A DNA stretch of 64,000 nucleotides from Luteimonas sp. 9C. Lineage in GTDB: Bacteria; Pseudomonadota; Gammaproteobacteria; Xanthomonadales; Xanthomonadaceae. The stretch spans positions 2,246,089-2,310,088 of the forward strand of contig NZ_LR733312.1 of the NCBI RefSeq assembly GCF_902506295.1. Direction: 5' to 3'. Positions 1-64,000 of the stretch are shown here, one piece after another. Within the stretch, counting starts at the first letter, position 1. Each line of letters opens with the position of its first letter. The position numbers were made by a program, and so were the translations under genes. The notes under the pieces were generated by a model. That model searched no databases, was not told the DNA's origin, and was given only the letters and a program-made list of their open reading frames with translations.

Positions 1-1165
1 CCGGCTCGGCGAAGGCACGGCGCACGGCGGCCTCGATCTCCGCGGGATTGCGCAGCCACAGGGCGGCGCGCGCGTGCTGCAGGCGCGCGGCATGGTCGAA
101 CTGGTCGTAGTCCTGCGGGCAGACGATCGCCGGACGCCCCGCGGCAAGGCACCGGTAGAGGATGCCGGCGCCGCCGTGGTGCACGACGAGATCGTAGTGA
201 TGGATCCAGCGCGCGTAGTCGACATAGGCCAGGCGCTGGTAGTTGGCCACGTGGTCGTGATGACCGGCGGCGCCGTCGCCATCGGTGAAATGGAATTCCA
301 CATCCGGCATCGCCGACGCCAGCGCACGCAGGGCTGCGTCGAAGCCGTCCTTGGCCCAGCGCAGATGCGTGCCCAGCGTGACCAGCACATGCCGGCGTCC
401 GGCGACGAAGCGCGGCGCCGGACGCGGCGCCAGCCAGGGCGTATCGCGGCCGGGCGCGGGCAGCTGCGGGCCGATGAACCGCAGCGCGGCCGGCCAGGTG
501 CGCGGAAATTCCAGTGCCTCGACACCGAGCGCGAGGATGCGCTGCGGCGAGTAGACCGCCTCGCTGCCGTCGTCGCGGTACAGCCGCGGCAGGCCCAGCG
601 CGCTCATGCGTCGGCGATACGCACGATGCACGCCGCGCTTGAAACCGCGTACCGCCAATCGCGCCAGTGCGTGCTGCAGGCGCGCGCCGGCATGTGTGGC
701 GGGCACCAGACCGCCCATGTAGGCCGGCGGCCCGTCCGGTGCTTCCAGCACGCACGGCGACGGCAGGCTGGTCCACCAGCGGATGCCGAGCGACTGCGCG
801 ACCGCACCGGCCGCCGGCACGGTGAAGTCGGCGATGACCAGCGCGGGGCGCGTGGCCGCATCCGTATAGGTATCGCGCAGGGCCTGCGCGAAGCGCGCCA
901 TCACAGCGAGCGCGGCGCGCAGTTGCCGGTGCATGCGCAGTGGACGATTACGCACGGCATGCCGCGGATCGGAAATCGCATCGAGGTCACGCTCGGCATC
1001 GGCATCGAGCAGCGGCACACCGACCAGACCGGCGCGTGCGATCTGCGCCATCGCCGACGGCGTCGACAGCACGCGCACCACGTGATGCGCGGCGAGTGTG
1101 CGCGCCATCGCGAGCACCGGGTGCAGATGCCCGCTGTAGGGCGGCGCGATCAGGTCGATGCGCAT
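1..1165 (-). CDS. UGT/MGT-type glycosyltransferase (GT1), 3' end outside window
   Basis: The start codon is at 1165 and the reading frame stays open to the left edge, so about 388 residues are visible and the C-terminus is missing. The N-terminus (MRIDLIAPPYSGHLHPVLAMA) is the typical beta-strand/loop of GT-B enzymes that act on hydrophobic acceptors. The donor-site half contains HHGGAG followed by ILYRCLAAGRPAIVCPQ, the hallmark of UDP-sugar or macrolide glycosyltransferases. It overlaps the preceding gene by 16 bp and is the last visible member of a tightly coupled six-gene run. Role inferred: transfer of a sugar to a lipid or polyketide-like acceptor made by the upstream enzymes. Donor and acceptor cannot be read from sequence. 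Confidence 0.85.
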   Translation of the reverse strand, partial: MRIDLIAPPYSGHLHPVLAMARTLAAHHVVRVLSTPSAMAQIARAGLVGVPLLDADAERDLDAISDPRHAVRNRPLRMHRQLRAALAVMARFAQALRDTYTDAATRPALVIADFTVPAAGAVAQSLGIRWWTSLPSPCVLEAPDGPPAYMGGLVPATHAGARLQHALARLAVRGFKRGVHRAYRRRMSALGLPRLYRDDGSEAVYSPQRILALGVEALEFPRTWPAALRFIGPQLPAPGRDTPWLAPRPAPRFVAGRRHVLVTLGTHLRWAKDGFDAALRALASAMPDVEFHFTDGDGAAGHHDHVANYQRLAYVDYARWIHHYDLVVHHGGAGILYRCLAAGRPAIVCPQDYDQFDHAARLQHARAALWLRNPAEIEAAVRRAFAEP

Positions 1166-1749
1166 GGCGTCGCCGCGATGAAGTCTTCGCACAGCCGACG
1201 CACCTCGGGCTGGCGCAGGTAGTCCATGTGACCGCTTTCGACGCGGTGCACCGGACCGCGCCAGCCGACGCGCGAGATCCAGTCGCTGCGGCCCTGCACG
1301 CACAGCAGGCGGGCGACGTCCGGCGCCCGACGTGCGACCGGGCCGTACGCGAAGACATGCAGGCGTGCGTGCAGGTCGGCGTCCAACTGCAGATTCGCCA
1401 GCAGTTCGAGGCCGCAACTGCCGGCGAGCAGCACGATGTGATCGGCGCCTTCGAGCATCGCCACCACCGATGCGCGGTGACGCGCTGCAAATGCAGGGCG
1501 TCGCGCGCCGATGTAGTCGCCGAGATTGCGCAACGCCGCCAGCGGCAACGGGACAGCGACGTGCCCGGTGTCGGGTGCGGCATACGGAAAGTTGCAGTCC
1601 ACCGCTTCGCGTCCGGGTGCGCGGAGCGTATCGAGAAACGCCAGTTGCTCGGGACTCAGACCACAGCGCGCGCGATCGCTGCGCCCGGTCAGGAACGCGA
1701 TGCGGATCGGCGTGGCGGCTTCAGGCGACACGGAAGCTGCCATCGGCAT
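1150..1749 (-). CDS. Small alpha/beta-hydrolase-like protein of unknown function
   Basis: About 199 residues from ATG 1749; a second in-frame ATG lies at 1743. It starts inside the 3' end of the glycosyltransferase gene upstream, so translation is probably coupled. Visible features are an early strand IRIAFLTG, a turn LLAGSCGLELL where alpha/beta hydrolases carry the nucleophile elbow, and a late VESGHMDYL where the catalytic histidine would sit. The elbow reads AGSCG rather than GxSxG, so activity is uncertain. No named family is recognised. Context suggests a tailoring or release step in the same pathway as the neighbouring KAS III and glycosyltransferases. Confidence 0.7.
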   Translation of the reverse strand: MPMAASVSPEAATPIRIAFLTGRSDRARCGLSPEQLAFLDTLRAPGREAVDCNFPYAAPDTGHVAVPLPLAALRNLGDYIGARRPAFAARHRASVVAMLEGADHIVLLAGSCGLELLANLQLDADLHARLHVFAYGPVARRAPDVARLLCVQGRSDWISRVGWRGPVHRVESGHMDYLRQPEVRRLCEDFIAATPCAST

Positions 1750-2884
1750 GCACGCGAAAGCGCCGGCTGCGCCAGCGCACCGTGCGCACGACGCTCGCGT
1801 GCAGCAGATGCAACGGCTGCAGCAGTTCGGCCAGCAGCGACAGCAGCGGGCGCTGCGGCGCGGACACGCCCAGCCTGCGCTGCAGCCATGCGGGCACGGC
1901 CGCACGCAGCACGAGCACGCCGGTCACGCAGAGGGCGCCCGTCACCGTGGGCTGCATCGCCAGCGCGATGCCCGTCGCCCACAGCAGCAGCGGCGGTAGA
2001 CCATGCAGCAGCGTGATCAGTACGCGCATGCGCAACGGCTGGCGCCGCAGCAGCAGGGTCGCGAACAGCATCCAGCGATGCATCTGGCGCAGGTAGTGCG
2101 CCGGGCCGTCGATGCTGGTGCGCACCTGCACCGGCGCGACGGTCTGGGCGATGCGGCCGCCGTGCGCACGGACCTGATCGGCCATCGCCAGGTCGTCGGC
2201 CAGCGCGTACAGCAGCGGCGCGAACCCGCCGAACGCACGCAGGCGTGCGGTGCGCAGCGCGTAGCACATGCCGTTGATCGAGACCGGCGGCGCCCACGCC
2301 AGCGGCGCGAGATAGGTCAGCGCCGCGTTGTCGTTGACGAACTGCGCCAGCAGCCGGCCCGGCAGACGCTCGCCGTCGTCGACGTAGCCCGGCAGCGCGG
2401 TTGCGATGTCGGCGGCATCGAGCGCTGTGACCAGACGCGCGAGTGCATCGGCGGTCAGCGTCGCGTCGTCGTCGAGCACCAGGCAGACCGGCGCGTCGAC
2501 GGTGGCCAGCACGCGGTCGAGCTTGAAGCTCTTGGGATTCACGCCGTCGGGCGCGGGCGGGTTGACGTGCACCGCGATGACGGCGCGCGGCCGCGCCGCC
2601 TGCAGCGCTGCGACGACCTGCCGTGCGTGCGTGTCGCCGGCGTCGACGAGCCAGTGGAAGCGCGCACCGGGCAGTGCGTCGAGCGTGCCGCCCAGTACAT
2701 CGATCAGACGCGGATCCCCACCGAGGATCGGTTGCAGCACCGCGACCTCGTGCATCGCAAAAGCAGCATCCGCACTCGGCAATGCGGCCTGCCGGTGGAC
2801 CTCCCGGGATGCGCGGGTCGCGCGCACCGCCAGCAAGGCGCCGTACGCGCAGGCGAATATCGCCGCGAGGCTCAGGCCGCCCAC
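1721..2884 (-). CDS. Family 2 glycosyltransferase, ceramide-glucosyltransferase/HpnI-like
   Basis: 387 residues from a GTG start at 2884 that overlaps the epimerase stop by 13 bp. An N-terminal hydrophobic anchor (residues 3-20) is followed by a GT-A domain with the DDD metal/nucleotide motif at residues 138-140 and a YLRQMHRW sequence matching the Q/RxxRW motif of processive or lipid-acceptor GT2 enzymes. Two or three C-terminal hydrophobic segments follow. This architecture is that of GT21-type enzymes that glycosylate membrane lipids. Inference: it glycosylates a lipid-like product at the inner membrane. The sugar donor is unknown. Confidence 0.85.
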   Translation of the reverse strand: MGGLSLAAIFACAYGALLAVRATRASREVHRQAALPSADAAFAMHEVAVLQPILGGDPRLIDVLGGTLDALPGARFHWLVDAGDTHARQVVAALQAARPRAVIAVHVNPPAPDGVNPKSFKLDRVLATVDAPVCLVLDDDATLTADALARLVTALDAADIATALPGYVDDGERLPGRLLAQFVNDNAALTYLAPLAWAPPVSINGMCYALRTARLRAFGGFAPLLYALADDLAMADQVRAHGGRIAQTVAPVQVRTSIDGPAHYLRQMHRWMLFATLLLRRQPLRMRVLITLLHGLPPLLLWATGIALAMQPTVTGALCVTGVLVLRAAVPAWLQRRLGVSAPQRPLLSLLAELLQPLHLLHASVVRTVRWRSRRFRVHADGSFRVA

Positions 2885-3828
2885 TGCGCCCGCTGCCAGG
2901 CGATGAAGTCGTCGATGCCGGTGGCGATCGACACGCTCGGCGGACCGAGATCGGCCAGCATCCGCGCAGGATCGAAGGTCTTGGAATACGCGAACACGCC
3001 GACGCCGAAGCGCGTCAGCGGCGGTTCGCCGCGCAGCCGCAGCCCGCGCCACAGCCACTCGGCGACGGTCGCCAGTCGCAATGCGGTGCCGATGGGCACA
3101 CGCCGCGTCGGCGACGGCAGATCCAGCCGCGCCAGCACGTCGAGCAGCAGCGCCTGGATGTCGACCGGCTGCGCGTTGGTCAGGTTGTAGCTGTCGACGG
3201 GGCGGTCCATCGTCGCGACGCGCAGCAGGTAATCCGAGAGCGTGTCGATCTGGATCAGATCGCCGACCACCGGCCGGTCCTGTCCGGTGAACAGCGGCAA
3301 GGCGCCGCGGCGCGCTGCCTCGAGGATGCGCGGAAACAGCACGGTGTCGCCGACGCCGAATACCGCGCGCGGCCGCACGATGACGTGTTCGCCGGGATAG
3401 TCGCGCACCAGCTGTTCGCCGGCGTACTTGGTTTCGGCATAGGTGTTGACGAACGTCGGGCCGACCGGACTGTTCTCGCGCAGGTCGTACTGGTGCGCCT
3501 CGCGATAGAACACCGAACTCGACGACAGGTACACCAGCCGCGGATGGCCGTTGCGCCTGCAGAAGTCGATGACGTGCCGGGTCGCGTCGACGTTCTGCGC
3601 GAGGTACTCGGCGCGCGTGCCCCAGGGCGACGAGCGCGCGGCGGCATGGATGACGACATCGGGCCGCACCGGCAGATCGAAGGGCCGGCTGAGATCGCAG
3701 CGGATGTAATCCGGCAGGCCGGTTTCGCGTCGACCGGTGCCGGCGAGCTGCAGATCGGCGCGCGCGGCATGGCGGCGCAGGAAGGCGCCGCCGACGAAGC
3801 CGGATGCGCCGGTCACGAGGATGCGCAT
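2872..3828 (-). CDS. NAD(P)-dependent epimerase/dehydratase (extended SDR)
   Basis: 318 residues. The N-terminus has the Rossmann motif GASGFVGG (7-14), then LSSSSVFY (101-108) and the catalytic pair Y130/K134 in NTYAETKYAGE. The overall layout resembles 3-beta-hydroxysteroid dehydrogenase/OleD-type reductases as well as sugar epimerases. Because the cluster contains a KAS III-type condensing enzyme, reduction of a beta-keto intermediate is one plausible role; modification of a nucleotide sugar for the two glycosyltransferases is the other. It overlaps the MBL gene upstream by 16 bp and the GT2 gene downstream by 13 bp. Confidence 0.88.
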   Translation of the reverse strand: MRILVTGASGFVGGAFLRRHAARADLQLAGTGRRETGLPDYIRCDLSRPFDLPVRPDVVIHAAARSSPWGTRAEYLAQNVDATRHVIDFCRRNGHPRLVYLSSSSVFYREAHQYDLRENSPVGPTFVNTYAETKYAGEQLVRDYPGEHVIVRPRAVFGVGDTVLFPRILEAARRGALPLFTGQDRPVVGDLIQIDTLSDYLLRVATMDRPVDSYNLTNAQPVDIQALLLDVLARLDLPSPTRRVPIGTALRLATVAEWLWRGLRLRGEPPLTRFGVGVFAYSKTFDPARMLADLGPPSVSIATGIDDFIAWQRAQWAA

Positions 3829-4679
3829 GCGGACCCCCCGTGTGTCGCGGCGCGATACGCATCGAGACTGGCCCGGCAATGCGACGGCAGGATCGCGACG
3901 TCCGGCGCGGCGTGCGCAAGTGTGTGCAGCCGCTCGACGGTGCCCACGTAGGCCGCCCAGTCGTGGGTCACGAGCCGCGCCGGCCAGGTCGGCAGGCGCC
4001 GCTCGCGGAACGTCAGATGCGACCAGCAGGCGTCGGCGCACAGCAGCACCGCGCGGTCCTGTGCGTCGCGCAGGCATAGCCCCAGCTGCCGCGGCGCGTG
4101 GCCCGGCATCGGCACCGCGAACAGGCGGCCGTCGCCGAACAGGTCGACGCCCTCGCCCAGGCTCTGCCAGGGCGCAGGCAGTGCACGCGCGACGCCATCG
4201 CCGGCGTAGCGCACGCGCGCATCGAAATCGGTCGGCAGCAGCGCAGGCAGCCAGCCGTTGCGCAGGCCGCGCACGCGCGACATCGCACGCATCGATTCCA
4301 GGTCCTCGCGCATGCAGATGAAGCGCGCGTTCGGCAGATCGCGCAGGCCGGCGATGTGGTCGGCGTGGAAATGCGAGACCAGGCACCAGCGGATGTCGGC
4401 CGGTCGCAGGCCGTGCGCGGCGAGCTGGACCTCAAGCCGCTGCGCCTGCGGCAGGTCGACCGGCGTCGCCCAGCGGTAGAGGCGCTCGGGGAATCCCGCG
4501 GTCGCGTCCATGAAATGCGGCGCGTAGCCGGTGTCGTAGAGGATGGCGCCTTCGGTCGGATGCACGATCAACGCGACCATCGACGGAAATGTCACGTTGC
4601 CCCAGCGCCCTCCGGCCAGCGTGACGCGCTCGCAGTGGCGACACTGGCCGACGTCGAACAGGGTCAGTTCGACGCGCAC
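3813..4679 (-). CDS. Metallo-beta-lactamase-fold hydrolase (AHL-lactonase/glyoxalase-like)
   Basis: 288 residues with the zinc-binding motif HFHADH at 103-108, an upstream LYDTG strand (48-51) typical of the fold, and later PGHAP and PSHC segments that supply further metal ligands. Length and motif order resemble N-acyl-homoserine lactonase-family proteins. Beside a condensing enzyme it could act as a thioesterase or lactonase releasing the acyl product; this is inference. It starts 1 bp after the KAS III stop and overlaps the SDR gene by 16 bp, so it sits in the middle of the operon. Confidence 0.88.
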   Translation of the reverse strand: MRVELTLFDVGQCRHCERVTLAGGRWGNVTFPSMVALIVHPTEGAILYDTGYAPHFMDATAGFPERLYRWATPVDLPQAQRLEVQLAAHGLRPADIRWCLVSHFHADHIAGLRDLPNARFICMREDLESMRAMSRVRGLRNGWLPALLPTDFDARVRYAGDGVARALPAPWQSLGEGVDLFGDGRLFAVPMPGHAPRQLGLCLRDAQDRAVLLCADACWSHLTFRERRLPTWPARLVTHDWAAYVGTVERLHTLAHAAPDVAILPSHCRASLDAYRAATHGGSACASS

Positions 4680-4680
4680 G

Positions 4681-5685
4681 TTAGTACCGCAGCACCGCGC
4701 CGCCGACCGACAGGCCGGCGCCGGTGCCGAGCAGCAGGCAGGCGTGGCCGCGCTGCAGGCGACCGGTGTCGATCGCGTGGTGCAGCGCGTGCGGCAGCGA
4801 GGCGGCCACCTGGTTGCCGTGGTCGCCGAGGATGCGCACCGTGCGCGCCTCGGGCAGACGCAGCGCCTGCACGATGCGGTCGAGGCCGCCGCCCGAGGCC
4901 TGGTGCGGCACGACGCAATCGATGTCGTCGAGCGCCAGGCCGGCCGCGTCGAGCAGGCGCGTCAGCAGACGCGGCAGGCGCCGGCCGGCCATGCGGAACG
5001 TCGCCGGGCCGTCCATCTCGAAGCGGTAGGCATCGCGGTCGTCGTTGCGCGGATCGCCGGGCGCGATACGCGTGCCGCCACCGCGGATGCGGCAGGCGTC
5101 GGCGCCGTCGGCGAAGGTTTCCATGCGCCAGGCCAGCAAGGCCGAATCCTCACCGGACGTCGCGGCGCCAAGCACCACCGCGGCGGCGCCGTCGCCGAAC
5201 AGCGGCGCGGTCACCGGATCGTCGGCGCGCAGCCCGCGCGACGGCACTTCGCTGGCGACCACCAGCACGCGGCGATACCGGCCCGCCGCGATCGAGGCCG
5301 CGATCAGATCCAGCGCGACCAGGAACCCCAGGCAGGTCGCGTTGATGTCGAATGCCGGAATGCCGGAGGTGCCGAGCCCCAGTGCACGTTGCACCAGCGC
5401 GGCCTGGCAGGGAATCGGTTGCTCCATGACCGCGCAGGTCGAGACGATCGCATCCAGCGCGCTGCCGTCGAGGCCGGCCGCGTGCAGCGCGGATTTCGCG
5501 GCGCGCGCCGCCATCCACGAGGCGGTCTCGTCCTCGCCGGCGATCCCGCGCATCGCCACACCGGTCGCGGCCTCGCTGCTGCCCGCGGCCAGCCCCAGCT
5601 GCGCGTCGAACACCGTCGAGGCCACGCGTCGCGCCGGATGATGACACCCGGTGCCGAGCACGCGCAGAGCCGCTGGTGCGTCCAT
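4681..5685 (-). CDS. KAS III (FabH-like) condensing enzyme
   Basis: 334 residues of thiolase fold. The catalytic triad is visible: Cys118 in INATCLGF, His261 in VPHQASGG and Asn291 in GDHGNQVAAS. The GAG/GIGSG-type end is GTGAGLSVGG. The ATG at 5685 shares one base with the folK stop (TGATG), so it is translationally coupled to folK. Housekeeping FabH normally lies in the fab/plsX operon; this copy lies instead with two glycosyltransferases, an SDR and an MBL hydrolase, so it is probably the chain-initiating or head-to-head condensing enzyme of a specialised pathway. It is not clearly OleA: no OleB or OleC genes accompany it. Confidence 0.88.
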   Translation of the reverse strand: MDAPAALRVLGTGCHHPARRVASTVFDAQLGLAAGSSEAATGVAMRGIAGEDETASWMAARAAKSALHAAGLDGSALDAIVSTCAVMEQPIPCQAALVQRALGLGTSGIPAFDINATCLGFLVALDLIAASIAAGRYRRVLVVASEVPSRGLRADDPVTAPLFGDGAAAVVLGAATSGEDSALLAWRMETFADGADACRIRGGGTRIAPGDPRNDDRDAYRFEMDGPATFRMAGRRLPRLLTRLLDAAGLALDDIDCVVPHQASGGGLDRIVQALRLPEARTVRILGDHGNQVAASLPHALHHAIDTGRLQRGHACLLLGTGAGLSVGGAVLRY

Positions 5686-6176
5686 CAGCCGTCGAGTCCG
5701 TCCACGCGCGCGAACGGCGTTTCGCGATCCGCATGCGCGTCCCACAGCTGCGCCAGCGGCGTGCCGTCGACCGGGTGCCGCCAGTCCGGTGCGATCTCCG
5801 CCGCCGGTCGCAACACGAAAGCGTGGCGCAGTTCGTCGCGCGGGATGCGGAGATTGCCGTCGCCGGTCAGCACCGCGTCGTCGAACAGCACGATGTCGAT
5901 GTCGAGCGTGCGGTCGCTGTAGCGCGGACCGCTGCGGTCGCGTCCCTGCGCGTCCTCGAGCGCATGCAGCCAGTCGTTCAATGCCGCGGGCGCGAGGTCC
6001 GTGCGCAGCGTCGCCGCGGCATTGAGGAAATCCGGGCCCGTGTAGCCGACCGCCGGAAAGCGGTACACCGCCGATACCACCACGTCCTCGAAGCGCGCCC
6101 GCAGCGCGGCGATCGCCGCGCGCAGATGGGTCTCGGGATCGACGTTGCTGCCGAGGCTGAGCAGGGCGATGGACAT
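5685..6176 (-). CDS. folK: 2-amino-4-hydroxy-6-hydroxymethyldihydropteridine pyrophosphokinase
   Basis: 163 residues. FolK transfers pyrophosphate from ATP to 6-hydroxymethyl-7,8-dihydropterin in folate synthesis. Diagnostic segments are ALLSLGSNV at the N-terminus, YRFPAVGYTGPDFLNAA in the pterin pocket, and the signature RYSDRTLDIDIVLFDD followed by IPRDELRHAFVLRPAAEI. The length matches the family. It lies 67 bp downstream of a mechanosensitive channel gene and its stop overlaps the start of the KAS III gene. Confidence 0.95.
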   Translation of the reverse strand: MSIALLSLGSNVDPETHLRAAIAALRARFEDVVVSAVYRFPAVGYTGPDFLNAAATLRTDLAPAALNDWLHALEDAQGRDRSGPRYSDRTLDIDIVLFDDAVLTGDGNLRIPRDELRHAFVLRPAAEIAPDWRHPVDGTPLAQLWDAHADRETPFARVDGLDG

Positions 6177-6243
6177 GGCGCGCTCCGGTGGGGGCGCCAT
6201 GATCGCCCATTGCCCGCGGTCCGCGCGAGGCGCGGCGTGCGCT

Positions 6244-7566
6244 TCAGACCGCGTCGGGCGCCGGCAGCGGCGGCGCGGCGCGCACCGGCGATGCGCCCTG
6301 CGCCGGCGCAGGACCGCCCGCGTCGAGACGCCGCAGATTGACGTCCACCGGTGCATCGCTGTGGCCCTGGAACACCCGCAGCCCGAACTCCGGCAGGATC
6401 GCCAGCAGGTGGTCGAAGATGTCGGACTGGATGCCTTCGTAGACGGCCCACGCGGTGTCGTTGGTGAACGCGTAGATCTCCAGCGGCAGCCCCGACTCGG
6501 TGGGCTGGAGCTGGCGCACCAGCAGGGTGAAGTCCTGGTGGATGCCGGAATGGTGCCGCAGGTAGTGCTCGACGTATGCGCGGAACGTCCCGAGATTCGT
6601 GACCCGGCGACGGTTCACCGCCTCGGCGCCCGTTTCGGCGAGCCGGGCGTTCCAGGCGCCGAGTTCCTGGTCCTTGCGGTCGAGATAGGCGTCGAGCACG
6701 GTGAAGCGACGGAATCTGGCGATCTCGTCCGGCTCGAGGAAGCGCACGCTGTGCTGGTCGAGGTGCAGCGCGCGCTTGATCCGGCGGCCGCCGCCTTCCG
6801 ACATCTGGCGCCAGTTCTTGAACGCGTCGCTGACTAGCTTCTTGGTCGGCACCGTGGTCACGGTGCGGTCGAAGTTCTGCACCGTGACGGTATGCAGTGC
6901 GATGTCGATGACGTCACCGTCGGCGTTCTGGCTGGGCATCTCGATCCAGTCGCCCACGCGTACCCGGCCGTCGTTGCTGATCTGCACGCTGGCGACCAGG
7001 GACAGGATGGTGTCCTGGAAGATCAGCATCAGCACCGCGGTCATCGCGCCCAGGCCGGTGACGATGTGCAGGAACTCCGCGCCGATCAGCGTCGCCACCA
7101 CCGAGATGCCGACCAGCACGAACATGATGATCTTGACGACCTGGAAGTAGCCCTTGATGGGCTTGTTCTGCGCCTCCGGCCGGCGTTCGTAACCGCGATT
7201 GATCGCATCGAGCGCCTTCGACACCGCCAGTGCGATCGTCAACACCACGAACACCTGGCAGAACCGCTCGACCAGCATCACCAGCCGCGGCGGCAGGTCG
7301 GGCACGAACGTGATGCCCCACGCGACCACCAGCGCCGGCACCACGTTGGCCAGCCGCGGAATCACCTGCAGCCGCACCTCGTGGTCGTGCTCCGCGCCGC
7401 CGAGCGGCGTCTTCATGATCAGCTTGCGCAGTCCGCGCAGCAGGACGCGCTTGGTGATGAAGTTCGCGATCCACGCCAGCAGCACCACCGCGCACAGCAC
7501 GGTGACGGTATAGGCCCAGGGATAGGGCGCGAGGACGTCGCGGAGGCGTTCGAGTTGCAGCTGCAT
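6244..7566 (-). CDS. MscS-family mechanosensitive channel (YbdG-like)
   Basis: 440 residues with about five N-terminal hydrophobic segments. The pore-lining helix and beta-domain junction are visible as GLGAMTAVLMLIFQDTI and then ISNDGRVRVGDWIEMP near residues 210-240, characteristic of MscS proteins. The long cytoplasmic part and VPTKKLVSDAFKNW match the YbdG/MscM subgroup, which opens on hypo-osmotic shock. The last about 30 residues are Pro/Ala-rich and probably disordered. It lies between folB and folK on the same strand, 56 bp after folB and 67 bp before folK, with no obvious functional link. Confidence 0.92.
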   Translation of the reverse strand: MQLQLERLRDVLAPYPWAYTVTVLCAVVLLAWIANFITKRVLLRGLRKLIMKTPLGGAEHDHEVRLQVIPRLANVVPALVVAWGITFVPDLPPRLVMLVERFCQVFVVLTIALAVSKALDAINRGYERRPEAQNKPIKGYFQVVKIIMFVLVGISVVATLIGAEFLHIVTGLGAMTAVLMLIFQDTILSLVASVQISNDGRVRVGDWIEMPSQNADGDVIDIALHTVTVQNFDRTVTTVPTKKLVSDAFKNWRQMSEGGGRRIKRALHLDQHSVRFLEPDEIARFRRFTVLDAYLDRKDQELGAWNARLAETGAEAVNRRRVTNLGTFRAYVEHYLRHHSGIHQDFTLLVRQLQPTESGLPLEIYAFTNDTAWAVYEGIQSDIFDHLLAILPEFGLRVFQGHSDAPVDVNLRRLDAGGPAPAQGASPVRAAPPLPAPDAV

Positions 7567-7622
7567 CGTGCGGGAATCTCCTGGTCATGCGCCACGCGGG
7601 GCGCCACGCCAGCCCGCGGCCC

Positions 7623-7979
7623 TCAGGTCTGGCGCGTACGTTCGATCTGGACGCCGACTGCGCGCGCACCACGCACCGCACCCGGCTTGCTGAGCTTCAA
7701 TCGTACCCAATCGACCTTGAACTCCTCGATCACGATCGCCGCGCAGCGCTCGGCCAGCGTCTCGACGAGACCGAAGTCCGACGCCGCGACGTAGTCGATC
7801 AGGCGCTTGCTGACCGCCTTGTAGTTCAGCGTGTCCTCGATGTCGTCGCTGGCGGCGGGCACGCGGTTGTCGAACGCCATCTCGACATCGAACACCAGCG
7901 GCTGGCGGATGCGCCGCTCCCAGTCGTAGATGCCGATCAGCGCCTCGATCTCGAGACCTTCGATGAAGACTTTGTCCAT
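7623..7979 (-). CDS. folB: Dihydroneopterin aldolase
   Basis: 118 residues, the usual size. FolB splits dihydroneopterin to 6-hydroxymethyl-dihydropterin, the substrate of FolK encoded 1.4 kb downstream. Recognisable parts are MDKVFIEGLEIEALIGIYDWER at the N-terminus (glutamate and tyrosine pocket), the LNYKAV segment, LVETLAERCA, and the C-terminal VRLKLSKPGAVRGARAVGV with the catalytic lysine in KPGA. It is 68 bp downstream of tsaD on the same strand. Confidence 0.95.
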   Translation of the reverse strand: MDKVFIEGLEIEALIGIYDWERRIRQPLVFDVEMAFDNRVPAASDDIEDTLNYKAVSKRLIDYVAASDFGLVETLAERCAAIVIEEFKVDWVRLKLSKPGAVRGARAVGVQIERTRQT

Positions 7980-8047
7980 GGCGGCGATTGCATGCGGCGG
8001 AAAGTCCGCAGCTTAGCGGCAGCGATGCGACGGCGTCGCCCGACGGG

Positions 8048-9082
8048 TCACGCGGCTGTGAGCGGCGGCAGCGACGCCATGTCCCAGCGCGGCACCACAT
8101 GCACCGCGGCATCGCCGTGCTGGCCGGCTTCGAGACGCAGCGCACCGGCGAAGGCGATCATCGCGCCGTTGTCGGTGCACAGCGCCGGGCGCGGGAAACA
8201 CACGCGACCGCCGCGTCGCTGCGCGTCGGCCCGGAGTGTCTCGCGCAGGCGCGTGTTGGCGCCGACGCCGCCGGCGACGATCAGCGTGTCGAAACCCGTG
8301 GCATCGAGCGCACGCGCGCATTTGATCGCCAGCGTGTCGACCACGGCATCCTCGAAGCCGCGCGCGATGTCGGCTTTCGTGGTGTCGGACTGGTCGCTGC
8401 CCTGCCAGGCCAGCAGCACCTGGGTCTTGAGCCCGCTGAAACTGAAATCCAGGCCCGGCCGCGTGGTCATCGGCCTCGGGAACCTGAAAACGCCGGGCGT
8501 GCCGTGCGCGGCGAGCGCGGCCAGCTGCGGTCCGCCGGGATACGGCAGACCCATCATCTTCGCGGTCTTGTCGAAGGCCTCGCCGGCGGCATCGTCGAGC
8601 GTCTCGCCGAGCAGGCGGTAGCGGCCGATCGCATCGACGGCGACCAGCTGGGTATGTCCGCCCGACACCAGCAATGCGACGAACGGCGCGGCCGGTGGGT
8701 CGTCCTCCATCAAGGGCGCCAGCAGATGGCCTTCCATGTGATGCACGCCGATCGCGGGCACATCCAGCCCCCAGGCCAGCGACCGGGCGACACCGGCGCC
8801 CACCAGCAACGCTCCGACGAGACCGGGGCCGGCGGTATAGGCCACGCCGTCGATGTCGGCGGTCGACAGGCCCGCCTCGGCCAGCGTCTGCCGCACCAGC
8901 GGCAGCAGCTTGCGCACATGGTCGCGGCTGGCGAGTTCGGGCACCACGCCGCCGTATTCGGCGTGCAGCGCGATCTGGCTGTACACCGCGTGGGCGCGCA
9001 GTCCTTCGGCGCCGCCGAGCGCCGTGTCGTAGACGGCCACGCCGGTTTCGTCGCAGGAGGTTTCGATGCCGAGGACTTTCAT
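8048..9082 (-). CDS. tsaD: tRNA N6-adenosine threonylcarbamoyltransferase
   Basis: 344 residues. TsaD transfers the threonylcarbamoyl group to A37 of ANN-decoding tRNAs, with TsaB and TsaE (not in the window). Diagnostic features are [19 protein letters not shown] at the start, the metal-binding VHHMEGH near residues 110-116, LVSGGHTQL, the nucleotide loop [18 protein letters not shown] and [13 protein letters not shown]. The ATG at 9082 gives the exact canonical N-terminus; longer in-frame extensions lack conservation. It is divergent from rpsU, the conserved proteobacterial arrangement. Confidence 0.97.
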
Positions 9083-9140
9083 CGCGGGACTGCCTTCGAA
9101 GCGGAACGGGAGCGCCGCGCGGGGCACGGCAGCCCGCAGC

Positions 9141-9170
9141 TTGCACACCGCCGCGGGAGACCGCTATGAT
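9141..9170 (+). promoter_or_regulatory. sigma70-type promoter for rpsU
   Basis: TTGCAC (9141-9146) and TATGAT (9165-9170) are separated by 18 bp in the tsaD-rpsU divergent intergenic region. Transcription would begin near 9177 and leave a 5' leader of about 85 nt before rpsU. Seen in sequence; activity is inferred. Confidence 0.65.
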
Positions 9171-9264
9171 ACGCGGCTCGCCGGGCCCGAGCCCGGTGGT
9201 ATCGCATTCGAAATTCGATTCGAGCCGGTCATCAGGACCGGACGATCAGATCCCCGGAGATTCC

Positions 9265-9480
9265 ATGCCAAGCGTCAAAGTCCGCGAAAACGAGCCCTTC
9301 GAGTTTGCGCTGCGTCGTTTCAAGCGCACCTGCGAGAAGGCCGGTGTGCTCGCCGAAACCCGCAAGCGCGAGTTTTACGAGAAGCCGACCCAGGAGCGCA
9401 AGCGCAAGGCCGCTGCTGCCGTGAAGCGCCAGTCGCGCCGCGTTTCGCGCGACGTCACCAAGCGCCAGCGCCTGTATTGA
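9265..9480 (+). CDS. rpsU: 30S ribosomal protein bS21
   Basis: 71 residues: [20 protein letters not shown] followed by the basic tail with ERKRKAA and [10 protein letters not shown], the full-length bS21 of gammaproteobacteria. It binds the 30S platform near the anti-Shine-Dalgarno helix. A GGAGA element lies 6 bp before the ATG. It has its own promoter upstream and a strong hairpin terminator downstream, so most transcripts probably stop before yqeY. This is the first gene of the classical macromolecular-synthesis region with dnaG. Confidence 0.98.
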
Positions 9481-9524
9481 TCGGCCCGGACCGGGAGTTC
9501 CCGGTTCGATCCATCGATGACGCG

Positions 9525-9557
9525 AAAGCCGGCAGCGCCCTGCGCCGCCGGCTTTTT
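9525..9557 (+). terminator. Rho-independent terminator after rpsU
   Basis: GCCGGC (9528-9533) pairs with GCCGGC (9547-9552) around a GC-rich loop that can pair further, followed by TTTTT at 9553-9557. It separates rpsU from yqeY and explains how rpsU can be expressed far above the downstream genes. Confidence 0.8.
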
Positions 9558-9622
9558 GTCGTCTCCGCCGTGGACCATGTCCGGTTCCGGCGCCCCCGCA
9601 TCTGTCCGCCCCGGAGCCCGCC

Positions 9623-10066
9623 ATGCCCCTGAAGCCGCAACTCACCGAAGACATGAAGGCCGCGATGAAGGGCGGCGACAAGCACGCGCTCGGCGTGATC
9701 CGCCTCATGCTGGCCGCGATCAAGCAGCGCGAAGTCGACGAGCGCATCGAACTCGATGACGCCGCGGTGCTGGCCGTGCTCGAGAAGATGGTCAAGCAGC
9801 GCCGCGATTCGGTGAGCCAGTACGAGGCCGCCAACCGCGAAGACCTGGCCCAGGTGGAGCGCGACGAGATCGTCGTCATCGAGCGCTATCTGCCCGAGAA
9901 GCTCGGCGAGGATGCGATCCTGGCTGCGATCGCCAGCGCCAAGGCCGAGACCGGCGCCGCAGGCCCGGCCGACATCGGCAAGCTGATGGCGGTGCTCAAG
10001 CCGCAGCTCGCCGGCAAGGCCGACATGGGCGTGGTCTCGCGCCTGGTGAAGCAGTCGCTGGGCTGA
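9623..10066 (+). CDS. GatB/YqeY domain protein
   Basis: 147 residues, entirely a YqeY domain (the tRNA-binding domain also found at the C-terminus of GatB). Typical segments are LTEDMKAAMKGGDKHALGVI, IKQREVDERIE and VVSRLVKQSLG at the end. The precise role of stand-alone YqeY proteins is not established; tRNA binding is inferred from the GatB domain. The gene commonly lies between rpsU and dnaG in gammaproteobacteria. Its stop overlaps the next start (TGATG). Confidence 0.93.
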   Translation: MPLKPQLTEDMKAAMKGGDKHALGVIRLMLAAIKQREVDERIELDDAAVLAVLEKMVKQRRDSVSQYEAANREDLAQVERDEIVVIERYLPEKLGEDAILAAIASAKAETGAAGPADIGKLMAVLKPQLAGKADMGVVSRLVKQSLG

Positions 10067-10563
10067 TGCCGGCCGTCGCGGACGTCGTACTGCGCGCGGC
10101 GCGTCCCGAGGACGTGCCGCAGGTGCTCGCCCTGATCCGCGAGCTGGCCGATTACGAGCGCCTGTCCGGCGCCGTCGTCGCCACCGAGGCCCTGCTCGCC
10201 GATGCGTTGTTCGGCGATGCGCCCGCCGCCGAGGTCGTGATTGCCGAAGTCGACGGCGCGCCCGCCGGCTTCGCGCTGTTCTTCCATACGTTCTCGACCT
10301 TCCTCGGCCGTCGCGGCCTGTATCTGGAAGACCTGTTCGTGCGCCCCGCGCATCGCGGGCGCGGGATCGGCACGCAGCTGATGCGCCATCTGGCGGCACT
10401 CGCCCTTGCGCGCGGCTGCGGCCGTTTCGAGTGGACGGTGCTCGACTGGAACGCGCCGGCAATCGGCTTCTATCGCGCACTCGGCGCCGCGCCGCAGGAC
10501 GGCTGGACCGTGCAGCGCGTCGAAGGCGACGCCCTGCACGCACTCGCCGCCGCCACGCGCTGA
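10066..10563 (+). CDS. GNAT-family N-acetyltransferase
   Basis: 165 residues. The acetyl-CoA pyrophosphate loop is VRPAHRGRGIGTQLM near residues 90-104 (RxxGxG/A motif A), preceded by LYLEDLFV and followed by FEWTVLDWNAPAIGFYRALGA (motif B region), the standard GNAT order. It resembles the diamine/spermidine-type N-acetyltransferase subgroup, but the substrate cannot be assigned. Translation is coupled to yqeY through a 1-bp stop/start overlap. Confidence 0.9.
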   Translation: MPAVADVVLRAARPEDVPQVLALIRELADYERLSGAVVATEALLADALFGDAPAAEVVIAEVDGAPAGFALFFHTFSTFLGRRGLYLEDLFVRPAHRGRGIGTQLMRHLAALALARGCGRFEWTVLDWNAPAIGFYRALGAAPQDGWTVQRVEGDALHALAAATR

Positions 10564-10667
10564 CAGGCCCTGCGCTTCACGCGCTGCTACGACACGGTGC
10601 ATAAGGTGACGGCAACGCCGCAGGGGCCGCACGCGCGCCGCACATCGGCTTTTTCGAACCGCACCGC

Positions 10668-11651
10668 ATGAGCAGCTCGCCGCAGGACACCTTCGAATCC
10701 GATGCACCCGTGCGCCACACGCGCTGGGGCCGCCTGCGCACGCGCGTGGACAAGGGCGTCACCCGGCTCGAGGACAGCCTGCCCGCGGCGCTGGTCAAGC
10801 GTTTCGTCGATGCGGACCTGCTGACCCAGGCCGCTTCGCTGTCGTTCTACACGCTGATCTCGCTGGCGCCGCTGCTGATCCTGGTGCTGTGGATCACCGC
10901 ATCGCTGTATCCCTCCGCGCAGGAAGCGCTGCTCGCGCAGATCGGCGCGTTTGCCGGCGAAGGGGCGCAGACGGTCGCCACCACCGTCATCCAGAACGCG
11001 AACGAACAGCCCGATGTCGGCTCGCTCGCCGGCCTGTGGAGCACGCTGCTGCTGTTCGTCGGCGCGACGGTCGTGTTCGCGCAGCTGCAGGGCACGCTGA
11101 ACCTGATCTTCCGGACCGACGGCGACCGTCTGCCCGGCGGCCTGATGGCGTTCCTGCGCAAGCGTGTCTTCTCGGCGGGCGTGGTGTTCGCGCTCGGCTT
11201 CCTGGTGCTGGTGTCGACGCTGATGACCACCGCCGTGGAAGTGATCTTCGCCAACGTGCCTTCGATCCTGCCGCTGGTCGGCAACGCGCTGATGCTGGTG
11301 CTGTATTCGCTGGCCTTCGCCCTGCTCTACCACTACCTGCCCGACCGTCGCGTGCGCTGGCGCCAGGCCTTCTTCGGCGGCCTGATCACGTCGGTGCTGT
11401 TCGTGTTCGGTCGCTGGGCGATCGGCATCTACATCACCCACGCCGCGCCCGGCAGCGCCTATGGCTCGTTCGGCACGCTGGTGATCCTGCTGATCTGGAT
11501 GTACTACGCCGCGACGATCTTCTTCGTCGGCGCATTGATCACCGCGGTCATCGACGAACGCCTGCGCCGCGCATCGGTCGAACGTGCGCTGCGCAAGCGC
11601 GCCGAACGCCAGGCGGCCGCGATCGCGAACGCGCCACCGCCGGCGGCCTGA
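10668..11651 (+). CDS. YihY/BrkB-family inner-membrane protein
   Basis: 327 residues with six predicted membrane segments and family motifs LTQAASLSFYTLISLAPLL near residue 50, GSLAGLWSTLLLFVGATVVFAQLQ near 120, and APGSAYGSFGTLVILLIWMYY near 260. YihY/BrkB proteins were once annotated as ribonuclease BN, which is incorrect; the function is unknown. The C-terminal 40 residues are Arg/Ala-rich and cytoplasmic. The gene is 104 bp downstream of the GNAT and 132 bp upstream of dnaG. Confidence 0.92.
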   Translation: MSSSPQDTFESDAPVRHTRWGRLRTRVDKGVTRLEDSLPAALVKRFVDADLLTQAASLSFYTLISLAPLLILVLWITASLYPSAQEALLAQIGAFAGEGAQTVATTVIQNANEQPDVGSLAGLWSTLLLFVGATVVFAQLQGTLNLIFRTDGDRLPGGLMAFLRKRVFSAGVVFALGFLVLVSTLMTTAVEVIFANVPSILPLVGNALMLVLYSLAFALLYHYLPDRRVRWRQAFFGGLITSVLFVFGRWAIGIYITHAAPGSAYGSFGTLVILLIWMYYAATIFFVGALITAVIDERLRRASVERALRKRAERQAAAIANAPPPAA

Positions 11652-11783
11652 GGCATCCGGGCGCGGCAATACGCGCGGCGCGTGGCATCCTAGCGTCCGC
11701 ATGATCCGCGCCGTCCCCACCCTGCCCTGCCTGCCCCGCGTCCGTCGCCCGGTCGCTGCTGCGCGCCTGCGCGGAGCACGCTG

Positions 11784-13511
11784 ATGGCACGCATCCCCGA
11801 CGCCTTCATCGACGACCTGCTGGCGCGCACCGACATCGTCGAGGTCATCAACGCGCGCGTGCCGCTGAAGCGGCAGGGCAAGGAATACGCATCGCGCTGT
11901 CCGTTCCACGACGAGCGTTCGGCGAGCTTCACCGTGTCGCCGACCAAGCAGTTCTATCACTGCTTCGGCTGCGGGGCGCATGGCACCGCGATCAGCTTCC
12001 TGATGAATTACGACCGCCTCGAATTCCTCGATGCGGTCGACGAGCTGGCCAAGCGCGCCGGCATGGAGATCCCGCGCGACACCCAGCAGCGCGAGGCGCG
12101 GCCCGACAGTGCACCGATGTACGACGCGCTCGAGGCCGCGTCGCGCTTCTTCGTCCGCGAACTCGCCGGCAACGAGACGGCGCGCGCCTATCTCGACGGC
12201 CGCGGCGTCGATGCCGGCATCCGCGAGCAGTTCGCGATCGGCTATGCGCCCGATGGCTTTTCCGCGCTCAAGGATGCGCTGGGCAAGGACGATGCGCGCC
12301 GCATCGCGGTGCTGGAGAAGGTCGGCCTGCTGTCGAAGAACGACCGCGGCCACAGCTACGACAAATTCCGCGACCGGGTGATCTTTCCGATCCACGACCG
12401 CCGCGGCCGCGTGATCGCGTTCGGCGGCCGCGTGCTCAAGCCCGAGGATTCGCCCAAGTACCTCAACTCGCCCGAGACGCCGCTGTTCCACAAGGGCCGC
12501 GAGCTCTACGGTCTGTGGCAGGTCCGGCAGGCGAACCAGAAGATCGAGCGGCTGGTCGTGGTCGAGGGCTACATGGACGTGGTCTCGCTGTTCCAGTTCG
12601 GCGTACCGCAGGCGGTGGCCACCCTGGGCACGGCGACCACGCCCGACCACGCCGAGCTGCTGTTCCGCAATGCGCCCGACGTGTTCTTCTGCTTCGACGG
12701 CGACGCCGCCGGCCGACGCGCGGCGACGCGGGCGATGGAATCGGTGCTGCCGCGCATGCGCGACGGACGCCAGGCCTTCTTCCTGTTCCTGCCCGACGGC
12801 GAGGACCCCGACACCATCGTGCGCACCGAAGGCGCGCCCGGCTTCGAGGCCCGCCTGGCCCAGGCCACGCCGCTGTCGACGTTCTTCTTCGACACCCTGG
12901 GCGAGGGCATCAACCTGTCGACGCTGGACGGCAAGGCGCGGCTGGCCGAACGCGCCAAGCCGATGCTGGGGCAGATTCCTGACGGCGCCTTCGCCGACCT
13001 GATGCGCCAGCGCCTGGCGGAGCTCACCGGCCTGGGCGGCGTCACGCCAGCGCCCCAGGCCGCCCCCGGTCGCATGCTGCGCGGCGGTCGCGGCGCACCG
13101 CCGCCCAAGCGCAGTGTCGTGCGGCACGCCATCGCCCTGCTGCTGCAGAAGCCGGGACTCGCGGCGCAGCTGCCGCCCCCGTATCCCTTCGTCGCCCTCC
13201 GTCAGCCCGGCATCGAACTGCTGACCGAGCTGATCGCCATCGGCAGCGTACGTCCGGACATCACCACCGGTGGACTGCTGTCACAGTTCGAAGAACGCGA
13301 GGAAGCGCCGGCGCTGCGCAAGCTCGCGGTCCAGGCGTTCGCCGGCGACGAGGCGTCGTGGGCCCAGGAGCTGCAGGACGCCATCGCGCAGCTCGACCGC
13401 CAGGTGCTGCAGCAACGCATCGACGACCTGCTGGGACAGCAGCGCGAGGGCACGCTGGACGCCGACGGCAAGCAGGCCCTGCGGGAACTGCTGATCCAGC
13501 GCGCCCGCTGA
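11784..13511 (+). CDS. dnaG: DNA primase
   Basis: 575 residues. DnaG makes RNA primers at replication forks. The CHC2 zinc finger is complete: C39 and H42 in CPFHDE, C60 and C63 in CFGCGAHG. The TOPRIM domain shows VVVEGYMDVVSL with the catalytic Glu, and the FCFDGDAAGRRA metal site. The C-terminal DnaB-binding helicase-interaction domain follows a Pro/Gly-rich linker around residues 420-440. It belongs to the rpsU-dnaG macromolecular-synthesis region, but the expected downstream rpoD is absent here. Confidence 0.98.
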   Translation: MARIPDAFIDDLLARTDIVEVINARVPLKRQGKEYASRCPFHDERSASFTVSPTKQFYHCFGCGAHGTAISFLMNYDRLEFLDAVDELAKRAGMEIPRDTQQREARPDSAPMYDALEAASRFFVRELAGNETARAYLDGRGVDAGIREQFAIGYAPDGFSALKDALGKDDARRIAVLEKVGLLSKNDRGHSYDKFRDRVIFPIHDRRGRVIAFGGRVLKPEDSPKYLNSPETPLFHKGRELYGLWQVRQANQKIERLVVVEGYMDVVSLFQFGVPQAVATLGTATTPDHAELLFRNAPDVFFCFDGDAAGRRAATRAMESVLPRMRDGRQAFFLFLPDGEDPDTIVRTEGAPGFEARLAQATPLSTFFFDTLGEGINLSTLDGKARLAERAKPMLGQIPDGAFADLMRQRLAELTGLGGVTPAPQAAPGRMLRGGRGAPPPKRSVVRHAIALLLQKPGLAAQLPPPYPFVALRQPGIELLTELIAIGSVRPDITTGGLLSQFEEREEAPALRKLAVQAFAGDEASWAQELQDAIAQLDRQVLQQRIDDLLGQQREGTLDADGKQALRELLIQRAR

Positions 13512-13518
13512 TCCGAAA

Positions 13519-13601
13519 TGTAAGCGCTTTCAACCACTTGGCGCTTACGTTCTGCTGACGATTCCTTAACCTTCGCGCTGGTTTGATCCCCGCGGGGGAT
13601 C
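13519..13601. promoter_or_regulatory. Two inverted repeats between dnaG and the lipoprotein gene
   Basis: TGTAAGCGCTTTCA (13519-13532) looks like a LacI-family operator, and its GTAAGCGC arm is also repeated inverted as GCGCTTAC (13541-13548). A second exact inverted repeat, GATCCCC-gcg-GGGGATC, lies at 13585-13601. Either may be an operator or a weak terminator of dnaG; there is no T-run. Function is not established. Confidence 0.4.
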
Positions 13602-13729
13602 GACCGGTACGGGGTGGCGCAGCAGCGTCAGGTCGACCTGTCCGTCCAGCACCACGTGTCCGCCGAGTCCGCGTAGACGGGTCCGGCGCGGTGCCCCCGC
13701 CCTTTTTCCTTTCCCCGACAGGTCGCCAC

Positions 13730-14362
13730 ATGATCCGATCCATCCCCTTCCCGTCCGCGCGCCTCGGCGCCGGTCTCGTCTGCGCCGCAGTCTTCCTGGG
13801 CGCCTGCGCCAAGATCGACACCCCGCCACCGCTGGCCAAGCCGCTGCACATCGATCTCGCCGCGCCGGTTGCCGAGCAGGTCGACCTGGCCTGGCCGCGA
13901 CAGGGGCGCGCGCTCGCGGCCGAGCACACGATCACCGAATCGCGCGACGTCACCCTGCGCCTGCCCGATGGCCAGCAGGTCGTCGTGCCCGCCGACCGGA
14001 TCGCGTTCACGCAACAGGGTGGCCTGCTGGTCGGCGTCCACATCCAGCCGGTCGGCGGCGCACTCGATCATCCCGATGCGCTGGCGCAGACCCGTCAGCT
14101 GCTCGAATCGAACCGCCTGCTCGACCCGGCGCTCGCCCACACGCTCGCCGGCTGGAACGCGCGCGATGCCACGCAGCAGACCGCGCGCGTGACGATCCGC
14201 GATGTGGACGTCCAGGTGGCACTGACCCCCGACACCCGGACGGGCTGGCAGGCCACGCTCGATTTCGAGCCGCGCACCTGCGAGATGCCGGCCGGCCTGG
14301 ACGGCGATCCGGACGCCTGCCTGCAGGCGACGCCGACCTCGACCGTGGTCGCGGGCGGCTGA
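13730..14362 (+). CDS. Predicted lipoprotein of unknown function
   Basis: 210 residues from ATG 13730. The N-terminus is a lipoprotein signal: basic MIRS, a hydrophobic stretch, then the lipobox LGAC with Cys near residue 24, so the mature protein is lipid-anchored in the cell envelope. The mature part has no recognised domain; it alternates charged and hydrophobic segments and carries two cysteines near the C-terminus (RTCEMP and DACLQ) that could form a disulfide. It occupies the place where rpoD usually follows dnaG. Confidence 0.75.
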   Translation: MIRSIPFPSARLGAGLVCAAVFLGACAKIDTPPPLAKPLHIDLAAPVAEQVDLAWPRQGRALAAEHTITESRDVTLRLPDGQQVVVPADRIAFTQQGGLLVGVHIQPVGGALDHPDALAQTRQLLESNRLLDPALAHTLAGWNARDATQQTARVTIRDVDVQVALTPDTRTGWQATLDFEPRTCEMPAGLDGDPDACLQATPTSTVVAGG

Positions 14363-14569
14363 TCGAGCACCCGGGACGCAGCGCCGCGCGTCCGCACGGA
14401 CGGCGGCGAGGCACCGGCGCCACGCGGGACACGCGATTGCGGCGTCCGCCGTGGGCGCTGCGCGCGAGTCAGCGTAGGATGCGTCGTGATCCGGCGCTTG
14501 GACGCCCGATCAGATCCGGCGCGGAGCCTGCGCTCCGCCGCCGCCCGTCAGACCCAGCGGAGCGCGACG

Positions 14570-14665
14570 ATGGCCAAGAGCCTCGACAAGAAGAAAGAGA
14601 CCAAGAAGAAGCCGGTCAAGACCCTGAAGGAAAAGCGGGCCGACAAGGCCGCGAAGAAGTCCTGA
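14570..14665 (+). CDS. 31-residue lysine-rich protein
   Basis: A short ORF, MAKSLDKKKETKKKPVKTLK and then EKRADKAAKKS, with 13 lysines in 31 residues. A purine-rich GCGGAG element 5-11 bp before the ATG could serve as ribosome binding site. Similar tiny Lys-rich ORFs occur in other proteobacteria as conserved hypotheticals; function is unknown. Predicted disordered and very basic, so RNA or DNA contact is possible. It stands alone, convergent with ctaB. The 207 bp before it hold no other gene that I can support. Confidence 0.6.
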   Translation: MAKSLDKKKETKKKPVKTLKEKRADKAAKKS

Positions 14666-14716
14666 CCCGGACTGCGCCGGCGGGCCCCGCGCCCGCCGGA
14701 GCGGACGCGTCCCGCA

Positions 14717-15649
14717 TCAGCCGAGGCGCTGGAACTCCAGTCCACCGGCCGCCGCGCCCGCGCCCGGCAACCACGGCAGCAGCCAGTGGTCGATGAGCAG
14801 GAACGCGAACAGCGCCATCAGATACACGACCGAATAATTGAACATCCGCATCGCGAAGAACTCGTCCGGCGGATCGAGCAGGCGCCACGCGTACCAGAGG
14901 AACACCAGGCCCAGCACCACCGCGCCGCCGAGATAGAACACGCCACTCATGCCGATCGCGACCGGCAGCAGGGTGATCACCACCAGCAGCACCGTGTAGA
15001 TCAGGATCTGCCAGCGCGTATACGCCACGCCGTGGGTCACCGGCAGCATCGGCACCAGCGCGCGCGCGTAGTCCTCGCGGCGGAAGATCGCCAGCGCCCA
15101 GAAATGCGGCGGCGTCCACACGAAGATGATCAGCACCAGCAGCAGCGCATGGGCCCAGTCCCACTGGCCCTGCATGTTGGTCACCGCGGCCCAGCCCAGA
15201 AGCGGCGGCGCCGCGCCCGCCACGCCGCCGATGACGATGTTCTGCGGCGTCGCGCGCTTCAGCCAGCCGGTGTAGATCACCGCGTAGCCGATCAGCGAGG
15301 CGAACGTCAGCGCGGCGGTCAGCACGTTGACCAGCAGCACCAGGATCGCCATCGACGCCGCGCCCAGTGCCAGCGCGAACACCAGCACCTGCACCGGACG
15401 CAGCGCACCGGTCGCCAGCGGCCGGTGCGCGGTGCGTGCCATGACCTTGTCGATGCGCTGGTCGATCAGATGGTTGATCGCTGCCGCCGAGGCCGCCGCC
15501 AGCCAGATGCCCAGCAGACCGAACACGGTCTCCTTCCACGGCGGCAGGCCCGGCACGGCGAGGAACATGCCGACCAGCGCGGTGAACACGATCAGCGCCA
15601 CCACGCGCGGCTTGGTCAGCGTCCAGTAGTCGCGTGCCTGCATCGCCAC
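14717..15649 (-). CDS. ctaB: Protoheme IX farnesyltransferase (heme O synthase)
   Basis: 310 residues of the UbiA prenyltransferase superfamily with about nine membrane helices. The first Asp-rich motif is [20 protein letters not shown] near residues 59-78 and the second is near [16 protein letters not shown] (about 180-195). It farnesylates heme B to heme O, the substrate of CtaA encoded immediately upstream (1 bp gap). Product: heme for the aa3-type oxidase encoded by ctaCDE nearby. Start [17 protein letters not shown] fits the family. Confidence 0.96.
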
Positions 15650-15650
15650 C

Positions 15651-16853
15651 TCAGTCCGGCCGCTTCAGGCGCGCGAGCAGCGAGACCAGCACGAACAGCA
15701 GTAGCGCGGCACCGCCGTTGTGCATGACCGCCACGGACAGCGGCAAGGCGAGCTTGACGTTGAGAATGCCGAGCGCAACCTGCGCGCAAGTCAGCAACGC
15801 GAGCGCGACCGCCCAGCCCCGCAGGCCGGGCGTGCGCAGCAGGCGCACTGCGAATGCGATCAGATAGGCGAACACCGCGATCGCCATGACCCGGTGCGCG
15901 AGCTGGATCGCCACACGCGCCGCGCCGTCGAGCACGCCGCCTTCGTAATCCACGCCGACGCCGCGCCACAGCACGAAGCCTTCGCGGAAATCGGCCTGCG
16001 GCCACCATTGCCCGACGCACTTCGGGAAGTCGACGTAGTGGTGCGCGTCGGTGACCCAGCCGCCGGCGCCGCACGCGAGCGCGGCGTAGTTCGCGCTGAC
16101 CCAGCCGCCGAGCGCGATCTGCACGCCGACCAGCGCCAGTGCGCCGAGCGTCCAGCGTCGCAGCGCCGGTGCATCGACCAGCACGATCGGCTGCACCGTT
16201 GCCCGCCACGCCATCCACAGCAGCAGCGAGAACGTCAGCATGCCGCCGAGCAGATGGCCCATGACGATGACCGGCTTGAGCAGCATCGTCACCGTCCACT
16301 TGCCGAGCAGCGCCTGGAAGACCACCACCGCCAGCGTCAGCGCCGCTGCGCGCGCCAGATCGACGTTCGACCAGCGCAGCGCGGCGATCAGCAGCAAGGC
16401 CTCGCCGAGCGCGGCGATGCCGAGTGCGGCCATGACGTGGCCCTGCATGTAGAGCGGGATCGCGAGCGCCACCAGCGCCGAGGCGCCCAGGATCTGCAGC
16501 ACCCCGAAGCGGCGTCGACGTGCCGCCAGCAGCGCCAGGCCCAGCACCAGCACACCCAGCGTCGCCGCCAGATGGCGGTGCACCTGTTCGCGCCAGGCCT
16601 TGTGCCACTCGAACTCGCGGATCGCGCTCGCGGCGTGGTCGACGACCTCGGACGCGGCCTGCGGCCACGCCGCACGGCCGTAGCAGGTGGGCCAGTCGGG
16701 ACAGCTCAGCCCGGCGTCGGAAAGACGCACGAACGCGCCGAACACGATCACGCACAGCGTGAGCGCGGCGGCGAGCCAGGCGATGCGGTGGAAATGCTTG
16801 TGGGTCGCCGGACGGAACGGCGTGGCGCGCGCGGGGGGCGTCTGGGTCATCAC
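15651..16853 (-). CDS. ctaA: Heme A synthase
   Basis: 400 residues, COX15/CtaA type, with eight membrane helices. It oxidises heme O to heme A. Family features are FHRIAWLAA at the N-terminus, [19 protein letters not shown] with its conserved Cys pair, [20 protein letters not shown] with heme-ligand His, and [12 protein letters not shown] near the C-terminus. It overlaps the SCO-like gene by 4 bp and is followed after 1 bp by ctaB, forming a heme A operon with surf1. Confidence 0.96.
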
Positions 16854-17446
16854 TTGAGCTTCAGCAGCTTGGCCATGTCGCTGCGCAGGTCGCCCGGATC
16901 GAACCCCGGGGCGTAGCGCAGGATCACGAACCCGTTCGGATCTACGACGTAGGCCGGGACGCCATTGTCCGCTTCGCCGGGGCCGCCGTCGATGCGCGGT
17001 AATGTCGCACGCAGCGCCGGGTCAGCTTCGACCACACGCCATGCCGGATTGCGGACCGCGCCCTCGGGCACCGCGCCCGCCCAGAGGATGTCGACGTGGT
17101 CGGCATTGCGGCCGAACAGCTGCCACACCAGATCGAGCTGCCGCGACACTTCGACGCAGGCCTGCGCGCAATCGCGCGGCGGCGCGACGAGGATGCGCCA
17201 GCGCCGCTCGGCCGGGCGCCAGTCGTAGGTGCCGCCTTCGATCAGATGCAGCGGATGCGTGCGCAGGTCGCCGGGCGGATCGAGCAGCTCGCCCTTGTTC
17301 TGCATGCCCGACGGACGCCAGCCCGAGAACCGCAATGCACCGGCGACCAGCGCGCTGCCGAGGAACAGCACCAGGATCAGCACCAGCAGCATTCGATTGC
17401 GGTTGCGCTGCGCGGGCGGCAGCGTCGACGCGGGAGATGGATTCAT
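16850..17446 (-). CDS. SCO-like thioredoxin-fold membrane protein (oxidase assembly)
   Basis: 198 residues: a membrane anchor near residues 19-39 and a periplasmic domain with RILVAPPRDCAQACVE around residue 90, giving a CxxxC pair like the copper-binding site of SCO1/PrrC. Late VVDPNGFVILRYAPGFDPGDL matches the beta-strand/helix end of the thioredoxin fold. Family knowledge: SCO proteins deliver copper to CuA. The usual distal histidine is not obvious, so the function is inferred from fold and position between surf1 and ctaA, both overlapped by 4 bp. Confidence 0.75.
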   Translation of the reverse strand: MNPSPASTLPPAQRNRNRMLLVLILVLFLGSALVAGALRFSGWRPSGMQNKGELLDPPGDLRTHPLHLIEGGTYDWRPAERRWRILVAPPRDCAQACVEVSRQLDLVWQLFGRNADHVDILWAGAVPEGAVRNPAWRVVEADPALRATLPRIDGGPGEADNGVPAYVVDPNGFVILRYAPGFDPGDLRSDMAKLLKLK

Positions 17447-18177
17447 CGGCGGCGGGTCCGGAACGTGAGCACGAGGGCGATGACGAGCACCGCGAGGGCG
17501 AGCCCGAACCATTGCACCGCGTAACCGAGGTGCTTGTCGGGCGTGAGCGTGTTGGGGAGCACGTCGAGATCGCGCAGGTAGCCGATGTCGAGCGCCGGAT
17601 CGAGCCGCAGCACGCGTGGCGGCAGCGCTGGCAGACCGGTGTCGGCGGCGAGCGCGGCGAGATCGATGCGGGTCATCAGCACCGCATCGCCGGGCGCGAG
17701 CGCCGGTCCGAGCGCGAGGCCGGGCGACGGCGGCGGCGCAAGCAGGCCGCGCAGCGCGAGCTCGCGTCCGAGCAGCCCGTCGCCGCGCACGATGGCGGCA
17801 TCGGGCAGACGCGTGACCCGGTCGACGAGCGGGGTCCAGCCCAGATCGACCAGCAGCGGCGGCGCGTCGTCGGGCGCGAACAGCCGGTAGACGCGCAGAC
17901 CGGGCATCCCGGCCTGGATCTGGTTGTCGAGCACGAAGGCCGGACGGTCGACGAAACGGCCGCGACCCGCGCTCCAGTCGTAGTCACGCGCCCGTCCGGC
18001 ATCGCCGGCCGCGGCCAGCGGCACCGGCGTACGGGCGGCGAGCGTGGCCGCGACCGCGTCGAGCATCGTCTGCTTCTGGCTCATCCGCGACAGCTGCCAC
18101 TGGCCCAGCGACACGAAGGCCGCAATCGCCAGCACGGCCAGTGTCCAGCCGATGATGCGGGTCCGGCGCAGACTCAC
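17443..18177 (-). CDS. SURF1-family cytochrome oxidase assembly protein
   Basis: 244 residues from GTG 18177. Two membrane helices flank a large periplasmic loop: the first is RIIGWTLAVLAIAAFVSLGQWQL with the family GxWQL signature, the last is YAVQWFGLALAVLVIALVL near the C-terminus, also a SURF1 signature. SURF1 helps insert heme A into subunit I. A longer start at 18216 (ATG) lacks conservation. It overlaps the SCO-like gene by 4 bp and is divergent from the DUF2909 gene. Confidence 0.92.
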   Translation of the reverse strand: MSLRRTRIIGWTLAVLAIAAFVSLGQWQLSRMSQKQTMLDAVAATLAARTPVPLAAAGDAGRARDYDWSAGRGRFVDRPAFVLDNQIQAGMPGLRVYRLFAPDDAPPLLVDLGWTPLVDRVTRLPDAAIVRGDGLLGRELALRGLLAPPPSPGLALGPALAPGDAVLMTRIDLAALAADTGLPALPPRVLRLDPALDIGYLRDLDVLPNTLTPDKHLGYAVQWFGLALAVLVIALVLTFRTRRR

Positions 18178-18236
18178 GCGCGACCCTCCGCGGACTGCAA
18201 TAATCGGCCCACACACCCTGTGTTCCGGAGCCCGCG

Positions 18237-18461
18237 ATGGTGATGAACGATTCGCTGAAGTTGCTGCTGATCATCGCCTTCGTGCTGCTGATCCTGTGGA
18301 ATCTGGGCAGCGCGCTCTACTACATGATGACCGACAAGGGCACGACCGACCGCACGGTGAAAGCGCTCACGCGCCGCATCGGCCTGTCGGTCGGACTGAT
18401 CCTGCTGGTGCTGCTGGCGATCTGGATGGGCTGGATCAAGCCGCATGGCGTCTACGGCTGA
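18237..18461 (+). CDS. Twin transmembrane protein, DUF2909 family
   Basis: 74 residues with two membrane helices: SLKLLLIIAFVLLILWNLGSALYYM (about 6-30) and the stretch around residues 47-66. A charged loop with KGTTDRTVKALTRR joins them. DUF2909 proteins are commonly encoded beside cytochrome oxidase assembly genes and their role is unknown. Here the gene runs against the flow of the cta locus, splitting ctaCDGE from surf1-ctaAB. A 59-bp divergent spacer with surf1 must hold both promoters; a GGAG ribosome site precedes the ATG. Confidence 0.85.
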   Translation: MVMNDSLKLLLIIAFVLLILWNLGSALYYMMTDKGTTDRTVKALTRRIGLSVGLILLVLLAIWMGWIKPHGVYG

Positions 18462-18515
18462 GGCCGGAAGTGGGATGCGGGCGGCGACGATGCGCCGCCC
18501 GGCGTCGACGCGTCG

Positions 18516-19397
18516 TCAGACGACGTAGACGAACAGGAACAGGATCAGCCACACCACGTCCACGAAGTGCCAGTACCAGGCGACCGCCTCGAACGCGAAG
18601 TGGTTTTCCTTGGTGAAGTGGCCGCGGTAGCAGCGCAGCCAGATCACGATCAGCATGATCGTGCCCAGCGTCACGTGCGCGCCGTGGAAGCCGGTGAGCA
18701 TGAAGAACGTCGAGCCGTAGATGCCCGATCCCATCGTGAGATTGAGATCGCGGTAGGCGTGGACGTATTCCTCGATCTGGAAGAACAGGAACACGCAGCC
18801 GAGCAGGATCGTCGCGCCGAGGAACACCAGCAGCTGGGTGCGGTGCGCGGCGCGCAGCGCGTGGTGCGCGATGGTGATGGTGATGCCCGACGCCAGCAGG
18901 ATCAGCGTATTGAGCAGCGGCAGACCCCAGGCCGGAATCGTCTGGAACGCGCCGCCGATATCACCAGGGCCGGCCGACGGCCACGCCGCGCTGTAGCCGT
19001 CCCACAGCACCGCATTGGTCATCGCGCCCGAGCCTTCGCCGCCCAGCCACGGCAGCGACAGCGTGCGGGCGTAGAACAGCGCGCCGAAGAACGCGGCGAA
19101 GAACATGATCTCCGAGAAGATGAACCACACCATCCCCATGCGGAACGACAGGTCGACCTGCTTGTTGTAGTAGCCCGACACCGACTCGAGCACCACGTCG
19201 GCGAACCACTTGAACAGGATCAGCGCCAGCACCGCGATGCCGACGAAGAACGTCGGGCGCCCCCAGCTGGCCTCGTTGAACCAGCTGGCCAGGCCCAGCA
19301 TCGTGACGAACAGCGCGACGGATGCGAACACCGGCCACTTGCTGTCGTGCGGCACGAAGTAGAGGTCGGGGTCCTGCTCGAGCTTGGCGTGGGCCAT
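18516..19397 (-). CDS. ctaE: Cytochrome c oxidase subunit III
   Basis: 293 residues, seven helices, COX3 family. Conserved parts include MAHAKLEQDPDLYFVPHDSKWP at the start, FIFSEIMFFAAFF GALFYAR, and near the C-terminus FFMLTGFHGAHV and AVAWYWHFVDVVWL, the subunit III signatures. It is the last gene of ctaC-ctaD-small-ctaG-ctaE, 50 bp after ctaG. It stabilises subunit I at the cytoplasmic membrane. Confidence 0.97.
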   Translation of the reverse strand: MAHAKLEQDPDLYFVPHDSKWPVFASVALFVTMLGLASWFNEASWGRPTFFVGIAVLALILFKWFADVVLESVSGYYNKQVDLSFRMGMVWFIFSEIMFFAAFFGALFYARTLSLPWLGGEGSGAMTNAVLWDGYSAAWPSAGPGDIGGAFQTIPAWGLPLLNTLILLASGITITIAHHALRAAHRTQLLVFLGATILLGCVFLFFQIEEYVHAYRDLNLTMGSGIYGSTFFMLTGFHGAHVTLGTIMLIVIWLRCYRGHFTKENHFAFEAVAWYWHFVDVVWLILFLFVYVV

Positions 19398-19447
19398 GGC
19401 GGTGTCCGGGATCGTCGATGCGTGGGGCGGAAAGGCGCGGTGCGGGC

Positions 19448-20074
19448 TCAGGGCGCCGCGACCACGCCCGGAATACCGCGTGCCGGCGCCACGTGGGCGG
19501 CCAGACGCGAGGTCAGTACGTCGTTCTTGAAGAAGGTATAGCTCAGCGTGACCGTGTTGACGTCCTTCGGCAACGACGGATCGATGATGAAACGCACCGG
19601 CATGTCGCGGGTCTCGCCCGCCTCCAGCGTCTGCGCGGTGAAGCAGAAACATTCGGTCTTCTGGAAGAAGCCCGACGCGCGCGCGGGCGCCACCGATGGC
19701 GTGGCGCTGCCGACGACCGGCGCGGTGCTGTCGTTGTGCGCGTAGTACGTGGTCTCGTACTGCTCGCCCACGCGCACGCGCATGCGGGTTTCGTTGGGAT
19801 GGAACGACCAGGGCAGACGCGAATTCACCGTCGCGTCGAACTCCACCGTGACCCAGCGCTCGGCCGGGGTGGCGGCGGTTGCCGGCGCCGCGACCGCGCT
19901 GTTCTCCAGGCGGATCCCGAACACCTTCTCGCAGGCGATGCGGTAGAGCGGCACCAGCGAGAAGGTGAAGGCGAACGCGACGATCGACACGCCGACGAGC
20001 TTGCCGATCCCGACCGTCTTGGATGCCGGTCGGGTGTCGGTCCGCGCTTCGGGCGGGCGCACCGCGTCACTCAC
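19448..20074 (-). CDS. ctaG: Cytochrome c oxidase assembly protein CtaG (Cox11)
   Basis: 208 residues. One N-terminal anchor (VGVSIVAFAFTFSLVPLYRI, about 28-47) precedes a periplasmic immunoglobulin-like domain with the copper-binding motif CFCF in KTECFCFTAQTL. FSLVPLYRIACEKVFG is the family signature. Cox11 delivers copper to the CuB site of subunit I. It overlaps the small upstream gene by 4 bp. Confidence 0.96.
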   Translation of the reverse strand: MSDAVRPPEARTDTRPASKTVGIGKLVGVSIVAFAFTFSLVPLYRIACEKVFGIRLENSAVAAPATAATPAERWVTVEFDATVNSRLPWSFHPNETRMRVRVGEQYETTYYAHNDSTAPVVGSATPSVAPARASGFFQKTECFCFTAQTLEAGETRDMPVRFIIDPSLPKDVNTVTLSYTFFKNDVLTSRLAAHVAPARGIPGVVAAP

Positions 20075-20214
20075 GACAGCAGCACCCCGCGTGCGATGAA
20101 GCCGATGTACACCAGCGCTGCGATCGCCGCGACCACCACTGCCGTGCGCCGCGCGCGTCGGCGGCGGGCAGCAAGGTCGGTACCGGGATCGGGCGTGGTC
20201 ATCGCGCTCGGCAT
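20071..20214 (-). CDS. Small single-pass cytochrome oxidase-associated protein
   Basis: 47 residues from ATG 20214 (or 43 from ATG 20202). An Arg-rich stretch RRRRARR is followed by one membrane helix, TAVVVAAIAALVYIGFIARG. Such tiny proteins between ctaD and ctaG are widespread in proteobacteria and are thought to help oxidase assembly; this is inference from position. The ATG shares one base with the ctaD stop (TGATG) and the 3' end overlaps ctaG by 4 bp. Confidence 0.8.
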   Translation of the reverse strand: MPSAMTTPDPGTDLAARRRRARRTAVVVAAIAALVYIGFIARGVLLS

Positions 20215-21839
20215 CAGTGACTGATGTCGTCGTGGGCCAGATCGCCCGGCCGGATCACCGGCGGCTTGGCGAAGGTGTGGTGCGGCGCCGGCGACGGGAC
20301 CGTCCACTCCAGACCGCGGGCGCCTTCCCATGCACGCGCCGCGGCGGGCGCACCGCGCAGCTTCGAGTGCAGCAGGATCGCGAACATCATGAAGGGCGTG
20401 ACGAACATGCCGAACGCGCCGATCGAGCTGATCAGGTTCCAGTCCGCGAACACGACGTTGTAGTCGGGAATGCGGCGCGGCATGCCGGCCAGGCCGAGGA
20501 AGTGCTGCGGGAAGAACAGCAGGTTGACGAAGACGATCGTCCACCAGAAATGCACCTTCGCCCAGAACTCGCTGTACATCCGGCCCGTCCACTTCGGCCA
20601 CCAGTAGTAGGTGGCCGCGATGATCGAGAACAGCGCGCCGGTCACCAGGACGTAGTGAAAGTGGGCGACGACGAAATAGGTGTCGTGGTACTGGAAGTCG
20701 GCCGGCACGATCGCGAGCATCAGGCCGGAGAACCCGCCGATGGTGAACAGGATCACGAACGCGATCGACCACAGCATCGGCGACTCGAACGTCATCGCAC
20801 CGCGCCACATCGTCGACACCCAGTTGAACACCTTCACGCCGGTCGGAATCGCGATCAGCATCGTCGCGAACATGAAGTAGATTTCGCCACCGAGCGGCAT
20901 GCCGACGGTGAACATGTGGTGGGCCCACACGATGAACGACAGGAAGGCGATCGACGCGGTCGCGTAGACCATGGCCTGGTAGCCGAACAGCGGCTTGCGC
21001 GAGAACGTCGGCAGGATCTCCGAGACCACGCCGAACGCCGGCAGGATCATGATGTAGACCTCGGGATGCCCGAAGAACCAGAAGATGTGCTGGTACATCA
21101 CCGGGTCGCCGCCGCCGGCCGCGTTGAAGAACGACGTCATGAAGAACTTGTCGGTCAGCAGCATCGTGACCGCGCCGGCGAGCACCGGCATCACCGCGAT
21201 CAGCAGGAATGCGGTGATCAGCCAGGTCCAGCAGAAGATCGGCATCTTCAGCAGGTCCACGCCCGGGGCGCGCATGTTGAGGATCGTCGCGATGACGTTG
21301 ATCGCGCCCATGATCGAGCTGATGCCCATCATGTGGATGGCGAAGATCGTCAGCGACACGCTGCTGCCACCCTGCAGCGACAGCGGCGGGTACAGCGTCC
21401 AGCCACCGGCCGGGCCACCGCCCGGCAGCAGCAGCGTCATCAGCAGCAGCGTGAACGCGAACGGCAGGATCCAGAACGACCAGTTGTTCATGCGCGGCAG
21501 CGCCATGTCCGGTGCGCCGATCTGCAGCGGGATCATCCAGTTGGCGAGGCCCACGAAGGCCGGCATCACGCCACCGAAGATCATCACCAGCGCGTGCATG
21601 GTGGTCATCTGGTTGAAGAACTGCGGGCTGACGTGCTGCAGGCCCGGCACGGCGAGCTCGGTGCGGATGACCACGCTCATCGCCGCGCCGACGACGAACA
21701 TCATGAAGGAGAACAGCAGGTAGAGCGTGCCGATGTCCTTGTGGTTCGTGGAAAAGAACCAGCGCTGGACGAACCCCTGCGTGTGGGCATGGTGATCGTC
21801 GTGGTGCGCGTCAGCGGTGGCGGGGTGCGTCGTCGACAT
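20214..21839 (-). CDS. ctaD: Cytochrome c oxidase subunit I
   Basis: 541 residues, twelve helices, heme-copper oxidase subunit I, A-family. Visible are the low-spin heme region TTMHALVMIFGG, the CuB ligand and cross-linked Tyr in FFGHPEVYIMILPAFG, further CuB ligands in WAHHMFTVG, and the heme ligands in DTYFVVAHFHYVL. PEVYI with the tyrosine marks the D/K-channel A-type enzyme. The N-terminus is His/Asp-rich (DAHHDDHHAH), cytoplasmic. It lies 20 bp after ctaC. Confidence 0.98.
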   Translation of the reverse strand: MSTTHPATADAHHDDHHAHTQGFVQRWFFSTNHKDIGTLYLLFSFMMFVVGAAMSVVIRTELAVPGLQHVSPQFFNQMTTMHALVMIFGGVMPAFVGLANWMIPLQIGAPDMALPRMNNWSFWILPFAFTLLLMTLLLPGGGPAGGWTLYPPLSLQGGSSVSLTIFAIHMMGISSIMGAINVIATILNMRAPGVDLLKMPIFCWTWLITAFLLIAVMPVLAGAVTMLLTDKFFMTSFFNAAGGGDPVMYQHIFWFFGHPEVYIMILPAFGVVSEILPTFSRKPLFGYQAMVYATASIAFLSFIVWAHHMFTVGMPLGGEIYFMFATMLIAIPTGVKVFNWVSTMWRGAMTFESPMLWSIAFVILFTIGGFSGLMLAIVPADFQYHDTYFVVAHFHYVLVTGALFSIIAATYYWWPKWTGRMYSEFWAKVHFWWTIVFVNLLFFPQHFLGLAGMPRRIPDYNVVFADWNLISSIGAFGMFVTPFMMFAILLHSKLRGAPAAARAWEGARGLEWTVPSPAPHHTFAKPPVIRPGDLAHDDISH

Positions 21840-21859
21840 GTGCGATGTGCCTCGATCGA

Positions 21860-22846
21860 TCAGCCGGCCGCGGATGCGGCAGGGGCGGACGGGGTCTGCG
21901 TGGCCGAGGCGGCCGCCTCGGCAGGCGCGGCGTCAGGCGACGGTGCAGGTGCGGCGTCGGCAGGTCCGGGCTCGCCCGGCGCGGGGATGGCCGGCGCGCT
22001 CTTCGCCTTTTCGGCGGCGAGCCAGGTCTGGAATTCGGCCGGCGGGACGGCGCGCACGACGATCGGCATGAAGCCGTGGTCCTTGCCGCACAGTTCCGCG
22101 CACTGGCCCCGGTAGACGCCGGGCTCGAGGATCTCGGTCCAGGCCTCGTTGACCAGGCCGGGAATCGCATCCTGCTTCCAGCCGAAGGCCGGCACCCACC
22201 AGGAATGGATCACGTCGTCGGCGGTCACGACGAAGCGGATCTTGGTGTTGGTGGGCAGCACCAGCTGGTTGTCGACGTCGAGCAGGTAATGGCCGTGGGC
22301 GTCGAGCTCGGCGCGCGTGGTGTCGCGGCTCTGGCGCAGGCGGTCGCTCTCGCGGTCCAGGCGGCTGGTCAGCACCACGTTCTCGCCGAGGTACTCGTAC
22401 TTCCACATCCACTGCACGCCGGTGACCTTGACGGTCATCTCGGAGTCGCGGGTGTCGTACATCGCGATCAGCTTCTGCGTGGCCGGCACCGCCATCAGCA
22501 CCAGGATGACGATCGGGACGACGGTCCAGATGATCTCGGCCGTGGTGTTGTGGCTGAACTGCGCCGCGGTGACACCGCGCGACTTGCGGAAGCGGAACAT
22601 CGCCACCGCCATCGCGCCGAACACCAGCACGCCGATCACCACGCACACCCACAGCGCGAGCATGTGCGCGTCGTAGGCGTGCTGGGCGGAGGTGGTGACA
22701 CCGCGGCCCATGTTGAGCTGCCACGGCTTGGGATCCGCGGACTGCGCCATGACCTGCGTCGATGCCAGAAGCGCCGCAGCGCCCCCCATCCACAGTCTGG
22801 ACGCGTACCTCTTGGAACAAGCGCCTTGCTTCACATCGGACCCCAT
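21860..22846 (-). CDS. ctaC: Cytochrome c oxidase subunit II
   Basis: 328 residues from ATG 22846. A signal peptide ends near QVMAQSADP (about residue 35). Two helices follow, then the CuA domain with DDVIHSWWVPAFGWKQD and the ligands in CAELCGKDHGFMPIVV. The last about 55 residues are Ala/Pro-rich (EKAKSAPAIPAPGEP onwards), an extension without a cytochrome c domain. First gene of ctaCD-small-GE. A longer in-frame start at 22948 exists but lacks a signal-peptide pattern. Confidence 0.95.
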   Translation of the reverse strand: MGSDVKQGACSKRYASRLWMGGAAALLASTQVMAQSADPKPWQLNMGRGVTTSAQHAYDAHMLALWVCVVIGVLVFGAMAVAMFRFRKSRGVTAAQFSHNTTAEIIWTVVPIVILVLMAVPATQKLIAMYDTRDSEMTVKVTGVQWMWKYEYLGENVVLTSRLDRESDRLRQSRDTTRAELDAHGHYLLDVDNQLVLPTNTKIRFVVTADDVIHSWWVPAFGWKQDAIPGLVNEAWTEILEPGVYRGQCAELCGKDHGFMPIVVRAVPPAEFQTWLAAEKAKSAPAIPAPGEPGPADAAPAPSPDAAPAEAAASATQTPSAPAASAAG

Positions 22847-23241
22847 ACCTGAGCTGGCCTTGGTGCTGGCGGGAACGCGTCCGTCCTCGCCCGGCGATGA
22901 CGACCGGGCGACACATGCAGGAGCGGCGGCGTACTGCGAATAACGCATGAATGGTAGCTGTCGGCGTTCGACAGGAGCAAGCCGCGCTGCCGCACCCCGG
23001 TGATCCGCCGGTCTCGAACCGGCATCGGAGGGCGCTGCAGCGGACAAAAGCCCGTCGGACGCCGTCGAGGATACCCGCATGTGTCGCGGTTCTCCCGTTT
23101 CCACCCGTGCCGGTCGCATCGGTGCCGCCCGCATTCGCGCGAGGCGCCATCGCCGCACGCGCCTTCAGGCGGGTTGCGCACAGTGGGCAACGGGGGCGGC
23201 AGGCTAGAATTCCGCTTCTGCCCCAGCCGGTCGTCCCCGCC
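22847..23241. other. 395-bp divergent spacer between ctaC and putA
   Basis: No gene is supported here. It must hold the promoters of ctaC (minus) and putA (plus). A TAGAAT at 23215-23220 could be a -10 for putA, but no convincing -35 sits 16-18 bp upstream. A 5-bp stem with a TTCGAGA loop (23007-23023, minus-strand reading) resembles a tRNA T-arm but has no matching acceptor or anticodon arms. Confidence 0.6.
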
Positions 23242-26200
23242 TTGAACGCCAGTCCGTCGCCCGCCGCTCCCGCGACCTCCCTCCAGCCGCAGCGCGAGGC
23301 GATCACCGCCGCCTGGACCGCCGATGAAACCGAGCGCGTCCACGCGTTGCTGGCGCAGGCGCGCCAGCCCGACGCCGACCGCGCCGCCATCCAGGCCACC
23401 GCCGCCGACCTGGTGCGCCGGGTCCGCGCCCGCGCGCAGGACCAGGGTGCGATCGAGGCCTTCATGCAGCAGTACGACCTCGGCAGCGAGGAAGGCGTGC
23501 TGCTGATGTGCGTGGCCGAGGCGCTGCTGCGCATTCCGGACCAGGACACGGCCGATGCGCTGATCCGCGACAAGCTCGGCGAGGCCAACTGGCGCAAGCA
23601 CATGGGCCAGTCGGATTCGGTCCTGGTCAATGCGTCCACCTGGGGCCTGATGCTGACCGGGCATCTGGTCGATCTGGCCGACGACACCAAGCGCAACGTC
23701 CACAACGCGTTCCAGCGCCTGATCGGCCGCGTCGGCGAGCCGGTGATCCGGCTCGCGGTGCGCCAGGCGATGCGGATCATGGGCCACCAGTTCGTCATGG
23801 GTCGCACGATCGGCGAAGCGCTGACGCGCTCGCGCAAGGGCGCCAATGCCGCCTACCGCTATTCGTTCGACATGCTCGGCGAGGCCGCGCTGACCCAGGC
23901 CGACGCCGACCGCTATCTGAAGGCCTACCGCGATGCGATCGATGCGATCGGCCGCACGGGGCCGTTCGAGGACGCGATCACCGCGCCGTCGATCTCGGTC
24001 AAGCTCTCGGCGCTGCACCCGCGCTACGAACACGCCAAGCGCGACCGCGTGCTGGCCGAACTCGCGCCGCGCCTGCGCGACCTGGCCCAGCGCGCGAAGG
24101 GCTACCGCATCGGCCTGACCGTCGATGCCGAGGAAGCCGATCGCCTAGAACTCTCGCTCGACGTCATCGAGGCCGCCTGGTCCGATGCCTCGCTGGCCGG
24201 CTGGGACGGCTTCGGCATCGTCGTGCAGGCCTACCAGAAGCGTGCGCCGTTCGTGATCGACTGGATCGCCGCCCTCGCCCGCGCGCATGGCCGCCGCATC
24301 CCGGTGCGCCTGGTCAAGGGCGCGTACTGGGACAGCGAGGTCAAGCGCGCCCAGGTGGAAGGCCACCCGGGCTATCCGGTGTTCACCCGCAAGCCCAACA
24401 CCGACGTCAGCTATCTCGCCAATGCGCGCCGCCTGCTGTCGGCGACCGATGCGATCTATCCGATGTTCGCGACCCACAACGCGCACACCATCGCCGCCGT
24501 GCACCGCATGGCGACGACGCTGCTGCCGGCTGCCGGCGGCGCCAAGCCCTACGAGTTCCAGAAGCTGCACGGCATGGGCGACGACCTCTACGCCGAGGTC
24601 ATCCCGGCCAATCGCCTCGACGTGGCCTGCCGCGTCTACGCACCGGTCGGCTCGCACGAGGACCTGCTGCCGTACCTGGTGCGGCGCCTGCTCGAGAACG
24701 GCGCCAACTCCAGCTTCGTCAACCGCATCAGCGACGAGGACGTCGCGATCGACGACCTGATCCGCGATCCGGTCGAGGTCGTGTCCGGTTTCGAATCGAT
24801 CCCCCACCCCCGCATTCCGCTGCCGGTCGATCTCTACCGCAGCCAGTCGCACGACAGGAGCAATTCCATGGGCGTCAATCTCGCCAACGACGCGCAGCTC
24901 GCCGCACTCGCCGAGCAGATCCAGGCCCATGCCGGCCCATGGACCGCCGGCCCGCTGGTGCCGGGGGCGAGCACGGGTGGCGACACCATCGACGTTGCCA
25001 GCCCCGCCGACCGCCGCGTGCGCGTGGGCCAGTGGCAGGCCGCCGACACCGCCACCGTCGAGCAGGCGCTGCGCAACGCGACCGACGCACATGCCGACTG
25101 GAACGCGATGCCCGCCGCTTCGCGCGCGGCGATCCTCGAGCACGCCGCCGACCTGCTGGAAGCGCGCACGCCCGAATACATCGCGATGTGCACGCGCGAA
25201 GCCGGCAAGACCATCCCCGACGGCGTGGCCGAAGTGCGCGAGGCCGTGGATTTCCTGCGCTACTACGCCGGCGAGGCGCGTCGTCTGTTCATCGTCGAGG
25301 CGCTGCCCGGCCCGACGGGCGAGTCCAACAGCCTGCAGCTTTCGGGCCGCGGCGTGTTCGTGTGCATCAGCCCGTGGAACTTCCCGCTGGCGATCTTCGC
25401 CGGCCAGATCGCCGCCGCGCTCGCCGCGGGCAACACCGTCATCGCCAAGGCCGCCGAGCAGACCACGCTGGTCGGCCACGCCGCGGTCAAGCTGCTGCAC
25501 GAAGCCGGCGTGCCGGAAGCCGTGCTGCAGTACGTGCCGGGCGATGGCGCGAGCGTCGGCGCCGCGCTGACCTCGGATGCGCGCGTGGCCGGCGTGGTGT
25601 TCACCGGCTCGAACGCGACCGCGCTGGCGATCAACCGCGCGCTCGCCGCGCGCGACGGCGCGATCGGCACGCTGATCGCCGAGACCGGCGGCCAGAACGC
25701 GCTGATCGCCGACTCCTCCGCGCTGCCCGAGCAGCTGGTCAAGGACGCGCTGGGTTCGGCGTTCACCTCGGCCGGGCAGCGCTGCTCGGCCGCGCGCGTG
25801 CTGTTCGTGCAGGACGACATCGCCGACAAGGTGCTGGAGATGCTGGCCGGCGCGATGCAGGAGCTCAGCGTCGGCGACCCGGCGCTGCTGTCGACCGACG
25901 TCGGCCCGGTGATCGACGCCGACGCGCTGCGCATGCTCGACGCGCACGCCGAGCGCATGGCCAGCGAAGCGCGCCTGATCGCGACCACGCCGGTCGGCGA
26001 GGCCTCCGCGCACGGCACGTTCTTCGCGCCGCGTGCGTGGGAACTGCAGTCGCTGTCGCAGCTGCAGCGCGAGAACTTCGGCCCGGCGCTGCACGTGATC
26101 CGCTGGAAGGCCAGCGAGCTCGACGCGGTGATCGACGCGATCAACAACACCGGCTACGGCCTCACGCTGGGCATCCACTCGCGCATCGACGAGACGGTCG

Positions 26201-26421
26201 AGACGATTACGTCGCGCGCGCGCGTCGGCAACGTCTACGTCAACCGCAACCAGATCGGCGCCGTCGTCGGCGTGCAGCCCTTCGGCGGCCAGCGCCTGTC
26301 GGGCACCGGCCCCAAGGCCGGCGGCTCGCATTACCTGCCGCGTTTCACCACCGAGAAGACCGTGACCATCAACACCACGGCGGCCGGCGGCAACGCGTCG
26401 CTGCTGACGCTCGGCGAGTAA
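23242..26421 (+). CDS. putA: Bifunctional proline dehydrogenase / L-glutamate gamma-semialdehyde dehydrogenase
   Basis: 1059 residues from a TTG start at 23242, chosen because LNASPSPAAPATS matches the usual MNA-type start of xanthomonad PutA and no ATG lies nearby. The PRODH barrel covers about 100-470 (FAD-binding segments SVKLSALHPRY and LVKGAYWDSEVK); the aldehyde dehydrogenase part covers about 540-1030, with catalytic Glu in AETGGQNALI and Cys in AGQRCSAARV. There is no N-terminal ribbon-helix-helix, so it should not act as its own repressor. It oxidises proline to glutamate and feeds electrons to quinone. Confidence 0.95.
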   Translation: MNASPSPAAPATSLQPQREAITAAWTADETERVHALLAQARQPDADRAAIQATAADLVRRVRARAQDQGAIEAFMQQYDLGSEEGVLLMCVAEALLRIPDQDTADALIRDKLGEANWRKHMGQSDSVLVNASTWGLMLTGHLVDLADDTKRNVHNAFQRLIGRVGEPVIRLAVRQAMRIMGHQFVMGRTIGEALTRSRKGANAAYRYSFDMLGEAALTQADADRYLKAYRDAIDAIGRTGPFEDAITAPSISVKLSALHPRYEHAKRDRVLAELAPRLRDLAQRAKGYRIGLTVDAEEADRLELSLDVIEAAWSDASLAGWDGFGIVVQAYQKRAPFVIDWIAALARAHGRRIPVRLVKGAYWDSEVKRAQVEGHPGYPVFTRKPNTDVSYLANARRLLSATDAIYPMFATHNAHTIAAVHRMATTLLPAAGGAKPYEFQKLHGMGDDLYAEVIPANRLDVACRVYAPVGSHEDLLPYLVRRLLENGANSSFVNRISDEDVAIDDLIRDPVEVVSGFESIPHPRIPLPVDLYRSQSHDRSNSMGVNLANDAQLAALAEQIQAHAGPWTAGPLVPGASTGGDTIDVASPADRRVRVGQWQAADTATVEQALRNATDAHADWNAMPAASRAAILEHAADLLEARTPEYIAMCTREAGKTIPDGVAEVREAVDFLRYYAGEARRLFIVEALPGPTGESNSLQLSGRGVFVCISPWNFPLAIFAGQIAAALAAGNTVIAKAAEQTTLVGHAAVKLLHEAGVPEAVLQYVPGDGASVGAALTSDARVAGVVFTGSNATALAINRALAARDGAIGTLIAETGGQNALIADSSALPEQLVKDALGSAFTSAGQRCSAARVLFVQDDIADKVLEMLAGAMQELSVGDPALLSTDVGPVIDADALRMLDAHAERMASEARLIATTPVGEASAHGTFFAPRAWELQSLSQLQRENFGPALHVIRWKASELDAVIDAINNTGYGLTLGIHSRIDETVETITSRARVGNVYVNRNQIGAVVGVQPFGGQRLSGTGPKAGGSHYLPRFTTEKTVTINTTAAGGNASLLTLGE

Positions 26422-26540
26422 GCGCCCGCGATGTGGCCGGCATGCGCCGGCCGCATCCGACGCAGTGTTCTTCCCGTGGCGCCGCGATCTGCGCGTGCGT
26501 CCGCTAGCATCGTCCGCTTCCTTCGTAGCCGCCGGCCCCG

Positions 26541-27455
26541 ATGGCCTTCGACGCCTTTGCCCTGATCCTGGCGATGCTCGCGCTGGGCATGCTGTTCGCC
26601 CGGCTGCGGGTGATGCCCGCCAATGCCGCCGAGGTGCTCAACCTCGTCGTGCTCTACGTCTGCCTGCCGGCCGCGGTGCTGGTGCACGTGCCGAAGCTCA
26701 CGTTCGACGCGACCTTGCTGGGCGTCGCCGCGACGCCCTGGCTGCTCGCGGTCGCGACGCTCGCACTGGTGCTGCCGCTGGCGCGCTGGCTGCGGTTCCG
26801 GCGCGACGAAACCGCGGTGTTGCTGCTGTGCGTGGCGCTGTGCAACAGCAGCTTCATCGGCTATCCGATGATCGCGGCGCTGCTCGGCGCGGACGCGGTC
26901 GCCTACGCCGTGGTCTACGACCAGTTCGGCACGTTCGTCCTGCTGTCGACGTTCGGCCTGACGATTCTCGCGCGCTACAGCGGCGACACGCCGCCGGGCT
27001 GGCGCGACATCGCGCGGCGCATCGTGCGGTTTCCACCGGTGTGGGCACTGCTGCTGGGCCTGACGCTGATGCCGGCCGCGCCGCCGGCGTGGATCGCCTC
27101 TGCGCTGGAGAATCTCGCCGGCGCGCTGCTGCCGCTGGTGATGCTGGCGGTCGGGCTGTCGATCCAGCTGCGCATGCCCCGCGACGAACTCCGCCCGCTG
27201 GCGACGGGCCTGGTGCTGAAGCTGCTGGTGATGCCGGCGATCGCGCTGCCGCTGTCGCTGCTGTTCGGCATGTCGGGGACGATGCTGCAGGCGAACGTGC
27301 TGGAGTCGGCGATGCCGAGCATGATCACCGCCGCTGCGCTGGCGATCGCCGCGGGTCTCGCGCCGCGGCTGGCGGCGGCCCTGGTCGGCTACGGGATCCT
27401 GCTGTCGCTGGTGACCCTGCCGGCATGGGCGTGGGTGCTGGGGCGGTTCGTGTAA
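26541..27455 (+). CDS. AEC (auxin efflux carrier) family transporter
   Basis: 304 residues, about ten hydrophobic segments in two five-helix halves. Characteristic features are LNLVVLYVCLPAAVLVHVPK near the first repeat and the mid-protein NSSFIGYPMIAALLG, the conserved N-S/N-x-G-Y/F-P motif of AEC carriers. The family moves organic acids or amino acids across the inner membrane; the substrate is unknown. Being 119 bp downstream of putA, it could be co-expressed, but nothing proves that. A terminator follows at 27571. Confidence 0.88.
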   Translation: MAFDAFALILAMLALGMLFARLRVMPANAAEVLNLVVLYVCLPAAVLVHVPKLTFDATLLGVAATPWLLAVATLALVLPLARWLRFRRDETAVLLLCVALCNSSFIGYPMIAALLGADAVAYAVVYDQFGTFVLLSTFGLTILARYSGDTPPGWRDIARRIVRFPPVWALLLGLTLMPAAPPAWIASALENLAGALLPLVMLAVGLSIQLRMPRDELRPLATGLVLKLLVMPAIALPLSLLFGMSGTMLQANVLESAMPSMITAAALAIAAGLAPRLAAALVGYGILLSLVTLPAWAWVLGRFV

Positions 27456-27477
27456 CGGCGACGACGCCGATCCGCGG

Positions 27478-27505
27478 GGATGGGTTCGCTGTGCCCTACC
27501 CATCC
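27478..27505. repeat. Short palindromic intergenic repeat
   Basis: GGATGGGT (27478-27485) pairs with ACCCATCC (27498-27505), read on the minus strand as a GTAGGATGGG...CCCATC element. This is the form of a widely dispersed intergenic repeat in proteobacterial genomes. Only one copy is seen here; genome-wide copy number is inferred. Confidence 0.5.
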
Positions 27506-27570
27506 TACGAGAGCCTGCGCGTTCGACACGTCGCTGGATGCGCTTCGACGAAGACGCCGGAACGCCCACA

Positions 27571-27598
27571 AAAAAGCCCCGCCGGAGCGGGGCTTTTT
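27571..27598. terminator. Bidirectional Rho-independent terminator
   Basis: GCCCCGC (27576-27582), loop CGGA, GCGGGGC (27587-27593), flanked by AAAAA on the left and TTTTT on the right. It serves both the plus-strand AEC transporter gene and the minus-strand FadL-like gene, which converge here. Confidence 0.92.
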
Positions 27599-27619
27599 CG
27601 TGTCGCGATGTCGCGTGGA

Positions 27620-28966
27620 TCAGAAGCGATACTGCGCCGACACGCCGAACAGGTTGGCGTCGCCGTCGAAGTTGCCGGCCACGCGGCTGCCGCCGCTGGT
27701 GGTGTCGATCTTCGGATCGCGCGGTGCGATGTGCGTGTACGCGAAGTTCACGTCGAACGCATCGCTGAGCATCCAGGTCGCGCCGACCGAGTAGAAGATG
27801 CGGTTCGCGTCGGGCAGGCGCGGGGTGCGGTGCTCGAGGCTGGTCGGGGTTTCGTCGTACGCGGCGCCGCCACGCAGCTTCCAGCTGTCGTTGAGCTTGA
27901 ACTCGGCGCCGACGGCGGCGAAGTACGTGTCCTTCCACTCGAAGGGCTCGACCGAATCCGGATCCGGGTTGTCGAACTGGATACGGACTTCGCGCAGCGA
28001 GGACCAGTCGGTCCGGGCGTAGGTGGCCGACAGCTGCAGCGCGTCGGTGACCTGCCAGGCGCCACCGATGTTGAGGATCGACGGCGTGGTCAGTTCGGCG
28101 AACACGGTGCCGTCCTTGAACAGCGCCGAGGTGGCGGCGCTCGAGCCGAACACGGCTTCGACGTTGCCCGGCACGGTCCAGTCGGCGGTGCCGGTCAGCT
28201 CGTAATCGATCTCGGAGCGGTAGCTGACGCCGATCGACACGTTGTCGGTCGGACGCAGGTTCGCGCCGAGGACGTAGCCGAAGCCGTTGTCGTCGCCCTG
28301 CACGACCGCCAGACCGTCGGCGGCCTGCGGACGCGCGAACGGCAGCGGACGGGTCGCCGGGTTCGCGAACAGCAGCGAACCGAAGTCGACGGCCTTCGAC
28401 AGGGTGACGTCGGCGCGCGAGGCGATCACGCCCAGGCCCACCGAGAAGCGGTCGGTGATGTCGATCGCGCCGGACAGGGTCAGATCGATGACCTTCACGT
28501 CCGACGTCTGCGCGGCGTAGCGGCCGACCCAGCCGGCGTCGTATTCAGTCTTCAGACCGAACGGCGCGCTGACCATGGCGCCGACCGCGGTGCCGTTGTC
28601 GAACTTGTGCACGACCGAGAACGCGGGGATCGGGGTCACGTCGCCGGCGTTGCCGCCGTTGCTGCCGGTGAGCGGACGGCCGAGGGCGTCGGTGCCGCTG
28701 CCCTGGAATTCATAGTTGAGGTCGATGACGGTCAGGTCGGCCTGCACCGTGGTGCCTTCGAACTGGGTCATCACGGCCGGGTTGTTGGTCACGACCGAGC
28801 TGTCGCCGGTCTTCGCGGCGGTGCCGGCGAAGGCGCTGCCCATCGACTTGACGCTGTTTTCCTTGAGCTGGAAGCCGGCCGCCTGGGCCTGGCCTGCGAA
28901 TGCCAGCGCGGCGGCGATGCCGACGGCCAGAACGGTGCTCTGCATGTAGCGGGGGGTGGTAGCCAT
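27620..28966 (-). CDS. OmpP1/FadL/TodX-family outer-membrane transporter
   Basis: 448 residues with a signal peptide ending at GQAQA and mature start AGFQLKENSVKSMGSAFAG, where the N-terminal hatch and the NPAVM motif (TNNPAVMTQF) of FadL proteins are plain. The barrel ends with a terminal Phe (FGVSAQYRF), the outer-membrane insertion signal. FadL proteins import long-chain fatty acids or other hydrophobic compounds by lateral diffusion. The gene converges on the AEC gene. A minus-strand TATAGT at 29083-29088 may be its -10 element. Confidence 0.94.
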   Translation of the reverse strand: MATTPRYMQSTVLAVGIAAALAFAGQAQAAGFQLKENSVKSMGSAFAGTAAKTGDSSVVTNNPAVMTQFEGTTVQADLTVIDLNYEFQGSGTDALGRPLTGSNGGNAGDVTPIPAFSVVHKFDNGTAVGAMVSAPFGLKTEYDAGWVGRYAAQTSDVKVIDLTLSGAIDITDRFSVGLGVIASRADVTLSKAVDFGSLLFANPATRPLPFARPQAADGLAVVQGDDNGFGYVLGANLRPTDNVSIGVSYRSEIDYELTGTADWTVPGNVEAVFGSSAATSALFKDGTVFAELTTPSILNIGGAWQVTDALQLSATYARTDWSSLREVRIQFDNPDPDSVEPFEWKDTYFAAVGAEFKLNDSWKLRGGAAYDETPTSLEHRTPRLPDANRIFYSVGATWMLSDAFDVNFAYTHIAPRDPKIDTTSGGSRVAGNFDGDANLFGVSAQYRF

Positions 28967-29190
28967 GTGTCGCGTTCTCTCCCAAACAGGTGTTGTTGTG
29001 ATGCTGCGCCTGGCGTGGACGGGTCCCCTCCGTCCGCCACCACCTGTCGGAATTCCCCTCCCGAACGCGCGTAGCGGGGCGCACTATACCGTACGATTGC
29101 GTGTGGAAAACTTGCTGCGATGCGGCATTCGCGGCACCGCATCCCACGCGCTTTACCGGCCCTGCGACGGCCCTCGACAATGGCCGCCCG

Positions 29191-29889
29191 ATGTTCGTCT
29201 CCATCCCCAACCGCCATGCCCGCACCCCGTTCCGCTGGGCGGTGCCGATGCTGTGCGCGTTGCTCTGGCTGACGTTCCTGTGGGCCAGTACGCGCTCGGC
29301 GAACGAGCACTACACGCTGCTGCTCGACTGGGGCGCGCTCTACGGCGGGCCGGTCGGCACCGACGGCACGCACGCGAACTGGGTGGATGCCGGTCCCTGG
29401 CTGCGCCTGGTGACCGCGCTGTTCCTGCATGCCGACTGGGCGCACCTGCTCGGCAACCTGGTGTTCCTGCTGATCTTCGGCCTGCCGGCCGAGCGGCTGA
29501 TGGGGGCGTGGCGGCTGCTGGTGCTCTTCGTCGTGGGCGGCGCGCTGGCCAACCTGTCGGCGGTGCTGGCGATCGGTGCGCCCGACCGGCTGATCATCGG
29601 CGCGAGCGGCGCGGTGTCGGCGCTGATCGGCGCGTACCTGGCGTTGTTTCCGCGGGCGCGGCTCGGCGTGGTGGTGCCGCTGGGCCTGTTCCTCGAATTC
29701 GTCCGCGCGCCGGCCTCGCTGCTGATCGGCATCTGGGCGGTGCTGCAGGTGTTCTTCGCCTACATCGGCCCGGCCTACGGTGCGGTCGCGTGGACCGCGC
29801 ATCTGGCCGGCTTCCTGTTCGGCGTGGTGTTCGCGCTGGTCTCGCGTCATGCGATCGGCCAGCGGTTGCGCCGGCTCAAGGGCTATTGA
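29191..29889 (+). CDS. Rhomboid-family intramembrane serine protease
   Basis: 232 residues from ATG 29191. Six membrane helices; the catalytic dyad is Ser139 in IIGASGAVSALIG and His204 in AHLAGFLFG. The preceding HADWAHLLGNLVFLLIFG (80-97) is the His/Asn oxyanion helix. All rhomboid key residues are present, so it should be an active protease with unknown substrate in the inner membrane. DUF1820 follows 27 bp downstream but has its own -10 element. Confidence 0.92.
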   Translation: MFVSIPNRHARTPFRWAVPMLCALLWLTFLWASTRSANEHYTLLLDWGALYGGPVGTDGTHANWVDAGPWLRLVTALFLHADWAHLLGNLVFLLIFGLPAERLMGAWRLLVLFVVGGALANLSAVLAIGAPDRLIIGASGAVSALIGAYLALFPRARLGVVVPLGLFLEFVRAPASLLIGIWAVLQVFFAYIGPAYGAVAWTAHLAGFLFGVVFALVSRHAIGQRLRRLKGY

Positions 29890-29898
29890 GCCGCGCTC

Positions 29899-29904
29899 TA
29901 TAAT
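29899..29904 (+). promoter_or_regulatory. -10 element before the DUF1820 gene
   Basis: A perfect TATAAT lies 12 bp before the ATG at 29917. Start of transcription near 29911 would leave only about six nucleotides of leader, i.e. an almost leaderless mRNA. The -35 region is not recognisable. Confidence 0.45.
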
Positions 29905-29916
29905 CATAATCGACGC

Positions 29917-30240
29917 ATGACAGGCAAGACGCTCTACCGGGTCACCTTCCTCAGCCACGGCAAGGTCTACGCGCTGTACGCGCGCCAGGTCGAGAGCGGA
30001 CGGCTGTGGGGCTTCGTCGAAGTCTCGGACCTGGTGTTCGACATCCACGACGGCCTGGTCGTCGATCCCACCGAAGAACGCCTGCGCGACGAGTTCGCCG
30101 GTACCCGCACCCTGCACCTGCCGATGCAGAGCGTGTTGCGGGTGGAAGAGGTCGAGAAGAAGGGACCGTCGGCGATCCGCGACGCGACCACCGGCGAGGC
30201 CGTGGTCACGCCGTTCCCGGTGCCCGCCCGGCCGCGCTGA
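29917..30240 (+). CDS. DUF1820 family protein
   Basis: 107 residues, cytosolic, no membrane segment. The full length matches DUF1820: KTLYRVTFLSHGKVYALYAR at the start, LWGFVEVSDLVFD, then VVDPTEERLRDEFAGTRTLHLPM and IHSVLRVEEVEKKG-type end (here MQSVLRVEEVEKKG). The function of the family is unknown. It is conserved in gammaproteobacteria. No Shine-Dalgarno site is visible and the putative -10 is very close to the ATG. Confidence 0.92.
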   Translation: MTGKTLYRVTFLSHGKVYALYARQVESGRLWGFVEVSDLVFDIHDGLVVDPTEERLRDEFAGTRTLHLPMQSVLRVEEVEKKGPSAIRDATTGEAVVTPFPVPARPR

Positions 30241-30337
30241 GACGCCGCGTTACACTCGTCGGCCCACGCGGCCATCGCGCGCGGACTGCGATGCTGGCCC
30301 CACTTTCCGTCACCCGGGCCCACGGCCCAAGGCAACG

Positions 30338-32023
30338 ATGACCACTCCCCAGGCACTGCTCGACACCCACGGCCCACGCGAATCGATGGAGTACGACGTC
30401 GTCGTCGTGGGCGCAGGCCCCGGCGGACTGGCGACCGCGATCCGGCTCAAGCAGCTGGCCGCCGAAGCGGGCCGCGAGGTGTCGGTGTGCGTGCTGGAGA
30501 AGGGGTCCGAGCCGGGCGCACACATCCTGTCGGGCGCGATCATCGATCCGCGTGCGCTGACCGAACTGATCCCGGACTGGAAAGAGAAAGGCGCGCCGCT
30601 GAAGCAGGCGGTCACCCGCGACGAATTCCTGTTCCTCGACGAGACCGGCGCCAAGTCCACGCCGGACTTTTTCCTGCCCGACTGCTTCAAGAACCACGGC
30701 AACTACATCATCAGCCTCGGCGCCCTGGTGCGCTGGCTGGCCACGCAGGCCGAATCGCTGGGCGTGGAGATCTTCCCCGGCTTCGCCGCCGCCGAGGTGC
30801 TCTACGCCGACGACGGCCACGTGCGCGGCGTCGCGACCGGCAACCTCGGCATCGGCAAGGACGGACAGCCGACGGCCGAGTTCCAGCTCGGCATGGAGCT
30901 GCTCGCGAAGTACACGATCTTCGCCGAAGGTTCGCGCGGCCAGCTCGGCCGCGAACTGATCACGAAGTTCGCGCTGGACGCGGGCCGCGATCCGCAGAGC
31001 TACGGCCTCGGCATCAAGGAGCTGTGGCAGGTCGATCCGGCGAAGCACGAGCCGGGCCTGGTGGTGCACACCGCCGGCTGGCCGCTGACCGACGACACCT
31101 ACGGCGGCTCGTTCCTGTATCACGCCGAAGACGGCAAGGTCGCGATCGGCCTGGTGGTCGGGCTCGACTACAGGAATCCGTGGCTGAGCCCGTTCGAGGA
31201 GTTCCAGCGTTTCAAGACGCATCCGGCGATCCGCAAGTACTTCGAAGGCGGCAAGCGCATCGGCTACGGCGCGCGCTCGATCACCGCCGGCGGCCTGCTG
31301 TCGATCCCGAAGCTGGTGTTCCCGGGCGGCGCGTTCGTCGGCTGCGAGGCCGGCACGCTCAACGCCAGCCGCATCAAGGGCAGCCACGCGGCGATCAAGA
31401 CCGGCATGCTCGCCGCCGAGGCCGCGTTCGCCGCGCTCGGCGAGGACCGCAGCGGCGACGAGCTGGCCGCGTATCCGGTCGCGTTCGAGGCCAGCTGGCT
31501 GCACGCCGAGCTGTCGCAGTCGAAGAACTTCAAGCAGTGGTTCAAGAAGGGCCGCACCACCGCCACGCTGATGACCGGCATCGAACAGTGGCTGCTGCCG
31601 AAGCTCGGCATGCGCGTGCCGCCGTGGACGATCCATCGCGACAAGCCCGACCACGCCTGCCTGGAACCCGCCGCGCAGCACACGAAGATCGCCTACCCGA
31701 AGCCCGACGGCGCGCTGACCTTCGACCGTCTGAGTTCGGTGTACCTGTCGAGCACCAACCACGATGAGGACCAGCCCGCGCACCTGACGCTCAAGGATGC
31801 CTCGGTGCCTGTCGACGTGAACCTGGCGACATACGCCGGTCCCGAGGCGCGCTACTGTCCGGCCGCGGTCTACGAATACCTCGACGGTCCCGACGGCCCG
31901 TTCCTGCGGATCAACGCGCAGAACTGCGTGCACTGCAAGACCTGCGACATCAAGGATCCGACCCAGAACATCGTCTGGGTCGCGCCGCAGGGCGGCGGCG
32001 GACCGAACTACGCCGGGATGTGA
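30338..32023 (+). CDS. Electron transfer flavoprotein-ubiquinone oxidoreductase
   Basis: 561 residues. The FAD Rossmann motif is VVVVGAGPGGLATAIRLK near residue 18-35. The C-terminal 4Fe-4S cluster ligands are visible as CPAAVYEY and then NCVHCKTCDIKDPTQNIVW. It passes electrons from reduced ETF (acyl-CoA and other dehydrogenases) to ubiquinone at the membrane. It fits beside the FadL-like importer and cytochrome c5 as part of fatty-acid oxidation and respiration. No ETF alpha/beta genes are in the window. Confidence 0.96.
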   Translation: MTTPQALLDTHGPRESMEYDVVVVGAGPGGLATAIRLKQLAAEAGREVSVCVLEKGSEPGAHILSGAIIDPRALTELIPDWKEKGAPLKQAVTRDEFLFLDETGAKSTPDFFLPDCFKNHGNYIISLGALVRWLATQAESLGVEIFPGFAAAEVLYADDGHVRGVATGNLGIGKDGQPTAEFQLGMELLAKYTIFAEGSRGQLGRELITKFALDAGRDPQSYGLGIKELWQVDPAKHEPGLVVHTAGWPLTDDTYGGSFLYHAEDGKVAIGLVVGLDYRNPWLSPFEEFQRFKTHPAIRKYFEGGKRIGYGARSITAGGLLSIPKLVFPGGAFVGCEAGTLNASRIKGSHAAIKTGMLAAEAAFAALGEDRSGDELAAYPVAFEASWLHAELSQSKNFKQWFKKGRTTATLMTGIEQWLLPKLGMRVPPWTIHRDKPDHACLEPAAQHTKIAYPKPDGALTFDRLSSVYLSSTNHDEDQPAHLTLKDASVPVDVNLATYAGPEARYCPAAVYEYLDGPDGPFLRINAQNCVHCKTCDIKDPTQNIVWVAPQGGGGPNYAGM

Positions 32024-32127
32024 GCGGCCGTCGGCTTTCCGGCCGGCCGCCGCAGCAGCATTCTTGAAAACCTGCCCGTATACTCGGGCGCAGCTGTGGC
32101 TGCATGCCATGTCGCCAAGGGTGTTTC

Positions 32128-32643
32128 GTGCGTAATTACGATCTCGAATTCCTCAAGCGTTTCTCGATGGTGTTGGGTTTCCTGACCATCGTGACGCTCG
32201 GACTGATGCTCGGCGCGTGGTATCTGCACAAGTCGCTGCCGACGGATGTGCCGCCGAACGTCGCCAAGCGCACCGAAGCGCGGATCGCGCCGGTCGGCGC
32301 GGTCTATGCCGGTGCGACCGGTGCGGCTTCGCAGGCAGCGGCCACGGCCGCAGCCGCGGCGGCCGCCGCCGCGCAGGTCGCCTACGGCGGCACGCTCGAC
32401 GGTTCGGTGATCTACCAGAACCTGTGCGCGGGCTGCCACACCTCGGGCGCCGGTGGCGCGCCGACGCTCGACCACCAGCACTGGGACGCCCGCGTCGCCC
32501 AAGGCACCGAAACGCTGTACCGCCACTCGATCGAGGGCTTCACCGGCGCGGCCGGCGTGATGCCCGCGCGCGGCGGCAACCCGGCGCTCAGCGACGAGCA
32601 GATGCACGCCGCGGTCGACTGGATGGTCGACAACCTTAAGTAA
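32128..32643 (+). CDS. Membrane-anchored cytochrome c5 family protein
   Basis: 171 residues from GTG 32128, chosen because RNYDLEFLKRFSMVLGF is the conserved start of these proteins; an upstream ATG at 32104 adds eight non-conserved residues. One membrane anchor (about 12-33), a low-complexity Ala-rich linker, then one c-type heme site CAGCH near residue 102 with distal MPARGGNP Met. A single-heme electron carrier on the periplasmic face. A strong hairpin follows the stop. Confidence 0.92.
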   Translation: MRNYDLEFLKRFSMVLGFLTIVTLGLMLGAWYLHKSLPTDVPPNVAKRTEARIAPVGAVYAGATGAASQAAATAAAAAAAAAQVAYGGTLDGSVIYQNLCAGCHTSGAGGAPTLDHQHWDARVAQGTETLYRHSIEGFTGAAGVMPARGGNPALSDEQMHAAVDWMVDNLK

Positions 32644-32670
32644 CGTTCGCCGGGTGCAGTGCCCGCCCCA

Positions 32671-32693
32671 GACGCCGCCTTCCGGGCGGCGTC
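32671..32693 (+). terminator. Hairpin after cytochrome c5
   Basis: A perfect 9-bp stem GACGCCGCC / GGCGGCGTC with loop TTCCG, 28 bp after the stop. There is no clear T-run, so it may be a factor-independent terminator of low efficiency or an mRNA-stabilising hairpin. Confidence 0.55.
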
Positions 32694-32731
32694 GTCGTGT
32701 CAGGCCGCCGAGGCCGATGGAGATGTTCCCG

Positions 32732-34450
32732 ATGCCGCTGCCGAACCGACCCGCCCGCCTGTTGCCAGGCCTGCTGGCCTGCGCCCTGCTCGCCGCCTGT
32801 CGCGCGACGGCGCCTGCCCCGGCGACCTCGCCGGTCGTCGATGCGCCCGGGGCTGCGGTCACGGTGCGCGACGTGGTCGTCGACGGCCGCGTGACCGGCG
32901 CGTTCGCCGAGGGCCTGGGCGGCTGGTTCCTGCAGGCCGCCACGCCGGCGCGCGACGGGCCGGCCGCGGTCTTCGTCGAGGCGCTCGACGGCATGGCCGT
33001 CCCTGCGGCCGGCGCCCACGTCCGGGTGCGCGGCACGCTGCGCAGCCTCGACGGCCTGCCGACCCTGCAGCCAGCCCGTGTCGACACACTCGCCACGCCG
33101 GCGCTGACGCCGCTGCGGCTGGCCGGCGCGCCCGACGACTGGTCCAGGCTGGCCGGCCAGTGGGTGCGGATCGACGCGCCGCTGACCGTCAGCGGCCAGC
33201 ACGACCGCGCGCGTCGCGGCACCCTGGTCGCCAGCTTCGACGGCCGCCTCTACGTGCCGAGCGAAATCGGCTGGCCGGGCGCGCAGGCCGCGATGGTCGA
33301 GGCCGCCAATGCCGACCGACGCATCCTGCTCGACGACGGCCGCGACGACGCGCCCGCTGACGGTGCGCCCTGGTACCTGCCCGAGACCGCGCGCGCGTTG
33401 CGCAGCGGCAGTGTGCTGACCGGCGTCGAAGGCATCGTCGATCACCGCCACGGCGACTGGCGCCTGCAGCTGACCGCGCCGGTCGCGGTGGCGCCGGCGC
33501 CGCGGCCTGCACCGCCGCAGGTGGACGGCGACGTGCGCATCGCCGCGTTCAATCTGGAAAACCTGTTCAACGGCGACGGCCGTGGCGGCGGATTTCCGAC
33601 CGCGCGGGGCGCCGAGACGCCGGCGGCCTACGCGCGCCAGCTCGAAGGCCTGGTGGCGACCATCACCGCGCTCGACGTCGACGTGGCCGCGTTGATGGAA
33701 CTGGAGAACGACGGCTACGGCCCGGATTCGAGCATCGCCCAGCTGGTCGACGCGCTCAACGCCGCCGGTCCGGCGCGCGACTGGCGCTTCGTCGGCGCTG
33801 GCGAGGGGCCGGGCAGCGACTCGATCCGTGTCGGCCTGATCTACCGGGACACGCGCGTGCGTCCGCAGGGCGCGCCGGCCACGCTCGGCGGCGGCCCGTT
33901 CGAACGGTCGAGCCGGGTGCCGCTGGCCCAGACTTTCATGCCGGTGCGCGGCGGCCGGCCCGACGGTGCGGATTTCAGCGTGGTCGCCGTGCACTTCAAG
34001 TCCAAGGGCTGCGGCAGCGCCGATGGCGCCGACGCGGACCGCGGCGACGGCCAGGCCTGCTGGAATGCGACGCGTACCGAATCGGCGCGCCGCGTGCTCG
34101 ACTGGCTGGCGCGCATGCCCACCGGGCGCAGCGAACGCGTCGCGGTGGTCGGCGACTTCAACGCCTATGCGCGCGAAGATCCGCTGCGCCTGTTCTACGA
34201 CGCGGGCTGGCGCGATCCCTTCGCCGACGCGTCGAAGGCGCCGCCGCACAGCTTCGTGTTCGACGGGCAGGCCGGGCGCCTGGACCATGCACTGCTGAGC
34301 CCCGCACTGGCCGCGCGCGTGGCCGGCGCGGCGAAGTGGCACACCAATGCCGACGAACCGGCGGACATGCGCGAACGCGAGGCCGCCGGTCCCTGGCGCA
34401 GTTCGGACCACGACCCGCTGGTGGTGGGACTGCGCCTGCGCGCCCGCTGA
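32732..34450 (+). CDS. Lipoprotein endonuclease/exonuclease/phosphatase-family nuclease (ExeM-like)
   Basis: 572 residues from ATG 32732, which has GGAG nine bases upstream; in-frame ATGs at 32717 and 32723 are alternatives. The signal ends in a lipobox LLAAC. The N-terminal half (about 30-260) is an OB-fold-like region. The EEP catalytic domain starts at RIAAFNLENLFNGD and shows ALMELENDGYG, VVGDFNAYAREDP and the terminal SSDHDPLVVGL with catalytic Asp-His. Such nucleases degrade extracellular DNA. C-rich insert FKSKGCGSADGADADRGDGQACWN is typical of ExeM. Confidence 0.9.
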   Translation: MPLPNRPARLLPGLLACALLAACRATAPAPATSPVVDAPGAAVTVRDVVVDGRVTGAFAEGLGGWFLQAATPARDGPAAVFVEALDGMAVPAAGAHVRVRGTLRSLDGLPTLQPARVDTLATPALTPLRLAGAPDDWSRLAGQWVRIDAPLTVSGQHDRARRGTLVASFDGRLYVPSEIGWPGAQAAMVEAANADRRILLDDGRDDAPADGAPWYLPETARALRSGSVLTGVEGIVDHRHGDWRLQLTAPVAVAPAPRPAPPQVDGDVRIAAFNLENLFNGDGRGGGFPTARGAETPAAYARQLEGLVATITALDVDVAALMELENDGYGPDSSIAQLVDALNAAGPARDWRFVGAGEGPGSDSIRVGLIYRDTRVRPQGAPATLGGGPFERSSRVPLAQTFMPVRGGRPDGADFSVVAVHFKSKGCGSADGADADRGDGQACWNATRTESARRVLDWLARMPTGRSERVAVVGDFNAYAREDPLRLFYDAGWRDPFADASKAPPHSFVFDGQAGRLDHALLSPALAARVAGAAKWHTNADEPADMREREAAGPWRSSDHDPLVVGLRLRAR

Positions 34451-34570
34451 GCGACGCGGGCCGGCGCGTGCCATGCGCCCGCCCGACGGCGCGGCGCGGC
34501 GCGGCGGGTGCTGCGGGCGGGTCGTGAGACGGCGACAGTCCCGTCGCAGGCGCCCCGGTATCATGCGGGC

Positions 34571-35239
34571 ATGACGTCCCCCACGTTCCCCACGCAATCC
34601 GGCCCGCTGGTGCTGCCCGGTCCCGCCGGCGACCTCGAAGCCGCCATCGACCTGCCCGACGCGGACGTGGCGGCCCTGCCGCTCCTCGTCGTGGTCTGCC
34701 ATCCGCTGCCCACCGAGGGCGGCACGATGCACAACAAGGTCGTCACGATGGTCGCGCGCACGCTGCGCGAACTCGGCGCGGCCGCGGTGCGCTTCAACTT
34801 CCGCGGCACCGGCGCGTCCGGCGGCACCTACGACAACGGCACCGGCGAGACCGATGACCTGGCCGCCGTGGTCGAGTGGGTGCGCCGCGAGCGGCCCGGC
34901 CACGCGCTGTGGCTCGCCGGTTTCAGCTTCGGCGCCTACGTCTCCCTGCGCGCGAGCGATGCGCTGCAACCCGACGCGCTGATCTCGGTGGCGCCGCCGG
35001 CCGGCCGCTGGGATTTCGAGTCGATCGTGCTGCCGACCTGTCCGTGGCTGGTGATCCAGGGTGAGGCCGACGAGATCGTCGATCCGCAGGCCGTCTACGA
35101 CTGGCTCGAGGACAGCGAGGCGCAGGCCGAACTGGTCCGCATGCCCGAGACCAGCCACTTCTTCCATCGCCGCATGATCGATCTGCGCGGCGTGGTCCGG
35201 CACTGGGCCGAACCGCACCTGCCGCAGGCCGCGGGTTGA
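34571..35239 (+). CDS. Alpha/beta hydrolase, dienelactone-hydrolase-like
   Basis: 222 residues. VVCHPLPTEGGTMHNKVVTMVAR, RFNFRGTGASGGTYDNG and the nucleophile elbow LAGFSFGAYVSL (Ser in GFSFG) match the small KANL3/Tex30-type hydrolase family often annotated CocE/NonD or dienelactone hydrolase. Catalytic Asp is probably in IQGEADEIVDP and His in ETSHFFHRR. No signal peptide, so cytosolic. The substrate is unknown. zapE follows 46 bp downstream on the same strand. Confidence 0.9.
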   Translation: MTSPTFPTQSGPLVLPGPAGDLEAAIDLPDADVAALPLLVVVCHPLPTEGGTMHNKVVTMVARTLRELGAAAVRFNFRGTGASGGTYDNGTGETDDLAAVVEWVRRERPGHALWLAGFSFGAYVSLRASDALQPDALISVAPPAGRWDFESIVLPTCPWLVIQGEADEIVDPQAVYDWLEDSEAQAELVRMPETSHFFHRRMIDLRGVVRHWAEPHLPQAAG

Positions 35240-35285
35240 TGCGCGCGGTGCCGATCCGGGCGCACGCGCCCCGGACGCCTTGCGC

Positions 35286-36554
35286 ATGAGCGCCCTGCCG
35301 ACCCCGACCGAACGCTACGCCGCCGGCGTCGCGCGCGGCGACTGGCAGGCCGACCCCGCGCAGCAGCCCGCGCTGGTCGAACTCGACCGCCTGCATGCCG
35401 CGCTGATCCAGCCGCCGGCGCGACGCGGCATGCTCGGCCGCCTGTTCGGCCGGGACGACGCGCCCGACGTGCCGGCCGGCCTGTACCTGTGGGGCGGCGT
35501 GGGGCGCGGCAAGACCTTCATGATCGACCTGTTCCACGACGGCCTGCCCCTGGAAGTCCTTCGGAGCGAAAGTCCGACTGACGCCCCTCGCCCCACCGGG
35601 AGCGGGGCGGACCGTTCGCAGAGCGATGGGCGTGGCGAGGGCGACGCGCCAGTCGCCCCGGCCGACGCAGCGCCGCCTGGCAAACGCAGACCCCAGGCCG
35701 CCCCCGATCCGAAACTCGGCCGCAAGCGCCGCACGCATTTCCACCGCTTCATGCGGGAGGTCCATGCGGCGCTGCGCGTGCACGCCGGCGAGCGCGACCC
35801 GCTCGCGGCGATCGTGCGCGGCTGGCGCGATGCCGGCCTGCGCGTGCTGGTGCTCGACGAATTCTTCGTCAGCGACATCGGCGATGCGATGCTGCTCGCG
35901 CGCCTGCTCGACCGCATGTTCGCCGACGGCATCGTGCTGGTCACCAGCTCCAACGTCGATCCGCAGGATCTCTACCGCGACGGCCTGCAGCGCGCGCGCT
36001 TCCTGCCCGCCATCGCGCTTTTGCAGCAGCATTGCCGGGTCGTGCACCTGCGCAGCGACACCGACTACCGCATGCGCGCCCTGACCCGTTCGCCGGTGTA
36101 CCGCACGCCGCTCGATGCCGACGCCGACGTCTGGCTCGACACGCGCTGGCACGAGCTGGGCGGCGACGACGACCACCGCGACGCCGGCGTCGAGATCGAC
36201 GGCCGCCGCATCTGCGTCCGCGCCCGCACGCCGGGCATGGCCTGGTTCGATTTCGACGCGCTGTGCGAAGGCCCGCGCGGCGCCAGCGACTACATCCAGG
36301 TCGCCACCGAGTTCCACACCGTACTGCTGGGCAGCATCCCGCGGATGGACGCCACCCGCGACGATGCCGCGCGCCGCTTCGTGACGCTGATCGACGAGCT
36401 CTACGACCGCAACGTCAACCTGGTCTGCACCGCCGCCGCCGAGCCGCCGGCGCTCTACGACGGCGAGCGCCTGACCGGCGCGTTCGAGCGCACCGCCTCG
36501 CGTCTGATCGAGATGCGCAGCGCCGAGTACCTGCAGCGCGAACACCGCGGCTGA
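35286..36554 (+). CDS. zapE: Cell division protein ZapE (AFG1-like ATPase) with an internal insertion
   Basis: 422 residues; ZapE is usually about 370. Walker A is GGVGRGKT (70-77); Walker B is LVLDEFFVSDIGDAMLL, followed by the sensor-like TSSNVDPQDLY. Between DLFHDGLP (81-88) and KRRTHFHRFMREVH (147-160), which are normally almost adjacent, sit about 57 residues rich in Pro, Gly and Ser with no family counterpart. The nucleotide sequence there is repeat-like. ZapE destabilises FtsZ rings late in division. The insert falls just after the P-loop helix; whether activity is retained is unknown. Confidence 0.93.
   Translation: MSALPTPTERYAAGVARGDWQADPAQQPALVELDRLHAALIQPPARRGMLGRLFGRDDAPDVPAGLYLWGGVGRGKTFMIDLFHDGLPLEVLRSESPTDAPRPTGSGADRSQSDGRGEGDAPVAPADAAPPGKRRPQAAPDPKLGRKRRTHFHRFMREVHAALRVHAGERDPLAAIVRGWRDAGLRVLVLDEFFVSDIGDAMLLARLLDRMFADGIVLVTSSNVDPQDLYRDGLQRARFLPAIALLQQHCRVVHLRSDTDYRMRALTRSPVYRTPLDADADVWLDTRWHELGGDDDHRDAGVEIDGRRICVRARTPGMAWFDFDALCEGPRGASDYIQVATEFHTVLLGSIPRMDATRDDAARRFVTLIDELYDRNVNLVCTAAAEPPALYDGERLTGAFERTASRLIEMRSAEYLQREHRG
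35550..35720 (+). repeat. In-frame repeat-like insertion inside zapE
   Basis: About 170 bp with no counterpart in ZapE. It contains a GC-rich inverted repeat CGCCCC (35582-35587)...GGGGCG (35604-35609) and resembles dispersed intergenic repeats of xanthomonads. It keeps the reading frame open, so the protein gains about 57 low-complexity residues. Confidence 0.5.
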
Positions 36555-36578
36555 GGTCCCGGCCGCCCGCGGCCTACC

Positions 36579-36614
36579 GCCCTGCCCTGCGCCCTGCCCC
36601 GCGCCCTGCCCCGC
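36579..36614. repeat. Three 12-bp tandem repeats
   Basis: GCCCTGCCCTGC then two copies of GCCCTGCCCCGC, immediately after zapE. A simple GC-rich tandem repeat, possibly variable in copy number. The rest of 36555-36786 holds no gene that can be supported. Confidence 0.7.
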
Positions 36615-36786
36615 GCAGGCCTCGCGCTGGGCCGGCATCCCGGCCGCCGCCCGCCGCGCCGGGGTCCGGAATCGGTGAAAAAAAGTCGCGGCCGGGCTTG
36701 CCCTTCGCACCCCGATCTGCATCGCCGGCCCCGCCGGCGGGGCTTGACGAACGCCGATGCCCGTCCCGATGCGGCTTGGCGCCTGT

Positions 36787-36802
36787 TCACTACATTTAGC
36801 GT
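36787..36802. promoter_or_regulatory. Candidate NrdR box upstream of nrdA
   Basis: TCACTACATTTAGCGT matches the NrdR consensus (ACACTATATATAGTGT) in the core CTA...TAG and several flanks. A weaker second site, CCACTATCTTGGGTCC, lies at 36821-36836 over the -10. The 34-bp offset differs from the usual 31-32 bp, so this is tentative. Confidence 0.35.
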
Positions 36803-36830
36803 TGACGCTGTCGGGGCACCCCACTATCTT
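36802..36830 (+). promoter_or_regulatory. sigma70-type promoter of the nrd operon
   Basis: TTGACG (36802-36807) and TATCTT (36825-36830) with an exact 17-bp spacer. Transcription near 36837 would start just before the cobalamin riboswitch, giving a leader of about 385 nt before nrdA. Confidence 0.75.
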
Positions 36831-36842
36831 GGGTCCCGTCGG

Positions 36843-37025
36843 TTCCGCGGACCCCAAGGGGCTGTGGATTAAAACGGGAAGCCGGTGACGCCTCGCGCCA
36901 CTCCGGCACTGCCCCGCAGCGGTAATTGGGAACGAACCCGCCACCAGCACTGGAGCGATCCGGGAAGCGGCGGGAGAGGAGAAGGCGCTGCCTTCGTGCC
37001 CATGAGTCCGAAGACCTGCCGACAG
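36843..37025 (+). promoter_or_regulatory. Cobalamin (B12) riboswitch controlling nrdA
   Basis: Conserved blocks occur in the right order: AAAACGGGAAGCCGGTGA (36871-36888), GCCCCGCAGCGGTAA near 36911-36925, the CCACCAGCACTGG region (36941-36953), GGGAAGCGGCGGGAG, and the B12 box GAGTCCGAAGACCTGCC (37004-37020). A hairpin follows (GCGTGG/CCACGC, about 37027-37045) with no T-run, so control is probably translational. The aptamer is known to repress B12-independent isoenzymes when adenosylcobalamin is plentiful; here it precedes a class I ribonucleotide reductase. Confidence 0.92.
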
Positions 37026-37223
37026 CCGCGTGGCGCACACCACGCGGTGCCGGCTGCGGACGTCCCGTGGGGGGCGGGTTTGCGGAGTGGGAGCGATGGC
37101 GCCGTGCGCCCGAATCGCGAGTCCTGCGACGCCGCCCACCGACCCTTGGATCACGCCACAGCCGCCGGACCCGACGTGGGCGGGCCGGTCGTGTGCGCGA
37201 ATGCACTGGAAGAGAGAGGACGC

Positions 37224-39713
37224 ATGACCAGCCACGAGACCGTCGCGACCGGCACCCCGGACGCCGCAGACGCCACACCCGACACCGCCGCCACCCCCAT
37301 TGCCGCTGCGCCGCCCGCCGTCGAACCCGACGACGCGGTGCCGCCTCCCCCGAGTGCCGCCATGAACACCGCAATTGCAGAAGTCGCCGACCCCGATGCC
37401 GGCGTGTCCAACTGGATCACCAAGGAAGCCGGCAACCGCCGCATTCCCTACGACCGTGCGCGCCTGGAGCGCAGCATCGACCGTACCCATGCCGAGTTCC
37501 CGCAGCTCGACATCGCCGACTACAAGCGCAGCGTGTTCGGCTTCGTCGAGCGCAAGGACGCCGTCAACGCCGACGACCTCACCGACCATCTGATCCGCGA
37601 GGCCGAGGCCCGCGTCGATGTCACCGCGCCGGAGTGGGAGTTCTTCGCCGCCCGCCTGTACCTGCACCGCCTGTACAAGCGCGCCAGCCGCAACCGCTTC
37701 TACGATGCCGAGCAGAAGTACGGCTCCTACGTCGGCCTGCAGGAGTCGCTGGCCGATCGCAACATCTACTCGAACGACATCCTGCGCGCCTACTCCAAGG
37801 AAGAGCTGCAGGAAGCCGGCCGCATGATCGAGGCCGAGCGCGACAAGTTGTTCGCCTACAACGGCCTGTACCTGCTGGCCACGCGCTACCTCGCCACCGA
37901 CACCTCGCGCGCCGTGTTCGAGCTGCCGCAGGAGCGCTGGCTGACCATCGCCCTGTACCTGATGCAGAACGAGACCAAGGGCGGCCGCGAGCGCCGCATG
38001 CAGCTCGTCGGCGAGGCCTACTGGGCGCTGTCGAACCTGTACATGACCGTCGCCACGCCCACGCTGCAGAACGCCGGCAAGGTCGGCGGCCAGCTATCGT
38101 CGTGCTTCATCGACACCGTCGACGATTCGCTGCAGGGCATCTACGACTCCAACACCGACATCGCCCGCGTCTCCAAGGGCGGCGGCGGCGTGGGCGCGTA
38201 CATGGGTTACGTGCGCTCGTCCGGTTCGGCGATCCGCGGCGTGCCGAATTCCTCCGGCGGCGTGGTGCCGTGGATCAAGCAGCTCAACAACACCGCCGTG
38301 TCGGTGGACCAGCTGGGCCAGCGCAAGGGCGCGGTCGCGGTCTACCTCGACATCTGGCACCGCGACATCGAGAACTTCCTCGACCTGCGGCTCAACAACG
38401 GCGACCAGCGCCTGCGCGCGCACGACGTGTTCACCTCGATCTGCATCCCCGACATCTTCATGGAAGCCGTCGACCGTCGCGGCGACTGGTACCTGTTCGA
38501 CCCGCACGAGGTCCACAAGATCAAGGGCTGGCACCTGCAGGACTTCTTCGACGAGAAGAAGGGTGATCCGAATGGCAGCTTCCGCCGTCGTTACGAAGAA
38601 GTCGTCGCCGACGAGCGCATCTCGCGCAAGACCGTCAAGGCGATCGACATCTTCAAGCGCGTAATGGTGAGCCAGCTCGAGACCGGCAACCCCTTCATGT
38701 TCTACCGCGACGAAGTGAACCGGAAGAACCCGAACAAGCACGTCGGCCGTGTGTACTCGTCGAATCTCTGCACCGAGATTCTGCAGAACATGAGCCCGAC
38801 GAAAATGATGCAGGAGATCATCTCCGGCAACCAGATCGTCACCACCAAGCAGGCCGGCGACTTCGTCGTCTGCAACCTGTCGTCGGTGAACCTGGGCCGC
38901 GCGGTCGTGCCGCAGGCCGGCCAGAGCGATCTGATCACCGACGTGCTCGAGCGTCTGATCCCGATCCAGGTGCGCATGCTCGACAACGTGATCGATCTCA
39001 ACATGCTGCCCGTGCCGCAGGCCACGATCACCAACCAGAAGTACCGGGCGATCGGTCTGGGCACCTTCGGCTGGCATCACCTGCTGGCGCAGAAGGGTAT
39101 CCAGTGGAACGACGCGCAGGCCGAGGACTTCAGTGATTCGCTCTACGAGCGCATCAACTTCCTCACCGTGCAGGCCAGCATGGAACTCGCCAAGGAAAAG
39201 GGCGCCTACCCGGTGTTCGCCGGCAGCGACTGGCACACCGGCGCGTACTTCAGTGACCGCAGCTACAACTCGCCCGAGTGGATGGACCTCGCCGCGCAGG
39301 TCGGCGTCAACGGCATGCGCAACGGCTGGCTGATGGCGGTCGCCCCGAACATGTCCACCGCGCAGATCGCAGGCAGCACGGCGTCGATCGACCCGATCTA
39401 CTCCGCGTTCTATTACGAAGAGAAGAAGGACTACCGTCGCCCGGTGGCCGCGCCCGGCCTGTCGCTCGAGACCTGGCCCTACTACGAGAAGGGCGCCTAC
39501 AAGGTCGACCAGTTCGCCTCGGTGCGCCAGAACGCGCGTCGCCAGCGTCACGTCGACCAGGCAATCAGCTTCAACTTCTACGTGCCCAGCACCATCCCCG
39601 CGCGCACCCTGCTCGACCTGCACATGACCGCGTGGAACCTCGGCATGAAGACCACGTACTACGTGCGTTCGAACGACATCGACATCGCCGAGTGCGAGTG
39701 GTGTTCCAGCTGA
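37224..39713 (+). CDS. nrdA: Class I ribonucleoside-diphosphate reductase, alpha subunit
   Basis: 829 residues from ATG 37224 behind AGAGAGAGGA. After a Pro/Ala-rich N-terminus of about 60 residues comes an ATP-cone (about 68-155: RRIPYDRARLERS to RLYLHRLYKRA), the allosteric activity site. The active site shows Cys294 in LSSCFIDT and the N514-C516-E518 motif in SSNLCTEIL. The C-terminal redox pair is C824-xx-C827 in ECEWCSS, only two residues from the end. It reduces NDPs to dNDPs with NrdB. Control by the B12 riboswitch implies a B12-dependent class II enzyme elsewhere in the genome. Confidence 0.96.
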   Translation: MTSHETVATGTPDAADATPDTAATPIAAAPPAVEPDDAVPPPPSAAMNTAIAEVADPDAGVSNWITKEAGNRRIPYDRARLERSIDRTHAEFPQLDIADYKRSVFGFVERKDAVNADDLTDHLIREAEARVDVTAPEWEFFAARLYLHRLYKRASRNRFYDAEQKYGSYVGLQESLADRNIYSNDILRAYSKEELQEAGRMIEAERDKLFAYNGLYLLATRYLATDTSRAVFELPQERWLTIALYLMQNETKGGRERRMQLVGEAYWALSNLYMTVATPTLQNAGKVGGQLSSCFIDTVDDSLQGIYDSNTDIARVSKGGGGVGAYMGYVRSSGSAIRGVPNSSGGVVPWIKQLNNTAVSVDQLGQRKGAVAVYLDIWHRDIENFLDLRLNNGDQRLRAHDVFTSICIPDIFMEAVDRRGDWYLFDPHEVHKIKGWHLQDFFDEKKGDPNGSFRRRYEEVVADERISRKTVKAIDIFKRVMVSQLETGNPFMFYRDEVNRKNPNKHVGRVYSSNLCTEILQNMSPTKMMQEIISGNQIVTTKQAGDFVVCNLSSVNLGRAVVPQAGQSDLITDVLERLIPIQVRMLDNVIDLNMLPVPQATITNQKYRAIGLGTFGWHHLLAQKGIQWNDAQAEDFSDSLYERINFLTVQASMELAKEKGAYPVFAGSDWHTGAYFSDRSYNSPEWMDLAAQVGVNGMRNGWLMAVAPNMSTAQIAGSTASIDPIYSAFYYEEKKDYRRPVAAPGLSLETWPYYEKGAYKVDQFASVRQNARRQRHVDQAISFNFYVPSTIPARTLLDLHMTAWNLGMKTTYYVRSNDIDIAECEWCSS

Positions 39714-39730
39714 GGTAGCGCCACCCGACA

Positions 39731-39805
39731 GGGCTCGGAGTCGTTTTTCGGCCGATCGCGTTGAGTACGCGCGCGGTCGACCCCCGAAAACACGACTCCG
39801 ACCCC
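39731..39805. repeat. REP-like long hairpin 1 between nrdA and nrdB
   Basis: GGGCTCGGAGTCGTTTTTCGG (39731-39751) is inverted as CCGAAAACACGACTCCGACCCC (39784-39805): about 20 paired positions with a few mismatches and a 32-nt loop. It is a member of the GGAGTC-type palindromes that accompany REP-associated tyrosine transposases in xanthomonads (established in general; not tested here). Confidence 0.7.
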
Positions 39806-39889
39806 GTTCGCGCGGTGCCCCACCGCGCGACGCTTTGAAAGCCTGCACTCGCGCGATCCCCGCATCGCGCGAGCTTCAAGAAACAGCAA

Positions 39890-39964
39890 GGTGTCAGAGT
39901 CACTTTCCGGACGCGCCGCATCGGCTGACGGAACGTCCACGAGCCGGAAAGTGACTCCGACACC
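39890..39964. repeat. REP-like long hairpin 2 between nrdA and nrdB
   Basis: GGTGTCAGAGTCACTTTCCGG (39890-39910) is inverted as CCGGAAAGTGACTCCGACACC (39944-39964), almost perfect over 21 bp with a 33-nt loop. Same size, spacing and orientation as hairpin 1 but a diverged sequence, i.e. a second family member. Short CGCGCGA repeats fill the space around them. Within an operon these may tune nrdB levels or protect nrdA mRNA. Confidence 0.75.
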
Positions 39965-40045
39965 GTCGCGCGATCCCTCACCGCGCGAGACTTTTCCGTC
40001 GCGCGATTCGACGTCGCGCGAGACTTCAGACACGAGAAACCGCAC

Positions 40046-41095
40046 ATGGCCGTTACGTCCACACCGCTCGACCGCATCAAGATCCTCGAGCCGCGTCATC
40101 CCAACCGCTCGACCGGCATCATCAACGGCCAGACCAGCGGCATCCTCAACTGGAACGACATTCCGTATCCGTCGTTCTACCGCGCCTACAAGGAACTCTC
40201 GACCAACTTCTGGATTCCGGACGAGGTCGACATGAAGGGCGACGCCAAGCAGTACGGCGAGCTCTCGGCGCGTGAGAAGAACGCCTACGATTCGATCATC
40301 GGCCTGCTGGCCACACTGGATTCGCCGCAGACGCGCTTCATCTACAACGTCGCCGAATACATCACCGACCCGGCCGCGCACGCCAACGCCGCGATCATCG
40401 GCCAGCAGGAAGTGATCCACAACGAGAGCTACAGCTACGTGCTGGCCTCGATCGCGGGCCTGGCCGACCAGAACCGCGTGTTCGAACTCGCGCGCACGCA
40501 TCCCACGATCATCGCGCGCAACCAGCCGATCATGGATTCGTACAACGACTTCATGCGCGAGCGCTCGGCCGAAACGCTGATCCGCTCGCTGGTGCAGTCG
40601 TCGATCCTCGAAGGCATCAACTTCTATTCCGGCTTCGCGTACTTCTACAACCTGGTCCGCCAGAACCGGATGACCGGCACCGGCAAGATCATCAGCTTCA
40701 TCAACCGCGATGAACTGGCGCACAGCAAGTTCATCAGCGAACTGATCCGCGCCATCGTCGGCGAAAACCAGTCGCTGCAGGGCGACCAGCTCACCCAGTA
40801 CGTGCACGACGCCTTCGAACACGCCATCGAACTCGAAACCCGCTGGACGAGTGAGGTGCTCGACGGCATCGACGGCATCGACGTCGACGAGATGGTCCGC
40901 TACGTGAAGTACCGCGCCAACAAGATGGCCGGCATGCTGGGTATCGAGAAGCTGTATTCCGACACCACCGACAACGTGATGCCGTGGATCAAGGCCTACG
41001 CCGACAACTTCACCGAGACCAAGACCGACTTCTTCGAGATGCGGAACGCGTCGTACAAGAAAACGAATTCGGATAACGGGTTCGACGATCTCTGA
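40046..41095 (+). CDS. nrdB: Class I ribonucleoside-diphosphate reductase, beta subunit
   Basis: 349 residues. The di-iron/tyrosyl radical site is visible: Asp92 region LDSPQTRF, then E122, H125 and Y129 in QEVIHNESYSYV, spaced as in E. coli NrdB (E-xx-H-xxx-Y). Later ligands are in LEGINFYSGFAYF and RDELAHSKFI. It supplies the radical to NrdA. The C-terminus (DNGFDDL) is the flexible tail that docks on the alpha subunit. 332 bp of repeats separate it from nrdA. Confidence 0.97.
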   Translation: MAVTSTPLDRIKILEPRHPNRSTGIINGQTSGILNWNDIPYPSFYRAYKELSTNFWIPDEVDMKGDAKQYGELSAREKNAYDSIIGLLATLDSPQTRFIYNVAEYITDPAAHANAAIIGQQEVIHNESYSYVLASIAGLADQNRVFELARTHPTIIARNQPIMDSYNDFMRERSAETLIRSLVQSSILEGINFYSGFAYFYNLVRQNRMTGTGKIISFINRDELAHSKFISELIRAIVGENQSLQGDQLTQYVHDAFEHAIELETRWTSEVLDGIDGIDVDEMVRYVKYRANKMAGMLGIEKLYSDTTDNVMPWIKAYADNFTETKTDFFEMRNASYKKTNSDNGFDDL

Positions 41096-41149
41096 TTCGG
41101 GAACTACCAGAGCTTCTCTGTCATTCCACTCTTCAAGTACGGGGGCACC

Positions 41150-41986
41150 ATGAGCAAGCGATTGGATCCGCGCATCTCGTCTAGTCGCATGCGACTGGAG
41201 AACCCGTACGCCCACATGGAAGAGATTGCGGAGTGCTGGGAGGCGGCTGATTATCAGAATCCGTATCGCTTTGTGACTTCGGACGAGAAATCAGTCTCTG
41301 CAAAAAAGAACCATAGCTTCGAGTCGATCGAGGCACAGGCCAAAGAGTTGCAACGCGCGATCTGGAAGAAAAGGACAGATCTCGGGCTGAGCCAGAACGT
41401 CCACCCGATTAATGTCCTGGATCCGCAGCTTGCCGCGGAACTGCTCGGCTTCGAGTTCACCTTGCATCCCAGCCTTGGATGGATGGTTAATGGCCGTCGT
41501 CGAGTTTCCGTTGCAGGGTTGATTGATCAAACCAATCGATCGATTCAGATTGCAACCGATGCTGATCCGAGGGTAATGCGTTTCACTGCGGCTCATGAGA
41601 TCGGACACGCAATTCTTCATCCAGATCAGACAGGGCTACATCGAGATCAGCCGCTCGACGGTGTTCGACAGTCGCGTAATCGCACTGAACTCGAAGCGGA
41701 CAAGTTCGCGACATATTTCCTGCTGCCAGAAAAACTTCTCGCCGAAGAATTCAGGTCTCGCTTCTTGGGGCCTTTTGCTCTCAATGAGCAGACCGCATTT
41801 GCTCTGCTCAGCAAGCCCATTTACGAAGTGATCGAAGCTCTTCCGACTCGTCGCCACGTCGCGAGGAAGCTCGCTGGCGCGACTTATTACAACGGCCGCC
41901 ATTTCGTATCGTTGTCCGAGTCTTTTGGAGTCAGCATCGAAGCAATGGCCATTCGCCTTGAAGAACTGAAACTCGTTATTGAATGA
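41150..41986 (+). CDS. ImmA/IrrE-type metallopeptidase, AT-rich
   Basis: 278 residues. The zinc motif HEIGH is at 149-153 (TAAHEIGHAILH) with the third ligand in ELEADKFATYFLLP near 182, the ImmA/IrrE (COG2856) pattern. There is no helix-turn-helix; the N-terminal 60 residues match nothing known to me. Base composition is about 50 % GC, far below the roughly 70 % of its neighbours, and codon use is relaxed: a sign of recent transfer. It sits between nrdB and the flavodoxin. Such proteases often cleave phage or element repressors; no partner is adjacent. Confidence 0.88.
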   Translation: MSKRLDPRISSSRMRLENPYAHMEEIAECWEAADYQNPYRFVTSDEKSVSAKKNHSFESIEAQAKELQRAIWKKRTDLGLSQNVHPINVLDPQLAAELLGFEFTLHPSLGWMVNGRRRVSVAGLIDQTNRSIQIATDADPRVMRFTAAHEIGHAILHPDQTGLHRDQPLDGVRQSRNRTELEADKFATYFLLPEKLLAEEFRSRFLGPFALNEQTAFALLSKPIYEVIEALPTRRHVARKLAGATYYNGRHFVSLSESFGVSIEAMAIRLEELKLVIE

Positions 41987-41999
41987 TTTCTTCTCTGAC

Positions 42000-42494
42000 A
42001 TGCGCATCCTCCTCGCCCACACCTCGCTGAGCGGCAACACACGCGATGTCGCGCGTGCGATCTGCGCGCGGTGCGAGGAACTGGGCCACGCTGTCACCTG
42101 GATCGATGCGGACATCCAGACACTCGCCAAGGTCTGCCCCGACAGCGCCGAACACGATCTCTACGTGCTCGGCAGCTGGAGCATCAACGCCGGGCGCACG
42201 CCGCCGGAGATGAAGCGTTTCATCGAAGAGCTCGTCGCCGCGGTCGGCAAGCCGGAACGCCTCGCGGTGTTCGGCACCGGCGAGACGCAGTGGGGCGAGG
42301 AGCACTACTGCGGTGCGGCCCGGCGCATGGCCGCGTTCTTCGGCACGCGGTATCCGCGGCTGGAGATCGAACAGATGCCCCACGGCGAACACGACGCCAA
42401 CAAGATCCAACGCTGGACCGACACCATTCTTGCCATCACCGAAACACCGTTCGAGAACACCCCCCATGCAGACGCTCCACGCCACCACGCCTGA
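42000..42494 (+). CDS. Flavodoxin
   Basis: 164 residues from ATG 42000, 13 bp after the ImmA-like gene. The FMN phosphate loop is HTSLSGNTRDVA near residues 6-18, then the SWSINAGRTPPEMKRFI and FGTGETQWGEEHYCG loops of the flavodoxin fold. Length fits a short-chain flavodoxin. Downstream of nrdAB it could play the NrdI role (reactivating or assembling the NrdB radical), but it lacks clear NrdI signatures, so that is inference. It overlaps the thioredoxin gene by 29 bp. Confidence 0.88.
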   Translation: MRILLAHTSLSGNTRDVARAICARCEELGHAVTWIDADIQTLAKVCPDSAEHDLYVLGSWSINAGRTPPEMKRFIEELVAAVGKPERLAVFGTGETQWGEEHYCGAARRMAAFFGTRYPRLEIEQMPHGEHDANKIQRWTDTILAITETPFENTPHADAPRHHA

Positions 42495-42810
42495 CGACTA
42501 CGCCGCCGCCCTTGCCGCGCATCCGCGCCTGCTTGTGGATTACTACAAGGACGATTGTCCGGGCTGCAAGATGCTCGACATGTCGCTGGCGAAGTTCGCC
42601 GCGAGCGAAGATGCCGCCGGCGTCGCACTGCTGAAGGTGAAGATGGAAGTGATCGGCGAGGACTTCTTCCGCGATCTCGGCCTGCGCCAGACGCCGACGC
42701 TGGCGCTGTTCAAGGACGGCGCAGAGGCGGCGCGCCTGCCGGGCTTCCAGGCACCCGGTCAGATTGCGCAGGCCGTGGGCCTGCATCTCGCCACGGCGGA
42801 CGCGTCTTGA
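42466..42810 (+). CDS. Thioredoxin-family protein
   Basis: 114 residues. Redox site CPGC in YYKDDCPGCKMLD near residues 29-38 (thioredoxin has CGPC, so the dipeptide differs), and cis-proline in RQTPTLALFKDG. The gene overlaps the flavodoxin and its stop overlaps the thioesterase start (TGATG), so all are cotranslated. Likely an electron donor, plausibly for the NrdA C-terminal cysteine pair; inference from position. Confidence 0.9.
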   Translation: MQTLHATTPDDYAAALAAHPRLLVDYYKDDCPGCKMLDMSLAKFAASEDAAGVALLKVKMEVIGEDFFRDLGLRQTPTLALFKDGAEAARLPGFQAPGQIAQAVGLHLATADAS

Positions 42811-43223
42811 TGGCGCCGCTGGCCGACACGCCCAAGACCGAAGCCCGGATGCTGGAGATCGTGTTCCCCGATCACACCAACCATCTGGGCACGCTGTTCG
42901 GCGGCACCGCGCTGGCGTGGATGGACAAGGCCGCCTTCATCGCCGCATCGCGCTACTCGCGCCGCACGGTGGTGACCGCGCGTTCGGAGCAGGTCGACTT
43001 CAAGCTGCCGATCCGGCAGGGCCAGCTGGTCGAGACGATCGCGCGCGTGGTGGAAGTGGGACGCACGTCGATGCAGGTGGAAGTGGAACTGATCGCCGAG
43101 GATCTGCTCAGCGGCGACCGCGAGCTGTGCACGCGCGGCCGGTTCGTGATGATCGCGCTCGATGCGCGCGGCCGGCCGGCACCGGTCGCCGCGCTGCCGG
43201 GCCAGGCCGGCGATCCGGCATGA
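42810..43223 (+). CDS. Acyl-CoA thioesterase, hotdog fold (YciA-like)
   Basis: 137 residues. The signature [20 protein letters not shown], with Asn near 22-30 and the catalytic Asp in [10 protein letters not shown], marks the YciA/BACH cytosolic thioesterases. The strand [17 protein letters not shown] and [10 protein letters not shown] complete the hotdog. It hydrolyses acyl-CoAs; chain preference is unknown. It is translationally coupled to the thioredoxin before it and overlaps the small membrane protein gene by 4 bp. Confidence 0.92.
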
Positions 43224-43315
43224 GCGACATCACGCTGCTGCAGTGGATCGGCCTGGGACTCGGCATCGGCATCGCCTACGCGGCGATCCGTGCGGTGTTC
43301 CGGCGCAAGGACTGA
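43220..43315 (+). CDS. 31-residue single-pass membrane protein
   Basis: [20 protein letters not shown] then [11 protein letters not shown]: one Gly-rich helix and a basic cytoplasmic tail (positive-inside, N-out). The ATG overlaps the thioesterase stop by 4 bp (ATGA), typical of a real cotranslated small gene. Function unknown. Confidence 0.65.
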
Positions 43316-43365
43316 CGCGCCGCATGATCGGCGACACTACGCAGGTTGCCGCCGGAACCGCGCCC

Positions 43366-43833
43366 ATGTCGAAACGCAAGCAGATCGCCGCTCAGGCCGC
43401 GCGCGATGCGGGACTGCCGGATGCGCAGGTGCACGTGGAGAATTTCCGCCAGGTGCGCGAGGCGCGCCGCGCCGAGCTGGTCGAGGACTATGTCGAACTG
43501 ATCTCCGACCTGCTCGCCACCACCGGCCGCGCGCGCCAGGTCGACATCGCCGAACGCCTCGGTGTCGCCCAGCCCACGGTCGCCCGCACGCTGCAACGCC
43601 TGGTGCGCGACGGACTGGTGCTGCAGAAGCCCTACCGCGGCGCATTTCTCACCGAGGCCGGCGAAACGCTGGCGCATGCCAGCCGCGCGCGGCACCAGAC
43701 GGTCGAATCCTTTCTCGTCGCATTGGGCGTACCGCCCGACATCGCACGCCGCGATGCGGAGGGCATCGAGCATCACGTCAGCCCGGAAACGCTGGCGGTG
43801 TTCGAGGCCTTCGTGCTGAAGACGCGCGACTGA
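43366..43833 (+). CDS. mntR: Manganese-responsive transcriptional regulator
   Basis: 155 residues from ATG 43366, the same length as E. coli MntR; ATG 43324 would add 14. The winged helix covers [28 protein letters not shown] (about 60-87). Metal-site region: [24 protein letters not shown], then [14 protein letters not shown] and [14 protein letters not shown] with its two His. A DtxR-family repressor that binds DNA with Mn2+. No mntH or mntS was found next to it. The secreted Mn-type superoxide dismutase at 54026 is a plausible physiological link. Confidence 0.95.
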
Positions 43834-43928
43834 GGATCGGCCGCGCGAATGCTGCGCGTCGCACGATGCGCGCCCGCGATACGCAATCCACATCCGCCGG
43901 TATCGGCCACCCGATCCGCGGCATCCGC

Positions 43929-44075
43929 TCAGCCGACGAGGTGCTGGCCCGGCGCAGGAAAGCATTCGTCCTGCATCTCTCGCGGCTGCCAGACATGCAT
44001 GGGCTCGGGCGGCGGCACGGTCTGGAATTCGTCGCGAAGAGCGGAGGTCTCCGTCGACAATGTGTACTCGGTCAT
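43929..44075 (-). CDS. 48-residue protein with a perfect ribosome site
   Basis: ATG 44075 is preceded by AGGAGG with a 6-nt spacer, the strongest Shine-Dalgarno site in the region. The product (MTEYTLSTETSALRDEFQTV, then PPPEPMHVWQPREMQ and a short tail) is acidic, soluble and Pro-rich at the middle, with Trp and one Cys. No family recognised. A longer version from 44183 would lack a ribosome site. It stands alone between mntR and the MipA gene. Confidence 0.6.
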   Translation of the reverse strand: MTEYTLSTETSALRDEFQTVPPPEPMHVWQPREMQDECFPAPGQHLVG

Positions 44076-44264
44076 GACGGCCTCCTGTGCGCGTTGCGGC
44101 CAGTGCGCGCGACCGTAATCGCCCCGACGTGAAGTCGGCGCGTGGTCCGGGCATTCAGGGTGCGCAGCGGTCGAAGACAGCATGCCGACCGCGCAGTCAG
44201 GTGAGTAACGCGCCCACGGGTCGTTCGAACACAGCGCCGTGCCGGCGCCGGCGCCGGCGCTGGC

Positions 44265-45056
44265 TCAGAAGCGGTAGCTGACGCCACCGAACAGCGAGGG
44301 AATGCCGTCGGCATCGCGTTCGAGCAACGGGCTGTCGGACAGTTCGTCCGGCAGGACGCGATAGGTGAATCCGCCGATGAAACTCCAGCGCTCGCCGAGG
44401 GGACGCGTCGCGGCGACGCTGATCGATGGCACCACCGCCGCACCCGGCGTGTAGCGCGTCACGCCGCGCGCGACTTCGGAATCCAGCGTGCCGAAGTAGT
44501 AACGGGTCAGGTCGTCCGACATCCAGCGCACGCCGGCGCTGGGCAGGATGGTCCACGCGCCGGAGCGCAGCATGTAGGTGTATTCGACGCCGAACTCGTG
44601 ACCGCCGCTGGTGTCGGTGACGTCGGCGAGTGCATGCACGCGCACGCGGCCGAGCGTGCCCGACCACGACGCGCCGATGCCGGCGTCCAGACCATGGTCG
44701 CGATCGTCGAGCAGACGCGCATCGAGTCCGTTGTCGGCAAGGCCCGACGCGCTGAGATCGTCGATGTCGAAACCGTCGAGACGTGCGGATACGAGACCAT
44801 CGAGCTGGAACGCGCCGGTGTCGACCAGATGGATGCCACCGGCAATGCCGCGCAGGAACAGGCGCTCACCTTCATACGAAAAAGTCGGGAACGGCAGAAT
44901 GCGCGCGCCTTCGCCGACATAGGGGCTGTCGGAGGCGGCGACGGCGACACCGAGCGACCAGCCGGGCGGTTGCGCGGGCGGGCCGGGGCGTTCGTCGCGC
45001 GTCTGTGCGAATGCGAGTCCGGGAACCAGGGCGAACAGAGCGAGCGCGGTTTTCAT
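44265..45056 (-). CDS. MipA/OmpV-family outer-membrane protein
   Basis: 263 residues. Signal peptide MKTALALFALVPGLAFA. The mature protein starts WSLGVAVAASDSPYVGEGARILPFPTFSYEG, the MipA/OmpV signature with YxG...PFP. Repeated beta-strands end with SLFGGVSYRF, a terminal Phe for barrel insertion. Named for a murein-hydrolase scaffold (MipA) or Vibrio OmpV; the physiological role here is unknown. An in-frame upstream ATG at 45098 would precede the signal peptide and is unlikely. Confidence 0.9.
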   Translation of the reverse strand: MKTALALFALVPGLAFAQTRDERPGPPAQPPGWSLGVAVAASDSPYVGEGARILPFPTFSYEGERLFLRGIAGGIHLVDTGAFQLDGLVSARLDGFDIDDLSASGLADNGLDARLLDDRDHGLDAGIGASWSGTLGRVRVHALADVTDTSGGHEFGVEYTYMLRSGAWTILPSAGVRWMSDDLTRYYFGTLDSEVARGVTRYTPGAAVVPSISVAATRPLGERWSFIGGFTYRVLPDELSDSPLLERDADGIPSLFGGVSYRF

Positions 45057-45241
45057 CGAACGGTCCGTGCGGCAGCGAAGATGCCCGCACGATAGCAAGC
45101 GCCGATGCCATCGCCTGTGCGCTGCGTGGCGATCTGCGACGCGCGATCCGATCCGACGCGCCGTGCGCCGGATCGGGAGACGCCCGATTCAACACATGTG
45201 GCGAGCGGGACGCCAGACGCTGTCCCGCATACCGCGAGCCG

Positions 45242-45418
45242 TCAGCTCGCCCGACGCACCGTAGACGGATAGCGGAGCCGGGATGGCGACGATGACCGCG
45301 TATCGACAGCGGCATTCGCGCCGTGGCGGACACGATCTTCGAACGGACGCGAATCGCCCTGATTGCCCGCCTTCGGGCGGCGGACCATGTAATGGGTGAC
45401 GAATGTCGGCTGTGACAT
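45242..45418 (-). CDS. 58-residue basic protein of unknown function
   Basis: ATG 45418 follows GGAGGA with a 7-nt spacer. The product begins MSQPTFVTHYMVRRPKAGNQ, continues GDSRPFEDRVRHGANAAVD and ends in an Arg/Ser-rich tail. There is no membrane segment. It is not recognised. The strong ribosome site argues for translation. The remaining DNA between the MipA gene and the aldolase terminator holds no other supported gene. Confidence 0.45.
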   Translation of the reverse strand: MSQPTFVTHYMVRRPKAGNQGDSRPFEDRVRHGANAAVDTRSSSPSRLRYPSTVRRAS

Positions 45419-45649
45419 CTGCAGATCCTCCAGGCCTGTGCCTCGATGGATCGAACCCTAGGACCGTGTCGCGCAACCCGCGGTGTAATCCACAGTCCGA
45501 CGCCGCCGGCGTTTATCCGCGCGTCGGCGTTGTCGCGAACAGCGACGCGCGAACACACCAGTTCCTAACAATCGCGACAGATATGTTCACGCGATCGCGC
45601 CGCGGGCTTCACGCAGCGCTGATCGCACCGCCTGCGCACGCCGCGCGAC

Positions 45650-45679
45650 AAAAAAAAGACCGGCGCAGATGCGCCGGCC
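45650..45679 (-). terminator. Rho-independent terminator of the aldolase gene
   Basis: Read on the minus strand: stem CCGGCGCA/TGCGCCGG with a 2-nt inner loop, then eight T (complement of A 45650-45657). It lies 25 bp after the aldolase stop. Confidence 0.9.
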
Positions 45680-45701
45680 TTCGATGCGGGTCCGCTGGGT
45701 G

Positions 45702-46595
45702 TCAGGCGACCGACGCGCGATAGATCGACTCGATCGCCGTGTCGAGCGACGCGTTGAAATCGTCGTCGCTCTGCTTCGCGCTCAGGCCTTCGGTCAGCGC
45801 GCGGCTGAAGCTCGCGACCACGCCCGGGTTCTTCGCCAGGCGGGCGTTCGCGTCGTCGCGTGCGTAGCCACCCGACAGGGCGACCACCTTCAGCACGCTC
45901 GGGTGTTCGACCAGTTCGCGGAAGAAACCATCGACCTCGGGCAGGGTGAGCTTGAGGATCACCGGCGTCGACGGGGCCACCTTGTCGAGGCGCTCGAGCA
46001 GGCCCTGCTTCAGCGTGGTCTCGATGTCGGCCTTGTCGGCGGCATTGATGTCGACTTCCGGTTCGATGATCGGCACCAGGCCGGCGTCGAGCACCTGCTG
46101 GCCGAGTTCGAACTGCTGGTCGAGCACCGCGGCGATGCCGGCGGCATTGTTCTGCTTGATGACCGAGCGTTCCTTGGTGCCGAACACGCCCTTGGCCTTG
46201 GCGCGCGCGAGCAGATCCGACAGGCCCGGAATCGGCTTCAGCATCTGCACGCCGTTGGCTTCGTCTTCCAGACCCTTGTCGATCTTCAGGAACGGCACGA
46301 CGCCCTTGGTCTGCCACAGGTATTCGGCGGCGCCCTGGCCTTCGAACGCGTCGTCGAGCGTGCGCTCGAACAGGATCGCGCCGAACACGCGCTCGCCGCT
46401 GAAGGCGGGGCTGGTGACGATGCGCGTGCGCATCGCGTGGACGAGGCCGAACATTTCCGCGTCGTTCGCGTACTCGGTTTCCTCGATGCCGTAGAGCTTG
46501 AGCGCCTTGGGCGTACTGCCGCCGCTCTGGTCGAGTGCGGCGATGAAGCCCTGACCCGACTTGATCCTGTCCAGCTGTTCCTGATTCACGGCCAC
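45702..46595 (-). CDS. Class I fructose-bisphosphate aldolase
   Basis: 297 residues from GTG 46595 (AGGA nine bases upstream); a second GTG at 46589 is possible and matches VNQEQL homologs. The family is the bacterial class I enzyme like staphylococcal FdaA: GFIAALDQSGGSTPKALK at the start, PFLKIDKGL, KERSVIKQNN, and the Schiff-base lysine in VILKLTLPEVDGFF; near the end VVALSGGYARDDANARL. It cleaves FBP in glycolysis without metal. It is divergent from metN and ends in a strong terminator. Confidence 0.95.
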   Translation of the reverse strand: MAVNQEQLDRIKSGQGFIAALDQSGGSTPKALKLYGIEETEYANDAEMFGLVHAMRTRIVTSPAFSGERVFGAILFERTLDDAFEGQGAAEYLWQTKGVVPFLKIDKGLEDEANGVQMLKPIPGLSDLLARAKAKGVFGTKERSVIKQNNAAGIAAVLDQQFELGQQVLDAGLVPIIEPEVDINAADKADIETTLKQGLLERLDKVAPSTPVILKLTLPEVDGFFRELVEHPSVLKVVALSGGYARDDANARLAKNPGVVASFSRALTEGLSAKQSDDDFNASLDTAIESIYRASVA

Positions 46596-46770
46596 GTGCG
46601 TACGTCCTATGCGATCGGTGGAGACCCGGGCCCGCGATGATACCGCCACGCGCCGTGCGGGGCCGCCCGCACGGGTGCCCGCCCGGTTCCGGGACGCTGC
46701 GTCCATGCGGACGCAACGCTGCCGCCACGGCGCCCTGCTAGGCTGCCCGGCCGCCTGAACGCCCGTCGCC

Positions 46771-47775
46771 GTGATCCATTTCGAAGGCATCCACAAGTCG
46801 TATTCCGCCGCCGGGCGCGAGACCGTCGCGCTGCATCTGCTCGATCTCACGATCGAGGCCGGCGAGGTGTTCGGCATCGTCGGCCATTCCGGCGCGGGCA
46901 AATCCACGCTGCTGCGGCTGATCAACGGGCTGGAAACGCCGAGCGGCGGCCGCCTGACCGTCGATGGCCAACGCCTCGACACGCTCGACGGCGCCGGCCT
47001 GCGCACCCTGCGCCGGCGCGTGGGCATGATCTTCCAGCACTTCAATCTGCTGTCGGCCAAGACCGTCCTCGACAACATCGCATTTCCGCTGCGCCTGGCC
47101 GGCGTATCGAAGAGCCAGGCCCATGCGCGCGCGCAGGAATTGCTGGTGCGCGTGGGCCTGGAGGCGCATCGCGACAAGTATCCCGCGCAGCTCTCGGGCG
47201 GCCAGAAGCAACGCGTGGGTGTGGCGCGTGCGCTCGCGACGGAACCCAAGATCCTGCTGTGCGACGAGGCCACCAGCGCGCTCGACCCGCAGACCACGGC
47301 GTCGGTGCTGCAGCTGCTCGACGGCATCAACCGCGAGCTGGGCCTGACCATCGTGCTGATCACCCACGAGATGGATGTCGTGCGCCGCGTCTGCGACCGC
47401 GTCGCGGTGCTCGATGCCGGGCACCTGGTCGAAAGCGGCCCGGTGACCGACGTGTTCCTGCATCCGCAGCATCCGACGACGCGGCGGTTCGTCGCCGAAT
47501 CCGAAGACGACGACGGCGCGCAGCACGACGACATCGCCCATGTCGAAGGTCGCCTGCTGCGGCTAACCTTCACCGGCGACGCGACCTGGCAGCCGCTGCT
47601 CGGCCGCGTCGCGCGCGAGACCGGCATCGACTACACCATCCTCTCGGGCCGCATCGACCGCATCAAGCGCCTGCCCTACGGCCAGCTGACGCTGGCGGTG
47701 ACCGGCGACCGCGTCGACGAGGCCGCGCGCAGCTTCGCCGCCGCCGGCGTGCACGTGCAGGCGCTGCCGCGATGA
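46771..47775 (+). CDS. metN: D/L-methionine ABC transporter ATP-binding protein
   Basis: 334 residues from GTG 46771. Walker [10 protein letters not shown] (38-46), Q-loop [10 protein letters not shown], signature [15 protein letters not shown], Walker [15 protein letters not shown]-loop LITHEMD. After residue 255 comes the regulatory NIL domain ([37 protein letters not shown]), which senses cytosolic methionine. The metI start overlaps its stop by 4 bp. Confidence 0.96.
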
Positions 47776-48449
47776 GCACGCCATTGCTGCCCAACGTGGA
47801 TGCCGGCAAGTGGCTCGAGATCGGCCAGGCCACGGTCGACACGCTGCTGATGCTGGCCGGTTCGCTGCCGCTGACGCTGCTGATCGGCCTGCCGCTCGGC
47901 GTGCTGCTCTACCTCACCGCGCCGCGCCAGCTGCACGCGCGCCCGGCGTTGTACGGCGGCCTGTCGCTGGTGGTGAACCTGCTGCGCTCGGTGCCCTTCA
48001 TCATCCTGATGATCGTGCTGATTCCGGTCACGCTCAAAGCCATGGGCACCTCGCTGGGCGTGCGCGGCGCGATCCTGCCGCTGGTCGTCGGCGCGGCGCC
48101 GTTCTACGCGCGACTGGTCGAAACCGCGCTGCGCGAGATCGATCGCGGCGTCGTCGAGGCGAGCCTCGCGATGGGCGCGACCACGCGCCAGCTGGTCACG
48201 CGCGTGCTGCTGCCCGAAGCGCTGCCCGGCCTGATCGCCGGTGCCACGGTGACGACGATCGCGCTGATCGGCTTCACCGCGATGGGCGGCGCGATCGGCT
48301 CCGGCGGCCTGGGCGATCTGGCGTACCGCGACGGCTACCTGCGCTCGCGTACGGACGTGGCCGTGGTCACCGTCGTCGCGCTGCTGGTGATGGTGCAGGT
48401 GCTGCAGATGGTCGGCGACCGGCTGGTGGCGCGGTTCTCGCGGCGGTAG
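47772..48449 (+). CDS. metI: Methionine ABC transporter permease
   Basis: 225 residues with five or six membrane helices. The EAA loop contacting MetN is [21 protein letters not shown] and [15 protein letters not shown]. Typical family end [23 protein letters not shown]. It forms the channel with MetN. A hairpin and repeat occupy 260 bp before metQ. Confidence 0.96.
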
Positions 48450-48459
48450 GGCGCTGAAG

Positions 48460-48609
48460 CCCGCCCCCGCGATGCGGGGCGGGTTGGGTGGGGGCGAACG
48501 GCCAGACCTTCGTGGCATTCGATCCACGCAAGCTTTATTGCGCGGGACGACGTCTTCGAGACCGCAGGGTTTGCCCCTATCTCGGCCTTCCCCCGCGCGC
48601 GTGGGAAGG
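48460..48609. repeat. Hairpin/intergenic repeat between metI and metQ
   Basis: CCCGCCCC (48460-48467) pairs with GGGGCGGG (48476-48483) 11 bp after metI; a second stem CCTTCCC/GGGAAGG lies at 48586-48609. The segment between resembles dispersed repeats of Lysobacteraceae intergenic DNA. The first stem could lower readthrough into metQ. Confidence 0.55.
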
Positions 48610-48709
48610 AGCGGGTTGCCGCCCCACCACACACTGATTTCCACATCCGCACTCGATCCGCGCACGCGGAGCCCGATACTGGTCGGCCCCTCGCTTGACC
48701 GGATCCGAC

Positions 48710-49513
48710 ATGGCCCTGCTGCCCCGACTCGCCACTGCCGCCCTGCTGCTGTCCGCCCTCGCCGGTTGCGGCGGTTCCGGGTCCGGCGCGGACGGCGAAC
48801 GCCTGACCGTCGCTGCGACCGCGGTGCCGCATGCGGAAATCCTCGAAGTGGTGAAGCCGCTGCTCGCCGCGCAGGGCGTCGACCTGCAGGTGCGCATCTT
48901 CAACGATTACGTGCAGCCCAACGACCAGGTCGCGCAGGGCCAGATCGACGTCAACTACTTCCAGACCGAGCCCTACCTCGACGCCTACAACCGCGACCGC
49001 GGCACCGACCTGACCACCCTCGTCGGCGTGCACATCGAACCCTTCGGCGCGTACTCGCGCCGCTTCGATTCGCTCGACGCGGTGCCCGAAGGCGCCGACG
49101 TGGTGATTCCGAACGACCCGAGCAACAACAGCCGCGCGTTGATCCTGCTGCACAAGAGTGGGGTGATCACGCTGCGTGATCCGACCGACGCGATGGCGAC
49201 GCTGCGCGACATCACCGCGAATCCGAAGAACCTCAAGTTCCGCGAGCTCGATTCGGCGATGCTGCCGCGCGTGCTCGACCAGGTGGACCTGGCGCTGATC
49301 AACACCAATTACGCACTCGACGCCGGCCTCGATCCCGGCAAGGACGCACTGGCCATCGAAGGCCAGGACTCGCCCTACGTGAACTTCCTCGTCGGCCGCC
49401 CCGACACGCGCGACGACCCGCGCGTACAGAAGCTGATTGCCGCGCTGACCCGCGACGAGGTCCGCAGCTTCATCCAGAGCACCTACCGGGATGCGGTGAT
49501 TCCGGCGTTCTGA
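48710..49513 (+). CDS. metQ: Methionine-binding lipoprotein MetQ (NlpA family)
   Basis: 267 residues from ATG 48710. The signal ends in lipobox LAGC. The mature binding domain has VAATAVPHAEILEVVKPLLAAQGVDL, IFNDYVQPNDQV, VNYFQTEPYLDAYN and the ligand-site IPNDPSNNSRAL and ALINTNYALDAGL, all NlpA/MetQ signatures. It delivers methionine to MetNI. Confidence 0.96.
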   Translation: MALLPRLATAALLLSALAGCGGSGSGADGERLTVAATAVPHAEILEVVKPLLAAQGVDLQVRIFNDYVQPNDQVAQGQIDVNYFQTEPYLDAYNRDRGTDLTTLVGVHIEPFGAYSRRFDSLDAVPEGADVVIPNDPSNNSRALILLHKSGVITLRDPTDAMATLRDITANPKNLKFRELDSAMLPRVLDQVDLALINTNYALDAGLDPGKDALAIEGQDSPYVNFLVGRPDTRDDPRVQKLIAALTRDEVRSFIQSTYRDAVIPAF

Positions 49514-49617
49514 GGTCCGCGGCCGATTGATGCGACAAGCCCGAGGTCGGACGCGCGGCGGCATGCGACTGACGGGCAGCGCCCCGCGGAACCTGATCGG
49601 CCGGGCGCACCGCGCAC

Positions 49618-49640
49618 GCATGCGACACGTTGTCGCATGC
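49618..49640. promoter_or_regulatory. Perfect 10+10 palindrome upstream of the TonB receptor set
   Basis: GCATGCGACA-CGT-TGTCGCATGC, 47 bp before the DUF2946 GTG start. An isolated half-site ATGCGACA also lies at 49530-49537. The size and symmetry suit a dimeric repressor. It does not match the Fur, LexA or E. coli MntR consensus; the regulator is unknown. Confidence 0.55.
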
Positions 49641-49687
49641 CGCCTGCCACGCTGCAGCTGCGCGCGCGGCGCGGGTACACTCCCGCC

Positions 49688-50092
49688 GTGCACCGGGGCA
49701 TCAACTATCACAACGCATTCGCCTGGCTGTCGCTGACGGCCGTGCTGCTGCTCGCGTTGCTGCCGTCGATCGGCCGGCTTGCGCACGCGCAGGACGCGTC
49801 GCCGCGGATGATTCTGATGGAGATGTGCACGATGGGCAGCGACACGCTCGTCAGCATCGTCGACCCCCACAGCCTGCTTGACGATGCGCCGCGCCCGGCG
49901 CCGTCGAAACATCTCGACATGCAGGACTGCGGCTACTGCCCGCTGCTCGCCACCGCGCTGCTCGCGGTGATCTGGTGCGCGATCGCGCGCCTGCTGCATG
50001 CCCGGCACCAGGCGCCCGTCGCGCGCGTGTGCCGTCTTGCGGAACGTCATCCCTGCGGACTCGGCTCGCGCGGCCCACCGCTCGCGGCCTGA
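49688..50092 (+). CDS. DUF2946 family protein
   Basis: 134 residues from GTG 49688 (an ATG at 49637 adds 17 basic residues). One N-terminal helix (AFAWLSLTAVLLLALLPSIG) probably acts as signal or anchor. Metal-like residues: MILMEMCTMGSDTLVS and HLDMQDCGYCPLLATALL, i.e. the M-x-M-C-T and H...CGYCPL motifs of DUF2946. The family is commonly found beside copper or iron TonB receptors and its function is unknown. The C-terminal 40 residues are Arg/His-rich. Confidence 0.85.
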   Translation: MHRGINYHNAFAWLSLTAVLLLALLPSIGRLAHAQDASPRMILMEMCTMGSDTLVSIVDPHSLLDDAPRPAPSKHLDMQDCGYCPLLATALLAVIWCAIARLLHARHQAPVARVCRLAERHPCGLGSRGPPLAA

Positions 50093-50210
50093 GTTGCGCC
50101 GCCGCGACCCCGTCGGGTCGCACCCCTTTTTTCCGCGATGCCCGCGCCCGTGCGCGGTGTCGTCCGTGCGCGCGTGTCCACCCCGCGCCGCACTTGCATT
50201 GGATGCCCAC

Positions 50211-52442
50211 ATGTTCCGTTCCGCAATGTCCCGGCCCGCGCCGACCCGACCCGTTGTCCACACCCCGCCGGCCACCGCGCTGCTGGCCGGTTTGATCGCC
50301 GTCGCACTCGCCGCACCGGCCGTCGCCCAGTCCGCGCCGGACGCGGCCCGCCAGGCCACCACGCTCGACACGCTGCAGGTGCAGGGCCAGCGCCTGCGCA
50401 CGCTCGACGCGCCGCAGACCACCGGCAGCCGTCTCGGCCTGTCGCAACGCGAGACTCCCGCATCGCTGCAGGTCATCGACCGCGATGCGATCGCGCGCCA
50501 AGGCGCGCGCACCACGCGCGAGGTCTTCGACCTGGCGACCGGCGCGATGGTCGGCAACGTGCCGGGCAATCCGGCCGTGGTCACGCTGCGCGGGTTCAGC
50601 GGCAACACGATCTCGGTGCTGCACGACGGCGTGCGCCTCGGTGCGTCGACGTTCGTCACCCGCGATGTCGACACCTGGTCGCTGGAACGCGTGGAGGTGC
50701 TGCGCGGTCCGGCGTCGCTGCTCTACGGCGAAGGCGCGCTGGGCGGTGCGATCAATCTGGTCACGCGCCGGCCGAGCACCGACGCACGTGTGGTCGATGC
50801 AATGCTGGGCGTCGGCAGCTCCAACACCCGCCGCGCGGGCATCGGCGTCAACCAGCCGCTGTCGGACACGGTCGCAGTGCGCCTGGACGCGAGCGGCCTG
50901 CGCTCGGACAGCCTCTACGACATCGAGGACAACCGTGTCGACACCTCGACGCTGTCGGCCACCCTGGCGTATACGCCCAGCGACACGCTCTCGATGCTGT
51001 TCGCGTGGCAGCACGCCGAGGACGAGAGCCGCGGCACCTACCAGGGCGCGCCGATGATCGCGGCCGAGGATGCACTCGCGCCTTCGCGCGTGGTGCGTAG
51101 TGCGAACGGGTTGGTGATCGATGCGGCGACGCGCCACGTCAATTACAACCCTGATGGCAGCTTCACCGGCGCGCGCAGCGATCTGCTCAGATGGAACACC
51201 ACGCTCTCGCTCGGTCGCAACTGGACGCTGCAAAACGACCTGGCCTGGTACCAGGCCGATCGCGACTTCGTCTACTCCGACGACTGGGTCTACAGCCGCG
51301 ACACGGGTCTGTACGCGCGTGGCGTGCAGCGCGTGTTCCACGACCACCGGTTCTGGAACGAGCGGCTGGCGCTGTCCTACGACGGCCCGTGGGGCGCGCG
51401 CCGCAACCGGTTCACGGTGGGCGTGGAACGCAACGACACCGATTTCCGCAATCCGCGCCAGAGCGGCAGCACGACACCGGTGACGCCACGCGATCCCGAT
51501 GTCGGCACGTTTCCCGATGGCGACTCGCCGGCGTTCACCAGCAATCAGCGCTTCGAGACCGGCATCCGCACGCGCGCGTTGTTCGTCGAGGACGCGCTGA
51601 ATCTCACGCCGCGCTGGTTGCTGGTCGGCGGGCTGCGTTATGAGCGGATCGACGTGGACCGTTCGATCGACAACCGCATCACCGGCGCACGCACCACGTT
51701 CGCGCCGCGCTACACGCCGTTCTCGTGGCGCCTGGGCAGCGTGTTCGATCTGCGCGAGGACCTGCAGCTCTACGGTCAGGTCTCGACCGCGGTCTCGCCG
51801 GTCTCGAGCCTGCTGACGATCCAGACCGCGTCGGGCGGTTTCGACCTGAGCGATGCGCGGGCCGCCGAGATCGGACTCAAGGCCGAGGCGCTGCAGGGGC
51901 GTCTGGCCACCACGGCGGCGGTCTACAGGATCGAACGCGACAACATCCTCACCCGCGATCCGGCCAACCCGCTGCTGACCGTGCAGGGCGGCGTGCAGTC
52001 GTCGGAGGGCGTGGAACTGACCGCCGATCTGCAGGCCACGCGCGGCCTGCGCGTCGACGCCTCGGCGACCTGGGGCCGCGCCCGCTACGACCGGCTGCTG
52101 GAGGCGGGCGGCGTGGACCGGCGCGGCAACCGGCCCGGCAATGTGCCCAACGGGACCGCGACGCTCGGCGCCAGCTACCGCTTCGACGGCCCGCCCGTCA
52201 GCATCGGTGCGAGTGGGCGACACGTCGGCGGTTTCTACACCGACACCGCCAACACCTATTACGTGCGCGGCCGCACGACGTTCGACGCCTGGGCGAGCTA
52301 CGACTTCAGCCGCGCGTCGGTGGCTCTGCGCGTGCGCAATCTCACCGACGCGCTCTACGGCGAGTACTCGGGCTATCCCGCCACCCACGTCTATCTCGGT
52401 GCGCCGCGCAGCGTCGAGCTGACCCTGCGCACGCGGTTCTGA
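50211..52442 (+). CDS. TonB-dependent (siderophore-type) outer-membrane receptor
   Basis: 743 residues from ATG 50211 (or 50226). Signal peptide ends at APAVAQ. TonB box region TLDTLQVQGQR; plug domain with SLQVIDRDAIARQGA, VTLRGFSGNTISVLHDGVR and LERVEVLRGPASLLYGEGALGG; 22-strand barrel ending in SVELTLRTRF. The plug motifs fit FhuA/FecA-type metal-chelate receptors; the ligand (iron siderophore, or copper given the DUF2946 neighbour) cannot be fixed. PepSY protein starts 2 bp after the stop. Confidence 0.94.
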   Translation: MFRSAMSRPAPTRPVVHTPPATALLAGLIAVALAAPAVAQSAPDAARQATTLDTLQVQGQRLRTLDAPQTTGSRLGLSQRETPASLQVIDRDAIARQGARTTREVFDLATGAMVGNVPGNPAVVTLRGFSGNTISVLHDGVRLGASTFVTRDVDTWSLERVEVLRGPASLLYGEGALGGAINLVTRRPSTDARVVDAMLGVGSSNTRRAGIGVNQPLSDTVAVRLDASGLRSDSLYDIEDNRVDTSTLSATLAYTPSDTLSMLFAWQHAEDESRGTYQGAPMIAAEDALAPSRVVRSANGLVIDAATRHVNYNPDGSFTGARSDLLRWNTTLSLGRNWTLQNDLAWYQADRDFVYSDDWVYSRDTGLYARGVQRVFHDHRFWNERLALSYDGPWGARRNRFTVGVERNDTDFRNPRQSGSTTPVTPRDPDVGTFPDGDSPAFTSNQRFETGIRTRALFVEDALNLTPRWLLVGGLRYERIDVDRSIDNRITGARTTFAPRYTPFSWRLGSVFDLREDLQLYGQVSTAVSPVSSLLTIQTASGGFDLSDARAAEIGLKAEALQGRLATTAAVYRIERDNILTRDPANPLLTVQGGVQSSEGVELTADLQATRGLRVDASATWGRARYDRLLEAGGVDRRGNRPGNVPNGTATLGASYRFDGPPVSIGASGRHVGGFYTDTANTYYVRGRTTFDAWASYDFSRASVALRVRNLTDALYGEYSGYPATHVYLGAPRSVELTLRTRF

Positions 52443-52444
52443 CC

Positions 52445-53863
52445 ATGACACATGCTCCGACACGTCCGGCGCAGGCCGCCGCCGGCGAGCGCCATCGCCT
52501 GTTCTGGCGCTGGCATCTCTACGCCGGCCTGTTCGTCGCGCCGTTCCTGCTGATGCTGGCGGTGACCGGCGCGATCTACCTGTTCAACGACGCACTCAAC
52601 GACGCGATCTATCCCGAGCTGCGCTTCGCCGCATCGGCACCGGCGCCAGCATCCGTGTCGCCGGGCACGATGCTCGCCGCGGCCGAGGCCGCGGTGCCCG
52701 GCGCGGCGGCGACGCGGATCGACGTGATGGAGGATACGGCGCGCGCCGCGCGCGTCTACCTGGCGATCGACGGCGCACCGCCGCAGATCGCCTACGTCGA
52801 TCCCGGCACCGGCGCGGTGCAAGGCACGCTGGTGCCCACGCGCACGCTCACCGGCATCGCCGAGCGTCTGCACGGCACGCTGATGGTCGGCGACGCCGGC
52901 AGCTACCTGATCGAACTCGCGGCGTCCTGGGCGGTGCTGCTGATCGTCACGGGGCTGTATCTGGCGTGGCCGCGTGGCGGCCTGCGTGCGTGGGCGGCGG
53001 CGCTGCGGCCGAATCTGCGCGCGCGCGGACGCGTGTTCTGGCGCGGGCTGCACGGCGCCGCCGGGCTGTGGGTGGCGCTGCTGGTGCTGTTCCTGATCCT
53101 GACCGGACTGCCGTGGTCGGTGTTCTGGGGCCAATGGGTCCGCAGCGGCGCGGACGCGATCGGCGCGGGCTATCCGGCCGCGTACCGGCGCTACGTGGCC
53201 GACGACGCGGGCGTGCTCGGCGCGGGGCACATCGACGTGCCCTGGACGCTGCAGGGTGCACCGCTGCCGGCGGCCGCGCCGGCCGACACCGCGCACGCGG
53301 GCCATCACGGCGATTCGGGGACGGCGCCCGCCGGGCGGCACTGGACCGACGAGGGACTGCACGCCGCGCTCGCCCACGTGCGTGGGCAGGGCGTCGCGGA
53401 CGATCTGCGCGTGTTCTTGCCCAAACAGGCCGGCGCGCCGGTCACCGCCTACACCTATCCGGCGCAGCCGCAGGGCCAGATCACCTGGCATTTCGATGCC
53501 GCCGGCAGGCCGTTGCTGCGGGTGGGCTTCGAGGACTACGGCGCACTGGCCCAGGGCATCGAACTGGGCGTGCAGCTGCACATGGGCCGCTACTTCGGGC
53601 GCGCGAACCAGCTGGTGATGCTGGCCGCATGTCTCGGCGTGGTGCTGCTGTGCGTGTCGGGCACGGTGATGTGGTGGCGACGGCGTCCGTCCGGACGCAT
53701 CGGTGCGCCCCGCACCGCACGCCCTGCGCCGGCGCGTGCCCTGGTCGCCCTGCTGGCGGTCACCGCGCTGCTGCTGCCGATGCTCGCCGTCTCGCTGCTG
53801 TGCGTCCTGGTCTTCGACCGCTGCGTGCGCCCGCGCATCCCCGCGCTGCGCTGGCTGGCGTAG
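52445..53863 (+). CDS. PepSY-associated TM protein (PiuB-like)
   Basis: 472 residues with four main membrane helices. The N-terminus has WRWHLYAGLFVAPFLLMLAVTGAIYLFND, the PepSY_TM signature; His in the helices of SGLWVALLVLFLILTGLPWSVFWG are candidate heme ligands. A His-rich loop (DTAHAGHHGD, about 280-289) lies in the periplasmic part. PiuB-like proteins are thought to reduce ferric or cupric chelates after TonB uptake. It is cotranscribed with the receptor. Confidence 0.9.
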   Translation: MTHAPTRPAQAAAGERHRLFWRWHLYAGLFVAPFLLMLAVTGAIYLFNDALNDAIYPELRFAASAPAPASVSPGTMLAAAEAAVPGAAATRIDVMEDTARAARVYLAIDGAPPQIAYVDPGTGAVQGTLVPTRTLTGIAERLHGTLMVGDAGSYLIELAASWAVLLIVTGLYLAWPRGGLRAWAAALRPNLRARGRVFWRGLHGAAGLWVALLVLFLILTGLPWSVFWGQWVRSGADAIGAGYPAAYRRYVADDAGVLGAGHIDVPWTLQGAPLPAAAPADTAHAGHHGDSGTAPAGRHWTDEGLHAALAHVRGQGVADDLRVFLPKQAGAPVTAYTYPAQPQGQITWHFDAAGRPLLRVGFEDYGALAQGIELGVQLHMGRYFGRANQLVMLAACLGVVLLCVSGTVMWWRRRPSGRIGAPRTARPAPARALVALLAVTALLLPMLAVSLLCVLVFDRCVRPRIPALRWLA

Positions 53864-54025
53864 CCGCCCGGTGCGTCGCCGCGTCCGCATGCCGCCGTGA
53901 CACGGGCCCGGCTAGGCTCGAACGCTGCGGCCCCGGTCGCATTCCGCCTGCATCCGCTCGAGCCGGGCTCGACGTATGCCCACGACACCTGCCGCATCCC
54001 CGCGGCATCTGCTGGAGGTTCGAAC

Positions 54026-54742
54026 ATGCTCCGTGCTTCGCTGCTGTCCCTCGCCTGTGCCGCCCTCGTCGCCGTCGCGCCTTCGGGAGCACGCGCCGCC
54101 GAACCCGCCGCCACGCCGTTCACCCTGCCCGCCCTGCCGTATGCGGTCGATGCGCTGGCGCCGGTGATCGACGCGCGCACGATGGAGATCCATCACGGTC
54201 GCCACCACAAGGCCTACGTCGACAATCTCAATGCGAAGGTCGCCGAGTTTCCCGCGCTGGCGGATGCGTCGATCGAAGACGTCATGGCGAACATCTCCGA
54301 CTACGACACCGCTGTGCGCAACAACGGCGGCGGCCATTACAACCACAGCCTGTTCTGGAGCGTCATGGCCGCGCCGGGCCAGGGCGGGGCACCGTCGGCC
54401 GCACTGGCCGCGCGCATCACCCAGGACTTCGGCTCCGACGCCGACTTCCGCAAGGCCTTCGCCGACGCGGCGGCCAAGCAGTTCGGCTCGGGTTGGGCGT
54501 GGCTGATCGCCAGGCCTGATGGCAGCCTCGCGGTCACCTCGACGCCGAACCAGGACAACCCGCTGATGGACGTCGTCGAGACCCGCGGCACGCCGCTGCT
54601 CGGCATCGACGTCTGGGAGCACGCCTACTACCTGCAGTACCAGAACAAGCGCGCCGACTACGCCAAGGCCTGGTGGGATGTCGTCGACTGGAAGGCGGTG
54701 AACACGCGCTACGAAGCGGCGATGCAGGCCAAGGCCGACTGA
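54026..54742 (+). CDS. Secreted Mn-type superoxide dismutase
   Basis: 238 residues from ATG 54026 behind GGAGG. Unlike cytosolic SodA/SodB it has a signal peptide (MLRASLLSLACAALVAVAP, cleavage near GARA), so it acts in the periplasm or outside. Metal ligands: His56 (MEIHHGRHHKAYV), His107 (HYNHSLFW), Asp195 and His199 (GIDVWEHAYY). Gln176 in TPNQDNPL is the MnSOD position; GGGHYNH also fits Mn. A perfect terminator follows. Confidence 0.94.
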   Translation: MLRASLLSLACAALVAVAPSGARAAEPAATPFTLPALPYAVDALAPVIDARTMEIHHGRHHKAYVDNLNAKVAEFPALADASIEDVMANISDYDTAVRNNGGGHYNHSLFWSVMAAPGQGGAPSAALAARITQDFGSDADFRKAFADAAAKQFGSGWAWLIARPDGSLAVTSTPNQDNPLMDVVETRGTPLLGIDVWEHAYYLQYQNKRADYAKAWWDVVDWKAVNTRYEAAMQAKAD

Positions 54743-54776
54743 CCGCGCGCGGTCCACTGGCGGATCGCGCAACAGG

Positions 54777-54808
54777 CGCACGGTGCGGGCTTCGCACCGT
54801 GCGTTTTT
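54777..54808 (+). terminator. Rho-independent terminator after the superoxide dismutase
   Basis: Perfect 10-bp stem CGCACGGTGC (54777-54786) / GCACCGTGCG (54794-54803), 7-nt loop, then TTTTT. It separates the SOD gene from the convergent minus-strand operon. Confidence 0.95.
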
Positions 54809-54908
54809 CGTTGGGGAATTGTGGCGTCGGCGACGTGTGCCGGTCCGCTGCAAAGCAGGCCGACGATCCCCTGCCCGCCCCGCGCATGCCGCAGGTCAGG
54901 CGCGTGGC

Positions 54909-55082
54909 TCAGTCGGCATCCGGATGCCGCGCGCGCCAGGCCGCCAGCTGTTCGCGGTAGTACTGCAGCGCCTCGGCGTAGCTGTCGTGCACACAGACCG
55001 CACAGCCGCTGTCGCAGCAGTCGCTGGGCAGCGGCGCCTCGGGCGGCTGCGGACGCGGATCGGGGTCGGCCACGCGCGACAC
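54909..55082 (-). CDS. 57-residue Cys-rich oxidoreductase-like protein
   Basis: From GTG 55082, 2 bp after the phosphatase stop. MSRVADPDPRPQPPEAPLPS is followed by DCCDSGCAVCVHDSYAEALQYYREQLAAW: a CC...C..C cluster followed by a helix. This is the small N-terminal 'oxidoreductase-like' domain (PF09791) that stands alone in many proteobacteria. Four Cys could bind a metal or form disulfides. Function unknown. Confidence 0.8.
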   Translation of the reverse strand: MSRVADPDPRPQPPEAPLPSDCCDSGCAVCVHDSYAEALQYYREQLAAWRARHPDAD

Positions 55083-55084
55083 GT

Positions 55085-55945
55085 TCAGTCGCGGTCGTCC
55101 GCGGCCGGCAACGGCGACTGGCGCAGACCGATCGCCTCCGCATCGCAGTGCGTGGGCGTGGCGCCGGCGGCGCGCTGCGCGGCGATCTCGTCGCGTGCGG
55201 CCGCAAGATCGGCGCGGAACGCCGCCGACGTCTGCAGGCGTGCGTAGGTCGCCGCGCCGACGCGCTCGCCTTCGCCGATGTCGCTGTACCAGTGCAGGTT
55301 GCAGACCAGCCGGCTCTCGCCGAAGTCACGACCGCGCTGGAGCAGCGCATCGCTGCGCTCGGGCGCCAGTTCGACCAGGGCCAGCGTCCAGGCCCAGCCG
55401 ATCGCCGCATGGCCGGACGGATACGAGGCGCTGGTCATCAGTCGCGGGACGTCCTCGGGCGTACACACCGGCGCGGCATTGCGCACGAACGGACGCCCGC
55501 GCTGCCAGTGGTCCTTGGCCGCGCGACCGGCATTCGACGCATCCGCCAGGCTGCGGCGCAGCAGGCGGACGAGATGCGGCGTGGACGCGGCGCTGATCTC
55601 GACGCCGAGCGCGCAGGCGAACAGCGGCTCGGCGGCGGGGAACGTCAGATCCGCATCCACCGCGGCCTGGCGCCAGCGCGCGGTGTCGTGCAGGGCGAGG
55701 CTGCGTGCGGCGATCGCATCGTCGTGTGCCTGGGCGGCCGAGCCCGGCGCGGGCGGCGCCGGCAGCAGCGCGCGGCTGTCGAACGCGGGCGCGTCGAGAT
55801 AGCCGATCGTCACGCCGGGGCGGCTCTCCGGCACGGGCGCTGCCGGCGTGGACGCGTCGCGCGCCGGCAGCGTGCAGCCGGCCAATATCGACGCCAGTGC
55901 GATGCACGCGGTGACGCGCGCGCCGCCGGCCCCACGCGGTCGCAT
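55085..55945 (-). CDS. Class A nonspecific acid phosphatase (lipoprotein)
   Basis: 286 residues from ATG 55945. The signal ends in a lipobox LAGC. All three PAP2-superfamily motifs are present: KDHWQRGRP (K-x6-RP), PSGHAAIGWAW, and SRLVCNLHWYSD (SR-x5-H-xxx-D). This is the class A (PhoN-type) arrangement. It removes phosphate from organic phosphomonoesters in the periplasm. The start lies one base after the transaldolase stop, so they are cotranslated. Confidence 0.93.
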   Translation of the reverse strand: MRPRGAGGARVTACIALASILAGCTLPARDASTPAAPVPESRPGVTIGYLDAPAFDSRALLPAPPAPGSAAQAHDDAIAARSLALHDTARWRQAAVDADLTFPAAEPLFACALGVEISAASTPHLVRLLRRSLADASNAGRAAKDHWQRGRPFVRNAAPVCTPEDVPRLMTSASYPSGHAAIGWAWTLALVELAPERSDALLQRGRDFGESRLVCNLHWYSDIGEGERVGAATYARLQTSAAFRADLAAARDEIAAQRAAGATPTHCDAEAIGLRQSPLPAADDRD

Positions 55946-55946
55946 G

Positions 55947-56927
55947 TCAGCCGGCCTGCAGGCGCTGGGCGATGGTCGCCCGCAATGCGTCCAGATCCTG
56001 GGCGAACGCGGCGATGCCGCCCTGCAGCTTTTCGGTCGCCATCGGATCGGCGGCGAGATCGGCGGCGTAGCGTGCGGCGTCGACCGGTGGCGCGATGCCG
56101 CCGTCGCCATCACCGCTGCCGGCCGCGAGCTTGCGCGGCAGCGTGCCGTGCTCGGCGTCGAGTTTTTCCAGCAGGTCCGGCGCGATCGTCAGGCGGTCGC
56201 AGCCGGCCAGCGCTTCGATCTGCGCGGTCGAGCGGAACGAGGCGCCCATGACCACGGTCGGCGAGCCGCGGCGCTTGAACTCGGCATAGACGTCGCGCAC
56301 GAAGCGCACGCCCGGATCGTCGTCGATGGTCGCCGGCGTGTCGCCGCGGGCGACGTGCCAGTCGAGGATGCGGCCGACGAACGGCGAGATCAGGAACACG
56401 CCGGCTTCGGCGCAGGCGATCGCCTGAGTGCGGTTGAAGATCAGCGTCAGGTTGCAGTCGATGTCCTCGCGCTGCAGTTCGCACGCCGCGCGGATGCCTT
56501 CCCAGGTCGCAGCGATCTTGATCAGCACGCGCTCGCGCGACACGCCCGCGTCCTGGTACATGTCGATGAACTGGCGCGCCTTGGCGATCGTGGCCTCGGT
56601 GTCGAACGACAGGTCGGCATCGACCTCGGTCGACACGCGGCCCGGCACCAGGCCGGCGAGCTTGCGGCCGACGCCGATCGTCAGGCGATCCACGACATGG
56701 CGCGCGCGGGCGTCGATGTCGCCGTCGAGATCCCGGGCGCGCTCGAGCTCGCGCTCGACGAGATCGGCATAGACCGGCAGATCCAGCGCCTTGCGCACCA
56801 GCGTCGGATTGGTGGTGCAGTCGACCGGCTTCAGGCGCGCGATGGCCTCGGCATCGCCGGTATCGGCGACGACCACGGAAAGCTCGCGCAGCTGCTGGAG
56901 TTTGGACGCGGATGTTGCAGCGGACAT
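55947..56927 (-). CDS. tal: Transaldolase
   Basis: 326 residues, TalB-type. [18 protein letters not shown] at the start, [11 protein letters not shown] with the DxTTNP signature, the Schiff-base Lys in [14 protein letters not shown] (about 134), [12 protein letters not shown] and the phosphate-site [16 protein letters not shown]. It interconverts sedoheptulose-7-phosphate and fructose-6-phosphate in the pentose phosphate pathway. It lies directly before the phosphatase gene, and 31 bp after the CoA-transferase. Confidence 0.96.
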
Positions 56928-56958
56928 GGACACCTCTGGGTTCGGGACGCGCGCCGCA

Positions 56959-58149
56959 CTAGGCGGGCCCGTCATTGTCGCGCCCGGCGTCGTCGAGAGC
57001 CACCCTGACCGCATTGGAATGCTCACCGAGCCCCGGCGCGGCGAACGGCGCCGGCCCCGGCGTGCGGCCGAAGCGGATCGGCCGCGAGATACCCCGGTAG
57101 CTCCCCAGCTGCGGGTGCGCGATGGTCGCGACGATCTCCTCGGCAAGCACCTGCGGGTGTTCGAACATGTCCTCGACCGCGCGCGCGGCCGCGCACGGCA
57201 CCGCGTCACCGAACCGTGCTTCCCAGTCCAGCGCGTCGCGCGTGGCCAGCGCCGCATGCAGCTGCGGCAGGATCTCGTCGGCATGTTCGGCGCGCTTGCG
57301 CACGCTGTCGTAACGCGGATCGGCGGCCAGCGCATCGAGACCCGTCAGTGCGCACAGCGCCTGCCAGAACCTGGGCGTGTTCGCCGACACGTACAGCCAG
57401 CCGTCCCGCGTGGGATGCAGGCCGGTCACGCCACCCGAGCGCATGTCACGGCCGATGTCGAGCGCCTCGCCATCGGACCACACCATTCGGGCCGACTGCA
57501 TCGTCAATGCGCTGCGCAGCAGCGACACGCCGACGAACTGGCCCTCGCCGCTGCGCTCGCGCTCGAACAGCGCGGACGACACGCCGGCGGCGAGCAATGC
57601 GGCGGCGTAGTAGTCGACCACCGAGCCGTAGATGATTTCCGGCGCGCCGCCCCGCTTGCCCTGCAGCGTGCACATGCCGGTCATGGTCTGCAGCACCTGG
57701 TCGTAGCCGGCCTTGTCCTTCAGCGGGCCGGTCTCGCCGTAACCGGTGACCGCGCAATAGATCAGCCGGGGATTCAGCGCCGACAGCGTGGGGAAATCGA
57801 TGGCCAGGCGTTCCGGCACACCCGGCCGGAAGTTGTGCACCAGCACGTCGGCCTCGCGCACCAGACGATAGAGCACGGCGCGGTCGTCGTCGTCCTTCAG
57901 GTTCAGGGTGACGCCGCGCTTGCTGCGGTTCACACCGAGGAACGCGCGACTCTCGTCGGCCAGCGTGGACGGGTAGTTGCGCAGGTTGTCGCCGTCCGGC
58001 GGCTCGACCTTGATCACGTCGGCGCCCTGGTCGGCAAGCAGCGCGCAGCCGTAGGGTCCGGCGATGTACGCGCTCAGATCGAGCACGCGTACGCCGCTCA
58101 GTGGCCCCGGCGGCCCGCTGCGACCGTTGTCGAAAATGGAACCCGTCAT
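56959..58149 (-). CDS. CaiB/BaiF-type (class III) CoA-transferase
   Basis: 396 residues from ATG 58149; ATG 58161 would add four residues but has no space for a ribosome site. N-terminal [38 protein letters not shown] and [13 protein letters not shown] are family signatures; catalytic Asp is likely in [10 protein letters not shown] (the formyl-CoA transferase Asp169 position). It moves CoA between carboxylic acids. The substrate cannot be named. It lies 31 bp upstream of tal on the same strand. Confidence 0.92.
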
Positions 58150-58275
58150 GTCGTCCGACATCCTTTCGTGGCTGCGGCGGTGCCCGCGCGCAGTCTGCGC
58201 AAGCCCGGCACCGCAACCCATCCGTCCTGTCTATGTTCTCGCGCCACAGAAACTTGCTTGCGCACGGGCATCATC

Positions 58276-60183
58276 TCAAAGCGCTCCGCAATCTCCGCTG
58301 TCCACGCCGCCCTGCGGCGCCAGGCCCAGCCAGGTCAGCCGCCAGATGCGGTCGGCACGCGCGCCAAGCCCGTAGTACGGCGCGAAGTCGATCGGCGCAC
58401 GATCGTCGAGATGCAGGCGCAGGCCGACGGCCGGTTCATCGCCCCGCAGCGGCAGCGCCTCCAACCGGATCTGCGCATCGTCGTCCGGCAGACGCACGAT
58501 TTCCGAGGTCTTGTAGCCGTCGATCAGTCCAGTCGCATACGCCAGCGGGCCACGACCGAACGCGATCCAGGCGTAATGCAGCACCTGCTGGCGCACCGGG
58601 CTGCCGTCGGGGGCACGCGAGATCTGGACGTTGCGGTAGCTCCGGCGATGCACGCGCGGCGGCATCGGCAGATCGAGCGTCACCTCGTCGCCATCGCGCC
58701 AGATGCGCGCGAGGCTGACGTAATCGCCCGGCACGAGCGCTCCCTCGAACGGCGCACCGTTGATCATCAGCGTTGCGCCCTGAGCCCAGGCCGGAATCCG
58801 GATGCGCAGCGCGAAGTCCGCTTCGCGTTCCACATCCAGCGTGAATTGCACGGCGCCATCGAATGGATAACCCGTGTCCTGCACGATGCGCACGCGCCCG
58901 GCGTCGATGCGATCGAAAGTCGCCTCGCCCGGTCCGAGCAGGTTCACCACCGGGCCATCGTCGCGCTCGGCGTAGGCGATGCCCTGCAGTTCCTCGATCG
59001 CCATCGCGCCGCTGGATTTGCAGCAACGCCAGTAGTTCGTGTGGATGCGCTGACCGTTGGCGTAGGAGTAGTAGCACCAGTCCTCGCCGTTGGGCGCCTG
59101 CGCGCCGAGCAGATCGTTGTAAGCGGTGCATTCGATCGCCTCGGCGTGGCGCGCGTCGCCGGTGATCGCCAACAGTTCGCGATTGAGCTGCAGCCACGCC
59201 AGGATCGAGCAGGTCTCCACGTACGCCTGCGGGTCGAACACGAAGGCCGGATTGAACACTTCGCGCGAGCGGTGCCCGATGCCGCCGAACGGCCCGCCGC
59301 CGAGACTCAGGTGATGGTCGGCGATCGCCTGCCACTGCGCGTCGAGCACCGCACGATGACGCGGATCGCCGCTGACGCGCGCGAGCTTGGCCAGGCCGAC
59401 CAGATTCCAGCACAGCTGGTAGGCCTTGCCGGTCGCGATCTCCGACGGATCGGCGCCGTCGAGCGCGCGTTCGATCAGCGCCAGACGCGGATTGGCGTCC
59501 ATCTGCTCGACGATGCGGTGCGCCAGCGCCAGCAGGTCCACATCGCCGGTCAGCGCATGCAGATCCATGACCGGATCGAGCAGCACCGTCGCCGACATGC
59601 CGTGGTGGTTGCCGACACTGGTGATGTCGATGCCGTCGACGCAGAACGTACGCCAGCACAGCGCGCCGATCCGCCGCGCGGCATCGAGCGCGCCCGAATC
59701 CGGAAACGCGCGGTGCACGTCGAGCAGGCCGAGCAGCAGATAGGCGTGCGTCCACACGTCCCAGGTCCGCAATGCCGGCTCGCCGTTCCAGCTTTCGGGC
59801 TTCGGCGGCTGCGGCACCATGAAACGCCGTTGCGGTGCATAGGTCCCGAGATAGCCGTCGGTGTCCTGCACCGCGTGGAGATACGACACCACTGCGCGCA
59901 GATGGGCTTCCAGTGCCGGATCGCCGCTGCGTGCCGCCGCCTTCGCCGCCGCCGAGAGCCACTTGCCGGCGTGTTCGCCGTACCAGTCGCCTTCGTCGTT
60001 GTGCGCGCGATGCGCGGGATCGAAGATCGCGATCGCCGGACTGTCCGGCCCGGTGACGAAGGTCGACAGCCGGCCGCGACGGTTGGCCTCGAGCGCATCG
60101 CCGAGCAGACCTCGCAAACGCACCTGCGCGGGCGCCGGCGCGCGTTGTACGTCGCGTGCGGTCGTCGGCATCGGATCGCTCAT
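58276..60183 (-). CDS. Glycoside hydrolase family 127 (beta-L-arabinofuranosidase-like)
   Basis: 635 residues. An (alpha/alpha)6 barrel with motifs DWYGEHAGKWLSAAA (66-80), SVGNHHGMSATVLLD, ETCSILAW (E323, C325) and the adjacent pair C387-C388 in YWRCCKSSGAMA, the zinc-thiolate active site that marks GH127. Beta-sandwich parts follow to the end. GH127 enzymes release beta-L-arabinofuranose. No signal peptide, so it probably acts on imported oligosaccharides. Its ATG overlaps the FGE-like gene stop by 4 bp. Confidence 0.9.
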   Translation of the reverse strand: MSDPMPTTARDVQRAPAPAQVRLRGLLGDALEANRRGRLSTFVTGPDSPAIAIFDPAHRAHNDEGDWYGEHAGKWLSAAAKAAARSGDPALEAHLRAVVSYLHAVQDTDGYLGTYAPQRRFMVPQPPKPESWNGEPALRTWDVWTHAYLLLGLLDVHRAFPDSGALDAARRIGALCWRTFCVDGIDITSVGNHHGMSATVLLDPVMDLHALTGDVDLLALAHRIVEQMDANPRLALIERALDGADPSEIATGKAYQLCWNLVGLAKLARVSGDPRHRAVLDAQWQAIADHHLSLGGGPFGGIGHRSREVFNPAFVFDPQAYVETCSILAWLQLNRELLAITGDARHAEAIECTAYNDLLGAQAPNGEDWCYYSYANGQRIHTNYWRCCKSSGAMAIEELQGIAYAERDDGPVVNLLGPGEATFDRIDAGRVRIVQDTGYPFDGAVQFTLDVEREADFALRIRIPAWAQGATLMINGAPFEGALVPGDYVSLARIWRDGDEVTLDLPMPPRVHRRSYRNVQISRAPDGSPVRQQVLHYAWIAFGRGPLAYATGLIDGYKTSEIVRLPDDDAQIRLEALPLRGDEPAVGLRLHLDDRAPIDFAPYYGLGARADRIWRLTWLGLAPQGGVDSGDCGAL

Positions 60184-62402
60184 CGCGCGTCCCCTCCGGC
60201 ATCCACCACGCAGCGGAAACCGATCGTGCCCGAACGGTCCTTGCACGGCGCCATCAGCAGGTATTTGCCGTGCTGGTCGAGGCGATAGGCCTGCGGGAAA
60301 TACCAGTGCGAGGTCTGCGGCTGGTAGCTGCTGCCGCCGCGCAGGATCGCCGCGCGCGTGTGGTCGTCGGCGAACGCGTCGGTCCACTGCCAGACGTTGC
60401 CGACCAGATCTTCGACGCCGAACGGCGATGCACCCTGCGGATGCGCGTCGACATCGGCTGGCGGCTGCAGGCGGCGTCCGCGGTTGACCCGCGGCGCACA
60501 GCTGTCGTGCCAGTCGTCGCCCCAGGGATAGCGGCGGCCGTCGTGGCCCTGCGCGGCGTATTGCCACTCCCATTCGCGCGGCAGGCGCTTGCCGGCCCAC
60601 GCGGCGTAGGCACGGGCATCTTCGAGTGACACCCAGGTCACCGGCTTGCGGTCCCAGCCGGCGCGCGGCGCGCCGTCGACCCAGTGCCGCAGGAAGTTGT
60701 GTGCATCACGCGGCGCGTAACCGCTCGCATCGATGAACCGCTTGAACTGCGCGTTGGTGACCGGATGCCGATCGATGTGGAACGCCGCCAGATCCATGCG
60801 CCGCCGGTGGTGGCGACGCGGGCTGTCTTCCCACGGGTACTGCACGTCGACGCCGGACCAGTTGAAGCCTTCGATCTCGATACCGCCGACCTGGAACAGG
60901 AAGCTGCCGGCCTGCACGGTGACCATGCCTTCCGGCGCGTCGGCCTGCGGCGTGGTTGGCGCCACATCGTCCAGCGTCTGCGGCAGCGCACGCCACGCTG
61001 CCGAATGCGCACCGAGGGGCTTCGCGGCCTGCGCGGCCACCGTTGCCAGGAAATCGTCGAAGCCCTCGACGTGCGTGCCTGCGTCGACCGCGAGCACCGC
61101 GCCGAACCCGCGCGCTTCCAGCGACAGCTCGAACAGCGCCTGGCCATCGACGATGCGCGGCGACAGCGCGCAGCCATTCCAGGCGTCGTAATAGCGCGTG
61201 CCCTCGACGTGCGGCTGCGCAAGCTGCTCGCCATCGACCGCATACGCATTGCGGTTGACCAGCGTCCACAGCGTGCGGCCGGCACCGGGGAAGCGGCTGA
61301 TGAAAACGCCGCGCTGCAGGCTTGTCTGGTACGGCGCCCAGTCCATCGATACGACGAGATCGGGGAGCTGGCGATAGATCGTCGCGATGCGGCGCAGCAC
61401 TTCGGCATCGCGCGGCGTGAACTGGTTCCAGATCCCCCAGATGTTTTCCCAGGCGTTGTAGCCGATACCGTTGAAGAAGCAGTACTGCAGGTCGTGCGTG
61501 CGGTCGCGGCCCCAGCGGTTCTCGTAGTTCACCATGTGCCGCGGTTCGAGCCACTTCCACTTCGACACCGGCGGCACCGGCCCGTCGGGCGCCTTCTTGC
61601 CCCAGCTCTGCACGTTCCAGATCAGCTGTTCTTCCGAACTGATCGTCGACTCGGGCTGCAGCACCACGGTGCGGCCCAGACGCTGGCAGGCATCGAAGAA
61701 CGCGCGTGGCACGCCGTTGAAGGTGTCGCCGTTGATGCCGTCCGCGCCGACCGCGGCGACGATCTCCGCGAGGCCTTCCCAGTGGCTGACGCCCGGATCG
61801 CGCGTGCCGTGGTCCCACGGCTTGGCCGGCAGGAACACGCGCACGCCGCGCGCCTGGAAGGCCTGCACGGCCGCGCGCAGGCCGTCGAGACCGCCGGGCA
61901 TGTCGTGGGCGAGATCGAACTGGTTGCGGTCGTCGACGCCGATGTTCGGATACACGTACCAGATCAGCACCGAATCGACCCCGCCGAAGCGCGCGACCAG
62001 ATCGTCGAGATAGCGGTCGACGGTGTAGCTGCCGGTGTCGGGATCGAAGAAATAGCGGTCCTCGACCATCATCTGCGCGTGCACGAAGTTGCGCTGCGCC
62101 CACTGCAGGTCCGGGTGCCGGTAGTTCGTATCGTCGTAGCCGATGCGCACGAGATGCTCGCGGCGCCAGTCGCGCAGTTCGGCCAGCCAGTCCTGCGCGC
62201 TGTCGTTGGCATCGATCATCCAGTCGCCGATGTCGGCGAACGGCCAGCCGGGCGCCTTGCCCGGCGTCGGCAGATACCGCCCGGTCGTGACGTGGGAGAA
62301 CTTGTATTCGGTGCGGCGCGGCGCCGGGCCGTAGTCGGCGTCGACGGACGCGCCGTCGCCGGGCTGGTCCTCATCGAGCGTGCGGTAGGGGGACGGACTC
62401 AT
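60180..62402 (-). CDS. TIM-barrel glycosidase-like domain fused to FGE/sulfatase-modifying-factor-like domain
   Basis: 740 residues. Residues 40-440 form a predicted TIM barrel; acidic residues at strand ends include D226 (DGINGDTFNG) and E251 (LQPESTIS), candidate catalytic pair. Residues 490-735 are FGE-like: HPVTNAQFKRF, WVSLEDARAYAAWAGKRLPRE, DLVGNVWQWTDAF, ILRGGSSYQPQ and GTIGFRCV. The catalytic Cys pair of true FGE (CxxxxC in RGGSWxCHxSYC) is absent, so it is unlikely to make formylglycine; a carbohydrate-binding role is possible. No signal peptide. Confidence 0.8.
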   Translation of the reverse strand: MSPSPYRTLDEDQPGDGASVDADYGPAPRRTEYKFSHVTTGRYLPTPGKAPGWPFADIGDWMIDANDSAQDWLAELRDWRREHLVRIGYDDTNYRHPDLQWAQRNFVHAQMMVEDRYFFDPDTGSYTVDRYLDDLVARFGGVDSVLIWYVYPNIGVDDRNQFDLAHDMPGGLDGLRAAVQAFQARGVRVFLPAKPWDHGTRDPGVSHWEGLAEIVAAVGADGINGDTFNGVPRAFFDACQRLGRTVVLQPESTISSEEQLIWNVQSWGKKAPDGPVPPVSKWKWLEPRHMVNYENRWGRDRTHDLQYCFFNGIGYNAWENIWGIWNQFTPRDAEVLRRIATIYRQLPDLVVSMDWAPYQTSLQRGVFISRFPGAGRTLWTLVNRNAYAVDGEQLAQPHVEGTRYYDAWNGCALSPRIVDGQALFELSLEARGFGAVLAVDAGTHVEGFDDFLATVAAQAAKPLGAHSAAWRALPQTLDDVAPTTPQADAPEGMVTVQAGSFLFQVGGIEIEGFNWSGVDVQYPWEDSPRRHHRRRMDLAAFHIDRHPVTNAQFKRFIDASGYAPRDAHNFLRHWVDGAPRAGWDRKPVTWVSLEDARAYAAWAGKRLPREWEWQYAAQGHDGRRYPWGDDWHDSCAPRVNRGRRLQPPADVDAHPQGASPFGVEDLVGNVWQWTDAFADDHTRAAILRGGSSYQPQTSHWYFPQAYRLDQHGKYLLMAPCKDRSGTIGFRCVVDAGGDAR

Positions 62403-62427
62403 GGGGGGACTCTCGAAGAAGAACGGA

Positions 62428-63372
62428 TCAGGCGGCCGACGAGGCACACCGCGCAGCGAGTGCATCGAGGCCTGCGCGGTCGGTATCGCCACGCAGCAGC
62501 GCGTCGACGTCGGCGCGCGCAGGCACGCTCGACTGTGCACCGAGCGCGGTGCACGCGAGCGCCGAAGCCGCCGCGGCAGCGCGTAGCCCGGCCACCAGCG
62601 TCTCGCCGCGGGCGAGCGCGGCCACCAGCACGCCGCAGAAAGTATCGCCCGCGGCGGTGGTGTCCAACGCCACGACCGGGAATGCGGGCTGCAGATGCAG
62701 CGCCGTGCCCTCGCGGGCGATGCAGCCCGCCGCACCGAGGGTGACGACGACGGTTGGCACCGGCACGCGTTTCAGGGCATTGATCAGATCGTCGGCTTTG
62801 CGGATGAGCGTCGCCAGCTCGCCCTCGTTGACGATCAGCACGTCGACCTGGCGCAGCAACGCATCGGGCAGTACGCGCGCCGGCGCGGCATTGAGCACGA
62901 CGCGCACGCCGGTCTCGCGCGCACGCGTGGCCCAGGCGGTGACCGCGTCGATCGGGGTTTCCAGCTGCAGCAGCAGGGTATCGATACCGGCGAGATCGGG
63001 CAGGTCGTCCACGACCAGGCCGGCGTTGGCGCCCGGCGCGACGGTGATGGCGTTCTCCGCGCCATCGGCCAGGCAGATGAAGGCGACACCCGTCGCATGC
63101 GTGGGCTGCCGGCGGATGTCGAGCGCCACGCCCGCCTCGCGCAGCGAGGCTTCGACCGGTACGGCGTATGCGTCATCGCCAAGGGCGAGCAGCATCCGGG
63201 TGTCTGCGCCGCCCGCGCGCGCGGCGGCAACGGCCTGGTTGGCACCCTTGCCGCCCGGGAACGTCTGGAACTCGCGGCCCAGCACGGTTTCGCCGGGCGC
63301 GGGGATGTGCGCCGCGCGCACGACGAAATCCAGATTCGCCGAACCGGCGACGAGCACGCGACCGGCCCTCAT
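62428..63372 (-). CDS. Ribokinase (PfkB family)
   Basis: 314 residues. PfkB motif 1 is FPGGKGANQAVAAARAGG (38-55) and motif 2 is ALDTTAAGDTFCGVLVAALARG with the catalytic Asp in AAGDTF. The N-terminal VAGSANLDFVVRAAHIPAPGETVLG is typical of ribokinases. It phosphorylates ribose or a related pentose; the operon context (GH127) makes an arabinose-derived sugar possible. It overlaps the upstream serine hydrolase by 4 bp and precedes the FGE fusion by 25 bp. Confidence 0.9.
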   Translation of the reverse strand: MRAGRVLVAGSANLDFVVRAAHIPAPGETVLGREFQTFPGGKGANQAVAAARAGGADTRMLLALGDDAYAVPVEASLREAGVALDIRRQPTHATGVAFICLADGAENAITVAPGANAGLVVDDLPDLAGIDTLLLQLETPIDAVTAWATRARETGVRVVLNAAPARVLPDALLRQVDVLIVNEGELATLIRKADDLINALKRVPVPTVVVTLGAAGCIAREGTALHLQPAFPVVALDTTAAGDTFCGVLVAALARGETLVAGLRAAAAASALACTALGAQSSVPARADVDALLRGDTDRAGLDALAARCASSAA

Positions 63373-64000
63373 GGCGCAGCGCCTTGCTGGACGAGGTTGT
63401 AGAACGGCGTCGCCAGCCGCGATGGATCGCCGGCCACGTCGCGCGGCAGATGCTGGGCGAGCAGGATCGCGACGAGGCCGCGCGCCGGATCGATCGTGAA
63501 ATACGTCGACGCCGCGCCCGACCAGCCCACCTGCCCCGGCGCGCCGAGACGTCCGCGTGCGGCGGGATCGAGCTGCACCGACACTCCCAGACCGAAGCCC
63601 TCGAACGGACTGAAACTCGTATGCGGCGCGTCCAGAAAATCGAGCTGGTTGCGCAGCATCATCGCAACGGTGTCCTCGCGCAGGTACCGCGCGCCGTCGA
63701 GCGTGCCGCGCCCGAGCAACATGCGCGCGAACCGCAGATAGTCCGCCGCGGTCGAGTACAGCCCACCCGCGCCGCTCGCGTAGGGATTGAGCGCCGTGCC
63801 CGGCGTCGTCGCGCTGGGACCGTCGGCGATGCGCAGGCGGCCGTCGTCGCCGGTCGTGGTGATGTCGACCACGCGTCCCCGCTGCGCCGGCGGCACCGAG
63901 AACCCGGTATCGACCATGCCCAGCGGCTCGAACAGGCGCGCGCGCAGGAACGCGTACAGCGATTCGCCGGATGCCACCTCGACGAGCCGCGAGAGCACGT
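63369..64000 (-). CDS. Serine beta-lactamase/EstB-family hydrolase, 5' end outside window
   Basis: The reading frame is open to the right edge; about 210 C-terminal residues are visible. YAFLRARLFEPLGMVDTGFS, SGAGGLYSTAADYLRFARMLL and GQVGWSGAASTYFTIDP are hallmarks of the class C beta-lactamase/esterase EstB family. The nucleophile SxxK lies upstream, off the window. Likely an esterase removing acyl groups from the same substrates as the downstream glycosidases (inference). ATGA overlap with ribokinase. Confidence 0.85.
   Translation of the reverse strand, partial: VLSRLVEVASGESLYAFLRARLFEPLGMVDTGFSVPPAQRGRVVDITTTGDDGRLRIADGPSATTPGTALNPYASGAGGLYSTAADYLRFARMLLGRGTLDGARYLREDTVAMMLRNQLDFLDAPHTSFSPFEGFGLGVSVQLDPAARGRLGAPGQVGWSGAASTYFTIDPARGLVAILLAQHLPRDVAGDPSRLATPFYNLVQQGAAP

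Follow-up and report, generated by a model that had tools for sequence, protein, structure and literature searches.

In quinolone signalling, PqsD and PqsE combine a KAS III-like enzyme with an MBL thioesterase, a pairing analogous to the one at the head of the locus described here. Among ketosynthases of the KAS III type, the role of the C-H-N triad is described for FabH enzymes, and MxnB is reported to join two long chains in vitro and to make the pyrone of an antibiotic (both from excerpts of PMC5724707). A second tunnel has also been described in MxnB. OleA works with a Glu base (excerpt of PMC4578411).

The window (the whole stretch of 64,000 nucleotides of Luteimonas sp. 9C that was analysed) begins within a cluster of six minus-strand genes. 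Reading away from folK (5685–6176, minus strand), the upstream neighbor, these encode an MxnB/CorB-like KAS III ketosynthase (4681–5685; 334 aa, ATG start), an MBL-fold hydrolase (3813–4679; 288 aa, GTG start), an extended SDR resembling the 3-oxo acid reductase OleD (2872–3828; 318 aa), a GT21-type membrane glycosyltransferase, the product of the GT2 gene (1721–2884; 387 aa, GTG start), an alpha/beta-hydrolase-like protein (1150–1749; 199 aa), and a GT1/GT-B glycosyltransferase (420 aa in all, running from 1165 down to −97, with 1–1165 inside the window). The coordinates confirm the tight coupling noted in the initial annotation: base 5685 is common to the folK stop TGA and the KAS III ATG, a 1-base gap separates KAS III from MBL, and the remaining junctions are overlaps of 16 (MBL/SDR), 13 (SDR/GT2), 29 (GT2/hydrolase-like gene) and 16 bases (hydrolase-like gene/GT1). 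The left end lay beyond the view of that annotation. In the organism's own genome the GT1 gene runs on to 97 bases beyond the left edge of the window and is followed on the same strand by a DUF6159 gene (−207 to −1040), so the cluster is complete with six genes; a convergent SDR beyond the DUF6159 gene is read as a pteridine reductase. None of the six genes encodes an ACP, a transporter or an acid-activating enzyme. The catalytic residues initially called intact, namely C118-H261-N291 in KAS III, the HFHADH metal motif of the MBL (H103-x-H105-x-D107-H108) and Y130-K134 in the SDR, are all invariant in 28 of 28 aligned rows, which are representatives hand-picked from the loci.

The six genes are an accessory cassette. 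In six of nine carriers in the genus they are inserted between folK and the DUF6159 gene, and these two genes lie close together in non-carriers (at most 1.9 kb apart in all 30 showing both, and at most 522 bases in 28); one carrier has the cluster at another site. Both observations rule out membership of a folate operon. The cluster is under purifying selection, beyond chance, with dN/dS of 0.06–0.28 across all six genes relative to four relatives. Co-conservation among relatives, a check proposed beforehand, gave a positive result: the same 10 of 81 genomes contain both GT21 and this KAS III clade, about 2 kb or less apart, and all six genes keep their order and strand in 45 of 59 named loci, 7 of which have extra genes between MBL and SDR. 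The expected conservation within Lysobacteraceae thus held, but not confinement to that family, as the 45 loci comprise 44 from Pseudomonadota and one from a planctomycete MAG, and hosts include Luteimonas, Xanthomonas, Enterobacterales and Burkholderiales, some of them gut bacteria. Luteimonas carriers that can be cultured include L. terrae and L. deserti. Other phyla carry rearranged or partial sets of the six genes. No match to GT21 was found in 72,556 plasmid records.

This cassette probably makes a glycolipid, and the best reading of its product is a glycosylated lipid derived from a beta-oxo/beta-hydroxy acid. We infer each reaction and the order of the six steps as follows. As a chain-joining enzyme of the MxnB/CorB type, KAS III would condense an acyl chain with a second, activated unit, either a malonyl- or a beta-ketoacyl-thioester; the MBL hydrolase would then free the resulting beta-oxo acyl product by cutting a thioester or lactone. 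The OleD-like SDR would then turn the ketone of the beta-oxo acid into a hydroxyl, to which the membrane GT21, similar to ceramide glucosyltransferase, would attach a sugar; GT1 may extend this with a second sugar or glycosylate a different position, and the small alpha/beta-hydrolase may trim or transfer an acyl group. The initial annotation had proposed that KAS III makes an acyl chain, which is then reduced and glycosylated once or twice. That outline agrees with the predicted families and folds, and what has been revised is the host range, the type of KAS III and the existence of related clusters with an adenylating enzyme.

The KAS III was correctly placed outside any fab operon, and it is typed here as MxnB/CorB-like, not FabH-like, from profile scores, the tree and a gate residue. 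In sequence it is nearest to MxnB/CorB, rather than to FabH or OleA: its profile scores MxnB at 337 bits and CorB at 329, compared to 264 for the best FabH, and it reaches only 208.6 bits against the fabH model TIGR00747 (cut-off 292.1). At position 91 it has Ile, where the genome's other KAS III, read as its FabH, has Phe and its OleA-like enzyme has Glu. Q89 together with I, L or M at 91 occurs in 32 of 32 KAS III rows from clusters or related cores, and MxnB/CorB have Q and V at the same gate positions. In a phylogenetic tree this KAS III and MxnB/CorB fall on one side of a branch with support of 90/91, subject to long-branch warnings and to an outside group of only two FabH rows and one OleA row.

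These results bear on how many acyl chains are joined. Tentatively, we give first place to a single chain, in which KAS III would extend an acyl thioester with malonyl-ACP, and the product, once released, would be reduced to a 3-hydroxy acid and receive sugars on its hydroxyl to give a rhamnolipid-like 3-(glycosyloxy)alkanoic acid. The C-H-N triad, the same as in FabH enzymes (PMC5724707, excerpt), fits this reading, as does the action of OleD-type reductases on 3-oxo acids suggested by the family name; the profile's preference for MxnB and CorB over FabH, and the branch that parts them, argue against it. Somewhat more doubtful is the fusion of two acyl chains, one of them beta-ketoacyl, to a branched beta-oxo acid or a pyrone/lactone, which the MBL would open and the SDR reduce to a mycolate-like alpha-branched beta-hydroxy acid for glycosylation. 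Two chains are what the nearest solved relatives, MxnB/CorB, are described as joining (PMC5724707, excerpt), and the shared gate pattern points the same way, as does the lactonase-like character of the MBL. However, MxnB/CorB sit on a long branch within the wider KAS III family, adjoining another long row, so their chemistry may be derived, and the KAS III does not have the Glu base of OleA/PpyS and would therefore need its partner in activated form.

Acyl-homoserine lactonases are the nearest solved relatives of the MBL. Its profile scores lactonases at up to 82 bits and PqsE-like chains at 22–24 bits, so thioester hydrolysis is not favored by homology; among lactonase equivalogs the best match is AttM, at 82.7 bits against a cut-off of 390. 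The SDR likewise falls short of the curated OleD family (145 bits, cut-off 580) and has only weak matches among solved structures.

By sequence, the GT2 gene product is a relative of ceramide glucosyltransferase and HpnI, of the GT21 type. It exceeds the cut-off for Pfam Glyco_transf_21 (106.7 bits), matches the solved ceramide glucosyltransferase over almost its full length, and has hydrophobic, membrane-like stretches at residues 1–22 and 288–334. The GT21 motifs LDDD, DD and QxxRW are all present, the last in 9 of 10 rows (LLHRW in the other). The fold of GT1 is closest to natural-product glycosyltransferases (kitacinnamycin, landomycin, macrolide), so a small ketide would also fit. The hydrolase-like protein belongs to no family in Pfam or NCBIfam, and its predicted structure (pLDDT 91.7) suggests an alpha/beta-hydrolase fold, with TM of about 0.5–0.6 and rmsd above 5 to the solved folds of LipA-type lipases and dienelactone hydrolases. 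The likely catalytic triad is S111 (in AGSCG), D156 and H174, all three conserved without exception across the 32 aligned rows. Its profile gave a single 50-residue match to solved structures (E 0.28) and, over 274 genomes of the class with at most 11 candidates per genome scored, matched its own genome alone, which marks the family as rare.

A related core, consisting of KAS III, SDR, MBL and an adenylate-forming enzyme (TIGR02304, “F390 synthetase-related”), recurs with varied tailoring genes, and is present in 671 of 5426 complete E. coli genomes. Its KAS III, SDR and MBL belong to the same broad families as those of the window, and its four tested KAS III rows share a tree group with the window KAS III. 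The window cluster differs in having no adenylating gene and in its order, with the MBL preceding the SDR; where TIGR02304 cores have desaturases, a sulfotransferase or ATP-grasp/GNAT genes, it has GT21, the hydrolase-like gene and GT1. TIGR02304 had no match in the Luteimonas and Xanthomonas loci. Of the 81 genomes, none of the 10 carriers had a match at E 0.001, and 12 others had weak matches, none over the cut-off. No glycosyltransferase is annotated beside the core in the stretches opened from E. coli, Paenibacillus, Ketogulonicigenium, Paraburkholderia, Pontibacillus, Paracoccus and Pseudomonas FeN3W, so the glycosyltransferase genes of the six-gene cassette look like tailoring. The Yersinia similis version includes a fatty acid hydroxylase, two desaturases and a PAP2 protein within the cluster, which supports a lipid substrate. 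No mention of TIGR02304 or “F390 synthetase-related” was found in the open-licence papers searched, and the excerpts of PMC2649909, PMC5467263 and PMC9823363, which concern F390 synthetase, give no account of this cluster.

A bolder version of the two-chain fusion, which we regard as rather unlikely, would have an MxnB/CorB-type ketosynthase that works apart from any PKS join the chains, a lactonase-type MBL open the product, an OleD-like reductase make a mycolate-like beta-hydroxy acid, and GT21 and GT1 complete a glycolipid mimicking glycosphingolipids; such lipid pathways would form a new family that spans phyla, with the E. coli island making a non-glycosylated, desaturated cousin. Less likely still, the product would be a glycosylated ketide or pyrone, small and diffusible, acting as a signal or antibiotic for which the MBL would be a turnover or self-protection lactonase: the lactonase relatives of the MBL, the fold of GT1 and the antibiotic pyrone made by MxnB (PMC5724707, excerpt) would suit it, but the full-length similarity of GT21 to ceramide glucosyltransferase, with its membrane-like stretches, and the lipid-modifying genes in Yersinia speak against it. 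Despite the OleD-like SDR and the HpnI/ceramide-glucosyltransferase-like GT2, a relocated piece of Ole hydrocarbon synthesis, hopanoid (HpnI) or sphingolipid glycosylation is highly improbable, being disfavored by scores (GT21 reaches 87.3 bits against 310 for HpnI, TIGR03472), by Ile91 in place of the OleA Glu, and by the genome's own OleA-like and OleB-like genes at other sites. The Luteimonas sp. 9C genome had no match to hopene cyclase, a weak negative since none of 14 control genomes exceeded the cut-off, and no 3-ketosphinganine reductase over the cut-off (17 weaker SDR matches), also weak since no control, including Caulobacter, passed.

This compact biosynthetic cassette keeps its order in a planctomycete MAG as well as in Luteimonas, Xanthomonas, Enterobacterales and Burkholderiales, and its related core reaches roughly an eighth of complete E. 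coli genomes. No product or description of the cluster was found among the matches listed in the open-licence literature. With only six genes, each could be deleted or expressed singly, making the product directly testable, and with it the role of MxnB/CorB-like KAS III enzymes beyond pyrone antibiotics.

Compared to known systems, the cluster is closest to myxopyronin and corallopyronin biosynthesis at its ketosynthase: MxnB/CorB give the best score, share the C-H-N triad, and have the same Q-x-small-P at the gate and a similar motif around the active-site Cys. In contrast to those pathways there is no PKS assembly line, and the partners are an MBL, an SDR, GT21, an alpha/beta hydrolase and GT1. 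With the Ole pathway (OleA–D) it shares a KAS III-type enzyme and an OleD-like SDR, and related clusters have an adenylate-forming enzyme; it differs in having no OleA Glu base, in the absence of OleB and OleC, as initially annotated, and in adding an MBL and two glycosyltransferases. Relative to PqsD/PqsE, the KAS III profile gives the chain named “PQS biosynthetic enzyme” 179 bits, below FabH, and the MBL sides with lactonases over PqsE. GT21 resembles ceramide glucosyltransferase and HpnI in its Pfam family and near-full-length match, and departs from HpnI in its sub-threshold score and its genomic setting, where the weak hopene cyclase negative applies.

Six minus-strand open reading frames beside folK make up the cluster: KAS III (4681-5685), MBL (3813-4679), SDR (2872-3828), GT2 (1721-2884), a hydrolase-like gene (1150-1749) and GT1, which starts at 1165 and, followed into the flanking sequence, ends at -97, left of base 1. 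The frames bear out the initial annotation of six closely joined minus-strand genes coupled to folK: the folK/KAS III junction is one shared base, KAS III and MBL are 1 base apart, and the subsequent junctions overlap by 16, 13, 29 and 16 bases. The region left of base 1, where the initial annotation had advised looking for the cluster's end, was read in the window's own genome (G000:C2:2246089-2310088; 3.35 Mb, two contigs). Because GT1 ends at -97 and a DUF6159 protein gene (PF19656, 204.7 bits) comes next, the cluster is complete; a convergent SDR gene, which we read as a pteridine reductase, follows.

We consider it rather likely that the cluster is a glycolipid cassette in which KAS III, MBL and SDR are followed by GT21 (the GT2 protein) and GT1 as a general route. 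The KAS III-MBL-SDR unit would yield a beta-oxo or beta-hydroxy acid, after which the membrane GT21 and then GT1 would act; we infer both reactions and product. No description of the cluster itself was found in the literature searched, which included passages of PMC2649909, PMC5467263, PMC9823363, PMC4578411 and PMC5724707.

No cluster protein reached a curated NCBIfam cut-off. MBL scores above cut-off for Lactamase_B; its best NCBIfam model is the AttM lactonase (82.7 of 390 bits), and its profile matches lactonases first among solved structures (82 bits), with PqsE at 22-24 bits. SDR is above cut-off for Epimerase and others of the same clan, with OleD as best NCBIfam model (145 of 580 bits, below cut-off) and weak matches to solved structures (best 42.8 bits). 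GT2 exceeds the cut-offs of Glyco_transf_21 and two further GT2-type models; its best NCBIfam model, HpnI, stays below cut-off (87.3 of 310 bits), and the sole structural match of the GT21 profile is ceramide glucosyltransferase, at near full length. GT1 is above cut-off for Glyco_tran_28_C, and its predicted model (pLDDT 92.2) has a fold like kitacinnamycin, landomycin and macrolide glycosyltransferases.

The hydrolase-like protein has no Pfam family above cut-off, and outside its own genome its family was not found among the candidates scored (up to 11 per genome) in 274 genomes of the class. Its predicted model (pLDDT 91.7) is nearest to minimal alpha/beta hydrolases, namely a rumen lipase, Bacillus subtilis LipA and dienelactone hydrolases (E-values 2e-5 to 6e-5; TM score near 0.5 at an rmsd of more than 5). 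G110-S111-C112-G113, D156 and H174 are invariant in a 32-row alignment. Since the AGSCG turn resembles what we take to be the LipA turn motif, AHSMG, S111-D156-H174 is the likely catalytic triad; C112 may be the nucleophile instead.

GT21 occurs in 10 of 81 genomes (its own, 8 of 48 other genus members and 1 of 32 from the same order). Among the matches listed, KAS III proteins at least 50% identical to our own occur in the same 10 genomes and in none of the 71 others, the next best being 36-37% identical; the co-conservation on which the initial annotation had staked its reading is thus present. A GT21 alignment drew 59 loci, an uneven set (25 from Xanthomonas, several repeating genomes of the 81) from which, being chosen by GT21, no frequency can be read. 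All six genes are present in 47, and order and strand are kept in 45 (44 Pseudomonadota and one planctomycete MAG), 7 of them with extra genes between MBL and SDR; one Verrucomicrobia and one Acidobacteria locus are rearranged. The other 12 lack some genes, several being short contigs; they include a Propionibacterium locus (L079) with four of the six, five Chloroflexi-type loci (L073, L078, L081-L083) with KAS III and two GT21-like genes, and two loci (L074, L075) where GT21-like genes alone matched. In these last seven loci, Chloroflexi-type plus one Gracilibacteria contig, the two GT21-like genes adjoin and are 27-31% and 35-41% identical to our own, with KAS III near in five. Purifying selection acts on each of the six (dN/dS 0.06-0.28). 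The MBL match of Xanthomonas phaseoli ATCC 49119 (L040 8079-8910) lies in two pieces in different frames, and may reflect a broken gene or a sequencing error.

The cluster is an accessory cassette. Distances between folK and the DUF6159 gene were read by eye from search tables for 49 genus genomes, our own included. They range from 101 to 1865 bases in the 30 non-carriers with both genes on one contig (at most 522 in 28, 1635 and 1865 in the others); 10 further non-carriers lacked a match to one of the two. Six of nine carriers have the cluster between the two genes, with 5.9-6.0 kb between matches (one DUF6159 match partial). In two, it adjoins folK, with no match to DUF6159, and in one (G014) folK and DUF6159 are 160 bases apart, with the cluster on another contig. 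A KAS III tree, subject to a long-branch warning, places Luteimonas with Rhodoferax, Undibacterium and a planctomycete, Xanthomonas next and Lysobacter MAGs apart, a grouping that fits horizontal spread.

An adenylate-forming enzyme matched by tblastn in 14 of the 59 loci, between MBL and SDR in 8; there was no match in any Luteimonas or Xanthomonas locus of that set, nor in the 10 carriers among the 81 genomes. The Yersinia similis enzyme, the only one scored against the family, belongs to TIGR02304, "F390 synthetase-related" (588 bits, cut-off 251.9). The four enteric loci carry an additional SDR, which in Y. similis is OleD-like, and those of Y. similis (Pfam) and Cedecea (tblastn) also contain PAP2, two desaturases and a fatty acid hydroxylase. 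As query, the Y. similis enzyme matched 27 plasmid records; of the 20 listed we examined 10, nine of them annotated. KAS III-SDR-MBL-F390 stand in a row in five (E. coli, Ketogulonicigenium, Paraburkholderia, Paracoccus, Pseudomonas FeN3W) and, interrupted by an ATP-grasp gene, in two more (Paenibacillus, Pontibacillus); the Leaf58 record has the core genes scattered over 10 kb, and that of P. amygdali has no annotated partner of the F390 enzyme. In E. coli UPEC 26-1 (L104 8001-14882; also L092), narI and the tRNA-Tyr genes flank an island with the order KAS III-SDR-MBL-F390-PAP2-sterol desaturase family-acyl-CoA desaturase, and at least 80% of it is present in 671 of 5426 complete E. coli genomes. 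Neither of the two E. coli records examined has an annotated glycosyltransferase beside it, and the literature searched yielded no paper on the island. Because of these E. coli and plasmid sets, we regard the core as shared, and the sugar genes look like tailoring of the variant described here. ATP-grasp genes accompany the plasmid cores of Paenibacillus (L094 5836-7080), Paraburkholderia (L096 10301-12573) and Pontibacillus (L101 6054-7193), and GNAT those of the first two; these versions may represent a branch of the module that forms amides.

KAS III scores above cut-off for ACP_syn_III and its C-domain (Pfam), and its best NCBIfam model is PRK07204 (346.6 of 402 bits, below cut-off). The genome also holds genes that we read as OleA-like and OleB-like, some 8 kb beyond the window's right end (G000:C2 2317956-2322497; L098 2457-3506 and 6060-6998), with a bacteriophytochrome-like frame on the opposite strand between them; the former scores 464.8 bits for PRK09258 (cut-off 285), the latter below cut-off for haloalkane dehalogenase models. 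Searched as a single sequence, KAS III scored higher with the solved structures of CorB (188 bits) and chain 4v2p (186; labelled "KETOSYNTHASE", presumably MxnB) than with the best FabH (174). A 28-row profile widened the lead over FabH (4v2p 337, CorB 329, best FabH 264 bits), with a PQS biosynthetic enzyme at 179 bits and PqsC, together with chains we take to be OleA, at about 105-112. A passage of PMC4578411 aligns E117 of OleA with E105 of PpyS and V94 of MxnB. That position is I, L or M, preceded by Q at 89, in all 32 KAS III rows from the cluster or the core, V in MxnB and CorB, where the Q is likewise present, F in our own FabH and E in our own OleA-like enzyme. With the role of Phe87 of E. 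coli as background, a residue smaller than Phe here would permit a longer chain, and without a Glu base the partner would have to be decarboxylated or pre-activated. The enzyme may join one chain to malonyl or two chains, as the residue evidence fits either. MxnB and CorB are themselves placed inside the FabH clade in a passage of PMC4578411, and likeness to them is therefore not likeness to a class remote from FabH.
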